NCBI GenBank assembly: GCA_003567725.1
Contig: PWYU01000011.1
Location: 1-48,945 of the forward strand
Length of the DNA stretch: 48,945 bases
DNA from: Syntrophomonadaceae bacterium
GTDB lineage: Bacteria > Bacillota > Dethiobacteria > DTU022
Direction of reading: 5' to 3'
Shown piece after piece: positions 1-48,945 of the stretch. The translations under genes and the position numbers were made by a program. Each line of letters begins with the position of its first letter. Positions within the stretch are counted from its first letter, which is position 1. The notes below the pieces were generated by a model. The model was given only the letters and a program-made list of their open reading frames with translations, was not told the origin of the DNA and made no database searches.

Positions 1-59
1 AATGAAATGCCTAAAAGAATTGCTAAGATTAATGCTGGAAAATGATTTGTTAATCCCAC
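1..59 (-). CDS. mrpD: Mrp/Mbh antiporter subunit D (MbhH-like), N-terminal fragment
   Basis: Only the first 19 codons lie in the window; the gene runs off the left edge. A GTG start at 59-57 overlaps the TAG stop of the preceding mrpC-like gene, and an AAGGAG sits just upstream inside that gene. The predicted start reads V/M-G-L-T-N-H-F-P-A-L-I-L-A-I-L-L-G-I-S, a hydrophobic N-terminus as expected of a proton-translocating NuoL/M/N-like subunit. The identity rests mainly on gene order: in Mrp and archaeal Mbh clusters the MrpD/MbhH subunit follows MrpC/MbhG. Too little sequence is present to prove the family. Confidence 0.55.
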   Translation of the reverse strand, partial: MGLTNHFPALILAILLGIS

Positions 60-424
60 TACTCCTGGCTCCTTATCAGGCAAATTTCGTCATAATCAAC
101 TGTTCCATAATAACGGTATATTTTAACAATCAGGCTTAAAGCATAAGCTGTAATGCTAACAGCAACAACAATACCGGTAAGCATCAGCGATCCGGGAAGA
201 GGGTTAACATACAAAACTTCATTGGCCGGTGCAGTGACTATGGGGGCTGCTCCCCCGTAAGTATAGCCAATAGCTACAAATAACAAAAATACGGATGTAT
301 CCATAATATTCATGGCTATTACTTTTTTGATCAGGTTTGAATGAGTAAGCATGGTATGCATACCGATAACAAATAGTAAAATTGCTACCATATAATAATA
401 ATTATGGGCAATCTTAATGAGCAT
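59..424 (-). CDS. mrpC: Mrp-type Na+/H+ antiporter subunit C (MbhG-like)
   Basis: Small membrane protein of the NuoK/MrpC family with three hydrophobic segments: an N-terminal one ending in VIGMHTMLTHSNLIKKVIAMN, one at DTSVFLLFVAIGY, and one at MLTGIVVAVSITAYALSLIVK. It is one of the small subunits of the Mrp antiporter core. Position 424 is the first ATG; GTG at 430 and TTG at 448 are in-frame alternatives, the GTG lying nine bases after an AAGGGG. The start overlaps the end of the mrpB-like gene by about ten bases and the stop overlaps the start of the next gene, so translation is probably coupled through the cluster. Confidence 0.85.
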   Translation of the reverse strand: MLIKIAHNYYYMVAILLFVIGMHTMLTHSNLIKKVIAMNIMDTSVFLLFVAIGYTYGGAAPIVTAPANEVLYVNPLPGSLMLTGIVVAVSITAYALSLIVKIYRYYGTVDYDEICLIRSQE

Positions 425-857
425 CTCCACTTTTATCTTCCCCTTCAATAATGTTATAAAACAAGGTTACAATAGTACTTGCCACTTTAACACCTAAAAA
501 AGCCGTGATAATAAATATTGCTCCGGCGCTAAAGAGTTCTCCGGCTTCACCCAGCGGGAATCCAGCTGACTGGTTAGCTAAAAAATTAGCCCCCAGAGCA
601 ATTGCCACCAGGCCGGTAATGACAAAACCGAGCGCCCCTCCACTTTCCAGAACGGAAGCGGTGTCGTGCGAAATTTGCTTGGCCCCAACTTCCAGGTTAA
701 AAGATAAAGCAACCAGGACAAGGCTGGCTCCAAAGATTGCTCCTCCTGAAAAACCTCCACCCGGCGATATGTGGCCATGAAGAATCACATAGATCCCGTA
801 GACCTGGATAAACGGTGCAACAAGCCTGCTGGTTATGCGAACAATTTGGTTTTCCAG
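414..857 (-). CDS. mrpB: Mrp-type antiporter subunit B (MnhB/MbhF-like), apparent CTG start
   Basis: MnhB-domain protein. The segment VILHGHISPGGGFSGGAIF is the family signature, followed by hydrophobic helices. Reading only from the first ATG (788) loses about 23 residues that families of this type have. The open frame continues upstream through APFIQVYGIYVIL to codon CTG at 857-855, which lies nine bases after a perfect GGAGG at about 867-871. An in-frame TAG stands two codons further up, and there is no ATG, GTG or TTG between. With the CTG start the product is 147 residues, close to the usual length of this subunit. The function is as part of the Na+/H+ exchanging membrane complex. ATT two codons after LEN is the other possible start. 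Confidence 0.85.
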   Translation of the reverse strand: MENQIVRITSRLVAPFIQVYGIYVILHGHISPGGGFSGGAIFGASLVLVALSFNLEVGAKQISHDTASVLESGGALGFVITGLVAIALGANFLANQSAGFPLGEAGELFSAGAIFIITAFLGVKVASTIVTLFYNIIEGEDKSGDAH

Positions 858-875
858 GGTTAACTACCTCCTTAA

Positions 876-1211
876 TTAATGCGATTTCAAGGTGGCAATT
901 ACTGCCGCAATGGCCACAAACAGGACTGTTGCTTCACCCAGTGTATCAAATGCGCGGTAATCTATAATAACACTGCTGACGATGTTTACAGCACCGGTAT
1001 CTGCAACCCCTGACTCCATATAACGGGCTGGTAGTTCATTAAAAACCGGGTTATTGGGATCGCCAAAGGGCGGCATTTCCGCCACAGTAAAACTGAAGAA
1101 AAAACCGATCAACCCAACCAGTAAAATAGTAAATACACCGCGGGCTTGAAGCCGCAGCAGGTAACGCATGGCAAAAATAGCTGCGATTATAATAAATAGT
1201 ATATCTTCCAT
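876..1211 (-). CDS. mbhE: MbhE-like subunit (split MrpA C-terminal module)
   Basis: 111-residue membrane protein resembling the MbhE subunit of archaeal membrane-bound hydrogenase, which corresponds to part of the C-terminal region of MrpA. It has an N-terminal helix (LFIIIAAIFAMRYLL), a second at VFTILLVGLIGFFFSFTV, a polar loop with MPPFGDP and NPVFNELPARYME, and a last helix containing YRAFDTLGEATVLFVAIAAV. The DTLGEATVL stretch is the most typical part. It sits between the MbhD-like and MrpB-like genes, exactly as in mbhD-E-F order. A GGAGG stands just upstream of the start. Confidence 0.85.
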   Translation of the reverse strand: MEDILFIIIAAIFAMRYLLRLQARGVFTILLVGLIGFFFSFTVAEMPPFGDPNNPVFNELPARYMESGVADTGAVNIVSSVIIDYRAFDTLGEATVLFVAIAAVIATLKSH

Positions 1212-1236
1212 CTATAATATCCCTCCTGCAGGATAC

Positions 1237-1488
1237 TTATTCAGCTCGCCTGGTTTTACTAATTGCTGCTATCAGTAACAGAGTCGTAACCCCTGTCCCC
1301 AGTGCTGCTTCCACCATGGCTACATCCGGTGAACTGAGCTGCTGCCAGACAATAGCCATAATCAAACCGAAAGAAGCAAAGACAATCACCGCACTAAGCA
1401 TATCTCGAATTTGAGCTACTGCAATAGCGCAGATTACCAGGAATAATAGCAACAAGGCATTTAATACTTCAGTTAGCACTCCTGTCAT
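1237..1488 (-). CDS. mbhD: MbhD-like subunit (DUF4040; split MrpA C-terminal module)
   Basis: 83-residue membrane protein of the MbhD/DUF4040 family, homologous to another piece of the MrpA C-terminus. Helices are seen around LNALLLLFLVICAIAVAQI, LSAVIVFASFGLIMAIVWQQL and ALGTGVTTLLLIAAI; the DVAMVEAALGTG stretch is characteristic. The start at ATG 1488 is chosen because TAGGAG lies eight bases upstream; a TTG six codons earlier would bury that site inside the gene. The start overlaps the end of the mrpG-like gene by 20 bases. Having MbhD and MbhE as separate genes rather than a fused MrpA resembles Mbh/Mbs clusters. Confidence 0.85.
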   Translation of the reverse strand: MTGVLTEVLNALLLLFLVICAIAVAQIRDMLSAVIVFASFGLIMAIVWQQLSSPDVAMVEAALGTGVTTLLLIAAISKTRRAE

Positions 1489-1813
1489 CGGATTCACTCC
1501 TACCAATAATGGGTTTAATTCCAGTTATATAAGCAGCCCTGGCTATAACATGAGCAGCAGTCGGGTTGGTAATTAATATAAATATAATAAGCAGGGCTAA
1601 CCTGATCGCAACAGCAAGCTCGCTTTGTAAAGCAAGAGATAATAAAACCAGACCGGCTCCCAGGGTATCGCATTTGGTTGTGGCATGAAGACGATTATAG
1701 ACATCCGGCAAACGCAGCAACCCAACAGTTGCGACAGTCAGGAAAAATATCCCTATAATGAAAGATATTATTGATGCAATATACAATATAGTAGCAAGCA
1801 CAGTATCGATCAA
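1469..1813 (-). CDS. mrpG: Mrp-type antiporter subunit G (MbhC-like)
   Basis: MrpG/PhaG family membrane protein of 114 residues. After an N-terminal helix (ASIISFIIGIFFLTVATVGLL) comes the family motif LLRLPDVYNRLHATTKCDTLGAGLVLLSLAL, then a third helix ending in LIIFILITNPTAAHVIARAAY. The LPDVYNRLHA and TNPTAAH elements are typical. It is a small subunit of the multi-subunit cation/proton antiporter. It overlaps the mrpF-like gene by four bases at its start and the MbhD-like gene at its end. Confidence 0.92.
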   Translation of the reverse strand: MIDTVLATILYIASIISFIIGIFFLTVATVGLLRLPDVYNRLHATTKCDTLGAGLVLLSLALQSELAVAIRLALLIIFILITNPTAAHVIARAAYITGIKPIIGRSESDDRSAN

Positions 1814-2094
1814 TCCAGTGCTCCTTTCTCCAAATACTTGGCTACACCAATAGTGGTAATAAAGCCCATTAAGGCATAAACCATAGCAATATCGAGAAAA
1901 TAAACCTGCTCATAGATTCGAGCAATTAATGTAATAATAATCAAAGTATAGGTGGTAATGATATTGATTGCTACTACTCGATCCGGAGCTGTCGGGCCGG
2001 CCACAGCCCTGAACATGGAAAGGAAAATCATTAGCATTACCAGGATTGCTCCAATGGCATATAGATAACTAAGAATAAGTTCATAAATCATCAT
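1810..2094 (-). CDS. mrpF: Mrp-type antiporter subunit F (MbhB-like)
   Basis: MrpF/PhaF family, 94 residues, three predicted helices: LYAIGAILVMLMIFLSMFRAV, IITTYTLIIITLIARIY, and AMVYALMGFITTIGVAKYL. The PTAPDRVVAIN segment between helices 1 and 2 is the family signature. The start overlaps the mrpE-like stop (ATG/TAA share a base), which suggests coupled translation. Role: small subunit of the Na+/H+ exchanging membrane complex. Confidence 0.92.
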   Translation of the reverse strand: MMIYELILSYLYAIGAILVMLMIFLSMFRAVAGPTAPDRVVAINIITTYTLIIITLIARIYEQVYFLDIAMVYALMGFITTIGVAKYLEKGALD

Positions 2095-2585
2095 TAATCA
2101 CGCTCCATATGCTTTAGCCTGCTTATGGGGTGCCACTCAGTGATAGCTTCGCCGCTTTCTATTGTTAAAGCATGAACCAGAAAGTCTTTTTCGTCTGCTA
2201 GAACTGTTAAAGTTCCCGGGCAAAGAGTAATAGAATTGCCAAGAAGCACCCGGCTGGCCATGCTTTCGATTTCCACTCGCATTGAAACCATATTAGGGAC
2301 AACCGGCATCTTTGGATGCAAAACAATATAGGCAACCTGAAAATTAGCAATAAAAATGTCCCTGAGCAGTTTTAAAAAGTAGCCTATTAACCATAAAACA
2401 TTTTTTATGGTTACCGGCGGCCTATCTTCAGCAGTGATAATCAGATTACGGTTAAAAAATACTACAAAAACCGAAGCGGCGAAACCGACCGCCATCTGCG
2501 GCCAGTGAAAATCACCGCTTATTGCCACCCAGAAAACGAACAGGACCAGGGTTATACCAATATAATTTAACCATTTCTTGTCCAC
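2094..2585 (-). CDS. mrpE: Mrp-type antiporter subunit E (MbhA-like)
   Basis: MrpE family, 163 residues. Hydrophobic N-terminus (IGITLVLFVFWVAISGDF), a second helix, an amphipathic linker, then a cytosolic domain with SRVLLGNSITLCPGTLTVLAD, the conserved MrpE core. It is the first gene of the Mrp-like block, starting with GTG at 2585 after a weak GGGTGG. It begins 83 bases after the rnfB stop with no hairpin terminator visible between them, so read-through from the rnf operon is plausible. Confidence 0.9.
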   Translation of the reverse strand: MDKKWLNYIGITLVLFVFWVAISGDFHWPQMAVGFAASVFVVFFNRNLIITAEDRPPVTIKNVLWLIGYFLKLLRDIFIANFQVAYIVLHPKMPVVPNMVSMRVEIESMASRVLLGNSITLCPGTLTVLADEKDFLVHALTIESGEAITEWHPISRLKHMERD

Positions 2586-2668
2586 CGTAATCAGCCACCC
2601 AAATAGTTATTGTTCAAAACTGTGCATAATAATTATTTCACATGCACCACTAATTAAGATTAATCAAC

Positions 2669-3550
2669 TTATTGCCCGCCGCCAGCAGATGATGCAGTTG
2701 AAGCTGGCTGCTGTTCAAGTTCGCTCAGATCTTTAGGTATAACCGTACGCGGAAAAATTGTTCCAGGAGGACAAACCGGCACACATTCGCCACAATCATT
2801 GCATTTGTCAAGATCGATTACAGCCAGTTTATCATCCATGGTGATCGCTTCTTCGGGGCAGGCTTTGACACATGCTTTACAGGCAATGCAACCAACCGAA
2901 CAAGCCTTGGAAACAGTTTTACCTCTCTCATGGGAACGACACAAAACCAGATGACCCTGGTTGGAACGGCGGGGAAGGGTTTCCAGCAAGTCCCGCGGGC
3001 AAGCGGTAACACAAAGCCCACATCCGGTGCAGGCTTCCTGATCAACAACCGGTAATCCATGCGGGCCAATATCGATTGCTTCAAAAGGACAGGCCCGAAC
3101 ACAATTGCCAAGCCCCAGACAACCGTAACCACAGGCTTTAAAGCCTCCATTCATTCTTCCGGCAACAGCGCAATCCTCTACACCTTCGTAGACAAATAAG
3201 TCAGCTGCTTTCTCATTATCGCCGATACAAAAAACAGTTGCTACAAGCGGTTCTGTTTCCGCAATTTCTAATCCAAGCTCTTTAGCCAGGGCATTAGCGG
3301 TGTTAGTTCCACCGGGGATACATCCGGCCGGATCAGTTTCACCCCTGGTTACAGCTTCGGCAAATTGCGCGCAACCGGCATACCCGCAAGCGCCGCAGTT
3401 TGCTCCGGGTAGAACCTCTTTTACTTTCTCTACCCGGGGATCAACCTTAACAGCAAATACCCTGGCCGCCATGGATAGAAGAAGCCCAAAAAGCAGGCCA
3501 ATTAACCCCAGGGCTACTATTGCATTTATTATTTGCACAACCAAATTCAC
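2669..3550 (-). CDS. rnfB: Rnf complex subunit B (multi-[4Fe-4S] ferredoxin-like)
   Basis: 293-residue electron-entry subunit of the ion-pumping ferredoxin:NAD+ oxidoreductase. Residues 1-30 form one membrane helix. The Fe-S domain follows with NCGACGYAGCAQFA, then four ferredoxin-type Cys motifs: the clusters around CGYGCLGLGNCVRACP, CTGCGLCVTACP, CIACKACVKACP and CNDCGECVPVCP. The long, cluster-rich form resembles the Clostridia-type RnfB rather than the shorter proteobacterial one. It is the last rnf gene in the order C-D-G-E-A-B. The tail after the last cluster is Ser/Gly rich. Confidence 0.96.
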   Translation of the reverse strand: MNLVVQIINAIVALGLIGLLFGLLLSMAARVFAVKVDPRVEKVKEVLPGANCGACGYAGCAQFAEAVTRGETDPAGCIPGGTNTANALAKELGLEIAETEPLVATVFCIGDNEKAADLFVYEGVEDCAVAGRMNGGFKACGYGCLGLGNCVRACPFEAIDIGPHGLPVVDQEACTGCGLCVTACPRDLLETLPRRSNQGHLVLCRSHERGKTVSKACSVGCIACKACVKACPEEAITMDDKLAVIDLDKCNDCGECVPVCPPGTIFPRTVIPKDLSELEQQPASTASSAGGGQ

Positions 3551-3601
3551 CTCATCTAGATTAGTAAATCTGTCATTTCAGTTATATCAAAATATAGCCT
3601 T

Positions 3602-4183
3602 CTATAAAGTAAGCATGCCCCTAAAGCCTTGAAAAGCCAGAGACAAAATGCCCGCTGTTATTAAAGTAACCGCCGAGCCCTGCAACGCTTCAGGAATATT
3701 TGCCATCTCCAGACGTTCTCTTATTCCAGCCATAATAACAAGGGCCAAAGAAAAACCAATTGAAGCGGCAATACCAAAGACCACTGCTTCGATAAAAGCA
3801 AATTCTTCCCGAACAGCCAGTAATGCCACAGCCATAATGGCACAGTTAGTTGTGATTAGAGGCAAAAAAATCCCCAGGCCCTGATACAGGGTAGGACTAA
3901 TCTTGCGCAATGAAGTTTCCACCAGTTGAACGAGAGAAGCAATAACCAGTATAAAGGTAACAATTTGCAAATATTCAAGGTTAAAAGGCACAAGAACAAA
4001 TGAATATAGCAGCCATGTCACAAGTGTGGCCATGGTCATTACAAATACTACCGCCATACTCATGCCAATAGCCGTTTCCATCTTTCTTGAGACGCCAAGA
4101 AAAGGGCAGATTCCGAAGAAGCGCTGTAGCACAAAGTTATCAACCAGGATATAAATAAATATTATCGATAACAGTCTTTCCAT
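3602..4183 (-). CDS. rnfA: Rnf complex membrane subunit A
   Basis: 193-residue integral membrane subunit of the RnfA/NqrE family with six predicted helices. The N-terminal stretch VDNFVLQRFFGICPFLGVSRK contains the conserved Cys that in this family helps bind an Fe-S centre shared with RnfE; LITTNCAIMAVAL carries the second conserved Cys. Lies 69 bases after rnfE and 51 before rnfB. A GGAGG precedes the start. Confidence 0.96.
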   Translation of the reverse strand: MERLLSIIFIYILVDNFVLQRFFGICPFLGVSRKMETAIGMSMAVVFVMTMATLVTWLLYSFVLVPFNLEYLQIVTFILVIASLVQLVETSLRKISPTLYQGLGIFLPLITTNCAIMAVALLAVREEFAFIEAVVFGIAASIGFSLALVIMAGIRERLEMANIPEALQGSAVTLITAGILSLAFQGFRGMLTL

Positions 4184-4252
4184 TTAAACCTCCTGCCACC
4201 ATTATTTCTATGTTCCACTTTCATAATTCTTTTACCTGCAAAACAGAGATTA

Positions 4253-4879
4253 TTATATATGAAACTTCTTAAATAAAACATTGACCAGTCCTAGCAAAAG
4301 TCCAAGAGCTATAAAAGCACCAGGTGGTTGTCCAAACAAGCCCATGGGTTCAAAATTTTCACCAAAGAGAATAATCGCGCTTTCCGGATCGGGTCCCATC
4401 ACCGTTCCCTGCCCCAAAACTTCACGGACCAGAGCCAGAACCCCGAGAGCCAGGGTGAAACCGATACCAACGCCAACTCCATCAACCAGCGATCTCAGGA
4501 TAGGCTTTTTGCTGGCAAAAGCCTCAGCCCGTCCCAGGATAACACAGTTCACAACAATTAAAGGGACAAATACTCCAAGAGCTTCATATAGCACCGGTTG
4601 AAAAGCCTGCAACATCATTTCTATAATTGTAACGAAAGTAGCAATTATTACAATAAAACAGGGTATCCTAACCTGGGGCGGTATAAAATTTTTAAGGCTG
4701 GCAATAACTACATTAGAAGCAATCAAGACTGCCGTTGATGCCAGGCCCATGCCCACTCCATTTACCAAATAACCGGTCACCCCCAGAACCGGGCACATGC
4801 CCAGGAGCAAGCGAAAAACAGGGTTTTCTTTTATTATCCCCCTGGAAAAATCTTTAAGATAAGAATTATCTTCAGCCAT
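4253..4879 (-). CDS. rnfE: Rnf complex membrane subunit E
   Basis: 208-residue subunit of the RnfE/NqrD family, paralogous to RnfA. FRLLLGMCPVLGVTGYLVNG and VPLIVVNCVILGRAEAFA carry the two conserved Cys; about six helices. The GFTLALGVLALVREVLG segment is typical. Its ATG overlaps the rnfG stop by one base. RnfA and RnfE form the central membrane pair through which electrons cross. Confidence 0.96.
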   Translation of the reverse strand: MAEDNSYLKDFSRGIIKENPVFRLLLGMCPVLGVTGYLVNGVGMGLASTAVLIASNVVIASLKNFIPPQVRIPCFIVIIATFVTIIEMMLQAFQPVLYEALGVFVPLIVVNCVILGRAEAFASKKPILRSLVDGVGVGIGFTLALGVLALVREVLGQGTVMGPDPESAIILFGENFEPMGLFGQPPGAFIALGLLLGLVNVLFKKFHI

Positions 4880-5724
4880 CAGTTATTATCACCCCCGCCA
4901 GTGTCTTCCGGAGCGCCTTCCAAAGCTTTTTCTACTGCAGCCACTATTCTTTCAGCGCTTAAGGTTGCCCCGGTCTGGACATCTACATTGAGGCTTTGCT
5001 CTTCAATAATCTTTTCGGGAATCTTTGGATAAGCATCCACATAATAAGCTTCGGTTTCATTATGCTCTAAAACCTCGATACTGTTAATTCTTCCGTCCTT
5101 AAATTCTACTTCAACCTTGAGGGGGCCATAAGTGCCTTCAACACTGCCCCTGTATATTCCATCAGAAATATCTTCCAAACCCAGAACTTGCCTTTCTTTA
5201 TCCAGGAAATTTTCACCAATTTCAGTGACAGTGCGCCTGATCGAGCCGATCATCGCTCCGGTGCTTAAAGTAGCCCCGGAAACCACATCAACATCTTCAC
5301 CGTCACTAATGGGATCTTCAAAGCTTTTTCCGATGAATTGTTCCTGGAAGTTGTCTGTCGTTATCACATCGCCAATGCCCGGAGTTTCAGAATGGGATAC
5401 AATTACGATTCCAATTATCTCTGCGCTGCTGTCAACTGCCAGGTTGTATGTAATTGTTCCGTCGTAGCCCTGGGTTTTTGCCGTAGCCATAACCCCGAGT
5501 TTATCTCCGGTTTCATCGAAAATCAGATCATAGCGATGATCGCCTGTTTCTTCTGTCTCATATTCATCAATATCCGGAAAAAATCTTTCCAGCGCCTCCA
5601 GAAAGTCCCGCTGTTCCCTTTCCCGGATTACCGGCTCGGTAGTATTATGCACCCCGGTTAGAAGGACAGCGGAAACAATAGCAACTACTGCTAACGTAAA
5701 AGATAAGCGTAAAACATCACGCAC
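4879..5724 (-). CDS. rnfG: Rnf complex subunit G with two FMN-binding domains
   Basis: RnfG anchors covalent FMN on the outer face of the membrane. One N-terminal helix (residues 7-24) precedes the extracytoplasmic part. The first FMN-binding domain (about 80-170) ends with SGAT at 149-152, where the Thr is the expected flavin attachment residue. A second domain (about 195-268) has TGAT at 251-254. At 281 residues the protein is longer than common single-domain RnfG proteins (about 180-220), and the extra length is this second domain. The start overlaps the end of rnfD by eight bases. Confidence 0.95.
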   Translation of the reverse strand: MRDVLRLSFTLAVVAIVSAVLLTGVHNTTEPVIREREQRDFLEALERFFPDIDEYETEETGDHRYDLIFDETGDKLGVMATAKTQGYDGTITYNLAVDSSAEIIGIVIVSHSETPGIGDVITTDNFQEQFIGKSFEDPISDGEDVDVVSGATLSTGAMIGSIRRTVTEIGENFLDKERQVLGLEDISDGIYRGSVEGTYGPLKVEVEFKDGRINSIEVLEHNETEAYYVDAYPKIPEKIIEEQSLNVDVQTGATLSAERIVAAVEKALEGAPEDTGGGDNN

Positions 5725-6691
5725 TTTTTTTCACCCCCCCGAACCTTTGAGGAATAGTAAAATTATCTATGATGGGAGTAAAGGCATTCATTAGCAAAAT
5801 CCCAAAGGTAACCCCTTCCGGCAAAGCTCCCCACAATCTAATTAACATCGTTATAAGGCCACAACCAATCCCAAAAATAAGGCGGCCGCCAGGGGTAACA
5901 GGAGTTGTAACAAAATCGGTAGCCATATAAATCGCTCCTATCATAACCCCACCTGCTAAAACATGGAATAAACCGGTCATATAAATATTACCATAAAACC
6001 CTCCCCCAAAGAGCACCCCTATGACAAAGACAGTGCCTATAAAACCTCCCGGGATCCTGAGGTCAATGTGCCCTTTATAAACCAGCCAGACCCCTCCAAT
6101 TAAAAGGGCCAGGGCAGAAGTTTCACCAAGACTGCCGGCAATATTACCGATAAATAATTCCGGCAGGCTAAAAGTTACCGCTTTTTCTGGAGCAGCAAGA
6201 ACGGTAGCTCCGGTAACTACAGAAATATCATAGCCAAAAGCAAAAGGCTGGGGAGAAGGCCAGATATCGCCGGCCATATGCCCGCCCCAGGAAACAACCA
6301 GAATAGCCCGTCCGACCAAAGCCGGATTAAAGATATTGTAACCAATCCCGCCAAATACCTGTTTACCTACAACAATAGCGGAAACAGATCCGACAATCAC
6401 CAGCCACCAGGGCACTGTCGCAGGAAGAATAAGAGCTAGCAGTAAACCGGTAACCGCTGCACTGCCATCGCTGAATATATCACGCTTTCGCCGCCAAATG
6501 GCCTCTGTCAGCATGGCTGCAGCAACAGCGATAATAATTGTTAATAAAGCCCTGTAACCAAAGAGAAACACTGCCATTAAAGCAGCAGGGAAAAGGGCTA
6601 TCATTACATCTATCATCACACTTTGAATCGTTTCTACTGAACGGATATGTGGTGATGATGATACTATTAATTTACCGTTTATATTCATCAC
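5717..6691 (-). CDS. rnfD: Rnf complex membrane subunit D
   Basis: 324-residue RnfD/NqrB family protein with about nine to ten helices. The N-terminal SSSPHIRS and the FSDGSAAVTGLLLALILP segment are conserved in the family. TGAT at 160-163 marks the likely covalent FMN site (Thr163). GKQVFGGIGYNIFNPALVGRA and YMATDFVTTPVTPGGR are further signatures. It is the second rnf gene, 21 bases after rnfC, and overlaps rnfG. Confidence 0.96.
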   Translation of the reverse strand: MMNINGKLIVSSSPHIRSVETIQSVMIDVMIALFPAALMAVFLFGYRALLTIIIAVAAAMLTEAIWRRKRDIFSDGSAAVTGLLLALILPATVPWWLVIVGSVSAIVVGKQVFGGIGYNIFNPALVGRAILVVSWGGHMAGDIWPSPQPFAFGYDISVVTGATVLAAPEKAVTFSLPELFIGNIAGSLGETSALALLIGGVWLVYKGHIDLRIPGGFIGTVFVIGVLFGGGFYGNIYMTGLFHVLAGGVMIGAIYMATDFVTTPVTPGGRLIFGIGCGLITMLIRLWGALPEGVTFGILLMNAFTPIIDNFTIPQRFGGVKKSA

Positions 6692-6712
6692 TTCCTTTCA
6701 AAGGCGGCAGGG

Positions 6713-8047
6713 TTAACTTTTTTTACTTTTCATTATTTCGTTTTTGCCAATTCTAATCCATTGCACTAGCGGGATTTTAGAAGGGCAGATATAAGAACAG
6801 CAACCACATTCGAAACAATCAAGGCCATATAATTTTTCTGCCCGCTTAAAATCGCCATGTTCAGCAGCCTTGGCTATTGAAGTAGGCATCAGGCTCATCG
6901 GGCAAACAGATACACATTTGGCACACCTGATGCAGGGGCTGCTTTCTGACAGGGAGACGTCTTCGTCGGTCAGGGCCAAAATGCCTGAGGTTCCTTTAAT
7001 GATCGGAATATCAGTGTTTGGCTGAGCCAACCCCATCATCGGGCCTCCCATCAACAGTTTCACCGTAGTTTCCTTCAACCCGCCGCAGTATTCAAGCACC
7101 TCCGAAGCCAGTGTGCCAAGCCTGACCTGAAGATTAGCCGGTTCATTAACCCCTAACCCGGTAACGGTCAAAATTCTTTCTACAAGTGGCTTACCTTCCC
7201 GGATAGCCTGCGTTATTGCTACTGCAGTACCAACATTATGGTTAACCACTCCTACCTCCATGGGCAGTTCACCGGCTGGAACAATTCTCCCGGTAGTAAC
7301 ATTAATTAGCATTTTTTCAGCACCCTGGGGATATTTTGTAGGAAGAGAGCACACCCTGATATTTTCCTCTTCCGCTACCAGGCTCTCCATCACCTTTTGT
7401 GCATCAGGTTTATTATTTTCAATGCCAATAATGCCTTCAGCAGCCCCCAGCGCTTTGATCATTGTTTTCAAACCAAAAATAATTTCTTCCGATTTTTCAA
7501 GCATTACCCTATGATCAGCAGTTAAGTACGGTTCACACTCGGCGCCGTTTATGATCACCACATCTATCGGTTTTCCTTCAGGAGGTGAAAGCTTAACATG
7601 AGCGGGGAAAGTTGCCCCTCCAAGGCCTACAATACCTGCCTCGCGGACTACTTTTCTAATATCATCGGGAGATAGGTCTTCCAGATTGCCGGCCGGCTTA
7701 ATATTATCGGCCCATTCATCCTTTCCGTCAGGCTCTATGGTAACCGCAGTGATTTTCATGCCCAGGGGGTGGTTGTAAGGCCCAATGTCAACTACTGTTC
7801 CCGAAGTTGGAGCATGGACGGGTGCAGATACAAAACCCTTATTATCTCCTAATTTTTGGCCTGCTTTAACAGAACAACCCTTTTCTATTTTTTCAACATC
7901 GGCCAAAAGCTCGCAGGGAGCTCCAATATGCTGCTGCATCGGTACAACAACTTTGCCTGGCAAAGGCATTTTAACAATGGCCAGACTTGATGTCATTTCT
8001 TTATAATCTTCAGGATGTACTCCTCCTTTAAAAGACGACTGGGCCAT
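6713..8047 (-). CDS. rnfC: Rnf complex NADH-side subunit C
   Basis: Peripheral subunit that passes electrons from ferredoxin to NAD+. An N-terminal RnfC barrel-like region (roughly residues 25-110, with APVHAPTSGTVVDIG) is followed by the Nqo1-like NAD(H)/FMN domain containing GLGGATFPAHVKL and NGAECEPYLTADHR. An SLBB-like region comes next, then two [4Fe-4S] motifs CIRCAKCVSVCP and CFECGCCSYICPS. ATG 8047 is preferred over the in-frame GTG at 8059 because AAAGGG lies 11 bases before it. It is the first gene of the rnf operon. Confidence 0.95.
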   Translation of the reverse strand: MAQSSFKGGVHPEDYKEMTSSLAIVKMPLPGKVVVPMQQHIGAPCELLADVEKIEKGCSVKAGQKLGDNKGFVSAPVHAPTSGTVVDIGPYNHPLGMKITAVTIEPDGKDEWADNIKPAGNLEDLSPDDIRKVVREAGIVGLGGATFPAHVKLSPPEGKPIDVVIINGAECEPYLTADHRVMLEKSEEIIFGLKTMIKALGAAEGIIGIENNKPDAQKVMESLVAEEENIRVCSLPTKYPQGAEKMLINVTTGRIVPAGELPMEVGVVNHNVGTAVAITQAIREGKPLVERILTVTGLGVNEPANLQVRLGTLASEVLEYCGGLKETTVKLLMGGPMMGLAQPNTDIPIIKGTSGILALTDEDVSLSESSPCIRCAKCVSVCPMSLMPTSIAKAAEHGDFKRAEKLYGLDCFECGCCSYICPSKIPLVQWIRIGKNEIMKSKKS

Positions 8048-8064
8048 GTGTGGTTTCACCCTTT

Positions 8065-8079
8065 CAGTAATAATTACTG
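8065..8079. promoter_or_regulatory. 15-bp palindrome just upstream of rnfC (candidate operator)
   Basis: CAGTAATAATTACTG is a perfect inverted repeat (7-bp arms, one central base) ending 18 bases before the rnfC ATG and touching its AAAGGG ribosome site. It could be a repressor operator or a small RNA stem that affects initiation. No regulator is recognised. The promoter itself is unclear; an AT-rich stretch around 8100-8135 on the minus strand is the likely region. Confidence 0.4.
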
Positions 8080-8182
8080 CCTTTCTGACTTTAACGGCAG
8101 TCTTAAATAGTAGTTATAAATATAAACTATAATAATACAAATTAACTTAACTAACTTTCGTTAAATAATTGTAAAGTCCTTC

Positions 8183-8200
8183 TAAAAAACCGGTTTTTTA
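8183..8200. other. 18-bp perfect palindrome between folC and rnfC
   Basis: TAAAAAACCGGTTTTTTA is fully self-complementary. It lies in the 230-base gap between the rnfC start and the folC stop (both genes run on the minus strand). It may be a protein-binding site upstream of rnf, or a weak folC terminator (A6-CCGG-T6). It does not match the TTGTTAA-type half-site of Rex. Confidence 0.35.
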
Positions 8201-8280
8201 ACTCTCTAATAAAAATATAATAAGTCTACTTTTTTAAAATATTCTCATCTATGTGCCTTTACAGATCATACAATAAAGAA

Positions 8281-9645
8281 TTATCTCACCAGCTGGACCC
8301 AGTAGGCCCTGGCATCACTGACGGTATAAAAAGAACCGGTTACAAGAACAAGATCATCCGGTCCGGCTTCGCTTAAAGCCTTATCCAGAGCCCTGCCGAT
8401 ATTTTCTTCAACCTCTGCTTTATCCCGGCTTAAATGAAACTGGTTTAAGGCAATAGTAAACAGCCGATCTGGATCAGCAGCCCGTGGAATAGATGCCCTG
8501 GTAAATATAACTCTCTCGGTAAGCGGAAAAATGGCAGACATCATAGCCGGAGCATCTTTATCAGCCATAATACCAAAAACCAGGATCAGGCGCCCAAATT
8601 TGAAATACTCAGGGATAGCCTGGGCCATTTGCCGCATTGCCGCCGGGTTATGAGCCCCATCCATAACTAATTTAGGATTATTATTTAAGAGCTCCAGGCG
8701 CCCGGGCCAAATGACTGCAGCCAAGCCTTGCCGAATCGCCTTTTCTTCAACATTAAATCCCTGTCCGGCAAGGAGTTCCAGCGCCGCTAATGCGGTAGCA
8801 GCATTGCAAACCTGGTAACGTCCCCTGAGAGGAATAAAAAGATCTTGATATGAACTTTTAAAACCATTGTAATTAAAGGATTGCCCCTGATCAGTAATAA
8901 TAAGGCAATTAAAAAGAGGGTTGTTGACCCTCACCACCTGATCATCATATTCTAAAGGAGCAAATAAAAAGTATAAGGGAGCTTCAAGCTCAGAAGCTTT
9001 GTTTTTAATTACGCTCAGCACTATGGGGTCATCGCTGGCAGTTAAAACCGGCACTCCCGGTTTTATAATACCTGCCTTTTCAGAAGCTACTTTTTCCACA
9101 GTATCTCCCAGCACCTCAGTATGCTCCAGGTCAACATTAGTTATAATACTCAATAGTGGGATAACGATATTGGTAGCGTCAAGGCGGCCACCCAGGCCGA
9201 CCTCCAGAACAACCAGGTCAACTTTTTGGCTGGCAAAATAAGTCATAGCAAGAACGGTAACTACTTCAAATTCAGTGGGTTGGCCGTAATGCTCATCTGA
9301 ACTTACCTCTTCCACCACCGGCCGAATCAAATCAACCAGCCTGGCCAGTTCAGCTTTACCAATATCACAACCGTCAATAGCCATGCGATTGGTAAAGGAC
9401 AGGAGGTAAGGAGAGGTATACAGGCCTATTTTATAGCCGCCCTCACTTAGAATAGCAGCAAGAATGGCAGCGGTAGATCCTTTGCCATTAGTCCCGGCTA
9501 TATGAACATAGTTGACCTGCCGATGTGGGTTGCCAAGCAGATCAAGCATGGCTGTGATCCGTTCTAATCCGGGTTTAATTCCAAAACGGCTCAGGCCGTG
9601 AATCCAATTCAGGGCTTCCTCGTAACGATTTTCATGATCCATCAC
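8281..9645 (-). CDS. folC: Dihydrofolate synthase / folylpolyglutamate synthase
   Basis: Mur-ligase-like enzyme that adds glutamate to dihydropteroate and folates using ATP. The P-loop HIAGTNGKGSTAAILAAIL is at about residues 46-64, followed by YTSPYLLSFTNRM, EFEVVTVLAMTYF, VGLGGRLDATNI (Mg/ATP site) and TNVDLEHTEVLGDTVEKVA. The C-terminal domain carries LVMDGAHNPAAM, the family signature. Length 454 residues is usual. It starts with GTG at 9645 directly after the valS stop (ATG at 9642 is the alternative), so valS-folC is one transcript, a common Bacillota arrangement. Confidence 0.96.
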   Translation of the reverse strand: MMDHENRYEEALNWIHGLSRFGIKPGLERITAMLDLLGNPHRQVNYVHIAGTNGKGSTAAILAAILSEGGYKIGLYTSPYLLSFTNRMAIDGCDIGKAELARLVDLIRPVVEEVSSDEHYGQPTEFEVVTVLAMTYFASQKVDLVVLEVGLGGRLDATNIVIPLLSIITNVDLEHTEVLGDTVEKVASEKAGIIKPGVPVLTASDDPIVLSVIKNKASELEAPLYFLFAPLEYDDQVVRVNNPLFNCLIITDQGQSFNYNGFKSSYQDLFIPLRGRYQVCNAATALAALELLAGQGFNVEEKAIRQGLAAVIWPGRLELLNNNPKLVMDGAHNPAAMRQMAQAIPEYFKFGRLILVFGIMADKDAPAMMSAIFPLTERVIFTRASIPRAADPDRLFTIALNQFHLSRDKAEVEENIGRALDKALSEAGPDDLVLVTGSFYTVSDARAYWVQLVR

Positions 9646-12330
9646 CTAGTTTAACTCCTGCAATCTTTCTTGTAATTTTTGCAGCCTCGCTTCCTGATCA
9701 TCACGTCGTGATTTTTCCCTGGCTACAACTTCAGCCGGTGCTTTTTTTAAAAAGCCTGCGCTTTTTAGTTTGCTTTCGGTCCGCTTAATTTCCGCTACCA
9801 CCTGCGTAAGCTCTTTTTGCAGGCGCGCTCTTTCTGCCTCAAAATCGATCACGCCTTCTAAAGGCAGGTATACCTCTAGATCTTCTGTGATGATCGCCGT
9901 CAGAGCCTGCTCGGGCTTTGCAGCCCCGGCATCTATGGTCAGATTGTCTACAGCAGCAAGCCGCCTGATCTGGTGACTTTCTGCATTGAGGCAGGCTGCT
10001 GACTGTTCCCCTGCCTTAACTATAACCGGGGTTTTCTGGTCGGGGGCCAGTTTAAGCTGGCTTCGTAAATTTCTAATGGCCCTGACTACTTCCTGCAACA
10101 GGTCCATCTCTTCAGATTCCCTGGGAAAATGAATTTTTTCTGAGGCTTCGGGCCAGACCGCTACAATTAGGGCCTCTTCTTTGCGATTGGGCAGCTGCTG
10201 CCAGATTTCTTCAGAAATAAAAGGCATAAAGGGATGCAAAATCCGCATGACTCCATCAATCAGATAAACCAGGATGCTGCGGGTTCGATTGCGATCTTTT
10301 TCTATATCTGCGCTTTCACCCTGCCTGTAAAGCTGATATTTACTTATTTCTAAATACCAATCACAAAAATCGTTCCACAAGTATTCATAAATCAAGCGGG
10401 CTGCTTCACCCAGCTCATATCTTTCGAACAACTCATTGACCCTTTTGATGGTTTCGTTAAAGCGGTGCAAAATCCAGCGATCGGCCCGGTTAAGATCTTT
10501 TGGTAATTGCTCAGGATCAAACTGCACCGGCTGATCTTTTTCATTTTCTATTTCTCCCAGGTTCATCAAAACAAAACGAGAGGCATTCCAGATCTTATTG
10601 GCAAAATTACGTCCTGCTTCGACGCTTTCCTGTCTGAAACGCTGATCATTACCCGGGGCCTGTCCTGTAATTAAGGTAAATCTGAGAGTATCGGCTCCAT
10701 AATTCTCAATTACATCCAGAGGATCCACTCCGTTACCCAGAGATTTGCTCATCTTGCGGCCCAGGGCATCCCGGACCAGGCCGGTTATATATACCGTACG
10801 GAAAGGAACGTCTTTCATAAAAGCAAGGCCCATAAACATCATGCGGGCAACCCAAAAGAAAATGATATCATACCCGGTTACCAGAACGCTGGTGGGATAA
10901 AAATGTTCCAGGTCAAGTGTTTTGTCGGGCCAGCCCAGTGTTGAAAAAGGCCAAAGCGCCGAACTGAACCAGGTATCAAGCACATCGGGATCCTGCTGGA
11001 GATCGCTGCTGCCGCAGGAAGGACAGCTGGCAGGATCTTCATAATCAACTATCAGCTCGCCGCACTTACAGTACCAGGCTGGAATGCGGTGCCCCCACCA
11101 AATCTGACGTGAAATGCACCAATCACGTATATTTTCCAACCAGTCATTATAAATGCGGGTAAAACGGGGAGGGACAAAATTGGTGTGCTGCTCTTTTACT
11201 GCTTCCAGGGCCGGTTCTGCCAGGGGCTTCATTTTAACAAACCACTGCCGCGATATGAGCGGCTCCACTACAGTATCGCAGCGCTGGCAGTGGCCAATGG
11301 AATGCTCATAGTCTTCAATCTTTTCAATCAATCCCAGGGCTTTTAAATCTTCTACGATTTGATTGCGGCAGTCAAACCGGTCCATTCCCTCATAAGGGCC
11401 GGCAGCAGAAGTCATCTTCGCATCTTCACCGACCACCATGATCACATCAAGGTTATGGCGTTGCCCAATGGCAAAGTCATTGGGATCATGCCCCGGTGTA
11501 ACCTTAACGGCACCGCTCCCAAAATCAGGATCAACATACCCGTCAGCTACTATTGGGATTTCCCGGTTGAGCAAAGGCAAGATTACTTTCTTGCCCACCA
11601 GCTCCCGGTAGCGCTGATCATCAGGATGCACAGCAACAGCGGTATCGCCGAGCATCGACTCGGGACGGGTGGTGGCCACGATTATTTCTTTTCCCCCTTC
11701 GGCAAGAGGGTATTTAATATGCGTAATTTTAGAGGCTTCATTTTCATGCTCTACTTCTATATCAGAAAGGGCTGTCGAGCAGCGCGAACACCAGTTAATC
11801 ATATAATCTCCGCGATATACCAGGCCCCGGTGGTAAAGATCTACAAATACTTTTCGCACCGCGCGGGAACAACCTTCATCCATTGTAAAACGTTCCCTCG
11901 ACCAGTCACATGAACATCCCAGGCGGTGGAGTTGTCCGGTAATCCGTTCATGGTAAGTGTCCTTCCAGGCCCAAACCCGCTCTAAAAATTTCTCACGGCC
12001 CAGCTTGCGGCTATCTATGCCTTCTTCAGCCAGATGTTTTTCAACCACGTTTTGGGTAGCAATCCCGGCATGATCACACCCGGGAAGCCAGAGTGTATCG
12101 TAACCCTGCATTCTGCGGCGGCGAATCAACACATCCTGGACAGTATTATTTAAAGCATGTCCCATATGTAAAGATCCGGTAACATTAGGTGGTGGAATAA
12201 CTATGGTAAAGGGGGCTTGGCTGGAATCTCCGGTAGCGCGAAAGAAATTTCCTTCTAACCAAAATTGATATCTTTCTTTTTCCACTGCGTTCGGATCATA
12301 AACCGGCGGTAGCATATTATCAGTCATCAT
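9646..12330 (-). CDS. valS: Valyl-tRNA synthetase
   Basis: Class I aminoacyl-tRNA synthetase charging tRNA-Val. Signature PPPNVTGSLHMGHALNNTVQD (HIGH motif) near residues 46-66 and KMSKSLGNGVDPLD (KMSKS) around 528. The editing (CP1) domain includes TTRPESMLGDTAVAVHP. A zinc-ribbon-like Cys group is seen at CKCGELIVDY and CPSCGSSD. The C-terminal coiled coil (about 830-894, rich in Glu/Arg/Lys) is the tRNA-binding arm of ValRS. 894 residues is normal. No T-box leader is seen in the 138 bases upstream, although many Bacillota valS genes have one. Confidence 0.97.
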   Translation of the reverse strand: MMTDNMLPPVYDPNAVEKERYQFWLEGNFFRATGDSSQAPFTIVIPPPNVTGSLHMGHALNNTVQDVLIRRRRMQGYDTLWLPGCDHAGIATQNVVEKHLAEEGIDSRKLGREKFLERVWAWKDTYHERITGQLHRLGCSCDWSRERFTMDEGCSRAVRKVFVDLYHRGLVYRGDYMINWCSRCSTALSDIEVEHENEASKITHIKYPLAEGGKEIIVATTRPESMLGDTAVAVHPDDQRYRELVGKKVILPLLNREIPIVADGYVDPDFGSGAVKVTPGHDPNDFAIGQRHNLDVIMVVGEDAKMTSAAGPYEGMDRFDCRNQIVEDLKALGLIEKIEDYEHSIGHCQRCDTVVEPLISRQWFVKMKPLAEPALEAVKEQHTNFVPPRFTRIYNDWLENIRDWCISRQIWWGHRIPAWYCKCGELIVDYEDPASCPSCGSSDLQQDPDVLDTWFSSALWPFSTLGWPDKTLDLEHFYPTSVLVTGYDIIFFWVARMMFMGLAFMKDVPFRTVYITGLVRDALGRKMSKSLGNGVDPLDVIENYGADTLRFTLITGQAPGNDQRFRQESVEAGRNFANKIWNASRFVLMNLGEIENEKDQPVQFDPEQLPKDLNRADRWILHRFNETIKRVNELFERYELGEAARLIYEYLWNDFCDWYLEISKYQLYRQGESADIEKDRNRTRSILVYLIDGVMRILHPFMPFISEEIWQQLPNRKEEALIVAVWPEASEKIHFPRESEEMDLLQEVVRAIRNLRSQLKLAPDQKTPVIVKAGEQSAACLNAESHQIRRLAAVDNLTIDAGAAKPEQALTAIITEDLEVYLPLEGVIDFEAERARLQKELTQVVAEIKRTESKLKSAGFLKKAPAEVVAREKSRRDDQEARLQKLQERLQELN

Positions 12331-12468
12331 ATCACCCCAAATTATCTGACAGTTAGAAACAGTAACGGCAAGTTATCTTTATAAGTTGCTGCTTTTTTAT
12401 TACAGCATTATAAATATTATTATTTAAAGCCATGAAAGTCAATCCTGGCAAAGCTTAAAACCCTTGAT

Positions 12469-12804
12469 TCAGGCAAATTTTGATAAGTTGGAAGATTGCA
12501 AGGTTTGTTCAGACAAATAATATTTTCCATCTTCTGTTTCACGAATGATGGCCAGTTGAAACATTGAATCAAATATATAAGGCTTATAATCACGCATTTT
12601 AAAGAGGCCATCTGTAAACCTGGTTTCAGCAGAGCTTTTCAATCCCAGTTCAGATTTTGTTTTAGCATTAGCAGGATCCAGAGCATCTTTTTCCCTGAAA
12701 GTTTTTATTACCCGTCTGATGGCGCGGTTCATAAAAAAACGCAGTATCAAAGCACCGAAAGCGATCATAGCAGCTATAAGCAAAAGAAAAAATAGATATT
12801 GCAA
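12469..12804 (-). CDS. Small membrane-anchored protein of unknown function
   Basis: 111 residues, not recognised. Residues 1-27 (YLFFLLLIAAMIAFGALIL) form one membrane helix followed by basic residues (RFFMNRAIRRVIKTFR), so the remainder should be cytosolic. The soluble part has LDPANAKTKSELGLK and ends with YLSEQTLQSS; the latter half could be a small winged-helix-like fold, but this is a guess. The start is TTG at 12804 with GAGAGGTGAT upstream. It sits before valS on the same strand with a 138-base gap. Confidence 0.65.
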   Translation of the reverse strand: MQYLFFLLLIAAMIAFGALILRFFMNRAIRRVIKTFREKDALDPANAKTKSELGLKSSAETRFTDGLFKMRDYKPYIFDSMFQLAIIRETEDGKYYLSEQTLQSSNLSKFA

Positions 12805-13015
12805 GTTTTAAAATCACCTCTCCAATACAACTTCCAGCATTAGCCTTTAAAGGGGCTATTTTACCAGAGCGGTAAATAAACAATCATCGGTGTTAAAAAG
12901 GCAGCTGTTTTATATTAATAAGCTTAAAGCGGTTCCTTATAAGCCGGGATGAAAAGCCTTTTTGACTGGTAGAAGATAATCAAACAAACATCATTAGCGC
13001 TTTATTGAGCAACCC

Positions 13016-13600
13016 TTATTGGGGGGTTTGAGCTGATTCTTCCATACCTTGTCCGGAGCCCTGCTCATACAAACGATACCCCAGATCAAAAGCCTGTTGA
13101 TTAAGCTCCCCGCTTCCTTTGGGAGCTAATTCGAAAATGCTTTCTCGGAAAATATCTCTGTCTATTAGATTGGTAGCAGCATTAAGGACCCCTAAAGCCA
13201 GCATGTTGGCGACCACTTCTTTGCCAATTTTTTCTTTAGCCATTCTGGTGATTGGGTAACTCTTAACCTTATATTCATCCCGGAAAGGTCCGCTGACAAA
13301 AGTAGAATCAACTATAACCACACATTCCCCGACTTTTTTGATCTTGGGTAAAAATTTGTTAAATGAAGCTTGATTTAAACAAAGCAAAACCGTTGGATTA
13401 ACAACCTTGGGATATTCAATTGTATCGATATCAATAATAACCCCGGCCATACTGGCCCCTCCACGGGCTTCCGGCCCATAAGACTGGGTTTGAACTACGT
13501 TTTTATTATCATTAACCGCAGCTTGGGCCAGGACTATGGAAGCCAGAATTAACCCCTGTCCGCCAGCACCGGTCAGTAAAATCTCTTGCCTGTTTCCCAA
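13016..13600 (-). CDS. korC: 2-oxoacid:ferredoxin oxidoreductase, gamma subunit
   Basis: Gamma-domain protein (194 residues) of the pyruvate/2-oxoglutarate ferredoxin oxidoreductase superfamily. TGAGGQGLILASIVLAQAA is the N-terminal signature and TQSYGPEARGGASMAGVII the second. It is the last gene of korD-A-B-C, 18 bases after korB. The enzyme oxidatively decarboxylates a 2-oxoacid to an acyl-CoA and reduces ferredoxin. The subunit pattern fits 2-oxoglutarate best, but branched-chain or other 2-oxoacids cannot be excluded. Confidence 0.9.
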   Translation of the reverse strand: MGNRQEILLTGAGGQGLILASIVLAQAAVNDNKNVVQTQSYGPEARGGASMAGVIIDIDTIEYPKVVNPTVLLCLNQASFNKFLPKIKKVGECVVIVDSTFVSGPFRDEYKVKSYPITRMAKEKIGKEVVANMLALGVLNAATNLIDRDIFRESIFELAPKGSGELNQQAFDLGYRLYEQGSGQGMEESAQTPQ

Positions 13601-13617
13601 CTAAATTCCCTCCGCTT

Positions 13618-14454
13618 TTAGCCGTCGTTCCTTACAGGAATACTTTTCCCGATAGAATTATAGTATTCGGCGGCATATTCAGGAATATCTTCAGCAAATA
13701 TAACACCGGTAATTGTTTTACCTTCCAGCTCTGACTGCTCTTTCCTGGAAGCACGTTCCATAGAAATACTGTTTTCCTTCATATCTTTCAACATATCTAC
13801 AGCACCGCCCAGCTTATTCCTCCTACCGTAAGCTATAGGGCAGGGTGAAAGGGCTTCGACTACAGAAAAACCTTTATGGTTTGCAGCCCTCGCTATAAGC
13901 TGTTCCAATTGTCTTGGTTGAGCCGCATTTCCCCTGGCCCCGAAAGTAGCGCCGGCTCCTCTGGCTAAATCAAGAAGGTTAAACGCCCTTTCCAGTGTCC
14001 CTCGAGGAGCGGTTGTCGCTTTTTTACCACCCGGGGTAAGAGGTGAATGCTGTCCGCCCGTCATTCCATAGATATGGTTGTTAACCACAATAGCATTTAA
14101 ATCAATATTTCTTCTGGCAGAATGAATAAAATGATTGCCTCCTATAGCGCTGCAATCACCGTCTCCCATAATAACAAATAAGATTAACTCTGGCCTGGCC
14201 ATTTTTAATCCGGTAGCAAAAGCCAGGGCTCGGCCATGGGTTGTATGCAAAGTGTTAAAATTTAAATAACCGGCCGCCCTGGAAGAACAGCCTATACCGG
14301 AAACAATTACCACATCACGCTGTTCATAATCAGCCCTTTCAATAGCCCTGACCAGGGCAGCGGTTACTATTCCGTTTCCACAACCTGGACACCATATATG
14401 AGGCAACTTCTTTGTTCTTAAAAAATCTTTTGTTAGCTGTTCTATGATAGCCAC
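13618..14454 (-). CDS. korB: 2-oxoacid:ferredoxin oxidoreductase, beta (thiamine diphosphate) subunit
   Basis: 278-residue beta subunit carrying thiamine diphosphate. HIWCPGCGNGIVTAALVRAI and SGIGCSSRAAGYLNF hold the conserved Cys that ligate the proximal cluster; MGDGDCSAIGGNHFIHSARR is the diphosphate/Mg motif. NNHIYGMTGGQHSPLTP is characteristic of KorB-like proteins. It overlaps the end of korA by 13 bases. Confidence 0.93.
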   Translation of the reverse strand: MAIIEQLTKDFLRTKKLPHIWCPGCGNGIVTAALVRAIERADYEQRDVVIVSGIGCSSRAAGYLNFNTLHTTHGRALAFATGLKMARPELILFVIMGDGDCSAIGGNHFIHSARRNIDLNAIVVNNHIYGMTGGQHSPLTPGGKKATTAPRGTLERAFNLLDLARGAGATFGARGNAAQPRQLEQLIARAANHKGFSVVEALSPCPIAYGRRNKLGGAVDMLKDMKENSISMERASRKEQSELEGKTITGVIFAEDIPEYAAEYYNSIGKSIPVRNDG

Positions 14455-15572
14455 CTCCCCATTAACTCAGAAATTTGATCAGGACTGATCATCTCACCAT
14501 CATAACGGTTTAGAGGAACAACTTCAGCTTCATCTTTAACATGCCGTTCCACTTCACCAACAATCTGCCCCATATTCATTTCAGGAACAATGATTACATC
14601 CGCTTTCCTGGCCACTTCTCGAACCTCTTTGTCAGGAAAAGGCCACAGCGTTTGCAGGCTGAGCAATCCAACTGGCATCCGATTATTCCAGTACGCTTTT
14701 TTAACTACGGCACGGGCCGATCGCACGGTGCAACCATAAGTAATTATTACAACCCGGGGTTCTTTATGGCCGATATAGTTTGTTAAGACTACTTCATCAC
14801 GATATTTTAATAATTTTTCATGAATCCGATCTAAAGAACGCTCAACCTGAGGCGGATCACCGGTAGGAAAGCCATACTGGTCATGAAACAATCCGGTTAC
14901 ATGATAATAATGTCCAAAACCAAAAGGAACCAGTGGAGCAAGCCCTTTATCGTCGTAAGGCTTCCAATCAGCAGGAACATTATCGCTGGCTTTTTCCACC
15001 ATCAATTTACTATCTTTAGGGATCGTAACTTTTTCCCTCATGTGGCCTACCACTTCATCAAGAAGTAAAATAACCGGCTGCCTCAGTTTTTGACTTAAAT
15101 TAACAGCAGCTATAGTGAGGTAATAGGTTTCGTAAACAGAAGCAGGAGAAAAGACAATAACGGGATGATCGCCATGGGTACCCCACCGGGCCTGCATCAC
15201 ATCTCCTTGAGAAGGAGCAGTAGGAACTCCGGTACTGGGGCCCATGCGCTGAACATTTACTATCACACACGGTATTTCAGCCATAATGGCATAACCGATA
15301 TTTTCCTGTTTCAATGAAAACCCCGGCCCGCTGGTAGCAGTAAGAGTTCTCATGCCGCCAATAGAAGCTCCGATAACAGCTGCCATACTGGCTATTTCAT
15401 CTTCCATCTGAATAAAAACTCCCCCTATATCAGGCAACCTGGCCGCCATTTTTTCGGCCACCTCAGTAGAAGGAGTTATTGGGTATCCAGCATAAAAACG
15501 AACGCCTGCGCTGATCGCACCTTCAGCACATGCTTCATTTCCTTGCATTAAAACCGGTTTCGTCTCCGGCAT
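14442..15572 (-). CDS. korA: 2-oxoacid:ferredoxin oxidoreductase, alpha subunit
   Basis: 376-residue alpha subunit. GNEACAEGAISAGVRFYAGY followed by PITPSTEVAE is the pyrimidine-binding start of the family; TATSGPGFSLKQENIGYAIM and GPSTGVPTAPSQGDVMQARW are further signatures. The C-terminal part has the transketolase-C-like fold with VVIITYGCTVRSARAV. It begins inside the end of korD (38-base overlap in another frame) behind GAGGAGG. No gamma fusion is present, since korC is separate. Confidence 0.93.
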   Translation of the reverse strand: MPETKPVLMQGNEACAEGAISAGVRFYAGYPITPSTEVAEKMAARLPDIGGVFIQMEDEIASMAAVIGASIGGMRTLTATSGPGFSLKQENIGYAIMAEIPCVIVNVQRMGPSTGVPTAPSQGDVMQARWGTHGDHPVIVFSPASVYETYYLTIAAVNLSQKLRQPVILLLDEVVGHMREKVTIPKDSKLMVEKASDNVPADWKPYDDKGLAPLVPFGFGHYYHVTGLFHDQYGFPTGDPPQVERSLDRIHEKLLKYRDEVVLTNYIGHKEPRVVIITYGCTVRSARAVVKKAYWNNRMPVGLLSLQTLWPFPDKEVREVARKADVIIVPEMNMGQIVGEVERHVKDEAEVVPLNRYDGEMISPDQISELMGRWLS

Positions 15573-15795
15573 TTGGTGAAAGCCTCCTCTTGATCAACGA
15601 AATTGCAAAGTCTGGACAAAAAGTTTCACAGATGCCACATTTTGTACATTTTTCCTTATCTTTTATTGCTTTTCCCTTTTCATCCAAAAAAAGAGCTTCC
15701 TTCGGACAGAAAGCTACACAAATACCGCACCCTTTACACCACTCTTTTTTTATAACAAGGTCTGAAATAAAATCATCCTGATTAGCCTGCACCAA
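15535..15795 (-). CDS. korD: 2-oxoacid:ferredoxin oxidoreductase, delta (2[4Fe-4S]) subunit
   Basis: 86-residue ferredoxin-like subunit with two [4Fe-4S] motifs, CKGCGICVAFCP and CTKCGICETFCP. It passes electrons from the enzyme to free ferredoxin. The start is TTG at 15795, ten bases after AAGGAGG; a GTG follows immediately. It is the first gene of the kor operon, about 260 bases downstream of the glutamate dehydrogenase stop. Confidence 0.92.
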   Translation of the reverse strand: MVQANQDDFISDLVIKKEWCKGCGICVAFCPKEALFLDEKGKAIKDKEKCTKCGICETFCPDFAISLIKRRLSPNAGDETGFNARK

Positions 15796-15964
15796 AAAAC
15801 AATTTCCTCCTTTTAGATAAAAGCTGGCATTTTTCTATAATAGATAGTTTTTTAAAAGCTTAGATCCCTTTTGCTATAAATAACAATGACATGCTACAGA
15901 TCACTGCTTATGGTAAACATATTTAACTATAACTTATAATTATCTGAAATAATTAGCAAATCTC

Positions 15965-16014
15965 CGGTTGAAGCAGAGGCGAGCCTTAAGCCCTCCCCTG
16001 CTCCAAATAACCGT
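15965..16014 (-). other. Imperfect long hairpin between gdh and korD
   Basis: CGGTT and AACCG arms enclose AGCAG/CTGCT arms and further partly paired bases, giving a stem interrupted by mismatches and bulges. It lies 45 bases after the dehydrogenase stop and about 170 before korD. No U-run follows on the minus strand, so it is either a processing or attenuation structure or a poor terminator. The remaining gap up to 15796 is AT-rich, with AAAAGGAGG in front of korD and no other visible gene. Confidence 0.35.
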
Positions 16015-16059
16015 TAATTGATCACAATTTCTTAGTTATATTCGCCAAAGCTAACTTTT

Positions 16060-17352
16060 TTACCTATGCATACCATTATGCAGCCAGCCCCGATACTGCA
16101 TTGCTTCAGCAAGCCGATTGATAGAATACATATAAGCGCCGGTCCGCATGTCAGAATCGACACATTTTTCACAGAAATAATTGTAAACGCTGTTAAAAGC
16201 ACTAACCATTTTATCTTCTAAGTGAGTATTAACCGTATTTAGATCCCAGCTAAAACCGTAATTGTTCTGGACCCACTCAAAATAGGAAACGGTAACCCCG
16301 CCGCTGTTGGAAAGAATATCAGGAACTACCAGGACATTCTTTTCTTTAAGAATTTTGTCTGCCTCTGGAGTTGTCGGTCCGTTTGCCGCTTCCACTATAA
16401 CTTTTGCCCTGATAGAATCAGCATTACTGCCGGTAATCTGGTTTTCAAGGGCAGCGGGAATAAGAATATCGCAATCCAGGGTCAAAAGATCTGTGTTACT
16501 GATCGGTTCAGCATCCGGAAAATCCTTTATATATCCGGTTTCCTTAACATGAGCAATCAGCTTCTCCACATTGATACCATCTTTATTGAAGAGGGCGCCG
16601 CTAATATCGCCCACCCCTATGATCGGGCATCCTTCTTCAGAAAACAATTTGGCAGCATTACTGCCCACGTTACCAAAACCTTGAATCACAATCCTGCTCT
16701 TCTGAAGGGGAATTTTGTAAGCCTTGGCCGCTTCCCTGGTTACAAAAAAACAACCGCGCCCGGTTGCTTCATTCCTGCCGACACAACCACCAACAGCCAA
16801 AGGTTTTCCTGTAACCACACCAAATGAAGGTTCACGCACATTAGCGCTGTATTCATCGGCCATCCAGGCCATTACCTGGGCATCGGTAAAAAGATCCGGA
16901 GCGGGAATATCGATTTCGGGGCCAAGGATTGTACCTAGAGATCTCACATAACTTCTTGTCAGGCGCTCCCTTTCTCTATCGCTCATTTTTAAAGGATCGC
17001 AAACGACTGCTCCTTTAGCTCCTCCAAAAGGCACTCCAACCAGGGAACACTTTAAAGTCATCCACATTGAAAGGGCCTTGAGGCTATCTGCTGTTACATC
17101 CCAGTGATAACGGAGGCCACCTTTAAAAGGGCCATAAACATTGTTATGCTGGGAACGATAACCAGTATATACTTTTGTCGTACCATCATCCATTTCTACC
17201 GGGATGGCAACTTCAACAAAACGCATTGGAGTTTTTAAGTGTTCATAAACATCGGTAGACAGCTCCGCAAAATCTATAGCCTGCTTTATCATATCAAGGG
17301 TTGAATTCAAAATATTATCTTCTTTTTTTGTTTTACTCACTTCTGACAACAT
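16060..17352 (-). CDS. gdhA: Glutamate dehydrogenase (Glu/Leu/Phe/Val dehydrogenase family)
   Basis: 430-residue enzyme interconverting glutamate with 2-oxoglutarate plus ammonia. KVYTGYRSQHNNVYGPFKGGLRYH contains the glutamate-site Lys region; LKCSLVGVPFGGAKGAVVCDP the catalytic Lys region; GPEIDIPAPDLFTDAQVMAW follows. The nucleotide-binding domain has VIQGFGNVGSNAAKLF. The sequence GGCVGRNEATGRG replaces the commoner GGSxGRxxATGxG. Length and spacing fit the RocG/GudB-type hexameric enzymes. AAAGGAGGACAATTA precedes the ATG. With kor directly downstream on the same strand, the product 2-oxoglutarate could be taken on to succinyl-CoA. Confidence 0.93.
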   Translation of the reverse strand: MLSEVSKTKKEDNILNSTLDMIKQAIDFAELSTDVYEHLKTPMRFVEVAIPVEMDDGTTKVYTGYRSQHNNVYGPFKGGLRYHWDVTADSLKALSMWMTLKCSLVGVPFGGAKGAVVCDPLKMSDRERERLTRSYVRSLGTILGPEIDIPAPDLFTDAQVMAWMADEYSANVREPSFGVVTGKPLAVGGCVGRNEATGRGCFFVTREAAKAYKIPLQKSRIVIQGFGNVGSNAAKLFSEEGCPIIGVGDISGALFNKDGINVEKLIAHVKETGYIKDFPDAEPISNTDLLTLDCDILIPAALENQITGSNADSIRAKVIVEAANGPTTPEADKILKEKNVLVVPDILSNSGGVTVSYFEWVQNNYGFSWDLNTVNTHLEDKMVSAFNSVYNYFCEKCVDSDMRTGAYMYSINRLAEAMQYRGWLHNGMHR

Positions 17353-17601
17353 TAATTGTCCTCCTTTTTCTTGTTTAGTGATTAATAAAATTAAAACCTT
17401 ATTTCTGGAACGCTACAAATACTGGCTATAATTTTGCCTCCTTTCAACGCATTAATCTTTTTTAAATCTTAATTTTTGGCAAAACAATTTTCACATTTTT
17501 ATAGATTCTTCCGATATTACCAATCAAAAAGACAAAAATTTTTTGAGCGAATTACTATCCTGTTCATTTTTATGCTCCTAAAAGGATCCCTTCATCGCAA
17601 A

Positions 17602-17650
17602 TTACAGTAACTGTAAAGAAAAATTAACCTGCCTGTAATATTGCTGTAAT
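17602..17650. promoter_or_regulatory. Cluster of TTACAG/CTGTAA motifs upstream of gdhA
   Basis: TTACAGTAACTGTAA (17602-17616) is a perfect 15-bp palindrome. Two more CTGTAA copies follow at about 17633 and 17644 in direct orientation. The cluster is 250-300 bases upstream of the minus-strand gdhA start and upstream of the plus-strand terminator at 17706. It resembles a multi-site operator for an unknown regulator. The rest of 17353-17601 is AT-rich leader with AGGAGG-like sites and no convincing gene. Confidence 0.35.
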
Positions 17651-17705
17651 CTTAAGCCTTTATACTTATACGTGAGTTGACCCCCTCTTTTTATATATAT
17701 CCTTT

Positions 17706-17736
17706 AGCGCAGTTAAATCAACTGCGCTTTTTTTTT
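17706..17736 (+). terminator. Strong intrinsic terminator with no gene upstream on its strand
   Basis: Nine-base perfect stem AGCGCAGTT/AACTGCGCT with a five-base loop, followed by nine T. The orientation terminates plus-strand transcripts, but no plus-strand reading frame lies between it and the divergent gdhA start. It may end a short untranslated RNA or guard birA against read-through. Confidence 0.8.
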
Positions 17737-17871
17737 CCTGTCTTTATTATAAAAATGCTTAAGCACCCTATTTATCTCCCGTCGCTCTCTAGTCAAAAGC
17801 TTGAGCTATTTTCCTTGTAAGCAAAAAAAAAATATTTTTATTATTTTATTGGACTGGTCAGATTAAGATAA

Positions 17872-17904
17872 ACGTTAACCACACTAACCTGCCCGGGTTG
17901 ACAA
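17872..17904. promoter_or_regulatory. BirA operator (biotin repressor site)
   Basis: Half-sites ACGTTAACC (17872-17880) and GGTTGACAA (17896-17904) are separated by 15 bases. This fits the known BirA operator layout of inverted TTGTNAACC-like arms with 14-16 bases between. The right arm covers the -35 hexamer of the birA promoter, so bound BirA would block RNA polymerase. BirA encoded directly downstream has the DNA-binding domain needed. Confidence 0.75.
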
Positions 17905-17926
17905 TTTCCTTGCAACCCGATACTAT
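17898..17926 (+). promoter_or_regulatory. Sigma-A-type promoter for birA-bioY
   Basis: TTGACA (17898-17903), 17-base spacer, TACTAT (17921-17926). The start codon of birA is 30 bases downstream, leaving a short leader with a GGGGA ribosome site. Confidence 0.75.
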
Positions 17927-17955
17927 TCTAACAAATATTTTCATCCGGGGATAGT

Positions 17956-18897
17956 ATGAAAAAAAATATTTTAGAGTTTCTGCAGGACAACAGTGAAAAA
18001 TATATTTCAGGCACCTATATCAGCAAAAAGCTGGGCATCAGCCGGTCAGCGGTATGGAAGCAAATTCGGCAGTTGCGTCAGCTGGGCTACCAGATTACAG
18101 CCCGGCCTAATTGCGGTTACCGCCTGGATAAAGAACCAGACCTTTTAAATAGTAATCTTCTTAAGAACCGGCTCATTAATTATTATGAAGTGCTTGATTC
18201 AACCAACCTTATTGCCCGCCGCCTGGCAGAAGAAGGCTGCCCCCCCTACACTACGGTAATAGCAGAAGAACAGCTGCAAGGGCGGGGCCGGCTCGGCCGG
18301 GACTGGTTTTCCCCTTCTAACAGTGGGCTGTGGTTTACCATAGTCCTGCGCCCGGAAATGATCAGCCCTGCTGCAGCCGCCCCGGTTACCCTGGTTACTG
18401 CTGCCACCCTGGCCTCCAGTTTAAATCATTCCTATGGGCTGGCAATAAAAATAAAATGGCCCAACGATTTGCTGCTCGGCGGTAAAAAATTCGGAGGAAT
18501 TCTTAGTGAAGTTAAAGGCGAACCGGACCGGGTTGAATACCTGGTGATAGGAACTGGATTAAATATAAATCAAGCGTCCAGTGATTTTCCACCAGAGTTG
18601 AAAAATAAAGCCACCTCACTTATGGCTGAAAGTGGACGTTTTTTTGAACGGACTGATCTTTTTTTGTCACTGTGGAATGATCTCTGCGGGGCCTATGAGA
18701 TCTTTTTTAGAGAAGGATTTACTCCCTTCCGGGATCAGCTGCTGGCCTTTAATAATTTTATCAATCATAAAGTTACAATCTCATGGCCTGGTGGTTCAGT
18801 TAAAGGCCTGGTTTTAGATCTGGATCAAGATGGATCTTTGCTAATAAAGGACGGGCAGGGGGATATAATAAAAATTTATTATGGCGAAATTACTTAA
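17956..18897 (+). CDS. birA: Bifunctional biotin-protein ligase and biotin operon repressor
   Basis: 313 residues. The N-terminal winged helix (1-60) includes YISKKLGISRSAVWKQIRQL and QITARPNCGYRL; it binds DNA. The central ligase domain carries STNLIARRLAEEG, GRGRLGRDWFSPSNSGLWFT (the GRGR-type biotinyl-AMP loop), IKWPNDLLLGGKKFGGIL and the GTGLNIN element. The C-terminal SH3-like domain ends the protein. It makes biotinyl-AMP, attaches biotin to carboxyl carrier proteins and, when idle, represses biotin genes. It shares a transcript with bioY (17-base overlap) and probably represses its own promoter through the operator just upstream. Confidence 0.97.
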   Translation: MKKNILEFLQDNSEKYISGTYISKKLGISRSAVWKQIRQLRQLGYQITARPNCGYRLDKEPDLLNSNLLKNRLINYYEVLDSTNLIARRLAEEGCPPYTTVIAEEQLQGRGRLGRDWFSPSNSGLWFTIVLRPEMISPAAAAPVTLVTAATLASSLNHSYGLAIKIKWPNDLLLGGKKFGGILSEVKGEPDRVEYLVIGTGLNINQASSDFPPELKNKATSLMAESGRFFERTDLFLSLWNDLCGAYEIFFREGFTPFRDQLLAFNNFINHKVTISWPGGSVKGLVLDLDQDGSLLIKDGQGDIIKIYYGEIT

Positions 18898-19471
18898 AGT
18901 TCAAGGAAAAAACAATCCTGCTTTGCCTCTGAGCAAATTAACCATGAGCGCTCTTTTTACAGCCCTTACAGCTGTTTTAGCCCAGTTTGCCATCCCCCTG
19001 CCATTCAGCCCGGTCCCCTTGACCGGACAGGTTATGGGTATCCTGCTGGCTGGAAACATCCTCGGAAAAAGAGCCGGCCTTTTATCAGTTACAGCCTACC
19101 TGCTCCTGGGAGCTGCCGGGGCACCAGTCTTTTCCCTGGCTCGAGGCGGAGTCCATATGCTGACCGGACCCAGCGGGGGATATCTGTGGGGTTTTCTCCC
19201 GGCAGTTTATATAGTTGGCCTGCTTACAGAAAAAACTGGCCGTTCCAGTCTGGTCAATAACGCCGTTTTTATGCTGGCAGCTCTAATTATAATTTATTTC
19301 TGCGGGGCTTTACAGCTTGGATTGATCATGGGTTACAGCCCTTACCAGGCATTAATTGTGGGTGTAGTGCCCTTTATACCCCTGGATTTGTTTAAAGTGT
19401 TCCTGGCCGCCAATTTAAGCCTGCAGCTTAAAAGAAAACTAGGCCTTAACCATCTCGACCATGCGATATAA
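18881..19471 (+). CDS. bioY: Biotin transporter BioY (S component of ECF importer)
   Basis: 196-residue membrane protein with six helices. Typical stretches are FTALTAVLAQFAIPLPFSPV, PLTGQVMGILLAGNILG, LLGAAGAPVFSLARGG and GGYLWGFLPAVYIVGLL. It binds biotin and works alone or with the ECF energising module, not seen here. Start ATG 18881 lies inside the end of birA; a second Met at LTMSALF is possible. No terminator is obvious in the 29 bases before the convergent gene. Confidence 0.95.
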   Translation: MAKLLKVQGKNNPALPLSKLTMSALFTALTAVLAQFAIPLPFSPVPLTGQVMGILLAGNILGKRAGLLSVTAYLLLGAAGAPVFSLARGGVHMLTGPSGGYLWGFLPAVYIVGLLTEKTGRSSLVNNAVFMLAALIIIYFCGALQLGLIMGYSPYQALIVGVVPFIPLDLFKVFLAANLSLQLKRKLGLNHLDHAI

Positions 19472-19500
19472 TCCATAAAAGAATTCAATTATAGGCTTTA

Positions 19501-20274
19501 TTAAGCTATTTCATCCCGGGCCAGCAGGGCTGCCCCGAGGGCTCCAACTACCTGCGGTTCTTGAGGAATAATCAATTTAATATTTAGCTTTTCATTAAGA
19601 GCTTTAACTACAGCTGCGTTTTTAGCTACTCCGCCCGTAATCATCACCTTTTCCTCCAACCCAACCCGGCGTACCAGTCCAGCGGTGCGATCAGCTATAG
19701 CTTGATGCAGGCCGCAGGCTATATCTTCTCTCGGCAGGCCGCGGGCGATCAAGGAAACTACTTCCGACTCAGCAAACACGGTACACATACTGCTGATGGA
19801 TACCGCTTCTTTAGCCTGATTGCTTAGCTCAGCCAGGTCTTTTAGTTCAACTTCCAGGGCCTGGGCCATAACTTCTAGAAACCTTCCAGTTCCGGCAGCG
19901 CATTTATCATTCATGGCAAAATCTAGAACTTTACCACTGCCGTTCATCAGGATTACCTTGCTATCCTGACCACCGATATCAATTACTGTCCTTACCGAAG
20001 GATCAAGAAAATATGCTCCCCGCCCATGGCAGGTTATCTCTGTGATTCTTTTATCGGCAAAGTCAATACTGACCCGGCCGTAACCGGTAGCTACAATATA
20101 TTCAAGCTCGGATCTATTTAAACCGGATTCATCGAGGGTCTTTTGCAGCGCTTTTTCCGCTGCCTTGATACTGTTAGCTCCTGTAGGTATAATCACGGCA
20201 CTGAGCACTTTATCCTGTTCTAAAATGACTACTTCAGCGGTCAGTGAGCCCACATCTATTCCAGCAACTGCCAT
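19501..20274 (-). CDS. BcrAD/BadF-type activator ATPase (2-hydroxyacyl-CoA dehydratase activator-like)
   Basis: 257-residue ASKHA-fold ATPase. GIDVGSLTAEVVILEQDKVL is the phosphate-1 motif, TVIDIGGQDSKVILM the second nucleotide motif, and NDKCAAGTGRFLEVMAQALE plus SISSMCTVFAESEVVSLIA contain the two Cys that hold the [4Fe-4S] cluster between subunits. VMITGGVAKNAAVV and VVGALGAALLA close the fold. Relatives activate 2-hydroxyacyl-CoA dehydratases or benzoyl-CoA reductases by ATP-driven electron injection. No dehydratase subunits are in the window, so the partner is unknown. ATG 20274 is preferred because GGAGGGG lies six bases upstream. Confidence 0.9.
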   Translation of the reverse strand: MAVAGIDVGSLTAEVVILEQDKVLSAVIIPTGANSIKAAEKALQKTLDESGLNRSELEYIVATGYGRVSIDFADKRITEITCHGRGAYFLDPSVRTVIDIGGQDSKVILMNGSGKVLDFAMNDKCAAGTGRFLEVMAQALEVELKDLAELSNQAKEAVSISSMCTVFAESEVVSLIARGLPREDIACGLHQAIADRTAGLVRRVGLEEKVMITGGVAKNAAVVKALNEKLNIKLIIPQEPQVVGALGAALLARDEIA

Positions 20275-20301
20275 GATTAACCCCTCCATAGATCTAATTC
20301 T

Positions 20302-20889
20302 TTACTGTGGCAAAAAACTGTCAATCGCTTTCCAGAGCTGATCCCGACCATTTCCAGTTTTGGCTGAAAAAGGTAGCAGCTGCTCTTCTTCAAATAAAGC
20401 CAGTTCAGTTTTAATAAGCCGGATTTGACGGGCCAGGGCTCCCCGGGAAAGCTTATCGGACTTAGTCATCACGGTTACCCTGGGTATGCTGTGCATGCGC
20501 AGCCACCCGGCCATTAATTTATCATCTTCCGTCGGTTCATGGCGGCAATCGATGAGGTGCACACAGCCGTAAAGGTTGCTCCTTGCTTCAAGATATTCTT
20601 CAATAATAGGCGCCCACCGCTGCCGCTCTTTCTTCGATACTTTAGCATAGCCGTAACCAGGTAGATCTACAAAGCATATTTTAGCGTTAATCAGATAAAA
20701 ATAAAGACCCCTGGTTTTTCCAGGTGTAGAGCTGGTTCGAGCCATATTTTTTCGGTTTATAAGCTGATTAATTAAAGATGATTTGCCCACATTTGAACGA
20801 CCCAGGAAGGATATCTCCGGCATATCCCCCTCCGGGAAATCTCTAACATTGTAAGCAGCAGCCTTCAGCTCAACCTGCTTGATTTTCAC
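20302..20889 (-). CDS. engB: Ribosome biogenesis GTP-binding protein (YsxC/EngB)
   Basis: 195-residue TRAFAC GTPase needed for large-subunit assembly. G1 is FLGRSNVGKSSLINQLI, G2 lies at STPGKTRG, G3 is VDLPGYG, G4 is TKSD and G5 is SAKTG. The N-terminus MKIKQVELKAAAYN is standard. It starts with GTG, 18 bases after the lon stop, continuing the lon transcript, an arrangement shared by many Bacillota. Confidence 0.96.
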   Translation of the reverse strand: MKIKQVELKAAAYNVRDFPEGDMPEISFLGRSNVGKSSLINQLINRKNMARTSSTPGKTRGLYFYLINAKICFVDLPGYGYAKVSKKERQRWAPIIEEYLEARSNLYGCVHLIDCRHEPTEDDKLMAGWLRMHSIPRVTVMTKSDKLSRGALARQIRLIKTELALFEEEQLLPFSAKTGNGRDQLWKAIDSFLPQ

Positions 20890-20907
20890 TTTTCCACCTT
20901 TTTTCTT

Positions 20908-23325
20908 TTAATGACGGATCGATGAATCCCGATTTTCTTCCGGCAGGTTCAGATCCTCTTTGCCAAGGCTTTTTTTCGCAAGATCACTTTTTATCCCTTC
21001 AACCTTTTCAGTCAGGGCCATTTCTAACACTTCGTCCATATGCTCAACTAATTTAACCTCGACTTTACGCTTAACATTGATCGGAATATCAGTTAAATCC
21101 CTCCGGTTTTCTGCCGGCATAAGCATATATTTAATACCGGCCCGGTGAGCTGCAAGCATTTTTTCTTTTACTCCTCCAACTGGCAAAACCCTGCCTCGCA
21201 GGGTGATTTCACCGGTCATAGTCACATCATTCCTGATTGGAATTCGGGTAAAAGCCGAAGCAAGAGCACTGGCCATTGCAATACCGGCTGAAGGTCCATC
21301 CTTAGGGATCGCTCCTTCGGGCACATGGATATGAATATCTACTTCTTCATAAAAATTTTCTCCTAAACCGAGCTCATCGGCTCTTGAGCGAATGTAGCTC
21401 ATCGCAGCCTTGGCCGATTCCTGCATAACTTCTCCCAGTTTGCCGGTCAGGGTCATTTTACCCTTGCCCTTCATCAAGGTTACTTCAATCGAAAGCAGAT
21501 CGCCTCCGCTTTCAGTCCAGGCCAACCCCGTAGCCACTCCGATTTCATTTTTCTTTTCTGCTACCCCATAACGATAGCGCGGGATACCTAAATATTTTTG
21601 GAGGTTGTTATTGGTCAGCCTGATCCTTTTTTTATGATCTTTTACTACTTCTTTTGCCACTTTACGGCAAATAGCAGAAATATTCCGCTCCAAGTTGCGC
21701 ACCCCTGCTTCCCTGGTATATTCACGGATAATCCGTCGGACCGAACCTTCAGAAAGCTTAAGGTTGCTGTCTTTTAAGCCATTTTCCCTCAGCTGTTTCG
21801 GAATCAAGTACTGGCGGGCTATCTCCACCTTGTCCTCCTCTGTATATCCGGGAATATGGATCAGTTCCATCCGGTCCAGCAAGGGTTGCGGAATATTAAA
21901 AGAAGTATTGCCCGTTGTTATAAACATAACTTGAGAAAGATCAAAGGGTAATTCAATATAATGATCACTGAAAGTGCTGTTTTGTTCCGGATCAAGCACT
22001 TCCAGCAAGGCCGAAGAAGGATCTCCTCTAAAATCAGTTGACATCTTGTCTATCTCATCCATTAAAAAAACCGGATTCTTTGATTTAGCCTCATGCATAC
22101 CCCGGATGATTCTGCCCGGCAAAGCTCCTATATAGGTGCGGCGATGTCCTCTAACCTCTGCTTCGTCACGCACTCCTCCCAGAGAAATACGCACAAAGTT
22201 GCGTTCCAAAGCCCTGGCGACAGATTTAGCCAGTGAAGTCTTGCCTACGCCGGGAGGGCCGATTAAGCACAGGATTGGCCCTTTCAGTTTTTTGGCCAGC
22301 TGGCGAACGGCCAGGTATTCAATGATCCTTTCTTTAACCTTTTGAAGGCCATAATGATCTTCATCAAGAATTTGTTCAGCCCCGTCAAGATCAAGGCGAT
22401 CCTTGGTTTCTTTAGACCAGGGCAATTCAAGAAGCCAATCTAAATAAGTCCTAATTACAATACCTTCCGCGGCAGCTGGAGGCATTTTTTCAAGACGACC
22501 TACTTCCTTAAGGGCCTTTTCCTCGACTTCCTCTGATAATTTGGCTTCGGCAATTTTCTCGCGGTATTCTTCAGCTTCAGCCCCTCTTTCATCTTTCTCG
22601 CCCAGTTCATTCTGAATAGCCTTCATTTGTTCTCGCAAATAATATTCCTTCTGAGTCTTTTCCATCTGCTTGCGAACCCTAAAATTGATCTTTTGTTCTA
22701 TTTCCTGGATCTCAATTTCATTGCTCAAGATTTCATTCAATTTTTCCAGGCGATCCTTTAAATCTATGGCCTCAAGCAGCTTTTGCCTGCGATCAATATT
22801 GGTACTCAGGTGAGAAGCAACAACATCTGCAAAGCGGCCCGGTTCATCTAGATCTGATACAGTAGAAAGAGTTTCCGGTGGAACCTTACGGTTTACTTTG
22901 GTGTACCTTTCAAACTGGTGGAGAACACTCCTCATCAGGGCTTCTATTTCAGGGTTTTTCTCCGCTTCATCATAAATAACTTCAGCATCTGCTTCGAAAA
23001 AAAGTTCTTCAGTATATAGTTTGTTGATTCTCGCCCTGTTTAAACCTTCCACTAAAACGCGGATAGTTCCGCCCGGCAGTTTAATCATCTGCTTTACCTC
23101 GGCCAGAGTACCTACATGATGAAGATCTTTTTCTTCTGGTTCAGAGATCTTAGCTTCTTTTTGGGTAATCAAAATAATCCGGTTATCATTGATCATCGAT
23201 CGTTCCAGGGCTGAAATTGATCTTTCCCGCCCTACATCAAGATGTAAGACCATGCTCGGAAAGACCAGCACCCCTCTTAATGGCAGCACCGGCAATCTAT
23301 CCGGCCCCTTATCTTTATTTGACAT
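20908..23325 (-). CDS. lon: ATP-dependent protease Lon (LonA)
   Basis: 805 residues. The N-terminal substrate-binding domain (about 1-200, [20 protein letters not shown]) is followed by a coiled region and the AAA+ module with Walker [16 protein letters not shown] and Walker [12 protein letters not shown]. The C-terminal protease domain has [20 protein letters not shown], where the Ser in GPSAG is catalytic, and the partner Lys follows in [17 protein letters not shown]. It degrades misfolded and regulatory proteins. The tail after residue 775 is Lys/Glu rich and variable. AAGGTGG precedes the ATG. Confidence 0.97.
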
Positions 23326-23414
23326 AATAAAACCACCTTCAGCAATAAAAAGTTAAAGCGAGAAGCCACGGTTATAAACTATTTGCCTCCCGCTTTATAG
23401 TTCCTTTTAATGGC

Positions 23415-23435
23415 CCGGAACAATAACTGTTCCGG
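23415..23435. other. Perfect hairpin between clpX and lon
   Basis: CCGGAACA/TGTTCCGG arms (8 bp) enclose a five-base loop. It lies in the 141-base gap between the clpX stop and the lon start. There is no U-run on either side that would make it a clean terminator. It could be an mRNA processing or stability structure, or an operator controlling lon separately. It is not the CIRCE (HrcA) sequence. Confidence 0.5.
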
Positions 23436-23466
23436 TTAGGGTTAACCTTTATATTTCTTTTTGAGG

Positions 23467-24726
23467 TTAAGCTGACTCCTCTTTTTTCTTCCTTTTTTCT
23501 GTAGTAACCAGGATTGGGGCATCACCATTTAAGACTGCTTCCCTGGTTATGATGCACCGTTCGATATCATCTCTGGAAGGCAATTCATACATTACATTGA
23601 GTAAAGTTTCTTCCAGGATAGCCCGGAGGCCCCTGGCACCGGTATTTCTATTCATAGCCTCTTCAGCTATTGCCCGCAGGCTGTTCTCTTTAAATTCTAA
23701 AGTTATCCCGTCTAACTCAAAGATTTTCTGATACTGCTTGATCAAGGCATTACGTGGTTCTGTCAATATACGCACAAATGACTCTGTATCAAGCGGATCA
23801 AGGGTAGCAACAACTGGAATACGCCCCACAAATTCAGGGATTAAACCGTATTTAAGGAGATCCTGGGGAAGAATTTGCTTTAAAACTGCGCCCAGGTTTT
23901 TATCACTGGGAGTCATTACTTCAGCCCCAAATCCAATCCCTTTATTACCAACCCGGTTTTGAATGATCTTCTCCAACCCGTCGAACGCTCCACCACAGAT
24001 AAACAATATATCGGTGGTATCAATCTGCATAAATTCCTGGTGGGGATGCTTTCTGCCACCCTGAGGCGGCACACTGGCCACTGTCCCTTCCAGGATTTTC
24101 AGCAGTGCCTGTTGAACACCTTCTCCGGATACATCGCGGGTTATAGAAGGATTATCAGTTTTACGGGCCACTTTATCAATTTCATCGATATAGACAATCC
24201 CTTTTTCCGCTTTTTCCAGGTCATAGTCAGCCGCCTGGATAAGTTTTAACAGGATGTTCTCCACATCTTCCCCCACATAACCTGCTTCTGTAAGAGAGGT
24301 AGCATCGGCGATGGCAAAAGGTACATTTAAAATCCGGGCCAGGGTTTGGGCCAGCAAAGTTTTTCCTACTCCAGTCGGCCCAATCAAAACGATATTACTC
24401 TTCTGCAGTTCCACATCTTCCACTTTCTGGCTGGAGTTGACCCGTTTGTAGTGATTATAAACCGCCACGGCAAGGCTTTTTTTAGCAGAGTCCTGGCCAA
24501 TCACATACTGATCGAGAACTTCGTTTATGTCCTGCGGTTTAGGAAGCTCAACAAAGCTTAGATCTGTCTCTTCGCCTATTTCTTCCTCTATAATTTCATT
24601 ACACAACTCGATACACTCATCACAAATATAAACACCCGGTCCGGCTACAAGCTTACGAACTTGATCCTGGGTCTTTCCACAAAATGAGCATTTAAGCTGT
24701 CCTTTTTCCTCACTGAATTTAAACAT
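23467..24726 (-). CDS. clpX: ClpX, ATP-binding unfoldase of ClpXP
   Basis: 419 residues. The N-terminal zinc-binding domain has [14 protein letters not shown] and [10 protein letters not shown] (four Cys). The AAA+ module has Walker [16 protein letters not shown], Walker [10 protein letters not shown] and the pore loop GYVGEDVE. The IGF-type loop for docking to ClpP is seen as KGIGFGAE. It unfolds tagged substrates and feeds them to ClpP encoded 40 bases upstream. Confidence 0.97.
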
Positions 24727-24766
24727 CGGGAGAAATCACCTCATCTCCACCTTTAGAATAGTGTTT

Positions 24767-25354
24767 CTAGCTTCTGTCAACCAAAATATCGTCAATAAGC
24801 CCATACTTCTTCGAATCCTCTGCCGACATGAAGAAATCCCGGTCGGTATCTTTAGAAATTGTTTCTTCCGGCTGCCCGGTATGATGAGAAAGGATAATAT
24901 TTAAAGTTTCCCTTATCTTAAGAATTTCCCGGGCATGAATATCAATATCAACAGCCTGCCCCTGAGCTCCGCCGGCTGGCTGGTGCAGCATAATCCTGGA
25001 ATGGGGCAGAGCAAACCGCTTGCCCTTTTCGCCCGCTGCCAGTAAAATAGCGCCAAAACTGGCCGCTAACCCAACGCAAATTGTCGAGATATTAGGCTTT
25101 ACATATATCATTGTATCATATATTGCCATCCCGGCATAAACTGAACCGCCGGGGGAGTTAATGTACAAACTAATATCTTTTTTGGGATCCTCGGATTCCA
25201 AAAAAAGCATCTGGGCTACAACCAGGTTGGCCACATTATCATCTATGGCACTGCCAAGAAAAATAATCCGGTCTTTGAGCAAGCGTGAATAGATATCATA
25301 GGCTCTTTCGCCTCTACTGGTTTGTTCAACCACCATTGGTACTAATACGCTCAT
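24767..25354 (-). CDS. clpP: ClpP, proteolytic subunit of ClpXP
   Basis: 195-residue serine peptidase that forms a tetradecameric chamber. The catalytic triad is Ser99 ([14 protein letters not shown]), His124 ([11 protein letters not shown]) and Asp173 ([10 protein letters not shown]), at the usual spacing. The residue after the Ser is Phe where Met is more common. GAGGAGG precedes the ATG. It follows tig by about 50 bases and is followed by clpX, so tig-clpP-clpX is likely one transcript. Confidence 0.97.
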
Positions 25355-25404
25355 TATCTAAATCCTCCTCATTAAATCAATCGGTACTATATTATCACAT
25401 TTTG

Positions 25405-26832
25405 CTAATCTTCGGTCTTGTTATTATCTGCCTCTGAACTGTTTGAGCTATCAGGGGTATCGCTTTCCGCTTTTTCGCCCGCTTTATCTTCAGTTTCCGG
25501 ATTTTCTCCGCCGGTTTCACCCTTTTTATCTGAAGGCTCTACCATTTTAATAGTGGCATTTTCAACAAGCAAATCAACCGCTTTGCGAATTCTCATTTCT
25601 TCGCGGATTGAGGGCAAACGGCCCTGTTTTTCAAGAATACCTTTAATCCGATCTTTTTGATCATTATAGCTTTCCGCTATTTCAGTAATCTTAGCATCTA
25701 ATTCACTGTCATCAACCGTAAATCCTTCATTTTTGGCAATAGCGTCCAGGACCAGGTTAGCTTTAGTCCTTTTCTCCGCTTCCGGGCGGTTCTGTTCCCG
25801 AAGTTCTTCTTTTGTCTTGCCGGATAGCTCAAGAAACTGATCCAAACCCAGGCCCTGCTGGCGAAGATAATTCTCCATATCGCCGATCATCCGGTCAATC
25901 TGACGCTCTACAAGAACTTCCGGCAACACTACATTGGAATCACCGGTAATCTTTTCAATTAAGGACTCCTCAAGTTTAGTTTTCGACTGTTCTTCAGCAT
26001 TATTAAGCATTTTTTCCTTTAAATCGGTTTTCATTTCATCTAAGGTTTCAAATTCACTAACTTCTTTAACAAAGTCATCATTTAATTCAGGCAGCTGCTT
26101 TTCCTTGATCTCTTTCATTTTAACCTGGAATACAGCTTCTTTTCCAGCCAGTTCTTCATTGCGATAATCTTCCGGGAAAGTAACAACAACTTCTTTTTCT
26201 TCTCCCGGCTTTACTCCAACAAGCTGCTCTTCAAAACCGGGTACAAAAGAACGTGAACCCAACTCCAGGGAATGATCTTCTGCTTCTCCTCCTTCAAAAG
26301 CTTCTCCGTCAACAAAACCTTTAAAATCTATAGTTACCAGATCCCCCTCCCGGGCCGGTTCATCTTCCCGGGGCACCAGGCGGGCATTTTGCTCACGCAG
26401 CATGTAGATATGGTGATCTACCTGCAAATCGTCAACTTCTACCTTTTCCTGTTCAGCCTGCAGCCCCCTGTATTCACCCAGTTCTACTTCAGGCAGTACC
26501 TCGACCACGGCATTAAACAACAGGGGCTTTCCTTCTTCCACCTGAACCAGTTCAAACTCAGGCTGGTTTATAGGATCGATAGCGGCTTCCTCCAGGGCTT
26601 TTTCATACGCAGGCGGGACCAGTTCTTCTAAGGCTTCTTCATGCAAAACTTCGGGCCCAAAACGCGATTCTAACACCCGGCGCGGTACTTTACCCTTGCG
26701 GAAACCCGGTAAATTAACTTTTTTTACAACTTTACGGTAAGCTTTGGCCAGAGCGGTATCCACCTCTGGTGCAGCAACTTCTACTTCCAGCTTAACCTTA
26801 CTGTCTTCTATTTTTTCAAAGCGGTTTAACAT
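25405..26832 (-). CDS. tig: Trigger factor (ribosome-associated chaperone and prolyl isomerase)
   Basis: 475 residues. The N-terminal ribosome-binding domain carries LPGFRKGKVPRRVLESRFG, the GFRxGKxP signature (about 43-49). The FKBP-like isomerase domain (about 150-245) has DLVTIDFKGFVDGEAFEGG and SFVPGFEEQLVGVKPGEEKE. The C-terminal helical arms hold client proteins. An acidic, Ser/Asp/Glu-rich tail of about 40 residues after 435 makes it longer than most homologues (about 430). It is the first gene of the tig-clpP-clpX block. Confidence 0.96.
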   Translation of the reverse strand: MLNRFEKIEDSKVKLEVEVAAPEVDTALAKAYRKVVKKVNLPGFRKGKVPRRVLESRFGPEVLHEEALEELVPPAYEKALEEAAIDPINQPEFELVQVEEGKPLLFNAVVEVLPEVELGEYRGLQAEQEKVEVDDLQVDHHIYMLREQNARLVPREDEPAREGDLVTIDFKGFVDGEAFEGGEAEDHSLELGSRSFVPGFEEQLVGVKPGEEKEVVVTFPEDYRNEELAGKEAVFQVKMKEIKEKQLPELNDDFVKEVSEFETLDEMKTDLKEKMLNNAEEQSKTKLEESLIEKITGDSNVVLPEVLVERQIDRMIGDMENYLRQQGLGLDQFLELSGKTKEELREQNRPEAEKRTKANLVLDAIAKNEGFTVDDSELDAKITEIAESYNDQKDRIKGILEKQGRLPSIREEMRIRKAVDLLVENATIKMVEPSDKKGETGGENPETEDKAGEKAESDTPDSSNSSEADNNKTED

Positions 26833-26935
26833 CTTTTACTCATCTCCTTACGATCCAATTCCTTTCTATTCTATATTTACTGTATTGATCTATATCTTAA
26901 CACATTTTAACAACCAGGACATAATTATAATGAAC

Positions 26936-26962
26936 AATAAAAACGCCTTATGCTCAGGCGTT
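26936..26962 (-). terminator. Hairpin terminator upstream of tig
   Basis: On the minus strand AACGCC/GGCGTT arms with a nine-base loop run into TTTATTG. It sits about 105 bases upstream of the tig start, so it may separate tig from transcripts arising further right, or act as a leader attenuator. No minus-strand gene is visible between 26963 and 27210; that stretch is AT-rich and holds the fadR promoter on the other strand. Confidence 0.55.
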
Positions 26963-27129
26963 AAAAGCAAGTATAATATTACCATAGAAAAAAACTACTT
27001 ACAATAAGAACTGCCAAAAATATCAATATTGGTTTAGCCAGGCAATAAGTGAAGAATTGAAATCCCCCCCTGATCAGCATGGTAAAACATAATATGTGAA
27101 AAAAACATCTAAAATAAGAGCAGTAAATC

Positions 27130-27158
27130 TTGCCTATTATCTCAATATATTATACAAT
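27130..27158 (+). promoter_or_regulatory. Promoter for fadR-fadN-fadA
   Basis: TTGCCT (27130-27135), 17-base spacer, TACAAT (27153-27158). The expected start site is about 27165, the left edge of the FadR-like operator. Confidence 0.6.
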
Positions 27159-27164
27159 AAATAA

Positions 27165-27182
27165 CGAATGAGGATTCATTCA
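27165..27182. promoter_or_regulatory. FadR-type operator
   Basis: CGAATGA-GGAT-TCATTCA: two 7-base arms around 4 bases, differing at one arm position from the perfect inverted repeat TGAATGA-N4-TCATTCA known for Bacillus FadR. It lies at the predicted transcription start and 29 bases before the TetR-family gene, so self-repression relieved by long-chain acyl-CoA is the likely control. Confidence 0.75.
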
Positions 27183-27210
27183 TTATAATTGCACTCCACA
27201 CGGAGGGTTT

Positions 27211-27792
27211 ATGGCTAAACGAAGTGGTGAAAAACATCAAATCATTCTGGATGCAGCAGTAAAGACTTTTTCCCGCACCGGATACCACCGCACCCGCGTT
27301 TCAGATATTGCCCGCGAAGCAGGTGTGGCAGACGGTACTGTCTATATTTACTTCGATAATAAAGAGGATATTCTAATATCGCTTTTTCAAAATATAATGA
27401 GCATCTTTGTTGAAGAATTAAAAACTGAGCTTATCCATCGCAAAGACGCCAACGATAAGCTGGATGCGATCATTGATTATCATTTAAGAACCCTGAGCAG
27501 CAAGCCAGAACAGGCCAGGGTCACTCAAATCGAATTAAGGCAAATTGATAAAAATATCAATGAAGGAATATCCAAACCGCTTTTGAGTTATTTCCAGCTC
27601 ATTGAGGAGGTGATTGAAGAAGGCAAAAATCAAGCCCTGTACAGGCAGGAACTCGATACCAGGACCGCTCGAAAAGTGATCTTTGGTGCCATAGACGAGG
27701 TGGTTACCTGCTGGATTATGTCCAGCAAACCATACCAGCTTGCCGATCTAAAAAAACCAGTATACGAAATGCTGGTTAAAGGGCTGCAGTGA
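27211..27792 (+). CDS. fadR: TetR-family regulator, FadR-like (fatty acid degradation)
   Basis: 193 residues. The N-terminal helix-turn-helix region is HQIILDAAVKTFSRTGYHRT, then RVSDIAREAGVADGTVYIYF, close to the FadR/YsiA type of TetR proteins. The C-terminal ligand domain (about 70-190) is helical. It heads an operon with fadN and fadA, and its own start region carries a FadR-like operator. The inferred role is repression of beta-oxidation genes, released by acyl-CoA. CGGAGGG precedes the ATG. Confidence 0.85.
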   Translation: MAKRSGEKHQIILDAAVKTFSRTGYHRTRVSDIAREAGVADGTVYIYFDNKEDILISLFQNIMSIFVEELKTELIHRKDANDKLDAIIDYHLRTLSSKPEQARVTQIELRQIDKNINEGISKPLLSYFQLIEEVIEEGKNQALYRQELDTRTARKVIFGAIDEVVTCWIMSSKPYQLADLKKPVYEMLVKGLQ

Positions 27793-27859
27793 TCAAATAA
27801 AGCCAACTTCTATTTTCAGGCATACCAAGTTAATCCAAGATGATGAAGGAGGTATTTAG

Positions 27860-30268
27860 ATGGCCTTGAAAGAAATAAAAAAGGCTGCTGTTCTCGGCGC
27901 CGGAGTTATGGGCGCCACTATCGCCGCTCACCTGGCCAATGTAGGCATTCCGGTATTATTGCTCGATATTGTTCCCCGTGCACTGACCCCGGAAGAAGAA
28001 AAGAAGGGGCTAACCCTGGAAAGTCCTGAAGTCCGGAATCGCCTGGCAAATAATGGGAAGAGCGAGTTGCTCAAGCAAAAACTGAACCCCCTGTACCGTA
28101 AATCCTACATCGGCCGGATTTCAACCGGCAATTTCGAAGACGACATCGACAAGCTCAAAGACGTAGACTGGGTAATTGAAGTTATCGTGGAAAATATGGA
28201 TATTAAGAAAAAAATGTTTAAACAGGTGGAAGAAAACTGGGTAGAAGGGACAATCGTCTCCTCCAACACTTCCGGCCTTTCCATTAATGAAATGGTTGAA
28301 GATAATTCTCAACAGTTCCGCAAGCATTTTCTGGGAACCCACTTTTTCAACCCACCGCGCTACATGAAACTGCTGGAGCTAATCCCATGTGAAGAGACAT
28401 CACAAGAAGTCCTCTATTACATGCACCGCTTTTGCGAAAGGGTCCTCGGCAAAGGTGTAGTATATGCCAAGGATACCCCCAACTTTATCGCCAACCGCAT
28501 CGGCACCTATGCCATGATGTACACGATTAAGCTGATGCAGGAAGAGAATATGAGCATCGAAGAAATCGACACCATTACCGGCCCACCAATGGGCCACCCC
28601 AAGAGCGCTTCTTTCCGGACCCTCGACATGGTCGGCGTCGATACCTTCTACCATGTATCAAACACGGTCTACAACCAGTCGGACGACCCGGAAGAAAAAG
28701 AAGTCTTTAAGATACCCGACCTGCTGCAAAAAATGGTTGACCAGAAGATGCTTGGCGAAAAATCAAACCAGGGTTTCTACAAAAAAGTCAAAGGTAAAAG
28801 CGGTTCTGAAATTTTAGCCCTGGACTATAATAAATTTGATTACCGGCCCAAAGAAAAACCGCGCTTTGATATCCTTTCTAAAACCAAGCAGGCCGGCCTT
28901 GAAGAAGGCTACAAAATACTGGTCGAATCCGATGACCAGGCCGGCAAATTTGCCTGGAATTTAACCAGGAAGCTTCTCATCTACACCGCCAGGCAGATCC
29001 CCGAAATAGCCGACGACATCGTCAACGTTGACCGGGCCATGCGCTGGGGTTTCAACTGGAAACTGGGCCCCTTCGAAACATGGGATACAATCGGGGTTAA
29101 AGAAAGCGTCGAGCGGATGAAACGCGAAGGTGAAGAAATTCCGGCCAGTGTGGAAGAAATGCTTGGAAAAGGCTTTGAAAGCTTCTACCGGGAAGATGAA
29201 CACGGAGCCCTCTATTTCTATGATTTCGATACCAAGGATTACAAAGCGCTCCCCGTTAGCCCCGAGCTAATCATCCTGCCCGCTCTGAAAAAGCAAAACA
29301 AGCTGATCAAGGGCAACGATGACGGCAGCCTGGTTGACCTCGGTGAGGGGATCTGCTGCCTGGAACAGCACAGCCCACGGCAGGCTTTATCGCCTCAGTT
29401 CTGGGAATTTATCCACGAAGCGGTGGAAGAAGCCGAGAATAATTATGTGGGTATGGTTGTCGCCAATCAGGAAACCAATTTCTGCGTCGGAGCAAACGTA
29501 GCCCTGATGCTGATGGCGGCCCAATCAGGCGACTGGGACATGATCGACCAGACTGCCAGGAGGCTGCAGGATGGCCTGATGGCCATGAAATATGCTTCTA
29601 TACCCGTTGTCACCGCCCCGCATCAGATGACCCTGGGCGGCGGACTGGAAGTAGCCCTGCACGGCGACCGCATGCATGCAGCCGCTGAAACTTATATGGG
29701 TTTAGTGGAGGTAGGCATGGGCTTACTGCCAGGTGGCGGCGGAAACAAGGAATATTTAATTCGATTCACTGAAGGCCTGAAAGAAGGAGTCAAGGTCGAC
29801 CGCCTGCCCTTCGTCCAAAAAGCCTTTGAAGCGATTGCTATGGCCACGGTGGCCACCAGCGCCGCTCATGCAAAAGAGCTCGGTTTTATGAGACCGGCAG
29901 ATAAAATAACGATTAACCAGGACCATTTAATCCATGATGCCAAAAATAGCGCCCTGGCCATGCACCTGGAAGGTTACGAACCCCCCGAACCCAAAATGAT
30001 CCAGGTCCTCGGCGAATACGGAGTAGCCACTTTTAAGGTTGGTGTTCAGAACATGCTCTGGGGCGGCTATATAACCGAGCATGAGCAAAAAATCGCCAAC
30101 GAAATTGCCTTCGTTCTCTGTGGAGGAAATATTAAGCCCCATTCGCTTGTCAGTGAACAATATCTGCTTGATCTTGAAAGAGAAGCATTCCTGCGCCTGC
30201 TCGGAGAGGAAAAAACCCAGGAACGAATTAACCATTTTCTGAGCACAGGCAAGCCTTTACGAAATTAA
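27860..30268 (+). CDS. fadN: 3-hydroxyacyl-CoA dehydrogenase / enoyl-CoA hydratase fusion
   Basis: 802 residues, beta-oxidation hydration and oxidation steps. The N-terminal Rossmann domain has [20 protein letters not shown]; the dehydrogenase domains continue through [18 protein letters not shown] and [12 protein letters not shown], with a second 3HCDH region near 360-440. The C-terminal crotonase-like domain (about 490-720) has [40 protein letters not shown] and [19 protein letters not shown] with the catalytic Glu region. Domain order dehydrogenase-then-hydratase is the FadN type, opposite to E. coli FadB. AAGGAGG precedes the ATG. fadA follows 17 bases later. Confidence 0.95.
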
Positions 30269-30285
30269 AAGAGGAGGTTAGTAAT

Positions 30286-31464
30286 ATGAAAGAAGCTGTT
30301 ATCGTTTCCATCGTCAGGACAGCTATTGGCAGGGCGCCGCGAGGCACACTGCGGAGCACCCGGCCTGAATATATGGGCGCTACGGCTGTTACAGAAGCAA
30401 TTAACCGGGCCGTGGGCCTGGATAAAGCAGAAATAGAAGATGTCATTCTTGGCTGCTCTTTTCCGGAAGCTGAACAGGGTATGAACTTAGGCCGGATTGT
30501 AGCCCTCCAGGCCGGGCTTCCCGACACAGTGCCCGGTCAGACCATAAACCGCTTCTGTTCCTCCGGCTTGCAGTCAATTGCCATGGCTGCTGAAAGAATC
30601 ATGTGCGGTTTTGCCGATGTTATTGTAGCCGGCGGGGTAGAGAGTATGAGCATGGTGCCACTGGGCGGAAATAAGCTGGCGCCGAGCCCGCAGCTGGTTG
30701 AAGATCATATCGAAACTTACACACCCATGGGCATTACCGCCGAGTTTGTTGCCCAGCGCTTTAATATCTCAAGGGAAGATCAGGACCACTTCGGCCTGAA
30801 AAGTCACCAGAAGGCAGCAGCAGCCACTAAAGAAGGGCGCTTTAAAGACGAAATCATACCCCTTAAAATTGTTGAACGTGAAGTTGATGCCGACAACAAG
30901 ATTGTCGAAAAAGAAAAGACCTTTGAAGTGGACGAAGGAATTCGACCGGAGACCAGTCTGGAAGCGCTTTCCAAACTGCGCCCGGCTTTTCATGCCAAAG
31001 GGACTGTAACCGCAGGCAACTCTTCTCAGACCAGCGATGGCGCAGCGGCAACTGTAGTAATGTCAGCAGAAAAAGCTCAGGCCCTGGGCTTAAAACCAAT
31101 CGCTGTATTCCGGGGATTCAGCGTGGCCGGCTGTCCGCCTGAAATTATGGGGATCGGCCCTGCTGTTGCTATTCCAAAATTAATGGAGCAAACTGGGATG
31201 AAAATCGAAGACATTGATTTAGTCGAGCTAAATGAAGCTTTCGCTTCCCAGGCCCTCTACTGCATCCGCGAACTGGGTCTTGATGAAAACAACGTCAATG
31301 TTAACGGCGGAGCTATTGCCCTCGGACACCCGCTGGGGTGTACCGGAACCAAACTATCCGCCACCCTGCTGCATGAAATGAGCAGGCGCGGATCCCGTTA
31401 CGGTGTTGTCTCTATGTGCATTGGCGGCGGCATGGGAGCAGCCGGACTGTTTGAACGAACCTAA
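30286..31464 (+). CDS. fadA: Acetyl-CoA acyltransferase (3-ketoacyl-CoA thiolase)
   Basis: 392-residue thiolase. The nucleophilic Cys91 lies in [19 protein letters not shown], the catalytic His in [16 protein letters not shown] and the second Cys378 in [13 protein letters not shown]. It cleaves 3-ketoacyl-CoA with CoA, releasing acetyl-CoA. GAGGAGG precedes the ATG. No acyl-CoA dehydrogenase or acyl-CoA ligase gene is next to it, so the first steps of the cycle must be encoded elsewhere. Confidence 0.95.
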
Positions 31465-31516
31465 AATCGCCATCAATTAAACATGCCGGTTTAATCTATT
31501 TTATTAGTTAGCTGGG

Positions 31517-31588
31517 AAAAAGGGCACTGTGCTTAATCAGATCAGGTTTTTATGTTATGATTATAGTACAGTGTCACTTTTTATTTTA
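31517..31588 (+). terminator. Probable terminator after fadA (long imperfect hairpin)
   Basis: Arms at 31517-31533 (AAAAAGGGCACTGTGCT) and 31565-31582 pair with one bulge and one mismatch around a 31-base loop; the right arm ends in T5 followed by ATTTT. It lies about 50 bases after the fadA stop. The long loop is unusual for a terminator, and a small decayed mobile element is an alternative. Confidence 0.5.
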
Positions 31589-31984
31589 ACAGTATTAAAA
31601 TTAAAGGATGCTTAATAAACTCTTTAAAATTCCGAGCACTGCAGAATTTTTTATAGATTAACTGCTTAGCCTGCTTGAAGATTACTGCACTTGCTGATCC
31701 TTTAGGCTGAAGCTGCACCGGTTTAGTTTTAAACCTTTTGCCCGGGCCTGCGCTTTTGAAAAGCTTATCTTAAGCTTTCGCTCGGTGGCCGGTTTCTTAA
31801 CGGCCAAACCGCTCCAGACTTCGCTTCACCGGCATTTTGATGCCTGCCCTTCATGCTCGCTTCAACTTTATTAAGCAGGCTTCAGCAGGATTAAACGACG
31901 CCGGTTCAGTAGTTACTTTAAAGATAATAAATGACAGGCCAGCTTGCTTTATATTAACCCGGCAAGTCTAAAAAGAAAACTTGC
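31589..31984. other. Gene-free stretch with small hairpins and a partial inverted copy of repeat B
   Basis: No convincing coding frame. It has local hairpins (GGCAT/ATGCC at about 31831-31844; GGCCGGTTT...AACGGCC around 31790-31806). At about 31857-31892 it carries, on the opposite strand, CCTGCTGAAG and TTGAAGCGAGCA elements like those of repeat family B at 34269, separated by extra bases. It may be a decayed repeat. Confidence 0.4.
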
Positions 31985-31997
31985 TAAGGAGGGCACA

Positions 31998-33173
31998 ATG
32001 ACACCTTTTAAGGAACTGCAAAACCGGATTAACAAACTACAGTCTGCCATGCAAAAAAACGCTATGGGCGCAGCATTAATAGTCGAGCGGGCAAACTTGT
32101 TCTATTTTAGCGGCACCGGCCAAAATGGCCATCTTTTTGTTCCAGCCGAAGGCGAACCGGTACTGGTCGTAAAGAAATCTTTAACCCGGGCCCAGCAGGA
32201 AAGCGCCCTGGATCATATTATCCCCTTCTTGGGCTGGGAAACACTGGTAAATTTAATTAAAGAAAATATTAACCCTTCAGCACCGATTGGCCTTGAAATG
32301 GATGTCTTACCGGCAAACCTGTATTTCCGCTACCAGGAAAAAATGCCAAATTACCGGCTGGTTGATATCTCAAACATCATCCGTCAAATCCGGTCCATCA
32401 AATCTGATTATGAAATCGGCCAGATGAAAGAAGCGGCCTTGATCAGCAAATCTGTTTTTAATCATGCCCGGGACATTATCAAGGAAGGAATGGCTGAAGT
32501 GGAATTGGCCGGACATCTTGAATTTCATGCCCGCACCCTGGGGCACCAGGGTGCAGTCCGGATGCGCGGCTTTAACCAGGAGCTGTACTATGGCCACATC
32601 CTAACCGGTGAAAATGCCGCCATCATTTCATTTTTCGATGGCCCCACCGGGGGCACCGGGCTCAATCCTTCTTTCCCCCAGGGCGCCGGAGCGATGGCAA
32701 TCAGAAAAAATGAGCCGATTCTGATCGACTTCGTCAGCGTCCTGAGAGGTTACATGGTTGATCAAACCCGTATTTTCTGTCTGGGTTCACCTCCCCTGCA
32801 CCTGCTTGAAGCCCACCGTCAGGCCATAGGCATCAAAAAAACTCTGGCTGAAACAGGAAAACCGGGGATTAAATGCAGCGATCTCTTTGCTAAAGCCTCG
32901 GAAATGGCCATTAAAGCAGGCCTGGCCAACCATTTTATGGGTTATGTAGAAAAAGTCAATTTCATCGGCCACGGTGTTGGCATCGAGCTGGATGAACTGC
33001 CGGTAATCGCGCCCGGATATGATCAACCTTTAGTTGAAGGAATGGTTTTTGCTTTAGAACCTAAATTTATATTTCCTTCCGAGGGAACCGTTGGTATTGA
33101 GGATACCTTTTTAGTAGGTCCTGATGGCCTGATCCAGCTGACAGAATTTGACGATGAAATGCAGGAACTATAA
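31998..33173 (+). CDS. M24-family aminopeptidase (Xaa-Pro peptidase-like)
   Basis: 391 residues, pita-bread fold. The N-terminal creatinase-like domain (1-140) has IVERANLFYFSGTGQNGHLF. The catalytic domain includes IRSIKSDYEIGQMKEAALIS and the metal ligands in ILIDFVSVLRGYMVDQTRIF (Asp, Asp), GHGVGIELDELPVI (His), a Glu in FALEPKFIFP and GIEDTFLV (Glu). It probably removes N-terminal residues ahead of proline, or cleaves X-Pro dipeptides. ATG 31998 is chosen because AAGGAGG lies seven bases upstream; an in-frame ATG/TTG further up has no such site. Confidence 0.9.
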   Translation: MTPFKELQNRINKLQSAMQKNAMGAALIVERANLFYFSGTGQNGHLFVPAEGEPVLVVKKSLTRAQQESALDHIIPFLGWETLVNLIKENINPSAPIGLEMDVLPANLYFRYQEKMPNYRLVDISNIIRQIRSIKSDYEIGQMKEAALISKSVFNHARDIIKEGMAEVELAGHLEFHARTLGHQGAVRMRGFNQELYYGHILTGENAAIISFFDGPTGGTGLNPSFPQGAGAMAIRKNEPILIDFVSVLRGYMVDQTRIFCLGSPPLHLLEAHRQAIGIKKTLAETGKPGIKCSDLFAKASEMAIKAGLANHFMGYVEKVNFIGHGVGIELDELPVIAPGYDQPLVEGMVFALEPKFIFPSEGTVGIEDTFLVGPDGLIQLTEFDDEMQEL

Positions 33174-33186
33174 AAAAACAAAAAAA

Positions 33187-33239
33187 CAGCATCCTCTGCC
33201 CACATTTTAGATAAAAGTAAAACAGCGGATGCTTATTTT
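33187..33239 (+). terminator. First hairpin terminator after the M24 peptidase
   Basis: AGCATCC (33187-33193) pairs with GGATGCT (33226-33232), extended inward by CTG/CAG after one mismatch, followed by TATTTTTG. The loop is long, so it is weaker than the hairpin just downstream. Confidence 0.5.
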
Positions 33240-33252
33240 TGTATTAGCAGAT

Positions 33253-33274
33253 AGAGCCGACCGGCTCTTTTTTT
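33253..33274 (+). terminator. Second, compact terminator after the M24 peptidase
   Basis: AGAGCC-GACC-GGCTCT followed by T7. It terminates plus-strand transcription 80 bases after the peptidase stop and lies eight bases from the stop of the convergent small lipoprotein frame. Confidence 0.8.
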
Positions 33275-33281
33275 AATACTA

Positions 33282-33365
33282 TCAGCCGCCTCCAGGCACG
33301 CAGCCGGACATCACAAGCAGGCTAAAAATTGCCAGGGCTACAATTGCAACTGTTATATAGCGCAT
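33282..33365 (-). CDS. Very small lipoprotein-like peptide (27 residues)
   Basis: Residues: basic start MRY, hydrophobic segment ITVAIVALAIFSLLV, then MSGC and VPGGG before TGA. MSGC fits a lipobox, so after processing only a lipidated CVPGGG hexapeptide would remain. AGAGGTG lies six bases before the ATG. Size and layout recall entericidin-like small lipoproteins, but no family can be assigned. The frame is too short for routine gene finders; start, ribosome site and lipobox together support it. Confidence 0.55.
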   Translation of the reverse strand: MRYITVAIVALAIFSLLVMSGCVPGGG

Positions 33366-33441
33366 TAATACACCTCTTTCAAATTATTTATATTATTAAT
33401 AACACAACTAAGTACGATTAGCAATATTAATAATTACAAAA

Positions 33442-33651
33442 TGTGTAAAAGCTTTTGCATTTTTTCACAGATCATTATTAAAGCCAGGATATTATGCAAA
33501 TCAGATTATGTTAACCTGACAAACATTAAATTATTTTTTTTGTATTAAAATCAGCATTTATAAAAAGCAAATACCTGTTCTGTCAACAGTATACACAGAG
33601 TTATCCACAGGAACAGGCCGATTTCACCGTCTCAAGATCAACTTATCCACA
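33442..33651. promoter_or_regulatory. Cluster of DnaA-box-like sequences
   Basis: Two exact TTATCCACA boxes (33601-33609, 33643-33651), one near-match GTATACACA (33589-33597) and TGTGTAAAA (33442-33450, minus-strand TTTTACACA). The intervening 33500-33575 is very AT-rich. This fits a DnaA-binding site, either an origin-like or DnaA-titrating element. No dnaA/dnaN genes are nearby, so a chromosomal origin is not claimed. No gene is visible between 33366 and 33750. Confidence 0.4.
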
Positions 33652-33750
33652 CAATCCGCATTAAGTAACCATAATATTAAACCTTTTTTTGCCAGATAAA
33701 GTGGCATAATAATTGATTGCAGGCCCATTTTTTTTACTATATTTTTAAAA

Positions 33751-33880
33751 CGCTTGCTACTGCTCAACCTATTGTCCTTGTTGAATGATAAGCAGCACCA
33801 TGGGGCCATTCCGAACGTCCTTTAAAGCGCAGTTTTAAGGCCGAAGGGAAGACGGTGGAACCGTCCCCTGTGGATTGAAA
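33751..33880. repeat. Dispersed repeat family A, copy 1
   Basis: Shares with 37233-37350 the series TTGCTACTG, CTTGTTGAATGATAAGCA, CCATGGGG, GAACG, AAAGC, AAGACGGTGGAA and CCCCTGTGG. The two outer blocks form a partly decayed hairpin (GGGGCCATTCC against GGAACCGTCCCC). It resembles a REP-like palindromic element. It ends about 140 bases before the ferredoxin gene. Confidence 0.75.
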
Positions 33881-34021
33881 ATAGCTGTTTCGACAATCAT
33901 TACAATTCAAAACCGCAAAGCTAAATTTATAAAAATATGCATATTAAAAAAGGGAAAATGGATTAATTAGCGAATATGACTTAATGGATAATTACCATTA
34001 CTTTATTAAGGAGGCATCAGC

Positions 34022-34204
34022 ATGGAAATCAAGGTAAATGATGATTGCAGCGCATGCGGTATTTGTGAGGATATTTGTCCCGATGTTTTTGAATTAGGAG
34101 ATGAAAAAGCAGAAGTAAAAGTTAACCCAGTGCCTGCAGAACATGAAGATAGTGTCCGTGAAGCAGCTGAAGAATGTCCCACCGAGTCCATAGAGATCTC
34201 CTGA
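34022..34204 (+). CDS. Small ferredoxin (single [4Fe-4S] type)
   Basis: 60 residues, acidic. CSACGICEDICP (Cys9, 12, 15, 19) and a distal Cys in EECPTESIEI are present. A classical 2[4Fe-4S] ferredoxin would have eight Cys, so one cluster is held by Cys9, 12, 15 and the distal Cys; Cys19 is extra and could form a disulfide or be spare. Candidate electron carrier for Kor and Rnf, but this link is inference. AAGGAGG precedes the ATG. It stands alone between repeats A and B. Confidence 0.9.
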   Translation: MEIKVNDDCSACGICEDICPDVFELGDEKAEVKVNPVPAEHEDSVREAAEECPTESIEIS

Positions 34205-34225
34205 AAAAACTAACATCAACCTTGA

Positions 34226-34258
34226 ACAAAACCCGCCTTAAAGCGGGTTTTGTTTTTT
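34226..34258 (+). terminator. Intrinsic terminator of the ferredoxin gene
   Basis: Eleven-base perfect stem ACAAAACCCGC/GCGGGTTTTGT with a six-base loop, ending in T6, 22 bases after the stop codon. Confidence 0.9.
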
Positions 34259-34268
34259 AATTTTAACG

Positions 34269-34374
34269 ACACAGCCTCTGCTGTCATGACCCCGTGGAGC
34301 CTGCTGAAGAAAACTGAAGCGAGCACATTCTTATTCAGCAGGCAACCGCAGCTAAATATGTCTAATTTGATACT
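34269..34374. repeat. Dispersed repeat family B, copy 1
   Basis: Shares with 37114-37220 the blocks ACA-ACCT, GTCATGA, GCTGAAGAAA, GAGCACA and TTCAGCAGGCAACCGCA plus TAAATAT. GCCTGCTGAA and TTCAGCAGGC are inverted and can form a hairpin. It follows the ferredoxin terminator directly. From 34375 to 34499 nothing but the ribosome site of the next gene is seen. Confidence 0.75.
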
Positions 34375-34499
34375 CTTAATTAACCAAAATGCCAGCGAAA
34401 ATGTTCAGCTGCAATCTCTTAAAACATAGATGAAGGAGTTTTTTTCTACATTGCCGAATTAGATAATAAAGAAATTCTGCAATGCACGGAGGGAAAAGC

Positions 34500-36050
34500 T
34501 TGAAGCTGGAAAAACTTATTAAAACCCTGCCCATTTTAGAAGAAAGATCCTGCTCCAGGGCAAGCGCAGCTGAAGAGATCCGGGGGCTGGCTTATCACTC
34601 GGGTCAGGTTGAAGAAGGATTTTTATTTGTTTGCCTCAAAGGATATAAAACTGATGGCCACCTTTATTTAGGACAGGCTTTATCAAATGGAGCAGCTGCC
34701 GCCGTGGTCGAAGAGATCAGGGAAGAAATCAATATACCTCAGTATCGTGTAGACGACAGCAGGGCAGCCCTGGCAGCCCTGGCCAATCGCTTTTATGATT
34801 ATCCTTCCTCAAAACTTCATGTTACCGGAGTAACTGCCACCAATGGCAAAACTTCCACCACCTATATGCTCCATGCTATCTATGAAGAAGCTGGCTTTAA
34901 TACCGGCCTGGTCGGTACAGTGATTGTTAAAACCGGCAGTGAGATCAGGCCGGCAGAACTGACAACGCCAGAATCTTTGGACCTGCACCGTTTTTTTCAC
35001 CAGATGGTAGAGCAAAAAGTCTCCCACGCGGTGATGGAAGCGTCTTCATCAGGGCTGGAATTAAAAAGGGTAGGTCATATTGATTTCGATACCGTCGTTC
35101 TTAATAACATCAGCCGTGAACACATCGACCTGCACGGATCTTTTGAATCCTACTTCAAAGCCAAGGCAGGATTAATACGCAGGGCCAAAAAAGGCAGCTG
35201 GGCTGTATTAAACCTGGACTGCCCTTACAGCGCTTCGTTGAAAAATGAAACCGCAGCCCAGGTATTGACCTACGGCCTGAAGAACAGGGAAGCGGACTTA
35301 CTGGTAAGCGAACTCGATTTAAGCACCGGGAGAGCCCGGTTCAAAGTTGAGGTGCTAAAGAAAGAACCGGCAGCGATATTTGCCGATTATCCTGACTCCT
35401 TCCAGGTGGAACTCTCGGTTCTTGGCTTACACAGCGTTTATAATGCCATGGCAGCAATCCTGGCTGCCCTGCTGCAAAAAATTCCTTTATCCGTGATCCA
35501 GAAAGCCTTAAAAGATTTCCGCGGGGTGGAAAGACGATTCGAACTCATCTTTGAAGATGATATCAAGGTTATTGATGATCATTTTGCCAATTACGGCAAT
35601 ATCAACGTTACCCTGGAAACCCTGCAAATGATGGACTACAATAACCTGCATCTGATCTATGCTATCAGGGGCGGAAGAGGAGTAACCGTCAACCGGGAAA
35701 ATGCCAAAGGAATTGCTGAGTGGGCCCCCGGACTGGGTTTGAATAAAGTTATCGCCACAATCAGCCGTTCTCATACCGATGAAAAAGATCTAGTTGCTGA
35801 AGAAGAACAAGCCGTTTTTAAAGAAGTTATGGAAAAAGCGGGGCTTGATGTGGAAATATATGAAGAGCTGCCCGATGCCATCGCCCGGGGCCTGGAAAAT
35901 GCCGCCCCGGGGGATGTGATCCTGCTGGCCGGATGCCAGGGCATGGATTACGGCGCTTCGGTTTGCCTGGAGCAAATCCACCACCTGAAACCACACCTTG
36001 ATAAAGCAAAAGTCTTTGCCGCCCTGAAAAACAGGGTGGCGGGTGTTTAA
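34500..36050 (+). CDS. Divergent MurE-like Mur ligase
   Basis: 516 residues with the three Mur-ligase domains. The N-terminal part has the MurE-type EGFLFVCLKGYKTDGHLYLG; the P-loop is GVTATNGKTSTTYMLH (about 110); LTTPESLDLHRFFHQMV, MEASSSGLELKRVGHIDF and FESYFKAKAGLI (carbamylated-Lys region) follow. Two expected motifs are changed: DYAHTPD is replaced by DDHFANYGNI and the DNPR diaminopimelate motif by RSHTDEKDLV. It may therefore use another amino acid or a non-peptidoglycan substrate. The start TTG at 34500 is chosen because ACGGAGGG lies seven bases before it. It is not in a cell-division gene cluster. Confidence 0.8.
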   Translation: MKLEKLIKTLPILEERSCSRASAAEEIRGLAYHSGQVEEGFLFVCLKGYKTDGHLYLGQALSNGAAAAVVEEIREEINIPQYRVDDSRAALAALANRFYDYPSSKLHVTGVTATNGKTSTTYMLHAIYEEAGFNTGLVGTVIVKTGSEIRPAELTTPESLDLHRFFHQMVEQKVSHAVMEASSSGLELKRVGHIDFDTVVLNNISREHIDLHGSFESYFKAKAGLIRRAKKGSWAVLNLDCPYSASLKNETAAQVLTYGLKNREADLLVSELDLSTGRARFKVEVLKKEPAAIFADYPDSFQVELSVLGLHSVYNAMAAILAALLQKIPLSVIQKALKDFRGVERRFELIFEDDIKVIDDHFANYGNINVTLETLQMMDYNNLHLIYAIRGGRGVTVNRENAKGIAEWAPGLGLNKVIATISRSHTDEKDLVAEEEQAVFKEVMEKAGLDVEIYEELPDAIARGLENAAPGDVILLAGCQGMDYGASVCLEQIHHLKPHLDKAKVFAALKNRVAGV

Positions 36051-36096
36051 TTCACTTATGCAGCTTCAGGAATAATCTGCCCAAAGCCCCTCTGGT

Positions 36097-36852
36097 TTAA
36101 GCTTCTTTTATCTCAACTCCGCCCATAATCGCACGGGCCTGGATCCGAACAATTTTGCTGCTGTCTTCCATAACATTGCTTTCAATTTTTCGTCCACCGA
36201 TCAGACCGCCGTCTTCATAATCCTTAAAAGTTACCCCGCCAAGGACGGCATTACCGTCATATACTACAGCCAGGCCGCGCGGTATCTTTACCTCGATTCC
36301 GCCCATAATCGCAGTTAAATCGATAACCGTTTCGCCTTCCGCAATCTCGGCCGATCTCAAGTCCATCTCAATCCCGCCCATGAAAGCAAAATAACTTCCA
36401 CTTCCGAGTTTCCAGGGTTCAGAACCGCCAACGTTGGCGCCGCCCATAAAGGCAAAGCGACCACCCCTGGCCGAGCTAAAAGCCCGGCCGCGCAAAAGGT
36501 TTAACCCTATCAATATCAGGATTAAGGGCCAGAGCAAATTCCAAAAGATACTGGTATCCACATAAAACAGATCCAGATTACGGCCAAGAAAAATCACTCC
36601 GACCGCTACTGCTATCAGGCCGGTTACAAACTGGCCCCAGGAGAAAAAGACTTTCTGTTCGCCTTCAGCAGAAGCAGACCCAAAAGAAGCAAATATCCAG
36701 TTTAAACCGAGCACCACTGGTATGGCCGGCCAGAGGCGGATAATCTGCCTAACATCGATCTCAATCCCTTCGACCAGGTTGTTTAAGAGCAAAATTACAC
36801 CGATAACTAAAATAACTAAGCCCAGAAAAAATCTACCGCTGACAAAACGCAT
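36097..36852 (-). CDS. LiaF-like membrane protein (cell-envelope stress family)
   Basis: 251 residues. The first part has membrane helices (FFLGLVILVIGVILLLNN; PAIPVVLGLNWIFASF; FVTGLIAVAVGVIFLGRNL; LLWPLILILIGLNLL). The second part is a beta-helix-like domain with recurring MGG turns (FAFMGGA, FAFMGGIEMDL, AIMGGIEVKIPRG, AIMGGVEIKEA), typical of LiaF and related proteins. LiaF restrains the LiaRS envelope-stress system; no liaRS is present here. ATG 36852 is used because GGAGG stands eight bases before it. Confidence 0.85.
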   Translation of the reverse strand: MRFVSGRFFLGLVILVIGVILLLNNLVEGIEIDVRQIIRLWPAIPVVLGLNWIFASFGSASAEGEQKVFFSWGQFVTGLIAVAVGVIFLGRNLDLFYVDTSIFWNLLWPLILILIGLNLLRGRAFSSARGGRFAFMGGANVGGSEPWKLGSGSYFAFMGGIEMDLRSAEIAEGETVIDLTAIMGGIEVKIPRGLAVVYDGNAVLGGVTFKDYEDGGLIGGRKIESNVMEDSSKIVRIQARAIMGGVEIKEA

Positions 36853-37113
36853 TTTATAAGCCTCCAAACTATTATTATCTACACATGATAAATATCTAAG
36901 CAGTGCAGCGATAAGTGATCATCTAAGCAGTGCCTGCAAAGACAGATTAATTGTCATCTTTAAAAATCTAAGTTCCAGCAGAATAAGCTATAAATTCGTC
37001 TGCCTGGCACGGCGTTTTTTGAAATAGGCTATACTTCATCGTAGTGATATCCAAATTATAGCATATTTATAGTTTAATTACCCCATTTTTATCAAAATAT
37101 CCATAAAGGTTAC

Positions 37114-37220
37114 TACACAACCTGTGCTTTCATGATCCAGTAATGCCCGCTGAAGAAAGTTGAAAAGAGCACAGTTTTCTTCAGCAGGCAACCGCAATTA
37201 AATATAGCCAGGTTGATACC
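37114..37220. repeat. Dispersed repeat family B, copy 2
   Basis: Matches family B copy 1 over about 100 bases, including TTCAGCAGGCAACCGCA and TAAATATAG. It is followed after about 12 bases by family A copy 2. The stretch 36868-37113 upstream holds no gene; it has two copies of TCTAAGCAGTG (about 36895 and 36923). Confidence 0.75.
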
Positions 37221-37232
37221 TGTAAAATATTG

Positions 37233-37350
37233 GTTGCTACTGAGCCTGATATCCTTGTTGAATGATAAGCATCGCCATGGGGACAGTTCGAACGCCCCGT
37301 AAAGCTTAGCTCTAAAGCCAAAGGCAAGACGGTGGAAACGCCCCCTGTGG
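37233..37350. repeat. Dispersed repeat family A, copy 2
   Basis: Contains TTGCTACTG, CCTTGTTGAATGATAAGCA, CCATGGGGAC, TTCGAACG, AAGACGGTGGAA and CCCCCTGTGG, aligned with copy 1. The hairpin is partly decayed. It ends 70 bases before the tRNA promoter. Confidence 0.75.
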
Positions 37351-37420
37351 TTTAGCGGGCTGGACATGGGAATAGCTGCAAATATTATTAAAGAGAGCCT
37401 GCAAATTAAGGTTTTTAACG

Positions 37421-37449
37421 TTGACTTTTCAAAAGGCGCATGCTAAAAT
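37421..37449 (+). promoter_or_regulatory. Promoter for the tRNA-His/tRNA-Gln pair
   Basis: TTGACT (37421-37426), 17-base spacer, TAAAAT (37444-37449), about 33 bases before the first tRNA. Confidence 0.7.
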
Positions 37450-37482
37450 TAACAGCGCAACAAGAAGATAGCGAAACTATGC

Positions 37483-37560
37483 GGTGGGTGTAGCTCAGTC
37501 GGTTAGAGCGCCAGGTTGTGGCCCTGGAGGCCGTGGGTTCGAATCCCATCACTCACCCCA
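37483..37560 (+). tRNA. tRNA-His (anticodon GTG)
   Basis: Acceptor arms GTGGGTG/CACTCAC with a G at 37483 opposite the discriminator C, the extra G-1 identity element of tRNA-His. The anticodon loop TTGTGGC gives GTG. The T arm has GTTCGAATC, and CCA is encoded at 37558-37560. Confidence 0.97.
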
Positions 37561-37564
37561 GTGC

Positions 37565-37639
37565 TGGGGCGTGGCCAAGTGGTAAGGCACGGGATTTTGG
37601 TTCCCGCATGCGCAGGTTCGAATCCTGCCGCCCCAGCCA
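37565..37639 (+). tRNA. tRNA-Gln (anticodon TTG)
   Basis: Acceptor arms TGGGGCG/CGCCCCA, D-arm region GTGGCCAAGTGGTAAGGC, anticodon loop TTTTGGT (anticodon TTG), T arm GTTCGAATC, and encoded CCA at the end. It lies four bases after tRNA-His and is probably co-transcribed. No clear terminator follows before the convergent methyltransferase stop. Confidence 0.97.
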
Positions 37640-37668
37640 CTTTTATACCCTTTTTTAAAAGCATATCA

Positions 37669-37716
37669 CTGCTTCCTTTAGCAGACAACCGCAACTAAAT
37701 ATAGCTGATTTGAAGC
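37669..37716. repeat. Dispersed repeat family B, partial copy 3
   Basis: Right-hand half of family B: TTTAGCAGACAACCGCA followed by ACTAAATATAGCTGATTTGA, matching copies 1 and 2 with few changes. It lies 30 bases after tRNA-Gln and ten before the methyltransferase stop. Confidence 0.65.
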
Positions 37717-37725
37717 CAATATATT

Positions 37726-38799
37726 TTATTTTTCCAGGCGCAGGCAGGTATCCCCGCCCCGAAAGCGAAACAAGCCGCTCAAACGAAACCCGGCCTCAAT
37801 CCCGCAGTGCAAAGCTTCCCGGACGGTAGGCAGATAAAAAGCATCTACTTCCAGGGTCCGGTTCAGGTAGAAAAGGGCTGATTCCTTCGGTGCGGTGCGT
37901 TTTTCATTAAGGTACCGGTGCTGCAGGTATAGGACCCCTTTCGGATCGAGAGAGGTATGTATTTTTTGCAGCACTCCCTGAAGCATCTCCGGCGTCCGGT
38001 GAAATACATTTACCGCCAATACTACCTGGTAACCCCGGCCAAAACTGTCCTGGTAGAAGTCGCCGCCTACAGCTTTAATCCGCTCTTTTAGGCCGTATTC
38101 CTCAATATACGTACGGGTTACCCCGATTATTTCTGGCAGGTCAAATATAACTCCTTCAAGGCTATTATTAATATGACAAAGGGCAGCCGTATAAAGACCG
38201 TGGCTGCCGCCCAGATCAAGCACCCGGCCGGCCCGGTAAAAGCGGGGATGGGCAGCAACCAGGCCCGTAAGCCGCCTGATGCTGCCGCTGGAACGGGCAT
38301 GCTGAACCATTAAACGGGTAAATGGCCCGGGATCTTTTCTGGCCTGCCCGGCTGCAGAAGGGCCTGTTGAAGGCCGCACCGGAGAGCGGGAAAGTTTTTC
38401 TTCAAGCTCCGCAGGCTGCATCAATCTCGAAAATCGTCCCTTGATTAGCTCACGGATGCTGTATGGCGAGCTGTTTTTCAAATATAATCTAGAAATAGCC
38501 GAGGGTTTGAATATTTGTACATCCGGTTTATAAACTTTATTGAGCAGCCCCATGGAAACGTAAACGTCCAGCAGGGCCCGGGTTTTCCTGCTATCATAGC
38601 CCAGCCGTCCCGAGATTTCAGCTGCAGATTTACCGGGCCCGAAAAGCTCAAATAAGTCTTTTTCCAGGGCAAACTGGATCAGATAGGCCTCTTCCGCTGC
38701 TTGAAGGGTTATAATCAGCGCTTCGCCGGTAATTCCTGCCGGGCCCATAATCCGGTCCAGCTTACCAGCGCCGCCGGTTTTATCAATTTTTTCTTTCAT
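37726..38799 (-). CDS. SAM-dependent O-methyltransferase-like protein
   Basis: 357 residues. The N-terminal winged-helix/dimerisation region (about 20-100; KSAAEISGRLGYDSRKTRALLDVYVSMGLL) precedes a class I methyltransferase domain with motif I VLDLGGSHGLYTAAL, acidic loop VIFDLPEIIGV, GDFYQDSFGRGYQVVLAVNV and the base region VFHRTPEML. This is the layout of plant-type and hydroxyneurosporene-type O-methyltransferases. The substrate is unknown. ATG 38799 is preferred, with a G-rich ribosome site (GGTGGGGGGG) ten bases upstream; a longer frame begins at 38853. It follows the ABC importer genes on the same strand after 227 bases. Confidence 0.8.
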   Translation of the reverse strand: MKEKIDKTGGAGKLDRIMGPAGITGEALIITLQAAEEAYLIQFALEKDLFELFGPGKSAAEISGRLGYDSRKTRALLDVYVSMGLLNKVYKPDVQIFKPSAISRLYLKNSSPYSIRELIKGRFSRLMQPAELEEKLSRSPVRPSTGPSAAGQARKDPGPFTRLMVQHARSSGSIRRLTGLVAAHPRFYRAGRVLDLGGSHGLYTAALCHINNSLEGVIFDLPEIIGVTRTYIEEYGLKERIKAVGGDFYQDSFGRGYQVVLAVNVFHRTPEMLQGVLQKIHTSLDPKGVLYLQHRYLNEKRTAPKESALFYLNRTLEVDAFYLPTVREALHCGIEAGFRLSGLFRFRGGDTCLRLEK

Positions 38800-39026
38800 T
38801 TCACTTAATCCCCCCCACCTTTCATCCGGTTTACTCCCCGCAAATACTGCCACTTTAACTACAAAGCCCTGTTTAGCAACACTTAACCTGCCAGGCCGGA
38901 AAAAATACCGGTAAAGCTACCTGGCATTGATTGCCCAGGCCGACATCATAGCGCCGCACATACCGGCAGCATTACCGCCAGCCCCGGATAAAGCGCCCTT
39001 AACAGGGCCTTTTGTTGGTTTAACCT

Positions 39027-40604
39027 TTATTCAAGGTATACCTTAAACAGGTCCGGCCGGAAGTTAAAATCCATCTCCAGGTTTTTTACATAATCCCTGG
39101 CTCCATAAACACTCAGATCATGGTAAACAGGGACAAGCGGTGATTTTTCTTCCACTAAGTCCTGTAGTTCAAGATAAAGCTCCCGCCTTTTATCCCGGTC
39201 CATCTCCTGGACAGCCGCCTCAATCAGCTGATCTGCTTCCGCACTGGAAAACTCCACGCCCCGGCTACGGTTAAAACCGGACCCGGTCTGGATCCATGAG
39301 CTAAAAAAATCATCGGGATCCTGCCCGGTCCAGGGGCAAAAAGAAATATGGAAATCGCCCTGCTGTACTTTTTCACTATAGGCGCCCATTTCAATTGTTT
39401 CAATTTCAGCTTCTATACCCAGCTTGTTCAGCTCTGTCAGCAGGTACTGGGCTATCGAAGACATTGGCCAGCGGGCGGCCCAGCTGGAATTAACCAGGAT
39501 ATGCAGTTTTTCACCTTCTGCTAAATTTTCTTCCAGCAGGCGCTTTGCTTCTTCCGGATCATACTCATAGCGTGTCAATTCATCATCCAGCCAGAACCCG
39601 GCCAGCGGAGTAATCACCGCCCTGCCCGGCTCCCCGTAACCATCAAGCAGGGAGTCAACAAGTTCTTCCCGGTCCAGTAACTTAGAAATTCCTCTTCTGA
39701 TTTCGGGATTATCGACCGGCGCACTTTCAGTCTGGAAAAACATATAAATAGAGGTCAGGACCTGCTGGGTTTTTAATTCAATGCCCGCTATGTTTTCCAG
39801 TTCGGGCACCTGTTCAGGAAGGATAATGCCTACGTCAACCAGGGCATCGACCTCTCCTGCCTGCAGCGCAGAAACCCTGGTAGCCTCATCAGGAATGTGG
39901 TGAAAAATAACACTGCCCACGTTCGGCTCGCCTTTCCAGTAATTCCCGTAAGCCTGGAGGAAAATTTTATCTTCACCGTAACGGTCGAATGTGTAAGGCC
40001 CTGTCCCCACAGGCGCTTCCAGTCCCGTACCATCAGCCTCAATTACTGCCGGGCTGAACATGGCGCCTGGAAAATAGCTGATCAGGACGGGAAAAGCAGG
40101 CAAAGGGCGGTTTAGTTCTATCTCCAGGATATAGGTATCTAAAACCTGCACGTTTTCCATGTATTTGTAACTGTCTGAAGTCTGCGGGTGTTCGCTCAGG
40201 CGAACGATGTTAACCCGGGCGGCTTCTGCGTCGAAATATTCACCATCATGGAAGGTCACACCTTCCCGGAGCCGGAAAGTCCAGGTTTTACCATCTTCTG
40301 AAGCGGTGATCTCTTCAGCCAGCCACGGTTCCGGCTCCAGGTCTTCATCAAGATAAACCAGCCCTTCCCAGACATTGGTACTGCCGTGTAAATAAGTCCT
40401 GTCTTCCGATCCGTAATAGAAATCACGGCCTACCCCGATGGTCAAAGGATCCTTTTGGCCTTCATCATTTTCATCCACCACAACTTCTTCTTCATCTTCC
40501 AGGCCTTCCAGGGGATCTTCCGCTTCCTCACAGCCTGATGCCCACACAAGGGCAAGCATTGCCGCAGCCGTCATTATCAGTATAAACAGGTTGCGCTTAA
40601 ACAT
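39027..40604 (-). CDS. ABC importer substrate-binding lipoprotein (Opp/Dpp/NikA family)
   Basis: 525 residues of the SBP family 5. The signal has FILIMTAAAMLALVWASGC, a lipobox ending at Cys, followed by an acidic linker (EEAEDPLEGLEDEEEVV). The binding domain has WTFRLREGVTFHDGEYFDAE, a family signature, and LYLELQDLVEEKSPLVPVYH near the end. Members bind peptides, nickel complexes or glutathione; the ligand cannot be read from the sequence. ATG 40604 is preferred because GAGGAGG lies six bases before it, inside a longer frame. Confidence 0.9.
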   Translation of the reverse strand: MFKRNLFILIMTAAAMLALVWASGCEEAEDPLEGLEDEEEVVVDENDEGQKDPLTIGVGRDFYYGSEDRTYLHGSTNVWEGLVYLDEDLEPEPWLAEEITASEDGKTWTFRLREGVTFHDGEYFDAEAARVNIVRLSEHPQTSDSYKYMENVQVLDTYILEIELNRPLPAFPVLISYFPGAMFSPAVIEADGTGLEAPVGTGPYTFDRYGEDKIFLQAYGNYWKGEPNVGSVIFHHIPDEATRVSALQAGEVDALVDVGIILPEQVPELENIAGIELKTQQVLTSIYMFFQTESAPVDNPEIRRGISKLLDREELVDSLLDGYGEPGRAVITPLAGFWLDDELTRYEYDPEEAKRLLEENLAEGEKLHILVNSSWAARWPMSSIAQYLLTELNKLGIEAEIETIEMGAYSEKVQQGDFHISFCPWTGQDPDDFFSSWIQTGSGFNRSRGVEFSSAEADQLIEAAVQEMDRDKRRELYLELQDLVEEKSPLVPVYHDLSVYGARDYVKNLEMDFNFRPDLFKVYLE

Positions 40605-40651
40605 ATTTTTCCTCCTCATTTAGGTTAGTGAATCGCCCTTGCCCTGCCCGG

Positions 40652-41626
40652 TCAGGTAAGGTGACAGGCCGTCCCGTGATTATCTGCTACCTTTTTAAAT
40701 ATCGGTGCTTGTTCGCTGCACACCGCTTTCTTTTCGCTGCAGCGGGGGTGAAAAGGACAACCCGTAGGGTAAGCCGAAGGATCCGGCGGCTCGCCCGGCA
40801 GGAAACGCGGTGAAAAAGAACCATCAAGGCTGGGTTCGCTTTCAAGTAAAGCCCTGGTATAAGGATGAATGGAGGCAGCCATTTCCGCAGCCGGAAAATC
40901 TTCTACGATCCTTCCGGCATACATAACCAGGACCCGCCGGCACAGGTAACGTACCGCCGGAAGGTCATGCGAAACCAGCAGGTAATGAACGCCAAATCTA
41001 TCACCCAGCTCCAGGAAAAGATTTAAAAGCTGGCCCTGCAGGGACACATCAAGCCCTGAGGTAACCTCATCGCATATCAGCAGGTCAGGATTTATGATTA
41101 CAGCACGGGCAATAGCCAGCCGCCTTTTTTGCCCTCCGCTGAACTCGTGAGGGAAACGTTCAAAGTGATCAGGGGACAGCCCCACCTGGCCCATTATTTC
41201 TGTAATCCTCTCCAGGCGTTCTTTCCGCTTCATCCCGGGAAAAAAATTACGCAGCGGTTCAGATAAAATCTTTTCCACTGTATGACGGGGATTAAGCGAA
41301 GCGGCAGCGTCCTGAAAAATTACCTGTACCTGCCTCCTGAAAGGCAGAAGCATTTTTTCCGGCAGATCACCGATCGCTTCATCCTTGAATCGCAAGCTGC
41401 CCGTTGTTGGCTTTTCCAAGCGTGAAATCAGGCGGGCCAAAGTGCTTTTACCTGAACCGCTTTCACCAACCAGGCCGGTATTGCCACTCCTGCTACCGGC
41501 ACCACGGGCGTTTTCCAAATCCAGATCAAGGCTGACATCATAAACAGCCCGGATCTCTTCTTTATGCCACAGGCCTTTTGAAGTAAAATAGCTCTTGCCC
41601 AGGTTACGGCCGCTTAAAAAAGTCAC
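40652..41626 (-). CDS. ABC importer ATPase (DppF/NikE-like)
   Basis: 324 residues. Walker A GLVGESGSGKSTLARLI, Q-loop QVIFQDAAASLNPRHT, signature SGGQKRRLAIARAVI, Walker B LLICDEVTSGLD and H-loop LVSHDLPAVRYL. The C-terminal oligopeptide-transporter motif has PTGCPFHPRC and further Cys. A Gly/Ser/Arg-rich insertion (about residues 38-48, NARGAGSRSGNTG) just before Walker A is unusual. The start overlaps the previous gene by four bases. Confidence 0.93.
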   Translation of the reverse strand: MTFLSGRNLGKSYFTSKGLWHKEEIRAVYDVSLDLDLENARGAGSRSGNTGLVGESGSGKSTLARLISRLEKPTTGSLRFKDEAIGDLPEKMLLPFRRQVQVIFQDAAASLNPRHTVEKILSEPLRNFFPGMKRKERLERITEIMGQVGLSPDHFERFPHEFSGGQKRRLAIARAVIINPDLLICDEVTSGLDVSLQGQLLNLFLELGDRFGVHYLLVSHDLPAVRYLCRRVLVMYAGRIVEDFPAAEMAASIHPYTRALLESEPSLDGSFSPRFLPGEPPDPSAYPTGCPFHPRCSEKKAVCSEQAPIFKKVADNHGTACHLT

Positions 41627-42621
41627 GAGGCAGCTATCTCTCCTTTTGTAAGTATTGCGCTTTTCACCAGGTGGCAGGCCACCTGGCGGCCGGAATCCAC
41701 CTCTAGCATTTCAGGAACCCTGCTGAGGCAAATACCCGCAGCTTCAGGGCAGCGGGGGTAAAAAGAGCACCCTTCAGGAAGAAGGGCCAGGTCCGGCGGG
41801 CTGCCCTGGATCGGTTTCAGGGTCCCGGGGCAAAAAGATGGATGGGATCGCAGAAGGGCCTGCGTATAAGGGTGTAGGGGCTGTTTAAAAACCTTCTTCA
41901 GCTGCCCCTTTTCTACGATCCTGCCGGCATAAATTACCGCCACCTGGTCAGCAACCGCCGCTGCTGCTGCCAGATCATGGGTTATGAATAAAATAGACAT
42001 ACAGCAATCTTCCAGGTGCTTTTTCAAGTAGTGAAGAACCTGGGCTTGCAGGGTTACGTCAAGAGAAGTAGTTGCTTCATCTGTAATCAGGATCCGGGGA
42101 TGAAGGCATAAGGCCATGGCCAGGGCTGCTCTCTGGCGCATACCACCGCTTAGCTGAAAAGGAAAGCTGCGGAATACCCGCCCGGCAGGAAGGCCTAGGT
42201 CAGCCATTTTTTCCAGGGCCATTTCTTTAGCCTGGCCGTTTGGCAGACGCCGGTGGGCATTTATAGTCTCACAAATGTGTCCGCCCACAGTACGAACCGG
42301 GTTAAAAGTAGACAATGAATCTTGAAACACCAGGGCCAGTTCTTCACCCCGGACCAGGCGCATCTCTTCCTTCCCAAGCTTGAGCAGGTCCCGGTTATCA
42401 AGGATTACCTCCCCGCCGGTTATCTTTCCGGGCGGTGGGACGATGCGCAGCAGAGAAAGGGCGGTAATACTCTTTCCGGCCCCGCTTTCGCCAATTAAAG
42501 CCAGGCAGCGACCTTCTTTCATTGAAAAACTGATCCCCTTCGCCGCCCGCACCTCTCCCCGGGGAGTGGGAAATACTGTCTGTAAATCCTTTACTTCTAA
42601 AACATTGCTGCTGTTTTCCAG
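41623..42621 (-). CDS. ABC importer ATPase (DppD/NikD-like), apparent CTG start
   Basis: 332 residues if begun at CTG 42621. Walker A LIGESGAGKSITALSLL, Q-loop LALVFQDSLSTFNPVRT, signature LSGGMRQRAALAMALC, Walker B ILITDEATTSLD, H-loop FITHDLAAAAAV, and the C-terminal PEGCSFYPRC motif. A frame beginning at 42552 would lack the first beta strands; upstream in the same frame are VLEVKDLQTVFPTPRGEVRA, clearly part of the fold. No ATG, GTG or TTG stands between these and the AAGGAGG at about 42630-42636; CTG lies about eight bases after it. Confidence 0.92.
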   Translation of the reverse strand: MENSSNVLEVKDLQTVFPTPRGEVRAAKGISFSMKEGRCLALIGESGAGKSITALSLLRIVPPPGKITGGEVILDNRDLLKLGKEEMRLVRGEELALVFQDSLSTFNPVRTVGGHICETINAHRRLPNGQAKEMALEKMADLGLPAGRVFRSFPFQLSGGMRQRAALAMALCLHPRILITDEATTSLDVTLQAQVLHYLKKHLEDCCMSILFITHDLAAAAAVADQVAVIYAGRIVEKGQLKKVFKQPLHPYTQALLRSHPSFCPGTLKPIQGSPPDLALLPEGCSFYPRCPEAAGICLSRVPEMLEVDSGRQVACHLVKSAILTKGEIAAS

Positions 42622-42694
42622 GACCGGACCCTCCTTGCTTGGCTGTTAGTTTTTAGGGCTGATATTTAAAATTCCAGCCTTTAATAAGCCCTGA

Positions 42695-43585
42695 CTATTT
42701 AATTCGTTTTGCTCCTGCCACAAAAACCGGCTGTTTTCCCTTTCCGAACCCGTAGGCACGCGGCCGGGTAAACCCCTGGGGGTCAAAGACATCCCTCAAC
42801 CCATCGCCCAGCAGGTTAAAGCCAAGGACAGTTACGGCAATTGCCGTGCCGGGATATAGCATCAGCTGGGGCTGGGTAACAATGTAATTTCGGGCCTCAT
42901 TAATCATGGCTCCCCATTCCGGCAGGGGCGGCTGAGCCCCTAACCCAAGGAAAGAAAGGGTTGATATTGATAAAACAAGGCTTCCGAGATTCAAAGTAGC
43001 CATCACCGCTACGGGGGGTAAAACATTGGGGAGGAGATGATGCCAGATTATGCCGCCCGGGGCCGTCCCTGAAGCACGGGCCGCCAGGATAAATTCTTTT
43101 TCTTTCAAAGAGAGAACCATTCCCCGCACCACCCGGGCATACTGGACCCACGACACCAGGGCCAAAGCTATTAAGATGTTAATCAAACCCGGGCCCAGGA
43201 CACCTGTAACCACCAGGGCCAGGATTAGGTTGGGAAAAGCCAGGACAATGTCTGCCATCCGCATCAATATACTGTCTACAATACCGCCCAGGTAACCGGC
43301 CGCCAGCCCTGCCGGGACTCCGATCAGGATGATGATTAACAGCACCGATAACGAGTACTGCAAGGTCATCCTCCCTCCAAAGAGCAGCCTCGACAACAAA
43401 CAACGGCCCAGGGGATCGGTCCCCAGGGGATAATCATTTCCAGCAGGCTGGAGGCGCTCCGCCAGGGATACCGGAAGGGGATCGTGGGGAGACAGCAGCG
43501 GGGCTGCCATGGTCAGCACAAAAACCAGGAGAATTACTCCTAATCCGGCCAGTGACATGGGATCACGCAAAAACCTTACCGTCAT
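42695..43585 (-). CDS. ABC importer permease (DppC/NikC-like)
   Basis: 296 residues, about six helices. N-terminal LAGLGVILLVFVLTMAAPLL and the HDPLPVSLAERLQPAGNDYPLGTDPLGR segment are typical of the C-type permease. ARASGTAPGGIIWHHLLPNV is the EAA loop that touches the ATPases. LSFLGLGAQPPLPEWGAMI is a further signature. It overlaps the B-type permease by four bases. Confidence 0.93.
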   Translation of the reverse strand: MTVRFLRDPMSLAGLGVILLVFVLTMAAPLLSPHDPLPVSLAERLQPAGNDYPLGTDPLGRCLLSRLLFGGRMTLQYSLSVLLIIILIGVPAGLAAGYLGGIVDSILMRMADIVLAFPNLILALVVTGVLGPGLINILIALALVSWVQYARVVRGMVLSLKEKEFILAARASGTAPGGIIWHHLLPNVLPPVAVMATLNLGSLVLSISTLSFLGLGAQPPLPEWGAMINEARNYIVTQPQLMLYPGTAIAVTVLGFNLLGDGLRDVFDPQGFTRPRAYGFGKGKQPVFVAGAKRIK

Positions 43586-44535
43586 CCTGTTTGCCCCTCC
43601 CCTTCTTCCATCTTTACCCGGGGATCGAGGAAGCGGTAAGAAATATCAATCAACAGGTTCAAAAATACGAAAGCCACTCCCATCAGTAAAACATAGCCCT
43701 GGATGACCGGGTAGTTCCGGTCAAAAATAGCATCCACCGCCAGCCGCCCCACACCCGGCCAGGCAAAAATCCGTTCTATGACCACGGTGCCGCCGAGCAG
43801 GTGCCCCATGGTAATCCCCAGCAGGGTAACCACAGGGATCAGGGCATTGCGCAGGGCATAGTTGCCGATAATAACAGTTTCTTTAAGACCTCTTGAACGG
43901 GCGGAGCGGATAAAGTCAAGCTGGAGTACTTCAAGCAGGTTAGCCCGCAGAAGGCGGGCATAAGTAGCCGCCAACCCAAAACCAAGGGTGATAGACGGCA
44001 ACACCAGGCCGATTAAACCTTCCCCTCTTCCCATAACCGGAATCCACTGTGTCGGCACTGCAATATAGGTAATTAAAAGCAGGCCTAAATAAAAGGAAGG
44101 AATCGAAGCGCCCACCAGCGCTGTCAGGCGTCCAAGATGATCACCAAAGGTACCTCTTAGCAGGGCAGCTGCTGTCCCCAGGGGCAGGGCCAGGATGAAC
44201 ATCACTGCCAGGCCGCCTGCCGCCAGCTCAATTGTAGCAGGCAGGCGGCTAATTATCTCCCGGCTAACCGGTTCCCCTGTAGTAAAAGATGTACCCAGAT
44301 TACCCTGTATTACACCCTGCAGCCAACTTAGGTACCGCACTGGAAGGGGTTCTCCCAACCCCAGGGCTTCCCGGGCCCGCTCCAGGTTTTCAGGAGTTAC
44401 CTCTATATCGCGCCGGGAAAGCATTATTTCGGCCGGATCACCGGGGGCAATATCCATCAGGATAAAAGTAATAAAAGTAACACCCAGTAGAACAGGTATC
44501 AGGGTTAAAAACCTTTTAGCCAGGTATTTCAGCAT
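43582..44535 (-). CDS. ABC importer permease (DppB/NikB-like)
   Basis: 317 residues, six helices. MLKYLAKRFLTLIPVLLGVT is the usual start; DIAPGDPAEIMLSRR, GNLGTSFTTGEPVSREI and the EAA loop (IRSARSRGLKETVIIGNYAL) follow. First gene of the importer operon B-C-D-F-A. ATG 44535 matches family starts; GTG codons at 44559 and 44550 are alternatives, and no site has a strong ribosome-binding sequence at ideal spacing. Confidence 0.92.
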   Translation of the reverse strand: MLKYLAKRFLTLIPVLLGVTFITFILMDIAPGDPAEIMLSRRDIEVTPENLERAREALGLGEPLPVRYLSWLQGVIQGNLGTSFTTGEPVSREIISRLPATIELAAGGLAVMFILALPLGTAAALLRGTFGDHLGRLTALVGASIPSFYLGLLLITYIAVPTQWIPVMGRGEGLIGLVLPSITLGFGLAATYARLLRANLLEVLQLDFIRSARSRGLKETVIIGNYALRNALIPVVTLLGITMGHLLGGTVVIERIFAWPGVGRLAVDAIFDRNYPVIQGYVLLMGVAFVFLNLLIDISYRFLDPRVKMEEGEGQTG

Positions 44536-44657
44536 ATCTTTTCGCTGCACTCCATTCACAGTCTATAACAAAGCAGATCGCCCGTTCGTGCCATCAATAA
44601 CTGAAAGCGTAACACTACAGGTCCAAAAAAAAAGGCTTCTTCGTAACACGAACTACT

Positions 44658-44670
44658 GTGATGTTATCAC
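44658..44670. promoter_or_regulatory. Palindrome over the -10 of the importer promoter (candidate operator)
   Basis: GTGATGTTATCAC: five-base arms GTGAT/ATCAC around GTT. It covers the -10 hexamer of the predicted promoter, a position typical for a repressor. It does not resemble the long-spaced NikR site. The regulator is unknown. Confidence 0.5.
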
Positions 44671-44689
44671 GTTTTAAAGGCTATTTCAA
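44661..44689 (-). promoter_or_regulatory. Promoter for the ABC importer operon
   Basis: On the minus strand TTGAAA (44689-44684), 17-base spacer, TAACAT (44666-44661). The transcript would have a leader of about 120 bases containing a T9 run (44629-44636 region) after a small TTCGT/ACGAA hairpin. Confidence 0.65.
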
Positions 44690-44842
44690 GAACCAGATAA
44701 CTACCTGACGAATTTTGAACATTGAGGCCTCTGCACCTTTCGGGGAATTCGGCTGTAACACCGCAAGAAGTCTCTTTCTATTTCCAACCCCTTATTACCT
44801 ATTTAAACCTGCTTAAAGTTTACACGAAGGCAAAGAATGGAC

Positions 44843-46084
44843 TCAGAAACTCCACCGCGGGCCTTCGCGCGTATCTTCTACCGATACACCGGCATTCTGC
44901 AAAAGAGTGCGAATTTGATCAGCCTCACTCCACCTTTTTTCCCGGCGGCACTGTTCTCTGAGTTCAACCAGGCCTTTAACCAGTAATTCGAACCTGCGGG
45001 GCATTTCTACAGCCTGGTTAATACCGGTACCGGCAAGGACGATCATCTCCCTGAAAATCTCCCGCCCCTGGGATATAAATTCCGGGTTTTCCAGGTCAAG
45101 CTGAGCCTGCCACAGCAGCCCATCTGCCTCCAGTAACCGGGTGATCATAGCGGCCGGATCATTTTGATCAAGGGCCCGCTGGAATGCTTTTTCTATACCA
45201 TGCATCCGGCTCCAAAAAGCTGAATCCCGGCTTATGGCATCATCTGAAGAGGGCTCTATGGCAATTTCCGGGCCGGTTTTTTGATCATCGGCCTCAAAAT
45301 TACCAGTAAGCTGCTTAAAGTTGAGCTCTTCCCCCCTGTTAAAAACCTGTTCGGTTCCGCTGCGCCGGATCGTAACCCGGCCAATACCCGCCACGTAAGC
45401 CCGGCTGGAGGTAAAATCAATAATACAGGCCGTGTGTTCGTCAATACCAAGAATAGTGGTCCCAGCCGGCAGCTGTTCTTCCAGGGTGCGAAAACGCTTT
45501 TCTCCCATGTAACAGAAACGGGTATCATGGTTACCACCTTCGGCATTGTTCCAGTGAGGAATTACAACCAGTTTCAAACCCGTGTTGCCCAGTATATTCA
45601 ACCCTTCCACCCAGTGCAGCGGTTCCCCAACCTTGTAAATCTCGTAAACAGGCAGAGTATGCGTACCGGCAGTAAGGGCGGCGGCGCTGGCCACCACCAG
45701 GCAACCTCCCCTGGCAACCATGGCGCTTAACAGGGCGGGAACAGGCGTTTTCTTCAACTGGCGTACAGCGTAAGTAGGGCTTCCGGGCCCCAGCAGCACA
45801 AAACCGGCTTCCCCCAGGAGCTGATAAGTATGTTCAGTGTCAGCATCAGGTAAAGTATCCGCTTCTTTAAAAGAAGCAACCTCCATCCTTTGCAAGACCT
45901 GGCGCTCAAAAAAATCCACTGCCCGGTGGGCTATCAAATCAACATTTTCCTGGAATCCTGCAGGAGTATCCAAAAAAAGCACTTTCTCTTCCGGCTTTAT
46001 CCCGGTTAGAAGCTTTTTATGGGTTTCCACCATGGTTCCGGAAAGTTCACCGGATCCGATAAGGGCTATAGTGCCACGAATCAT
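44843..46084 (-). CDS. S51/cyanophycinase-like protein fused to a CysRS-like C-terminal domain
   Basis: 413 residues. Residues 1-230 look like a peptidase E/cyanophycinase (type 1 glutamine amidotransferase-like) fold: TIALIGSGELSGTMVETHKK, LFLDTPAGFQENVD, FVLLGPGSPTYAVRQLK, and GGCLVVASAAALTAGTHTLP, where the Ser in ASAAA stands at the nucleophile elbow (usual GxSAG). IDEHTACIID follows. The C-terminal 130 residues resemble the DALR and tail region of cysteinyl-tRNA synthetase, ending with RRFELLVKGLVELREQCRRE then KRWSEADQIRTLLQNAG and VEDTREGPRW. No synthetase catalytic motifs are present. ATG 46084 is chosen (GGATGG six bases upstream). Function unknown; hydrolase or tRNA/cysteine-related roles are possible. 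Confidence 0.75.
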   Translation of the reverse strand: MIRGTIALIGSGELSGTMVETHKKLLTGIKPEEKVLFLDTPAGFQENVDLIAHRAVDFFERQVLQRMEVASFKEADTLPDADTEHTYQLLGEAGFVLLGPGSPTYAVRQLKKTPVPALLSAMVARGGCLVVASAAALTAGTHTLPVYEIYKVGEPLHWVEGLNILGNTGLKLVVIPHWNNAEGGNHDTRFCYMGEKRFRTLEEQLPAGTTILGIDEHTACIIDFTSSRAYVAGIGRVTIRRSGTEQVFNRGEELNFKQLTGNFEADDQKTGPEIAIEPSSDDAISRDSAFWSRMHGIEKAFQRALDQNDPAAMITRLLEADGLLWQAQLDLENPEFISQGREIFREMIVLAGTGINQAVEMPRRFELLVKGLVELREQCRREKRWSEADQIRTLLQNAGVSVEDTREGPRWSF

Positions 46085-46169
46085 ATAAACCATCCATTTC
46101 TGTTTGTCGATCGTAACTACTCAGGCATAGCCCGCTACGATGATGGCTATAGTGCCACGAATCATATAA
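46064..46169. repeat. 25-bp direct duplication of the gene's 5' end
   Basis: The 25 bases at 46064-46088 (start of the S51-like gene) recur exactly at 46145-46169, 81 bases further upstream of that gene. The second copy runs straight into repeat A copy 3. It looks like a duplication tied to insertion or slippage. Confidence 0.85.
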
Positions 46170-46247
46170 GCGGCGCCATGGGGACGGTTCGAGCGTCCCG
46201 CAGCGCAGCGCAGGCCGAATGAAAGACGATGGAACCGTCCCCGTGGC
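46165..46247. repeat. Dispersed repeat family A, copy 3 (best-preserved hairpin)
   Basis: CCATGGGGACGGTTC and GGAACCGTCCCCGTGG give an 11-bp perfect stem GGGGACGGTTC/GAACCGTCCCC; outside them CATATAAGC and GCTTATAAATG are also nearly inverted. The central part is CAGCGCAGCGCAGG. It has the character of a REP/BIME-like palindromic element. No REP-associated transposase is in the window. Confidence 0.75.
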
Positions 46248-46401
46248 TTATAAATGATAAGCTGCTTACAAAATTTATGATCCTGAAAAAATCATAGCAC
46301 AACTATTTGAGGATAACAAACCCAGACCGACTCAAATTTCGTTATCTCAACATCAAGTTTATGATTATATAAGGAAAGAGTGCATAAATATTTTCCTGGT
46401 A

Positions 46402-47288
46402 TCAGGAAATTACTTCTCTTATGATTAAATCAAGGGTCTGAGAGAGGTCAATTTCATGAGGCTGCGCCAGAGGTTTAAAGTTTTTCCCATTGTCATAAAG
46501 CACTCTAACAACAGGTCGCAAAGTAAAACCGGGATTGTTAGCAATTACCAGCCCGCTTGTATCATTACTTAAAAGGACATGGCTGCCTATCGGGTAGGCT
46601 GCAATAACAGACAGGAAATGCTGCAGAATTGTAGCATCAAACAGCTCTTCTCCGCTTGACATAAGCATTTCCACAACTTCATGGGGTTGATAAGCTTTCC
46701 GGTGTGGCCTATCTGATGTCATGGCATCGTAAACATCGGCAATACCGCATAATTGAGCCAGGGTGTTAATATTCTTGCCTGAAAGTCCTTTTGGATAGCC
46801 CTGGCCCTGGAGCCGCTCATGGTGCTGTAAAACCACAACTCCGGCACGCGCATCAAAAATATTAGTGGTACGAAAGATTTCAAAACCCTGCAGCGGATGC
46901 CCGCTAATAACTTTAAATTCATCTTCGGTCAGCTCTCCCGGTTTATTAATCAATTTATCTGGAATGGCTATCATCCCCAGATCATGAAATAGCGAACCGG
47001 CTGCTAACCATCTCAATTCCTTGGGTTTAAATTTCATTTTCTTGGCAGTCAGGGTTGCCAAAACCGCACAATTAACGCTGTGCGCAAACAGGTAATCATC
47101 TTTAGATCTGATATCTACCAGTTGTACTATAGCATCATTACTGTCGAGCAATTCATCTATAATTTTATTAACGGTATTAAGCAGATCCCTATCCTGAACA
47201 TTAATACTTTTTTTTATTTTTCCTCCGGCACCTTCACTCTGAAGGTCTCTGGTAATATCCCTGATTATTAAGCGGGCTTCATAGCGGG
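46402..47288 (-). pseudogene. HD-GYP domain protein, C-terminal part of a frameshifted gene
   Basis: This frame holds the HD-GYP catalytic domain of a c-di-GMP phosphodiesterase-like protein: FAHSVNCAVLATL, SLFHDLGMIAIPDKLI (HD), GHPLQGFEIF, LQHHERLQGQGYPKGLSG (HHE and GYP) and GIADVYDAMTSDRPHRKA. The position before GxGYP is Gln where Asp is usual. The frame continues upstream of its first ATG (47151) through TRYEARLIIRDITRDLQSEG and NTVNKIIDELLDSNDAI, up to the A7 run at 47289-47295, where it joins the other fragment. Removing one A restores one gene of 364 residues (46402-47497). Confidence 0.88.
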
Positions 47289-47497
47289 TTTTTTTCGGTT
47301 ATAGGATCATCAATCTTTATATCCGAAATCCTTTCATCCCGGACATATAGGTATTCTATTCCCGCCTGCTGCAAATAATCCAGGTAACGAGGTTTAATTT
47401 TAATCTCAGCTCTGAGCAAAATTTGCCCTGTATTACTAAAAATATCTTTGGCCAGAACCATGCCCGTTTCTACCTGCTCTATGGAAATTTTACGCAC
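47279..47497 (-). pseudogene. HD-GYP protein, N-terminal part of the frameshifted gene
   Basis: 72 residues: MRKISIEQVETGMVLAKDIF then SNTGQILLRAEIKIKPRYLD and YLQQAGIEYLYVRDE, the usual N-terminal domain of clostridial HD-GYP proteins. It ends at TGA soon after a run of seven A (47295-47289 on the minus strand). With six A the frame would pass into the catalytic domain. This may be a true mutation, a phase-variable tract or a sequencing error. It is the first gene behind the c-di-GMP riboswitch. Confidence 0.85.
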
Positions 47498-47540
47498 CTG
47501 CTTACCTTCTTCCCTGGTTTAGATTAAAAGCCTCAATAAT

Positions 47541-47575
47541 AATAAAACCCCATCTGCGCATTAAAGCAGATGAGG
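47541..47575 (-). terminator. Riboswitch expression-platform terminator
   Basis: CCTCATCTGC pairs with GCAGATGGGG (one G-U) around an eight-base loop and is followed by TTTTATTATT on the minus strand. It lies between the riboswitch aptamer and the HD-GYP start, 44 bases before the ATG. Confidence 0.85.
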
Positions 47576-47597
47576 TTAAATTCTCCGTCATACTTTA

Positions 47598-47690
47598 ACT
47601 GGCAGCTGGCTGGCATTTCCCAAAATGAGCTTTAGCCCCTTTAGCTTTGCGTCGCCATTTTTCAACGGCTTTGCCTTTGCAGTTTTTGTT
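47598..47690 (-). ncRNA. Cyclic di-GMP-I (GEMM) riboswitch
   Basis: Read on the minus strand, the region contains the conserved GEMM elements in order: AAAGGCAAAGCCGTTGAAAA, then ATGGCGACGCAAAGCTAAAG and GGGCTAAAG, then AAATGCCAGCCAGCTGCC. GACGCAAAGC and the GCCAGC-TGCC tetraloop-receptor-like part are the diagnostic blocks of c-di-GMP-I aptamers. Upstream is a promoter whose start falls just before the aptamer; downstream are a terminator and an HD-GYP gene. It would sense c-di-GMP and control a c-di-GMP-degrading-type protein. Confidence 0.9.
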
Positions 47691-47697
47691 GTTATTT

Positions 47698-47726
47698 ATT
47701 GAATCAAAAGCCTGCATAAATGTCAA
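47698..47726 (-). promoter_or_regulatory. Promoter for the riboswitch/HD-GYP transcript
   Basis: Minus strand TTGACA (47726-47721), 17-base spacer, TTCAAT (47703-47698). Transcription would begin near 47691, at the 5' edge of the aptamer. Confidence 0.7.
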
Positions 47727-47770
47727 GTAAAAGCATGGCGAAACAGTTCTGACGCATGAAAGTTATGGTA

Positions 47771-47850
47771 ACACTGTGTATCAAGTTATCAAGTTATTTC
47801 AAATAACCCAACGCTGTGTATCAATTTGTCATGTATCAGGTTGTCAAGTT
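47771..47850. repeat. Repeat family C, copy 1 (plus degenerate half)
   Basis: ACACTGTGTATCAAGTTATC followed by AAGTTATT, a short loop and AATAACCCAA, then CTGTGTATCAA and degenerate TATCA-GTT motifs. GTTATTTCAAATAAC is a near-perfect hairpin. Family members recur at 48497 and 48872-48945. It lies directly after the stop of the toxin remnant. Confidence 0.75.
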
Positions 47851-47851
47851 G

Positions 47852-48106
47852 TTAGTAAATGTCTCTTCTGTGTTTAACGTGTGTCACCAAATAAGTTTTA
47901 CGAGCATGATCGGCTTGGAACCTTACCCGCCAGTCTCCTACCCTTAAGCGATAATCTCCAAGTTTTCCTTTTAGTTTTTTTATGTCAGCAGCTTCAGGCG
48001 TTTCAAGCATATTGTTAATAGATTCCCATATTCGTTTTCATATATTTATAACTAACTTTTTCATGTCTTTTATGGCCCGGATATCAAACTGAACCTCCCA
48101 CTTCAT
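47852..48106 (-). pseudogene. RelE/ParE-type toxin with in-frame stop
   Basis: 84-codon frame beginning one base inside the antitoxin stop. It translates as MKWEVQFDIRAIKDMKKLVI, N-I-stop-K-R-I-W, then ADIKKLKGKLGDYRLRVGDW, RVRFQADHARKTYLVTHVKH and RRDIY. The LKGKLGDYRLRVGDWRVRF and VKHRRDIY stretches are typical RelE-family toxin sequence. Codon 23 is TGA where a sense codon such as CGA is expected, so the full toxin is not made unless the stop is suppressed. Confidence 0.82.
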
Positions 48107-48354
48107 TATCCAAATAATTCCTTTTCGGCTTCATGTTTTGGAATGCTCTTTCCATCAAGGTGTTCAGACCATGCATTTTTTGCTTCAAGGTTTTCTTTTT
48201 CAGAAGTAGTTTCATCGTCGTAAGGTGCTTTTTTTAAAGCATAGGCCACAGGATCATAGATGGCTAAAAATTCTAAAAACCGTTTAGCTGTTTCAATTTC
48301 ATCGTCTGGCAATGTATCAAGCAGTTGATGAAGTTCTTTTCTCTTAGCGTTCAT
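48106..48354 (-). CDS. RelB-type antitoxin
   Basis: 82 residues, acidic. Helical start KRKELHQLLDTLPDDEIETA followed by KRFLEFL, then DPVAYALKKAPYDDET and KNAWSEHLDGKSIPKHEAEK, a common layout for antitoxins paired with RelE/ParE toxins. GAGGAGG lies eight bases before the ATG. Its stop overlaps the toxin start (TAATG). With the toxin broken, it may be a relic or neutralise a toxin elsewhere. Confidence 0.82.
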   Translation of the reverse strand: MNAKRKELHQLLDTLPDDEIETAKRFLEFLAIYDPVAYALKKAPYDDETTSEKENLEAKNAWSEHLDGKSIPKHEAEKELFG

Positions 48355-48454
48355 ATTTAAAACCTCCTCGCCTGCAATGCTTATAAAAATTATTGAAAAT
48401 GAATCGTTTAGTTTTTTATAGGAAAACTATTTCATTTGGTTTTTTGCTGTTTTC

Positions 48455-48483
48455 ATTATACCACAGTTACAATATAGTGAGAA
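48455..48483 (-). promoter_or_regulatory. Promoter for the toxin-antitoxin pair
   Basis: Minus strand TATAAT (48460-48455) with an extended TG one base upstream, and TTCTCA 17 bases further. About 100 bases before the antitoxin start. Confidence 0.6.
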
Positions 48484-48496
48484 CGCGGTAGCTGGC

Positions 48497-48513
48497 AACA
48501 CTGTATCAAGTTA
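48497..48513. repeat. Repeat family C, short copy
   Basis: AACACTGTATCAAGTTA, lacking the GT of CTGTGTATCAAGTTA. It forms the left boundary of the transposase remnant. Confidence 0.6.
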
Positions 48514-48870
48514 CAGCGGCAATCTTCGGGTTCTATCGACTCCGAGATGAAAGCTGGAGCTGTGAGGAGTGCCGGATTACCGAAATTACCAAGGAAGATG
48601 GCAGCAAAGAGCTCCAGTATCACGAGGATATAGTTGGTGCTTGCTATGTTGGGCGGCATCCCAACCTGGTGCTTGGCTTAGAGCGGGTTGGCCGTGGTGA
48701 AGGTGAGATCACCGCAACCATGAGGCTTTTAAAAGAGTTTTACCGGCGGCACAATCGCTACACTGATATCATTACCTTAGATTCACTGTATGCTAAAGCG
48801 CCGATCATCAATGAAATCATTGACCAAAACATGATCGCCGTAATTCGAGTCAAACAGCAGCACCCAATAT
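48514..48870 (+). pseudogene. Internal fragment of a DDE transposase
   Basis: Open frame without a proper start: FGFYRLRDESWSCEECRITE, GACYVGRHPNLVLGLERVGR, MRLLKEFYRRHNRYTDIITL then DSLYAKAPIINEIIDQN, followed by MIAVIRVKQQ. The ITLDSLYAKAP stretch followed by a basic beta strand is typical of the catalytic core of IS4-like transposases. Both ends stop at copies of repeat C and no terminal repeats are seen, so it is a dead remnant. The exact IS family is not certain. Confidence 0.75.
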
Positions 48871-48871
48871 C

Positions 48872-48945
48872 CTGTGTATCAAGTTATCAAGTTATTGTGC
48901 ATCGATGGAATAACCCAAAAGTATCTAACACTGTGTATCAAGTTA
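48872..48945. repeat. Repeat family C, copies at the right edge
   Basis: CTGTGTATCAAGTTATCAAG followed by TTATT, an 18-base spacer-like stretch and AATAACCCAA, then AACACTGTGTATCAAGTTA reaching the window end. The layout parallels copy 1. The transposase frame reads through it but no longer matches transposase sequence. Confidence 0.7.

Follow-up and report, generated by a model that had tools for sequence, protein, structure and literature searches.

The window, i.e. the whole stretch of 48,945 nucleotides analysed here, carries on its reverse strand a c-di-GMP-I riboswitch that precedes a gene coding for an HD-GYP protein. Taken as a whole, the reading that we favour, and that we consider fairly likely, is that this RNA is a transcription-attenuation riboswitch of the OFF type controlling an HD-GYP phosphodiesterase gene, that RNA and gene would form a double-negative loop if the enzyme is active, and that this loop is probably broken in the present assembly.

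The aptamer, the encoded protein and their conservation

The original prediction placed a promoter, an aptamer, a terminator and an HD-GYP gene in this order between positions 46402 and 47726. All four elements were located, but the gene is not intact, as it contains a frameshift. The features of the locus are the following:

47698..47726 (-), promoter, as read from the sequence: -35 TTGACA (47726-47721), 17-nt spacer, extended -10 TG (47706-47705), N, TTCAAT (47703-47698)
47598..47685 (-), c-di-GMP-I (GEMM-I) aptamer with a GAAA-type loop, RF01051 match
47678..47684 (-), 5′ strand of P1, AACUGCA; predicted 7-bp P1 with one bulge, -3.9 kcal/mol
47597..47604 (-), predicted 3′ strand of P1, UGCCAGUU, which doubles as a strand of the competing (antiterminator) fold
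47546..47577 (-), intrinsic terminator hairpin AACCTCATCTGC-TTTAATGC-GCAGATGGGGTT, 12 pairs, T-rich tail TTATTATTAT
47505..47510 (-), ribosome binding site AGAAGG, from sequence
47279..47497 (-), ORF piece 1, GTG start at 47497, 72 codons, TGA at 47281-47279: N-terminal domain of the HD-GYP protein
47289..47295 (-), A7 homopolymer, the frameshift site; A6 in orthologs L019 and L020 (DNA alignment)
46402..47289 (-), ORF piece 2, 295 codons in another frame: HD-GYP domain (Pfam HD_5) with HDLGM and HHERLQGQGYP

The promoter was not listed by a consensus scan that requires an A at position 2 of the -10 element; the heptamer CTTGACA is unchanged in the four orthologous leaders compared. The identity of the aptamer is beyond doubt: a covariance-model search aligned it over the full length of RF01051 (1-87/87) with 73.2 bits, for a gathering score of 35, and an E-value of 1.4e-12, bearing out the c-di-GMP-I (GEMM-I) class proposed originally. 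The equivalents of the ligand-contacting bases G20 and A47 (Vc2 numbering; PMC9049102, PMC11218506) are present, with a 27-nt spacing as in Bc1; the equivalent of C92 is also present, an assignment made by eye from the alignment and less certain. The ligand of the window aptamer would thus be c-di-GMP, judging from these bases.

The genome (2.39 Mb, 127 contigs) contains 11 RF01051 matches, the window aptamer included. It also yields 24 GGDEF matches, so that it should be able to make the ligand, and a single, partial EAL match, suggesting that HD-GYP proteins are likely to be its main phosphodiesterases. The c-di-GMP-II riboswitch gave no match in the genome, in a search that was equally silent in all control genomes and hence does not imply absence.

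The assignment of the gene to the HD-GYP family, also part of the original prediction, is confirmed by the Pfam HD_5 match of ORF piece 2 (E 1.6e-27); the N-terminal domain encoded by ORF piece 1 matched no Pfam family. A 19-sequence alignment shows no variation at the metal-ligand residues (H139, H171, D172, H200, H225, H226 and D254) or in the GYP motif, and the HHExxxGxGYP motif is present as HHERLQGQGYP. The best solved relative is the HD-GYP phosphodiesterase PmGH (PDB 4mcw), which resembles the window protein over the HD-GYP domain (E 2.2e-27) and whose seven metal-ligand positions (H, HD, H, HH and D) are all kept. Unlike PmGH, however, the clade has a tyrosine in place of the glutamate located four residues before the first histidine and a methionine in place of the HDxGK lysine, and the N-terminal domain of the window protein is different. 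The HDLGM form is found in the window protein and its orthologs, M, L or N occupy the lysine position in most of the wider clade, and the lysine itself is found in the outer clade; this substitution may affect activity. Altogether, phosphodiesterase activity of the encoded enzyme is plausible in view of its residues.

Orthologs displaying 77% (G002) and 64% (G018) identity were found by a protein search of relatives, and a wider search added a further one (G055, L078/L084; 69% identity to L077, which is the same ortholog as L019, taken from the GTDB record). An RF01051 aptamer lies upstream of each. The four riboswitch-bearing proteins, all from Syntrophomonadaceae, form a single clade (100/100), so that the presence of the riboswitch maps as one change on the tree, and the fact that riboswitch and gene stay together in four orthologs argues for a real regulatory link. 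In the loci scanned, RF01051 had no match at paralogs of about 60% identity or less, one of which belongs to the same genome (G000:C56:17064-18140). The far relative L037 carries an aptamer of its own, which cmscan called as an RF03167 variant. The relatives' records are metagenome genomes named Syntrophomonadaceae, whose isolate names suggest sediments and which presumably belong to soda-lake sets.

The HD-GYP genes of the window and of L077 share an adjoining gene (44843-46093 in the window); in L078 and L079, a DHH-family gene or homolog is found near the HD-GYP gene instead. Note that this adjoining gene, on the reverse strand, codes for a 416-aa protein that ends, at its C-terminus, in a part similar to the anticodon-binding end of cysteinyl-tRNA ligase and that shows a faint cyanophycinase-like match. 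This apparently unusual fusion is encoded in L077 as well (1984-3228). Between the two genes (46050-46247), a 39-nt direct repeat (46050 and 46131, 87%) is followed by a 23-nt inverted repeat (46175-46197/46225-46247), an arrangement that resembles a small mobile or MITE-like element. On the other side lie an 82-aa ORF (48106-48354, reverse strand), which has no Pfam match, resembles a small antitoxin on visual inspection and is followed by apparently disrupted sequence, and the remnant of a DDE transposase (48516-48944; weak ISAs1-type match), interrupted by short CTGTGTATCAAGTTATCAAGTTATT-type repeats that recur at 47774, 47814 and 48872. The last of these regions also takes in an 84-nt stretch at the end of the contig (48861-48944) that recurs without mismatch at the beginning of contig C78 (L015:14-97, G000), so that the two contigs are probably neighbours joined by a repeat. 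On C78, a further riboswitch (240-325) points towards a Wzy_C (O-antigen ligase) gene; in this arrangement, it would diverge from the riboswitch of the HD-GYP gene.

Direction of the switch

In the window, the terminator begins 19 nt past the 3′ strand of P1 and lies entirely outside the aptamer. Equivalent hairpins are found in the leaders of L077, L078 and L079, and in none of the four leaders do the aptamer and the terminator have bases in common. Folding predictions in which P1 was either left free or forced, the latter as a stand-in for bound ligand, gave different outcomes for the window RNA shortly before the 3′ arm of the terminator is complete: with 140-144 nt transcribed, the probability of P1 in the unconstrained fold falls to 0 and no terminator pairs are predicted, whereas forcing P1 brings the terminator pairs to 0.45-0.60 at 142-144 nt. 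In the full-length RNA, the terminator is favoured in both ligand states, so that regulation would depend on folding kinetics. As a control, we shuffled the linker and the loop and compared the cost of keeping P1. The penalty obtained with the window sequence was matched in 3 of 100 shuffles, versus 40, 28 and 62 of 100 for L077, L079 and L078, respectively. The layout is conserved, and the shuffle controls back the competing fold in the window only. An antiterminator relying on loop pairing alone was also considered and discarded: shuffling the terminator loop only gave similar pairing energies.

This anatomy is that of Cd1, the riboswitch of the Clostridioides difficile flgB leader, which resembles the window riboswitch in its aptamer class, its coexisting terminator, its transcriptional OFF layout and an antiterminator on the aptamer 3′ strand, as predicted for the window. 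In Cd1, folding of the aptamer does not preclude that of the terminator, and both face competition from an antiterminator that is only transiently stable; the effect there is described as kinetic (PMC9262584). Cd1 differs in that it controls flagellar genes rather than a c-di-GMP phosphodiesterase gene, and its OFF character is proven. Coexistence of aptamer and terminator, combined with a predicted competing fold on the 3′ strand of P1, therefore favours an OFF switch for the window as well, and in C. difficile every one of the seven class I switches that function is OFF (PMC6366702). By analogy, then, the riboswitch is probably an OFF switch, with high c-di-GMP repressing the phosphodiesterase gene.

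Two other readings bear on what the RNA senses and on the sign of its response. If c-di-GMP binding blocked termination, the riboswitch would be an ON switch and high signal would induce its own phosphodiesterase, a homeostatic negative feedback that is physiologically easy to understand; moreover, class I ON switches are known, namely Bc2 of Bacillus thuringiensis (PMC6366702) and the triple-tandem Bc3-5 (PMC4759541). Such a direct transcriptional ON switch, however, needs an aptamer and a terminator that are mutually exclusive, as they are in the pilM ON switch (PMC9262584), and the two elements neither overlap in any of the four leaders nor exclude each other in the predicted folds, which makes an ON switch rather unlikely in our eyes. 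As for the ligand, GEMM-I variants that sense c-AMP-GMP exist (PMC7266159), and the RNA might recognize this other cyclic dinucleotide (cGAMP) instead of c-di-GMP. We give this idea hardly any credence: the selectivity base G20 is a G in all four leaders, and the GGC variant family RF03167 came up only with the distant paralog L037, not with the window aptamer.

In the OFF scheme that we retain, RNA polymerase would initiate at the TTGACA promoter and make the aptamer. Binding of c-di-GMP would hold P1 and leave its 3′ strand inaccessible, the terminator would fold and the gene would remain unread. In the ligand-free RNA, the same strand would pair with the 5′ arm and the loop of the terminator, termination would be delayed and the gene would be transcribed. 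Assuming an active enzyme, high c-di-GMP would silence its destroyer and low c-di-GMP would free it, making a double-negative, switch-like loop.

The interrupted reading frame

The frame opened by the GTG codon at 47497 ends after 72 codons, the HD-GYP domain falls in a second frame (47289-46402), and the N-terminal domain is thereby parted from the HD-GYP domain. The A7 tract at 47295-47289 corresponds to A6 in L019 and L020, both of which are uninterrupted. Three ways of producing the full protein were examined and rejected: (i) the tract forms a slippery heptamer, A_AAA_AAC, in the 0-frame at the shift site, but the HD-GYP frame lies at +1 (or -2), out of reach of the -1 ribosomal frameshifting that it suggests, and a stop follows shortly in the -1 frame; (ii) the HD-GYP frame would be attained by a prfB-like +1 shift at CTA-TGA, but no Shine-Dalgarno-like stimulator is visible and the orthologs lack a stop at this place; (iii) the earliest start codon for an internal restart in ORF piece 2, TTG at 47151, lies beyond the shift site and lacks a clear ribosome binding site. 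With A6 in both aligned orthologs, a simple insertion is indicated rather than a programmed +1 shift.

The interruption raises the question of whether the locus has decayed, i.e. whether the aptamer and the terminator are intact while the gene yields only a 72-residue N-terminal fragment, leaving a riboswitch without functional output in this strain and the function to the intact C56 paralog and about 20 other HD-GYP regions. The arguments seem to us evenly balanced. The A7 tract, the stop after 72 codons and the existence of this intact paralog (58% identity) speak for decay. Conversely, the remaining 295 codons contain no second lesion, and in this downstream part the differences from L077 are distributed 43/33/147 among the codon positions (chi-square p about 5e-24 against equal thirds), with a dN of 0.14 and a dS of 1.70, so that any gene loss must be very recent. 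Besides, an assembly or strain-mixture error could also be the source of the seventh A. The lesion may hence be a recent mutation, a sequence error or a variant below fixation in the population, and whichever holds, the one-base insertion probably opens the loop in the present assembly. Decay in this strain is compatible with the OFF riboswitch that we favour, which describes the system as it evolved.

Possible feedback on c-di-GMP turnover

The original prediction saw in this locus a direct feedback design. The riboswitch class and the gene family that it named stand, and the pair is conserved in four orthologs; the frameshift may nevertheless open the loop, and the anatomy of the intact genes points to mutual repression, that is positive feedback, rather than to a self-limiting loop. 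In a toy model with a Hill coefficient of 1, the gain of the c-di-GMP response to synthesis was about 1.2-1.5 for a repressing riboswitch versus 0.6-0.7 for an inducing one. Bistability appeared only at Hill coefficients of at least 2, values that a single aptamer alone would not be expected to provide. A more elaborate scheme can be imagined, in which an RNA-based bistable switch specific to the clade would combine the OFF riboswitch on the HD-GYP phosphodiesterase, another riboswitch before a diguanylate cyclase gene and A6/A7 slippage that reversibly disconnects the phosphodiesterase (phase variation); we think it very unlikely.

A second turnover gene does lie behind the same RNA class in this genome: on contig C28, a c-di-GMP-I riboswitch is found 173 nt upstream of a gene coding for a 763-aa dCache-HAMP-PAS-GGDEF protein, a probable diguanylate cyclase (L017:2946-5501; G000:C28:23945-26500), with no obvious terminator in between. 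Elsewhere, two tandem c-di-GMP-I aptamer pairs (L012:662-913 and L014:3561-3829) each precede one gene for a putative exported or surface protein.

This kind of system is already known; the present locus adds a member to it, with a probable sign and a broken copy that the original prediction did not include. According to one review, many of the genes associated with GEMM riboswitches have to do with making or degrading c-di-GMP (PMC7266159, summarising Sudarsan 2008), an arrangement which, as in the window, places an RNA sensor of c-di-GMP before a gene that makes or destroys it; another describes turnover genes as rare GEMM targets (PMC6366702). The literature that we searched yielded no specific published case of an HD-GYP gene under a GEMM riboswitch. 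Among the best-scoring riboswitch loci of the relatives, 2 of 29 precede HD-GYP genes and most identifiable targets are pilus, secretion or surface proteins, a tally read by eye from one locus per genome and biased to high scores. A comparable logic is found in the trigger phosphodiesterases of Escherichia coli, where c-di-GMP lowers the expression of PdeL and inhibits the action of PdeR, giving a double-negative loop with possible bistability (PMC5052742); there, however, the sensor is the EAL protein itself, whereas the window combines an RNA sensor with an HD-GYP enzyme. In C. difficile, raised c-di-GMP cut the transcription of the phosphodiesterase gene CD630_07570 5.1-fold (PMC6200980).

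For annotation, the lesson is that homeostasis should not be assumed where a riboswitch accompanies a turnover gene, and that the gene should be checked for an open frame. If the riboswitch is OFF in the intact orthologs, a single RNA would close a positive loop on c-di-GMP turnover, and loops of this kind can make the decision between motility and surface attachment sharper, or lock it.

Follow-up and report, generated by a model that had tools for sequence, protein, structure and literature searches.

Results

The window analysed here, a stretch of 48,945 nucleotides, is an entire contig (C90) of a draft genome of 127 contigs and 2.39 Mb that is 95.9% complete. Close to its right end, on the reverse strand, a leader with a riboswitch precedes a gene for an HD-GYP domain protein whose reading frame is interrupted at a run of seven A (Table 1). 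The run falls inside the interval 47279-47300, in which an earlier, sequence-only reading had placed the break. Sequence comparison puts the start of the upstream half at the same site as in its orthologs, and the downstream frame, counted from its first ATG, GTG or TTG codon (TTG at 47151), gives 249 amino acids. The proposal that six A would restore a 364-residue protein matched on both sides is borne out: omission of one A yields a protein of 364 residues, with no further break in the 364 codons; a tblastn search of this read-through protein against the window returned two pieces (residues 1-69 and 68-364), which adjoin at the A7 run; and the ortholog from the same genus aligns over residues 1-363 in a single frame. 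Judged by these two alignments, the read-through frame is not due to chance.

Table 1 Features of the HD-GYP locus in the window, in the order in which they would be transcribed.
Feature	Position	Strand	Description
Sigma-70-like promoter	47698..47726	-	TTGACA 47726-47721, 17 nt, TTCAAT 47703-47698; consensus match only
c-di-GMP-I (GEMM-I) riboswitch aptamer	47598..47685	-	RF01051, full length, 73.2 bits (gathering score 35)
Intrinsic-terminator-like hairpin	47546..47577	-	12-pair stem and T-rich tail; folds as predicted
HD-GYP gene, upstream half	47279..47497	-	72 amino acids; GTG start 47497, TGA end 47279 after the frame shift
A7 run (T7 on the forward strand)	47289..47295	-	Frame breaks here; A6 in three orthologs
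HD-GYP gene, downstream half with HD-GYP domain	46402..47298	-	Open frame, 298 codons, no start near its beginning

The same-genus ortholog (L008/L156, genome G002) is intact, shares 74% DNA and 77% protein identity with the window gene, and adjoins the same neighbouring gene. Further intact orthologs were found in genomes G065 (L157; 68%) and G018 (L009/L158; 64%), and all three, which come from three genera, have a c-di-GMP-I aptamer upstream. The aptamer scan covered 19 of the 23 loci in the homolog set and gave a match at four, the fourth being L165 with the related family RF03167. These 23 matches derive from 11 of the 43 family genomes; 21 of them cover the site, all in one frame, and apart from these there are L172, which begins beyond the site, and the window copy. 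Exactly six A stand at the site in each of the three riboswitch-led orthologs, in the context GAA AAA AC(C/G), and the other 18 homologs carry at most five consecutive A there, none of them with Glu-Lys-Thr codons forming the run. Because all three riboswitch-led orthologs are intact with A6, the window has one extra A, and on this sequence comparison A6 is the ancestral state within the riboswitch-led group. A search of viral contigs for the site, with its spacing allowed to vary, gave no match, and the sole relative found in a scan of genome contigs was the distant L037, which does not span the site.

The leader is well conserved. The window, L008 and L009 have the identical hexamer TTGACA and resemble one another in the -10 region; the promoter scan did not list this promoter-like sequence because its rule demands an A as the second base of the -10 element. 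The riboswitch had been described as intact, which agrees with a full-length aptamer scoring well above the gathering score of its family. A hairpin sequence similar to that of the window lies at the equivalent place in L008, and the terminator-like hairpin is probably the expression platform of the riboswitch. With the aptamer in the 5' leader and this platform ahead of the start codon, the HD-GYP gene is predicted to be controlled by a c-di-GMP-I riboswitch. Apart from the break, conservation thus extends from the promoter-like sequence through the aptamer and terminator to the start and the reading frames. The upstream repeats are rejected as a cause of promoter or riboswitch loss, since they lie beyond the leader and the promoter-like sequence, both of which are conserved.

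Those repeats belong to a dispersed family, CTGTGTATCAAGTTATCAAGTTATT, which occupies 47774-47853 and 48502-48945 of the window and flanks a truncated transposase fragment. A sequence of about 80 bases of the CTGTGTATCAAGTTATCAAGTTATT repeat also opens contig C78 of the same genome (from base 1, L178), shortly upstream of another c-di-GMP-I aptamer, and a search of 40 genomes for a 17-base core of the repeat, with one mismatch allowed, found it in three, all members of the window's genus. The window also has a ParE-like toxin gene (47852-48106, reverse strand; Pfam ParE_toxin, 28.9 bits when the stop is read as X), adjoined by a small antitoxin-like gene (48106-48354). The ParE-like gene has an in-frame TGA at 48038-48040 and is therefore a second broken gene just upstream of the riboswitch. 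On the other side of the HD-GYP gene, the start region of the neighbouring gene is present as a 39-base direct repeat (46050-46088 and 46131-46169, 87%), beside which a 23-base inverted repeat, GCCATGGGGACGGTTC..., lies at 46175-46247; the region of the inverted repeat is perhaps a mobile palindromic element.

By its Pfam match (E 1.7e-27, 96.7 bits against a curated cut-off of 27.2, profile positions 7-170 of 170) the downstream half belongs to the HD-GYP domain family HD_5 (PF13487). The best match among solved structures is 4mcw (E 3e-26), which we take to be PmGH, and the HD, HHE, GYP and late D motifs, among which we presume the metal-binding residues to lie, are all aligned. The solved relatives 4mcw and Bd1817 (3tm8) are stand-alone HD-GYP phosphodiesterases; in the window gene the frame is broken ahead of the domain. 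The sequence-only reading spoke of a conserved catalytic domain; this holds for the domain as such, although the solved enzymes have other residues at two motif positions. The window protein has HDLGM where they have HDIGK and HHERLQGQGYP where they have HHERWDGTGYP, so that the Lys of HDxGK and the Asp of HHExxDGxGYP are replaced by M and Q. The M is common to L008 and L009 and the Asp position is Q in L008 and H in L009; the replacements are therefore a subfamily trait and not damage. Across three genera, an HD-GYP subfamily with M and Q/H (window 46627-47109, reverse strand; L008; L009) has been retained behind a c-di-GMP-I riboswitch. As the usual Lys and Asp are replaced, cleavage of c-di-GMP by this subfamily is putative and unproven.

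The genome as a whole has 24 HD_5 matches, 24 GGDEF matches and 11 c-di-GMP-I aptamers, a content that seems rich for 2.4 Mb. Decayed remnants account for two of the HD_5 matches, L061 and, behind a GGDEF gene, L060; genes of this kind therefore do get lost in this genome.

With L009 as the outgroup, 26 amino acid changes are unique to the window copy and 25 to L008, divided at the run into 6 and 6 before it and 20 and 19 after it. Between the two genes dN is 0.152 before the run, where dS is saturated and not computable, and after the run dN is 0.142 and dS 1.70. By these measures the broken copy shows no relaxed constraint, and its evolution resembles that of a functional gene. There is no excess of changes in the window copy and the break is therefore either very young or a sequence error. 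Old decay, against which the sequence-only reading had also argued, is rejected on these counts and on the lack of other stops or indels in the 364 codons.

The frequency of frame breaks elsewhere in the assembly was assessed with a protein-based survey, in which a 319-kb sample of the genome (G000) was compared with a 906-kb sample of the same-genus genome G001. Matches at 45% identity or more were found in the G000 sample for 81 of the 703 ORFs of the G001 sample, 67 of them with more than 90% coverage. None of the 81 genes was split between adjacent frames, over 151 A/T runs of at least six bases, 46 of which were of at least seven; homopolymer errors are therefore not rife in the assembly, although zero broken among 46 such runs still allows a per-run break rate of about 6% (95% upper limit). 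The HD-GYP gene of the window is outside the 81, its nearest match in G001 being a C56-type paralog (C48:62100) beyond the sampled stretches. Coverage was below 70% for ten of the 81 genes, three of which were examined. L145 compared with L075 revealed an acyl-CoA-dehydrogenase-like gene with a large deletion inside it; L150 compared with L092 differed by a change of frame and some 195 additional bases, outside the adjacency rule, and the query looks like a spurious low-complexity ORF; and L106 compared with L090 had no second piece in order. The gene in L075 (16718-17140, contig C36), presumably acyl-CoA-dehydrogenase-like from our reading of its sequence, lacks a large internal part relative to G001 and is in frame across the gap, which is either a real deletion or an assembly collapse.

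A survey of the same 319 kb with a coding-potential HMM gave 61 frame transitions on both strands (earlier settings gave none), most of them looking like ordinary gene boundaries. Two had no nearby start codon, namely the window's own site and L089:10466 (contig C45). The control recovered only 2 of 25 simulated insertions, and the HMM survey is therefore uninformative.

Discussion

On balance, a recent one-base slippage insertion that gave a null allele is the probable explanation of the break. In the strain or population that was sequenced, an ordinary gene of the HD-GYP c-di-GMP phosphodiesterase type, under a c-di-GMP-I riboswitch, would have received a single A in its conserved A6 run (codons GAA AAA ACC), most likely through slippage during replication and so recently that the rest of the gene has not decayed. 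As written, the allele would encode a 72-residue N-terminal fragment without the HD-GYP domain and would therefore be null. Its loss may be tolerated, given some 20 other full HD-GYP domains in the same genome, and this redundancy, together with the demonstrable loss of such genes, makes a real null allele plausible. One point against a recent mutation is that the frame is perfect except for one base, as an error would also leave it.

That error, of sequencing or assembly, is the next explanation to consider: the true genome would have A6 and the gene would be intact and ordinary. The genome is a draft, both flanks of the run are under full constraint, and the break is a single base at the very place where a homopolymer miscount is expected. 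Against this stand the 81 compared genes, none of which is split although they contain 46 A/T runs of seven or more, and the window's own 37 ORFs of at least 120 amino acids, which contain 25 such runs and no break. We hold an artefact to be possible but tentative, and a real recent null mutation to be at least as likely.

Much less room is left for a reversible phase switch, in which cells would flip between A6 (ON) and A7 (OFF) and the population would be mixed for the phosphodiesterase. The gene is otherwise intact and a change of one base would toggle its frame. Phase-variable c-di-GMP phosphodiesterases do exist: the available text on pdcB of Clostridioides difficile describes phase variation by means of an upstream invertible element (PMC9286219). 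In both cases a c-di-GMP phosphodiesterase would alternate between ON and OFF; unlike the window gene, however, pdcB is described there as an EAL enzyme that is switched by DNA inversion upstream instead of through a tract within its coding sequence (PMC9286219). A literature search on HD-GYP, phase variation and frameshift found nothing on such a case in the partial texts that it returned. The tract itself also argues against a switch. It is constant at A6 in the three riboswitch-led orthologs, and no run of six is present in the other 18 of the 21 homologs. In the sample of its own genome, 236 intact ORFs contain 88 A7 and 22 A8 runs on the coding strand, and A runs of seven or more slightly exceed the expectation from synonymous shuffling (111 against 96 ± 8). 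The contingency tracts known so far are usually longer. The tract is thus not of unusual length for the genome, nor, with one genome per species, is it seen to be kept and variable among relatives. A reversible switch, which the sequence-only reading had put forward beside a sequencing error, is on these grounds very unlikely; the other half of that proposal, an error or a recent break, agrees with the one extra A in an intact and constrained gene. Still less credence is due to the fuller form of the idea, in which a c-di-GMP-responsive HD-GYP gene would also be switched stochastically by slippage at a short A6/A7 run within the gene, with riboswitch feedback on c-di-GMP in only part of the population.

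Equally improbable is a frame restored during expression, whether by RNA polymerase slippage on A7, giving some A6 mRNA, or by a ribosomal +1 shift, with a reduced amount of full-length protein. The HD-GYP gene is still under constraint, and transcriptional slippage rescues poly(A) frameshifts in insect endosymbionts, according to the available text on Blochmannia and Buchnera (PMC3017870). As in the window gene, those frameshifts are single indels in poly(A) runs of otherwise intact and constrained genes; but long tracts are common there, with 153 coding poly(A) tracts of at least nine in B. vafer, and some frameshifts are common to several species (PMC3017870), whereas the window gene has A7, a short tract, in one genome with A6 in its relatives. 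The window gene would regain its frame only with one A fewer or two A more, and in E. coli and Buchnera the genome-wide survey of transcription indels, as far as its text was available, describes a prevalence of insertions in A/T runs, rare deletions within runs and no frame-restoring error (PMC5574713). Nor does the reading frame favour a ribosomal shift, since the heptamer A_AAA_AAC slips the wrong way and +1 is needed. This heptamer favours -1 slippage, which would here give EKKPAMKPA and then a stop. A programmed -1 frameshift is rejected on its direction and because the orthologs require no shift, and internal re-initiation because the first in-frame start, TTG at 47151, lies about 140 bases on and has no visible Shine-Dalgarno sequence. 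Taken together, a switch or a transcriptional rescue is quite unlikely.

The HD-GYP frame break is an ordinary case. Should the break be a young null allele or an error, it is of little importance, and it illustrates that single-base breaks in draft genomes can mimic switches, and that the tract length in orthologs and the lineage-specific change in the gene sort such breaks quickly. If the tract were a true switch, tract-based phase variation would be added to a riboswitch-controlled c-di-GMP enzyme.
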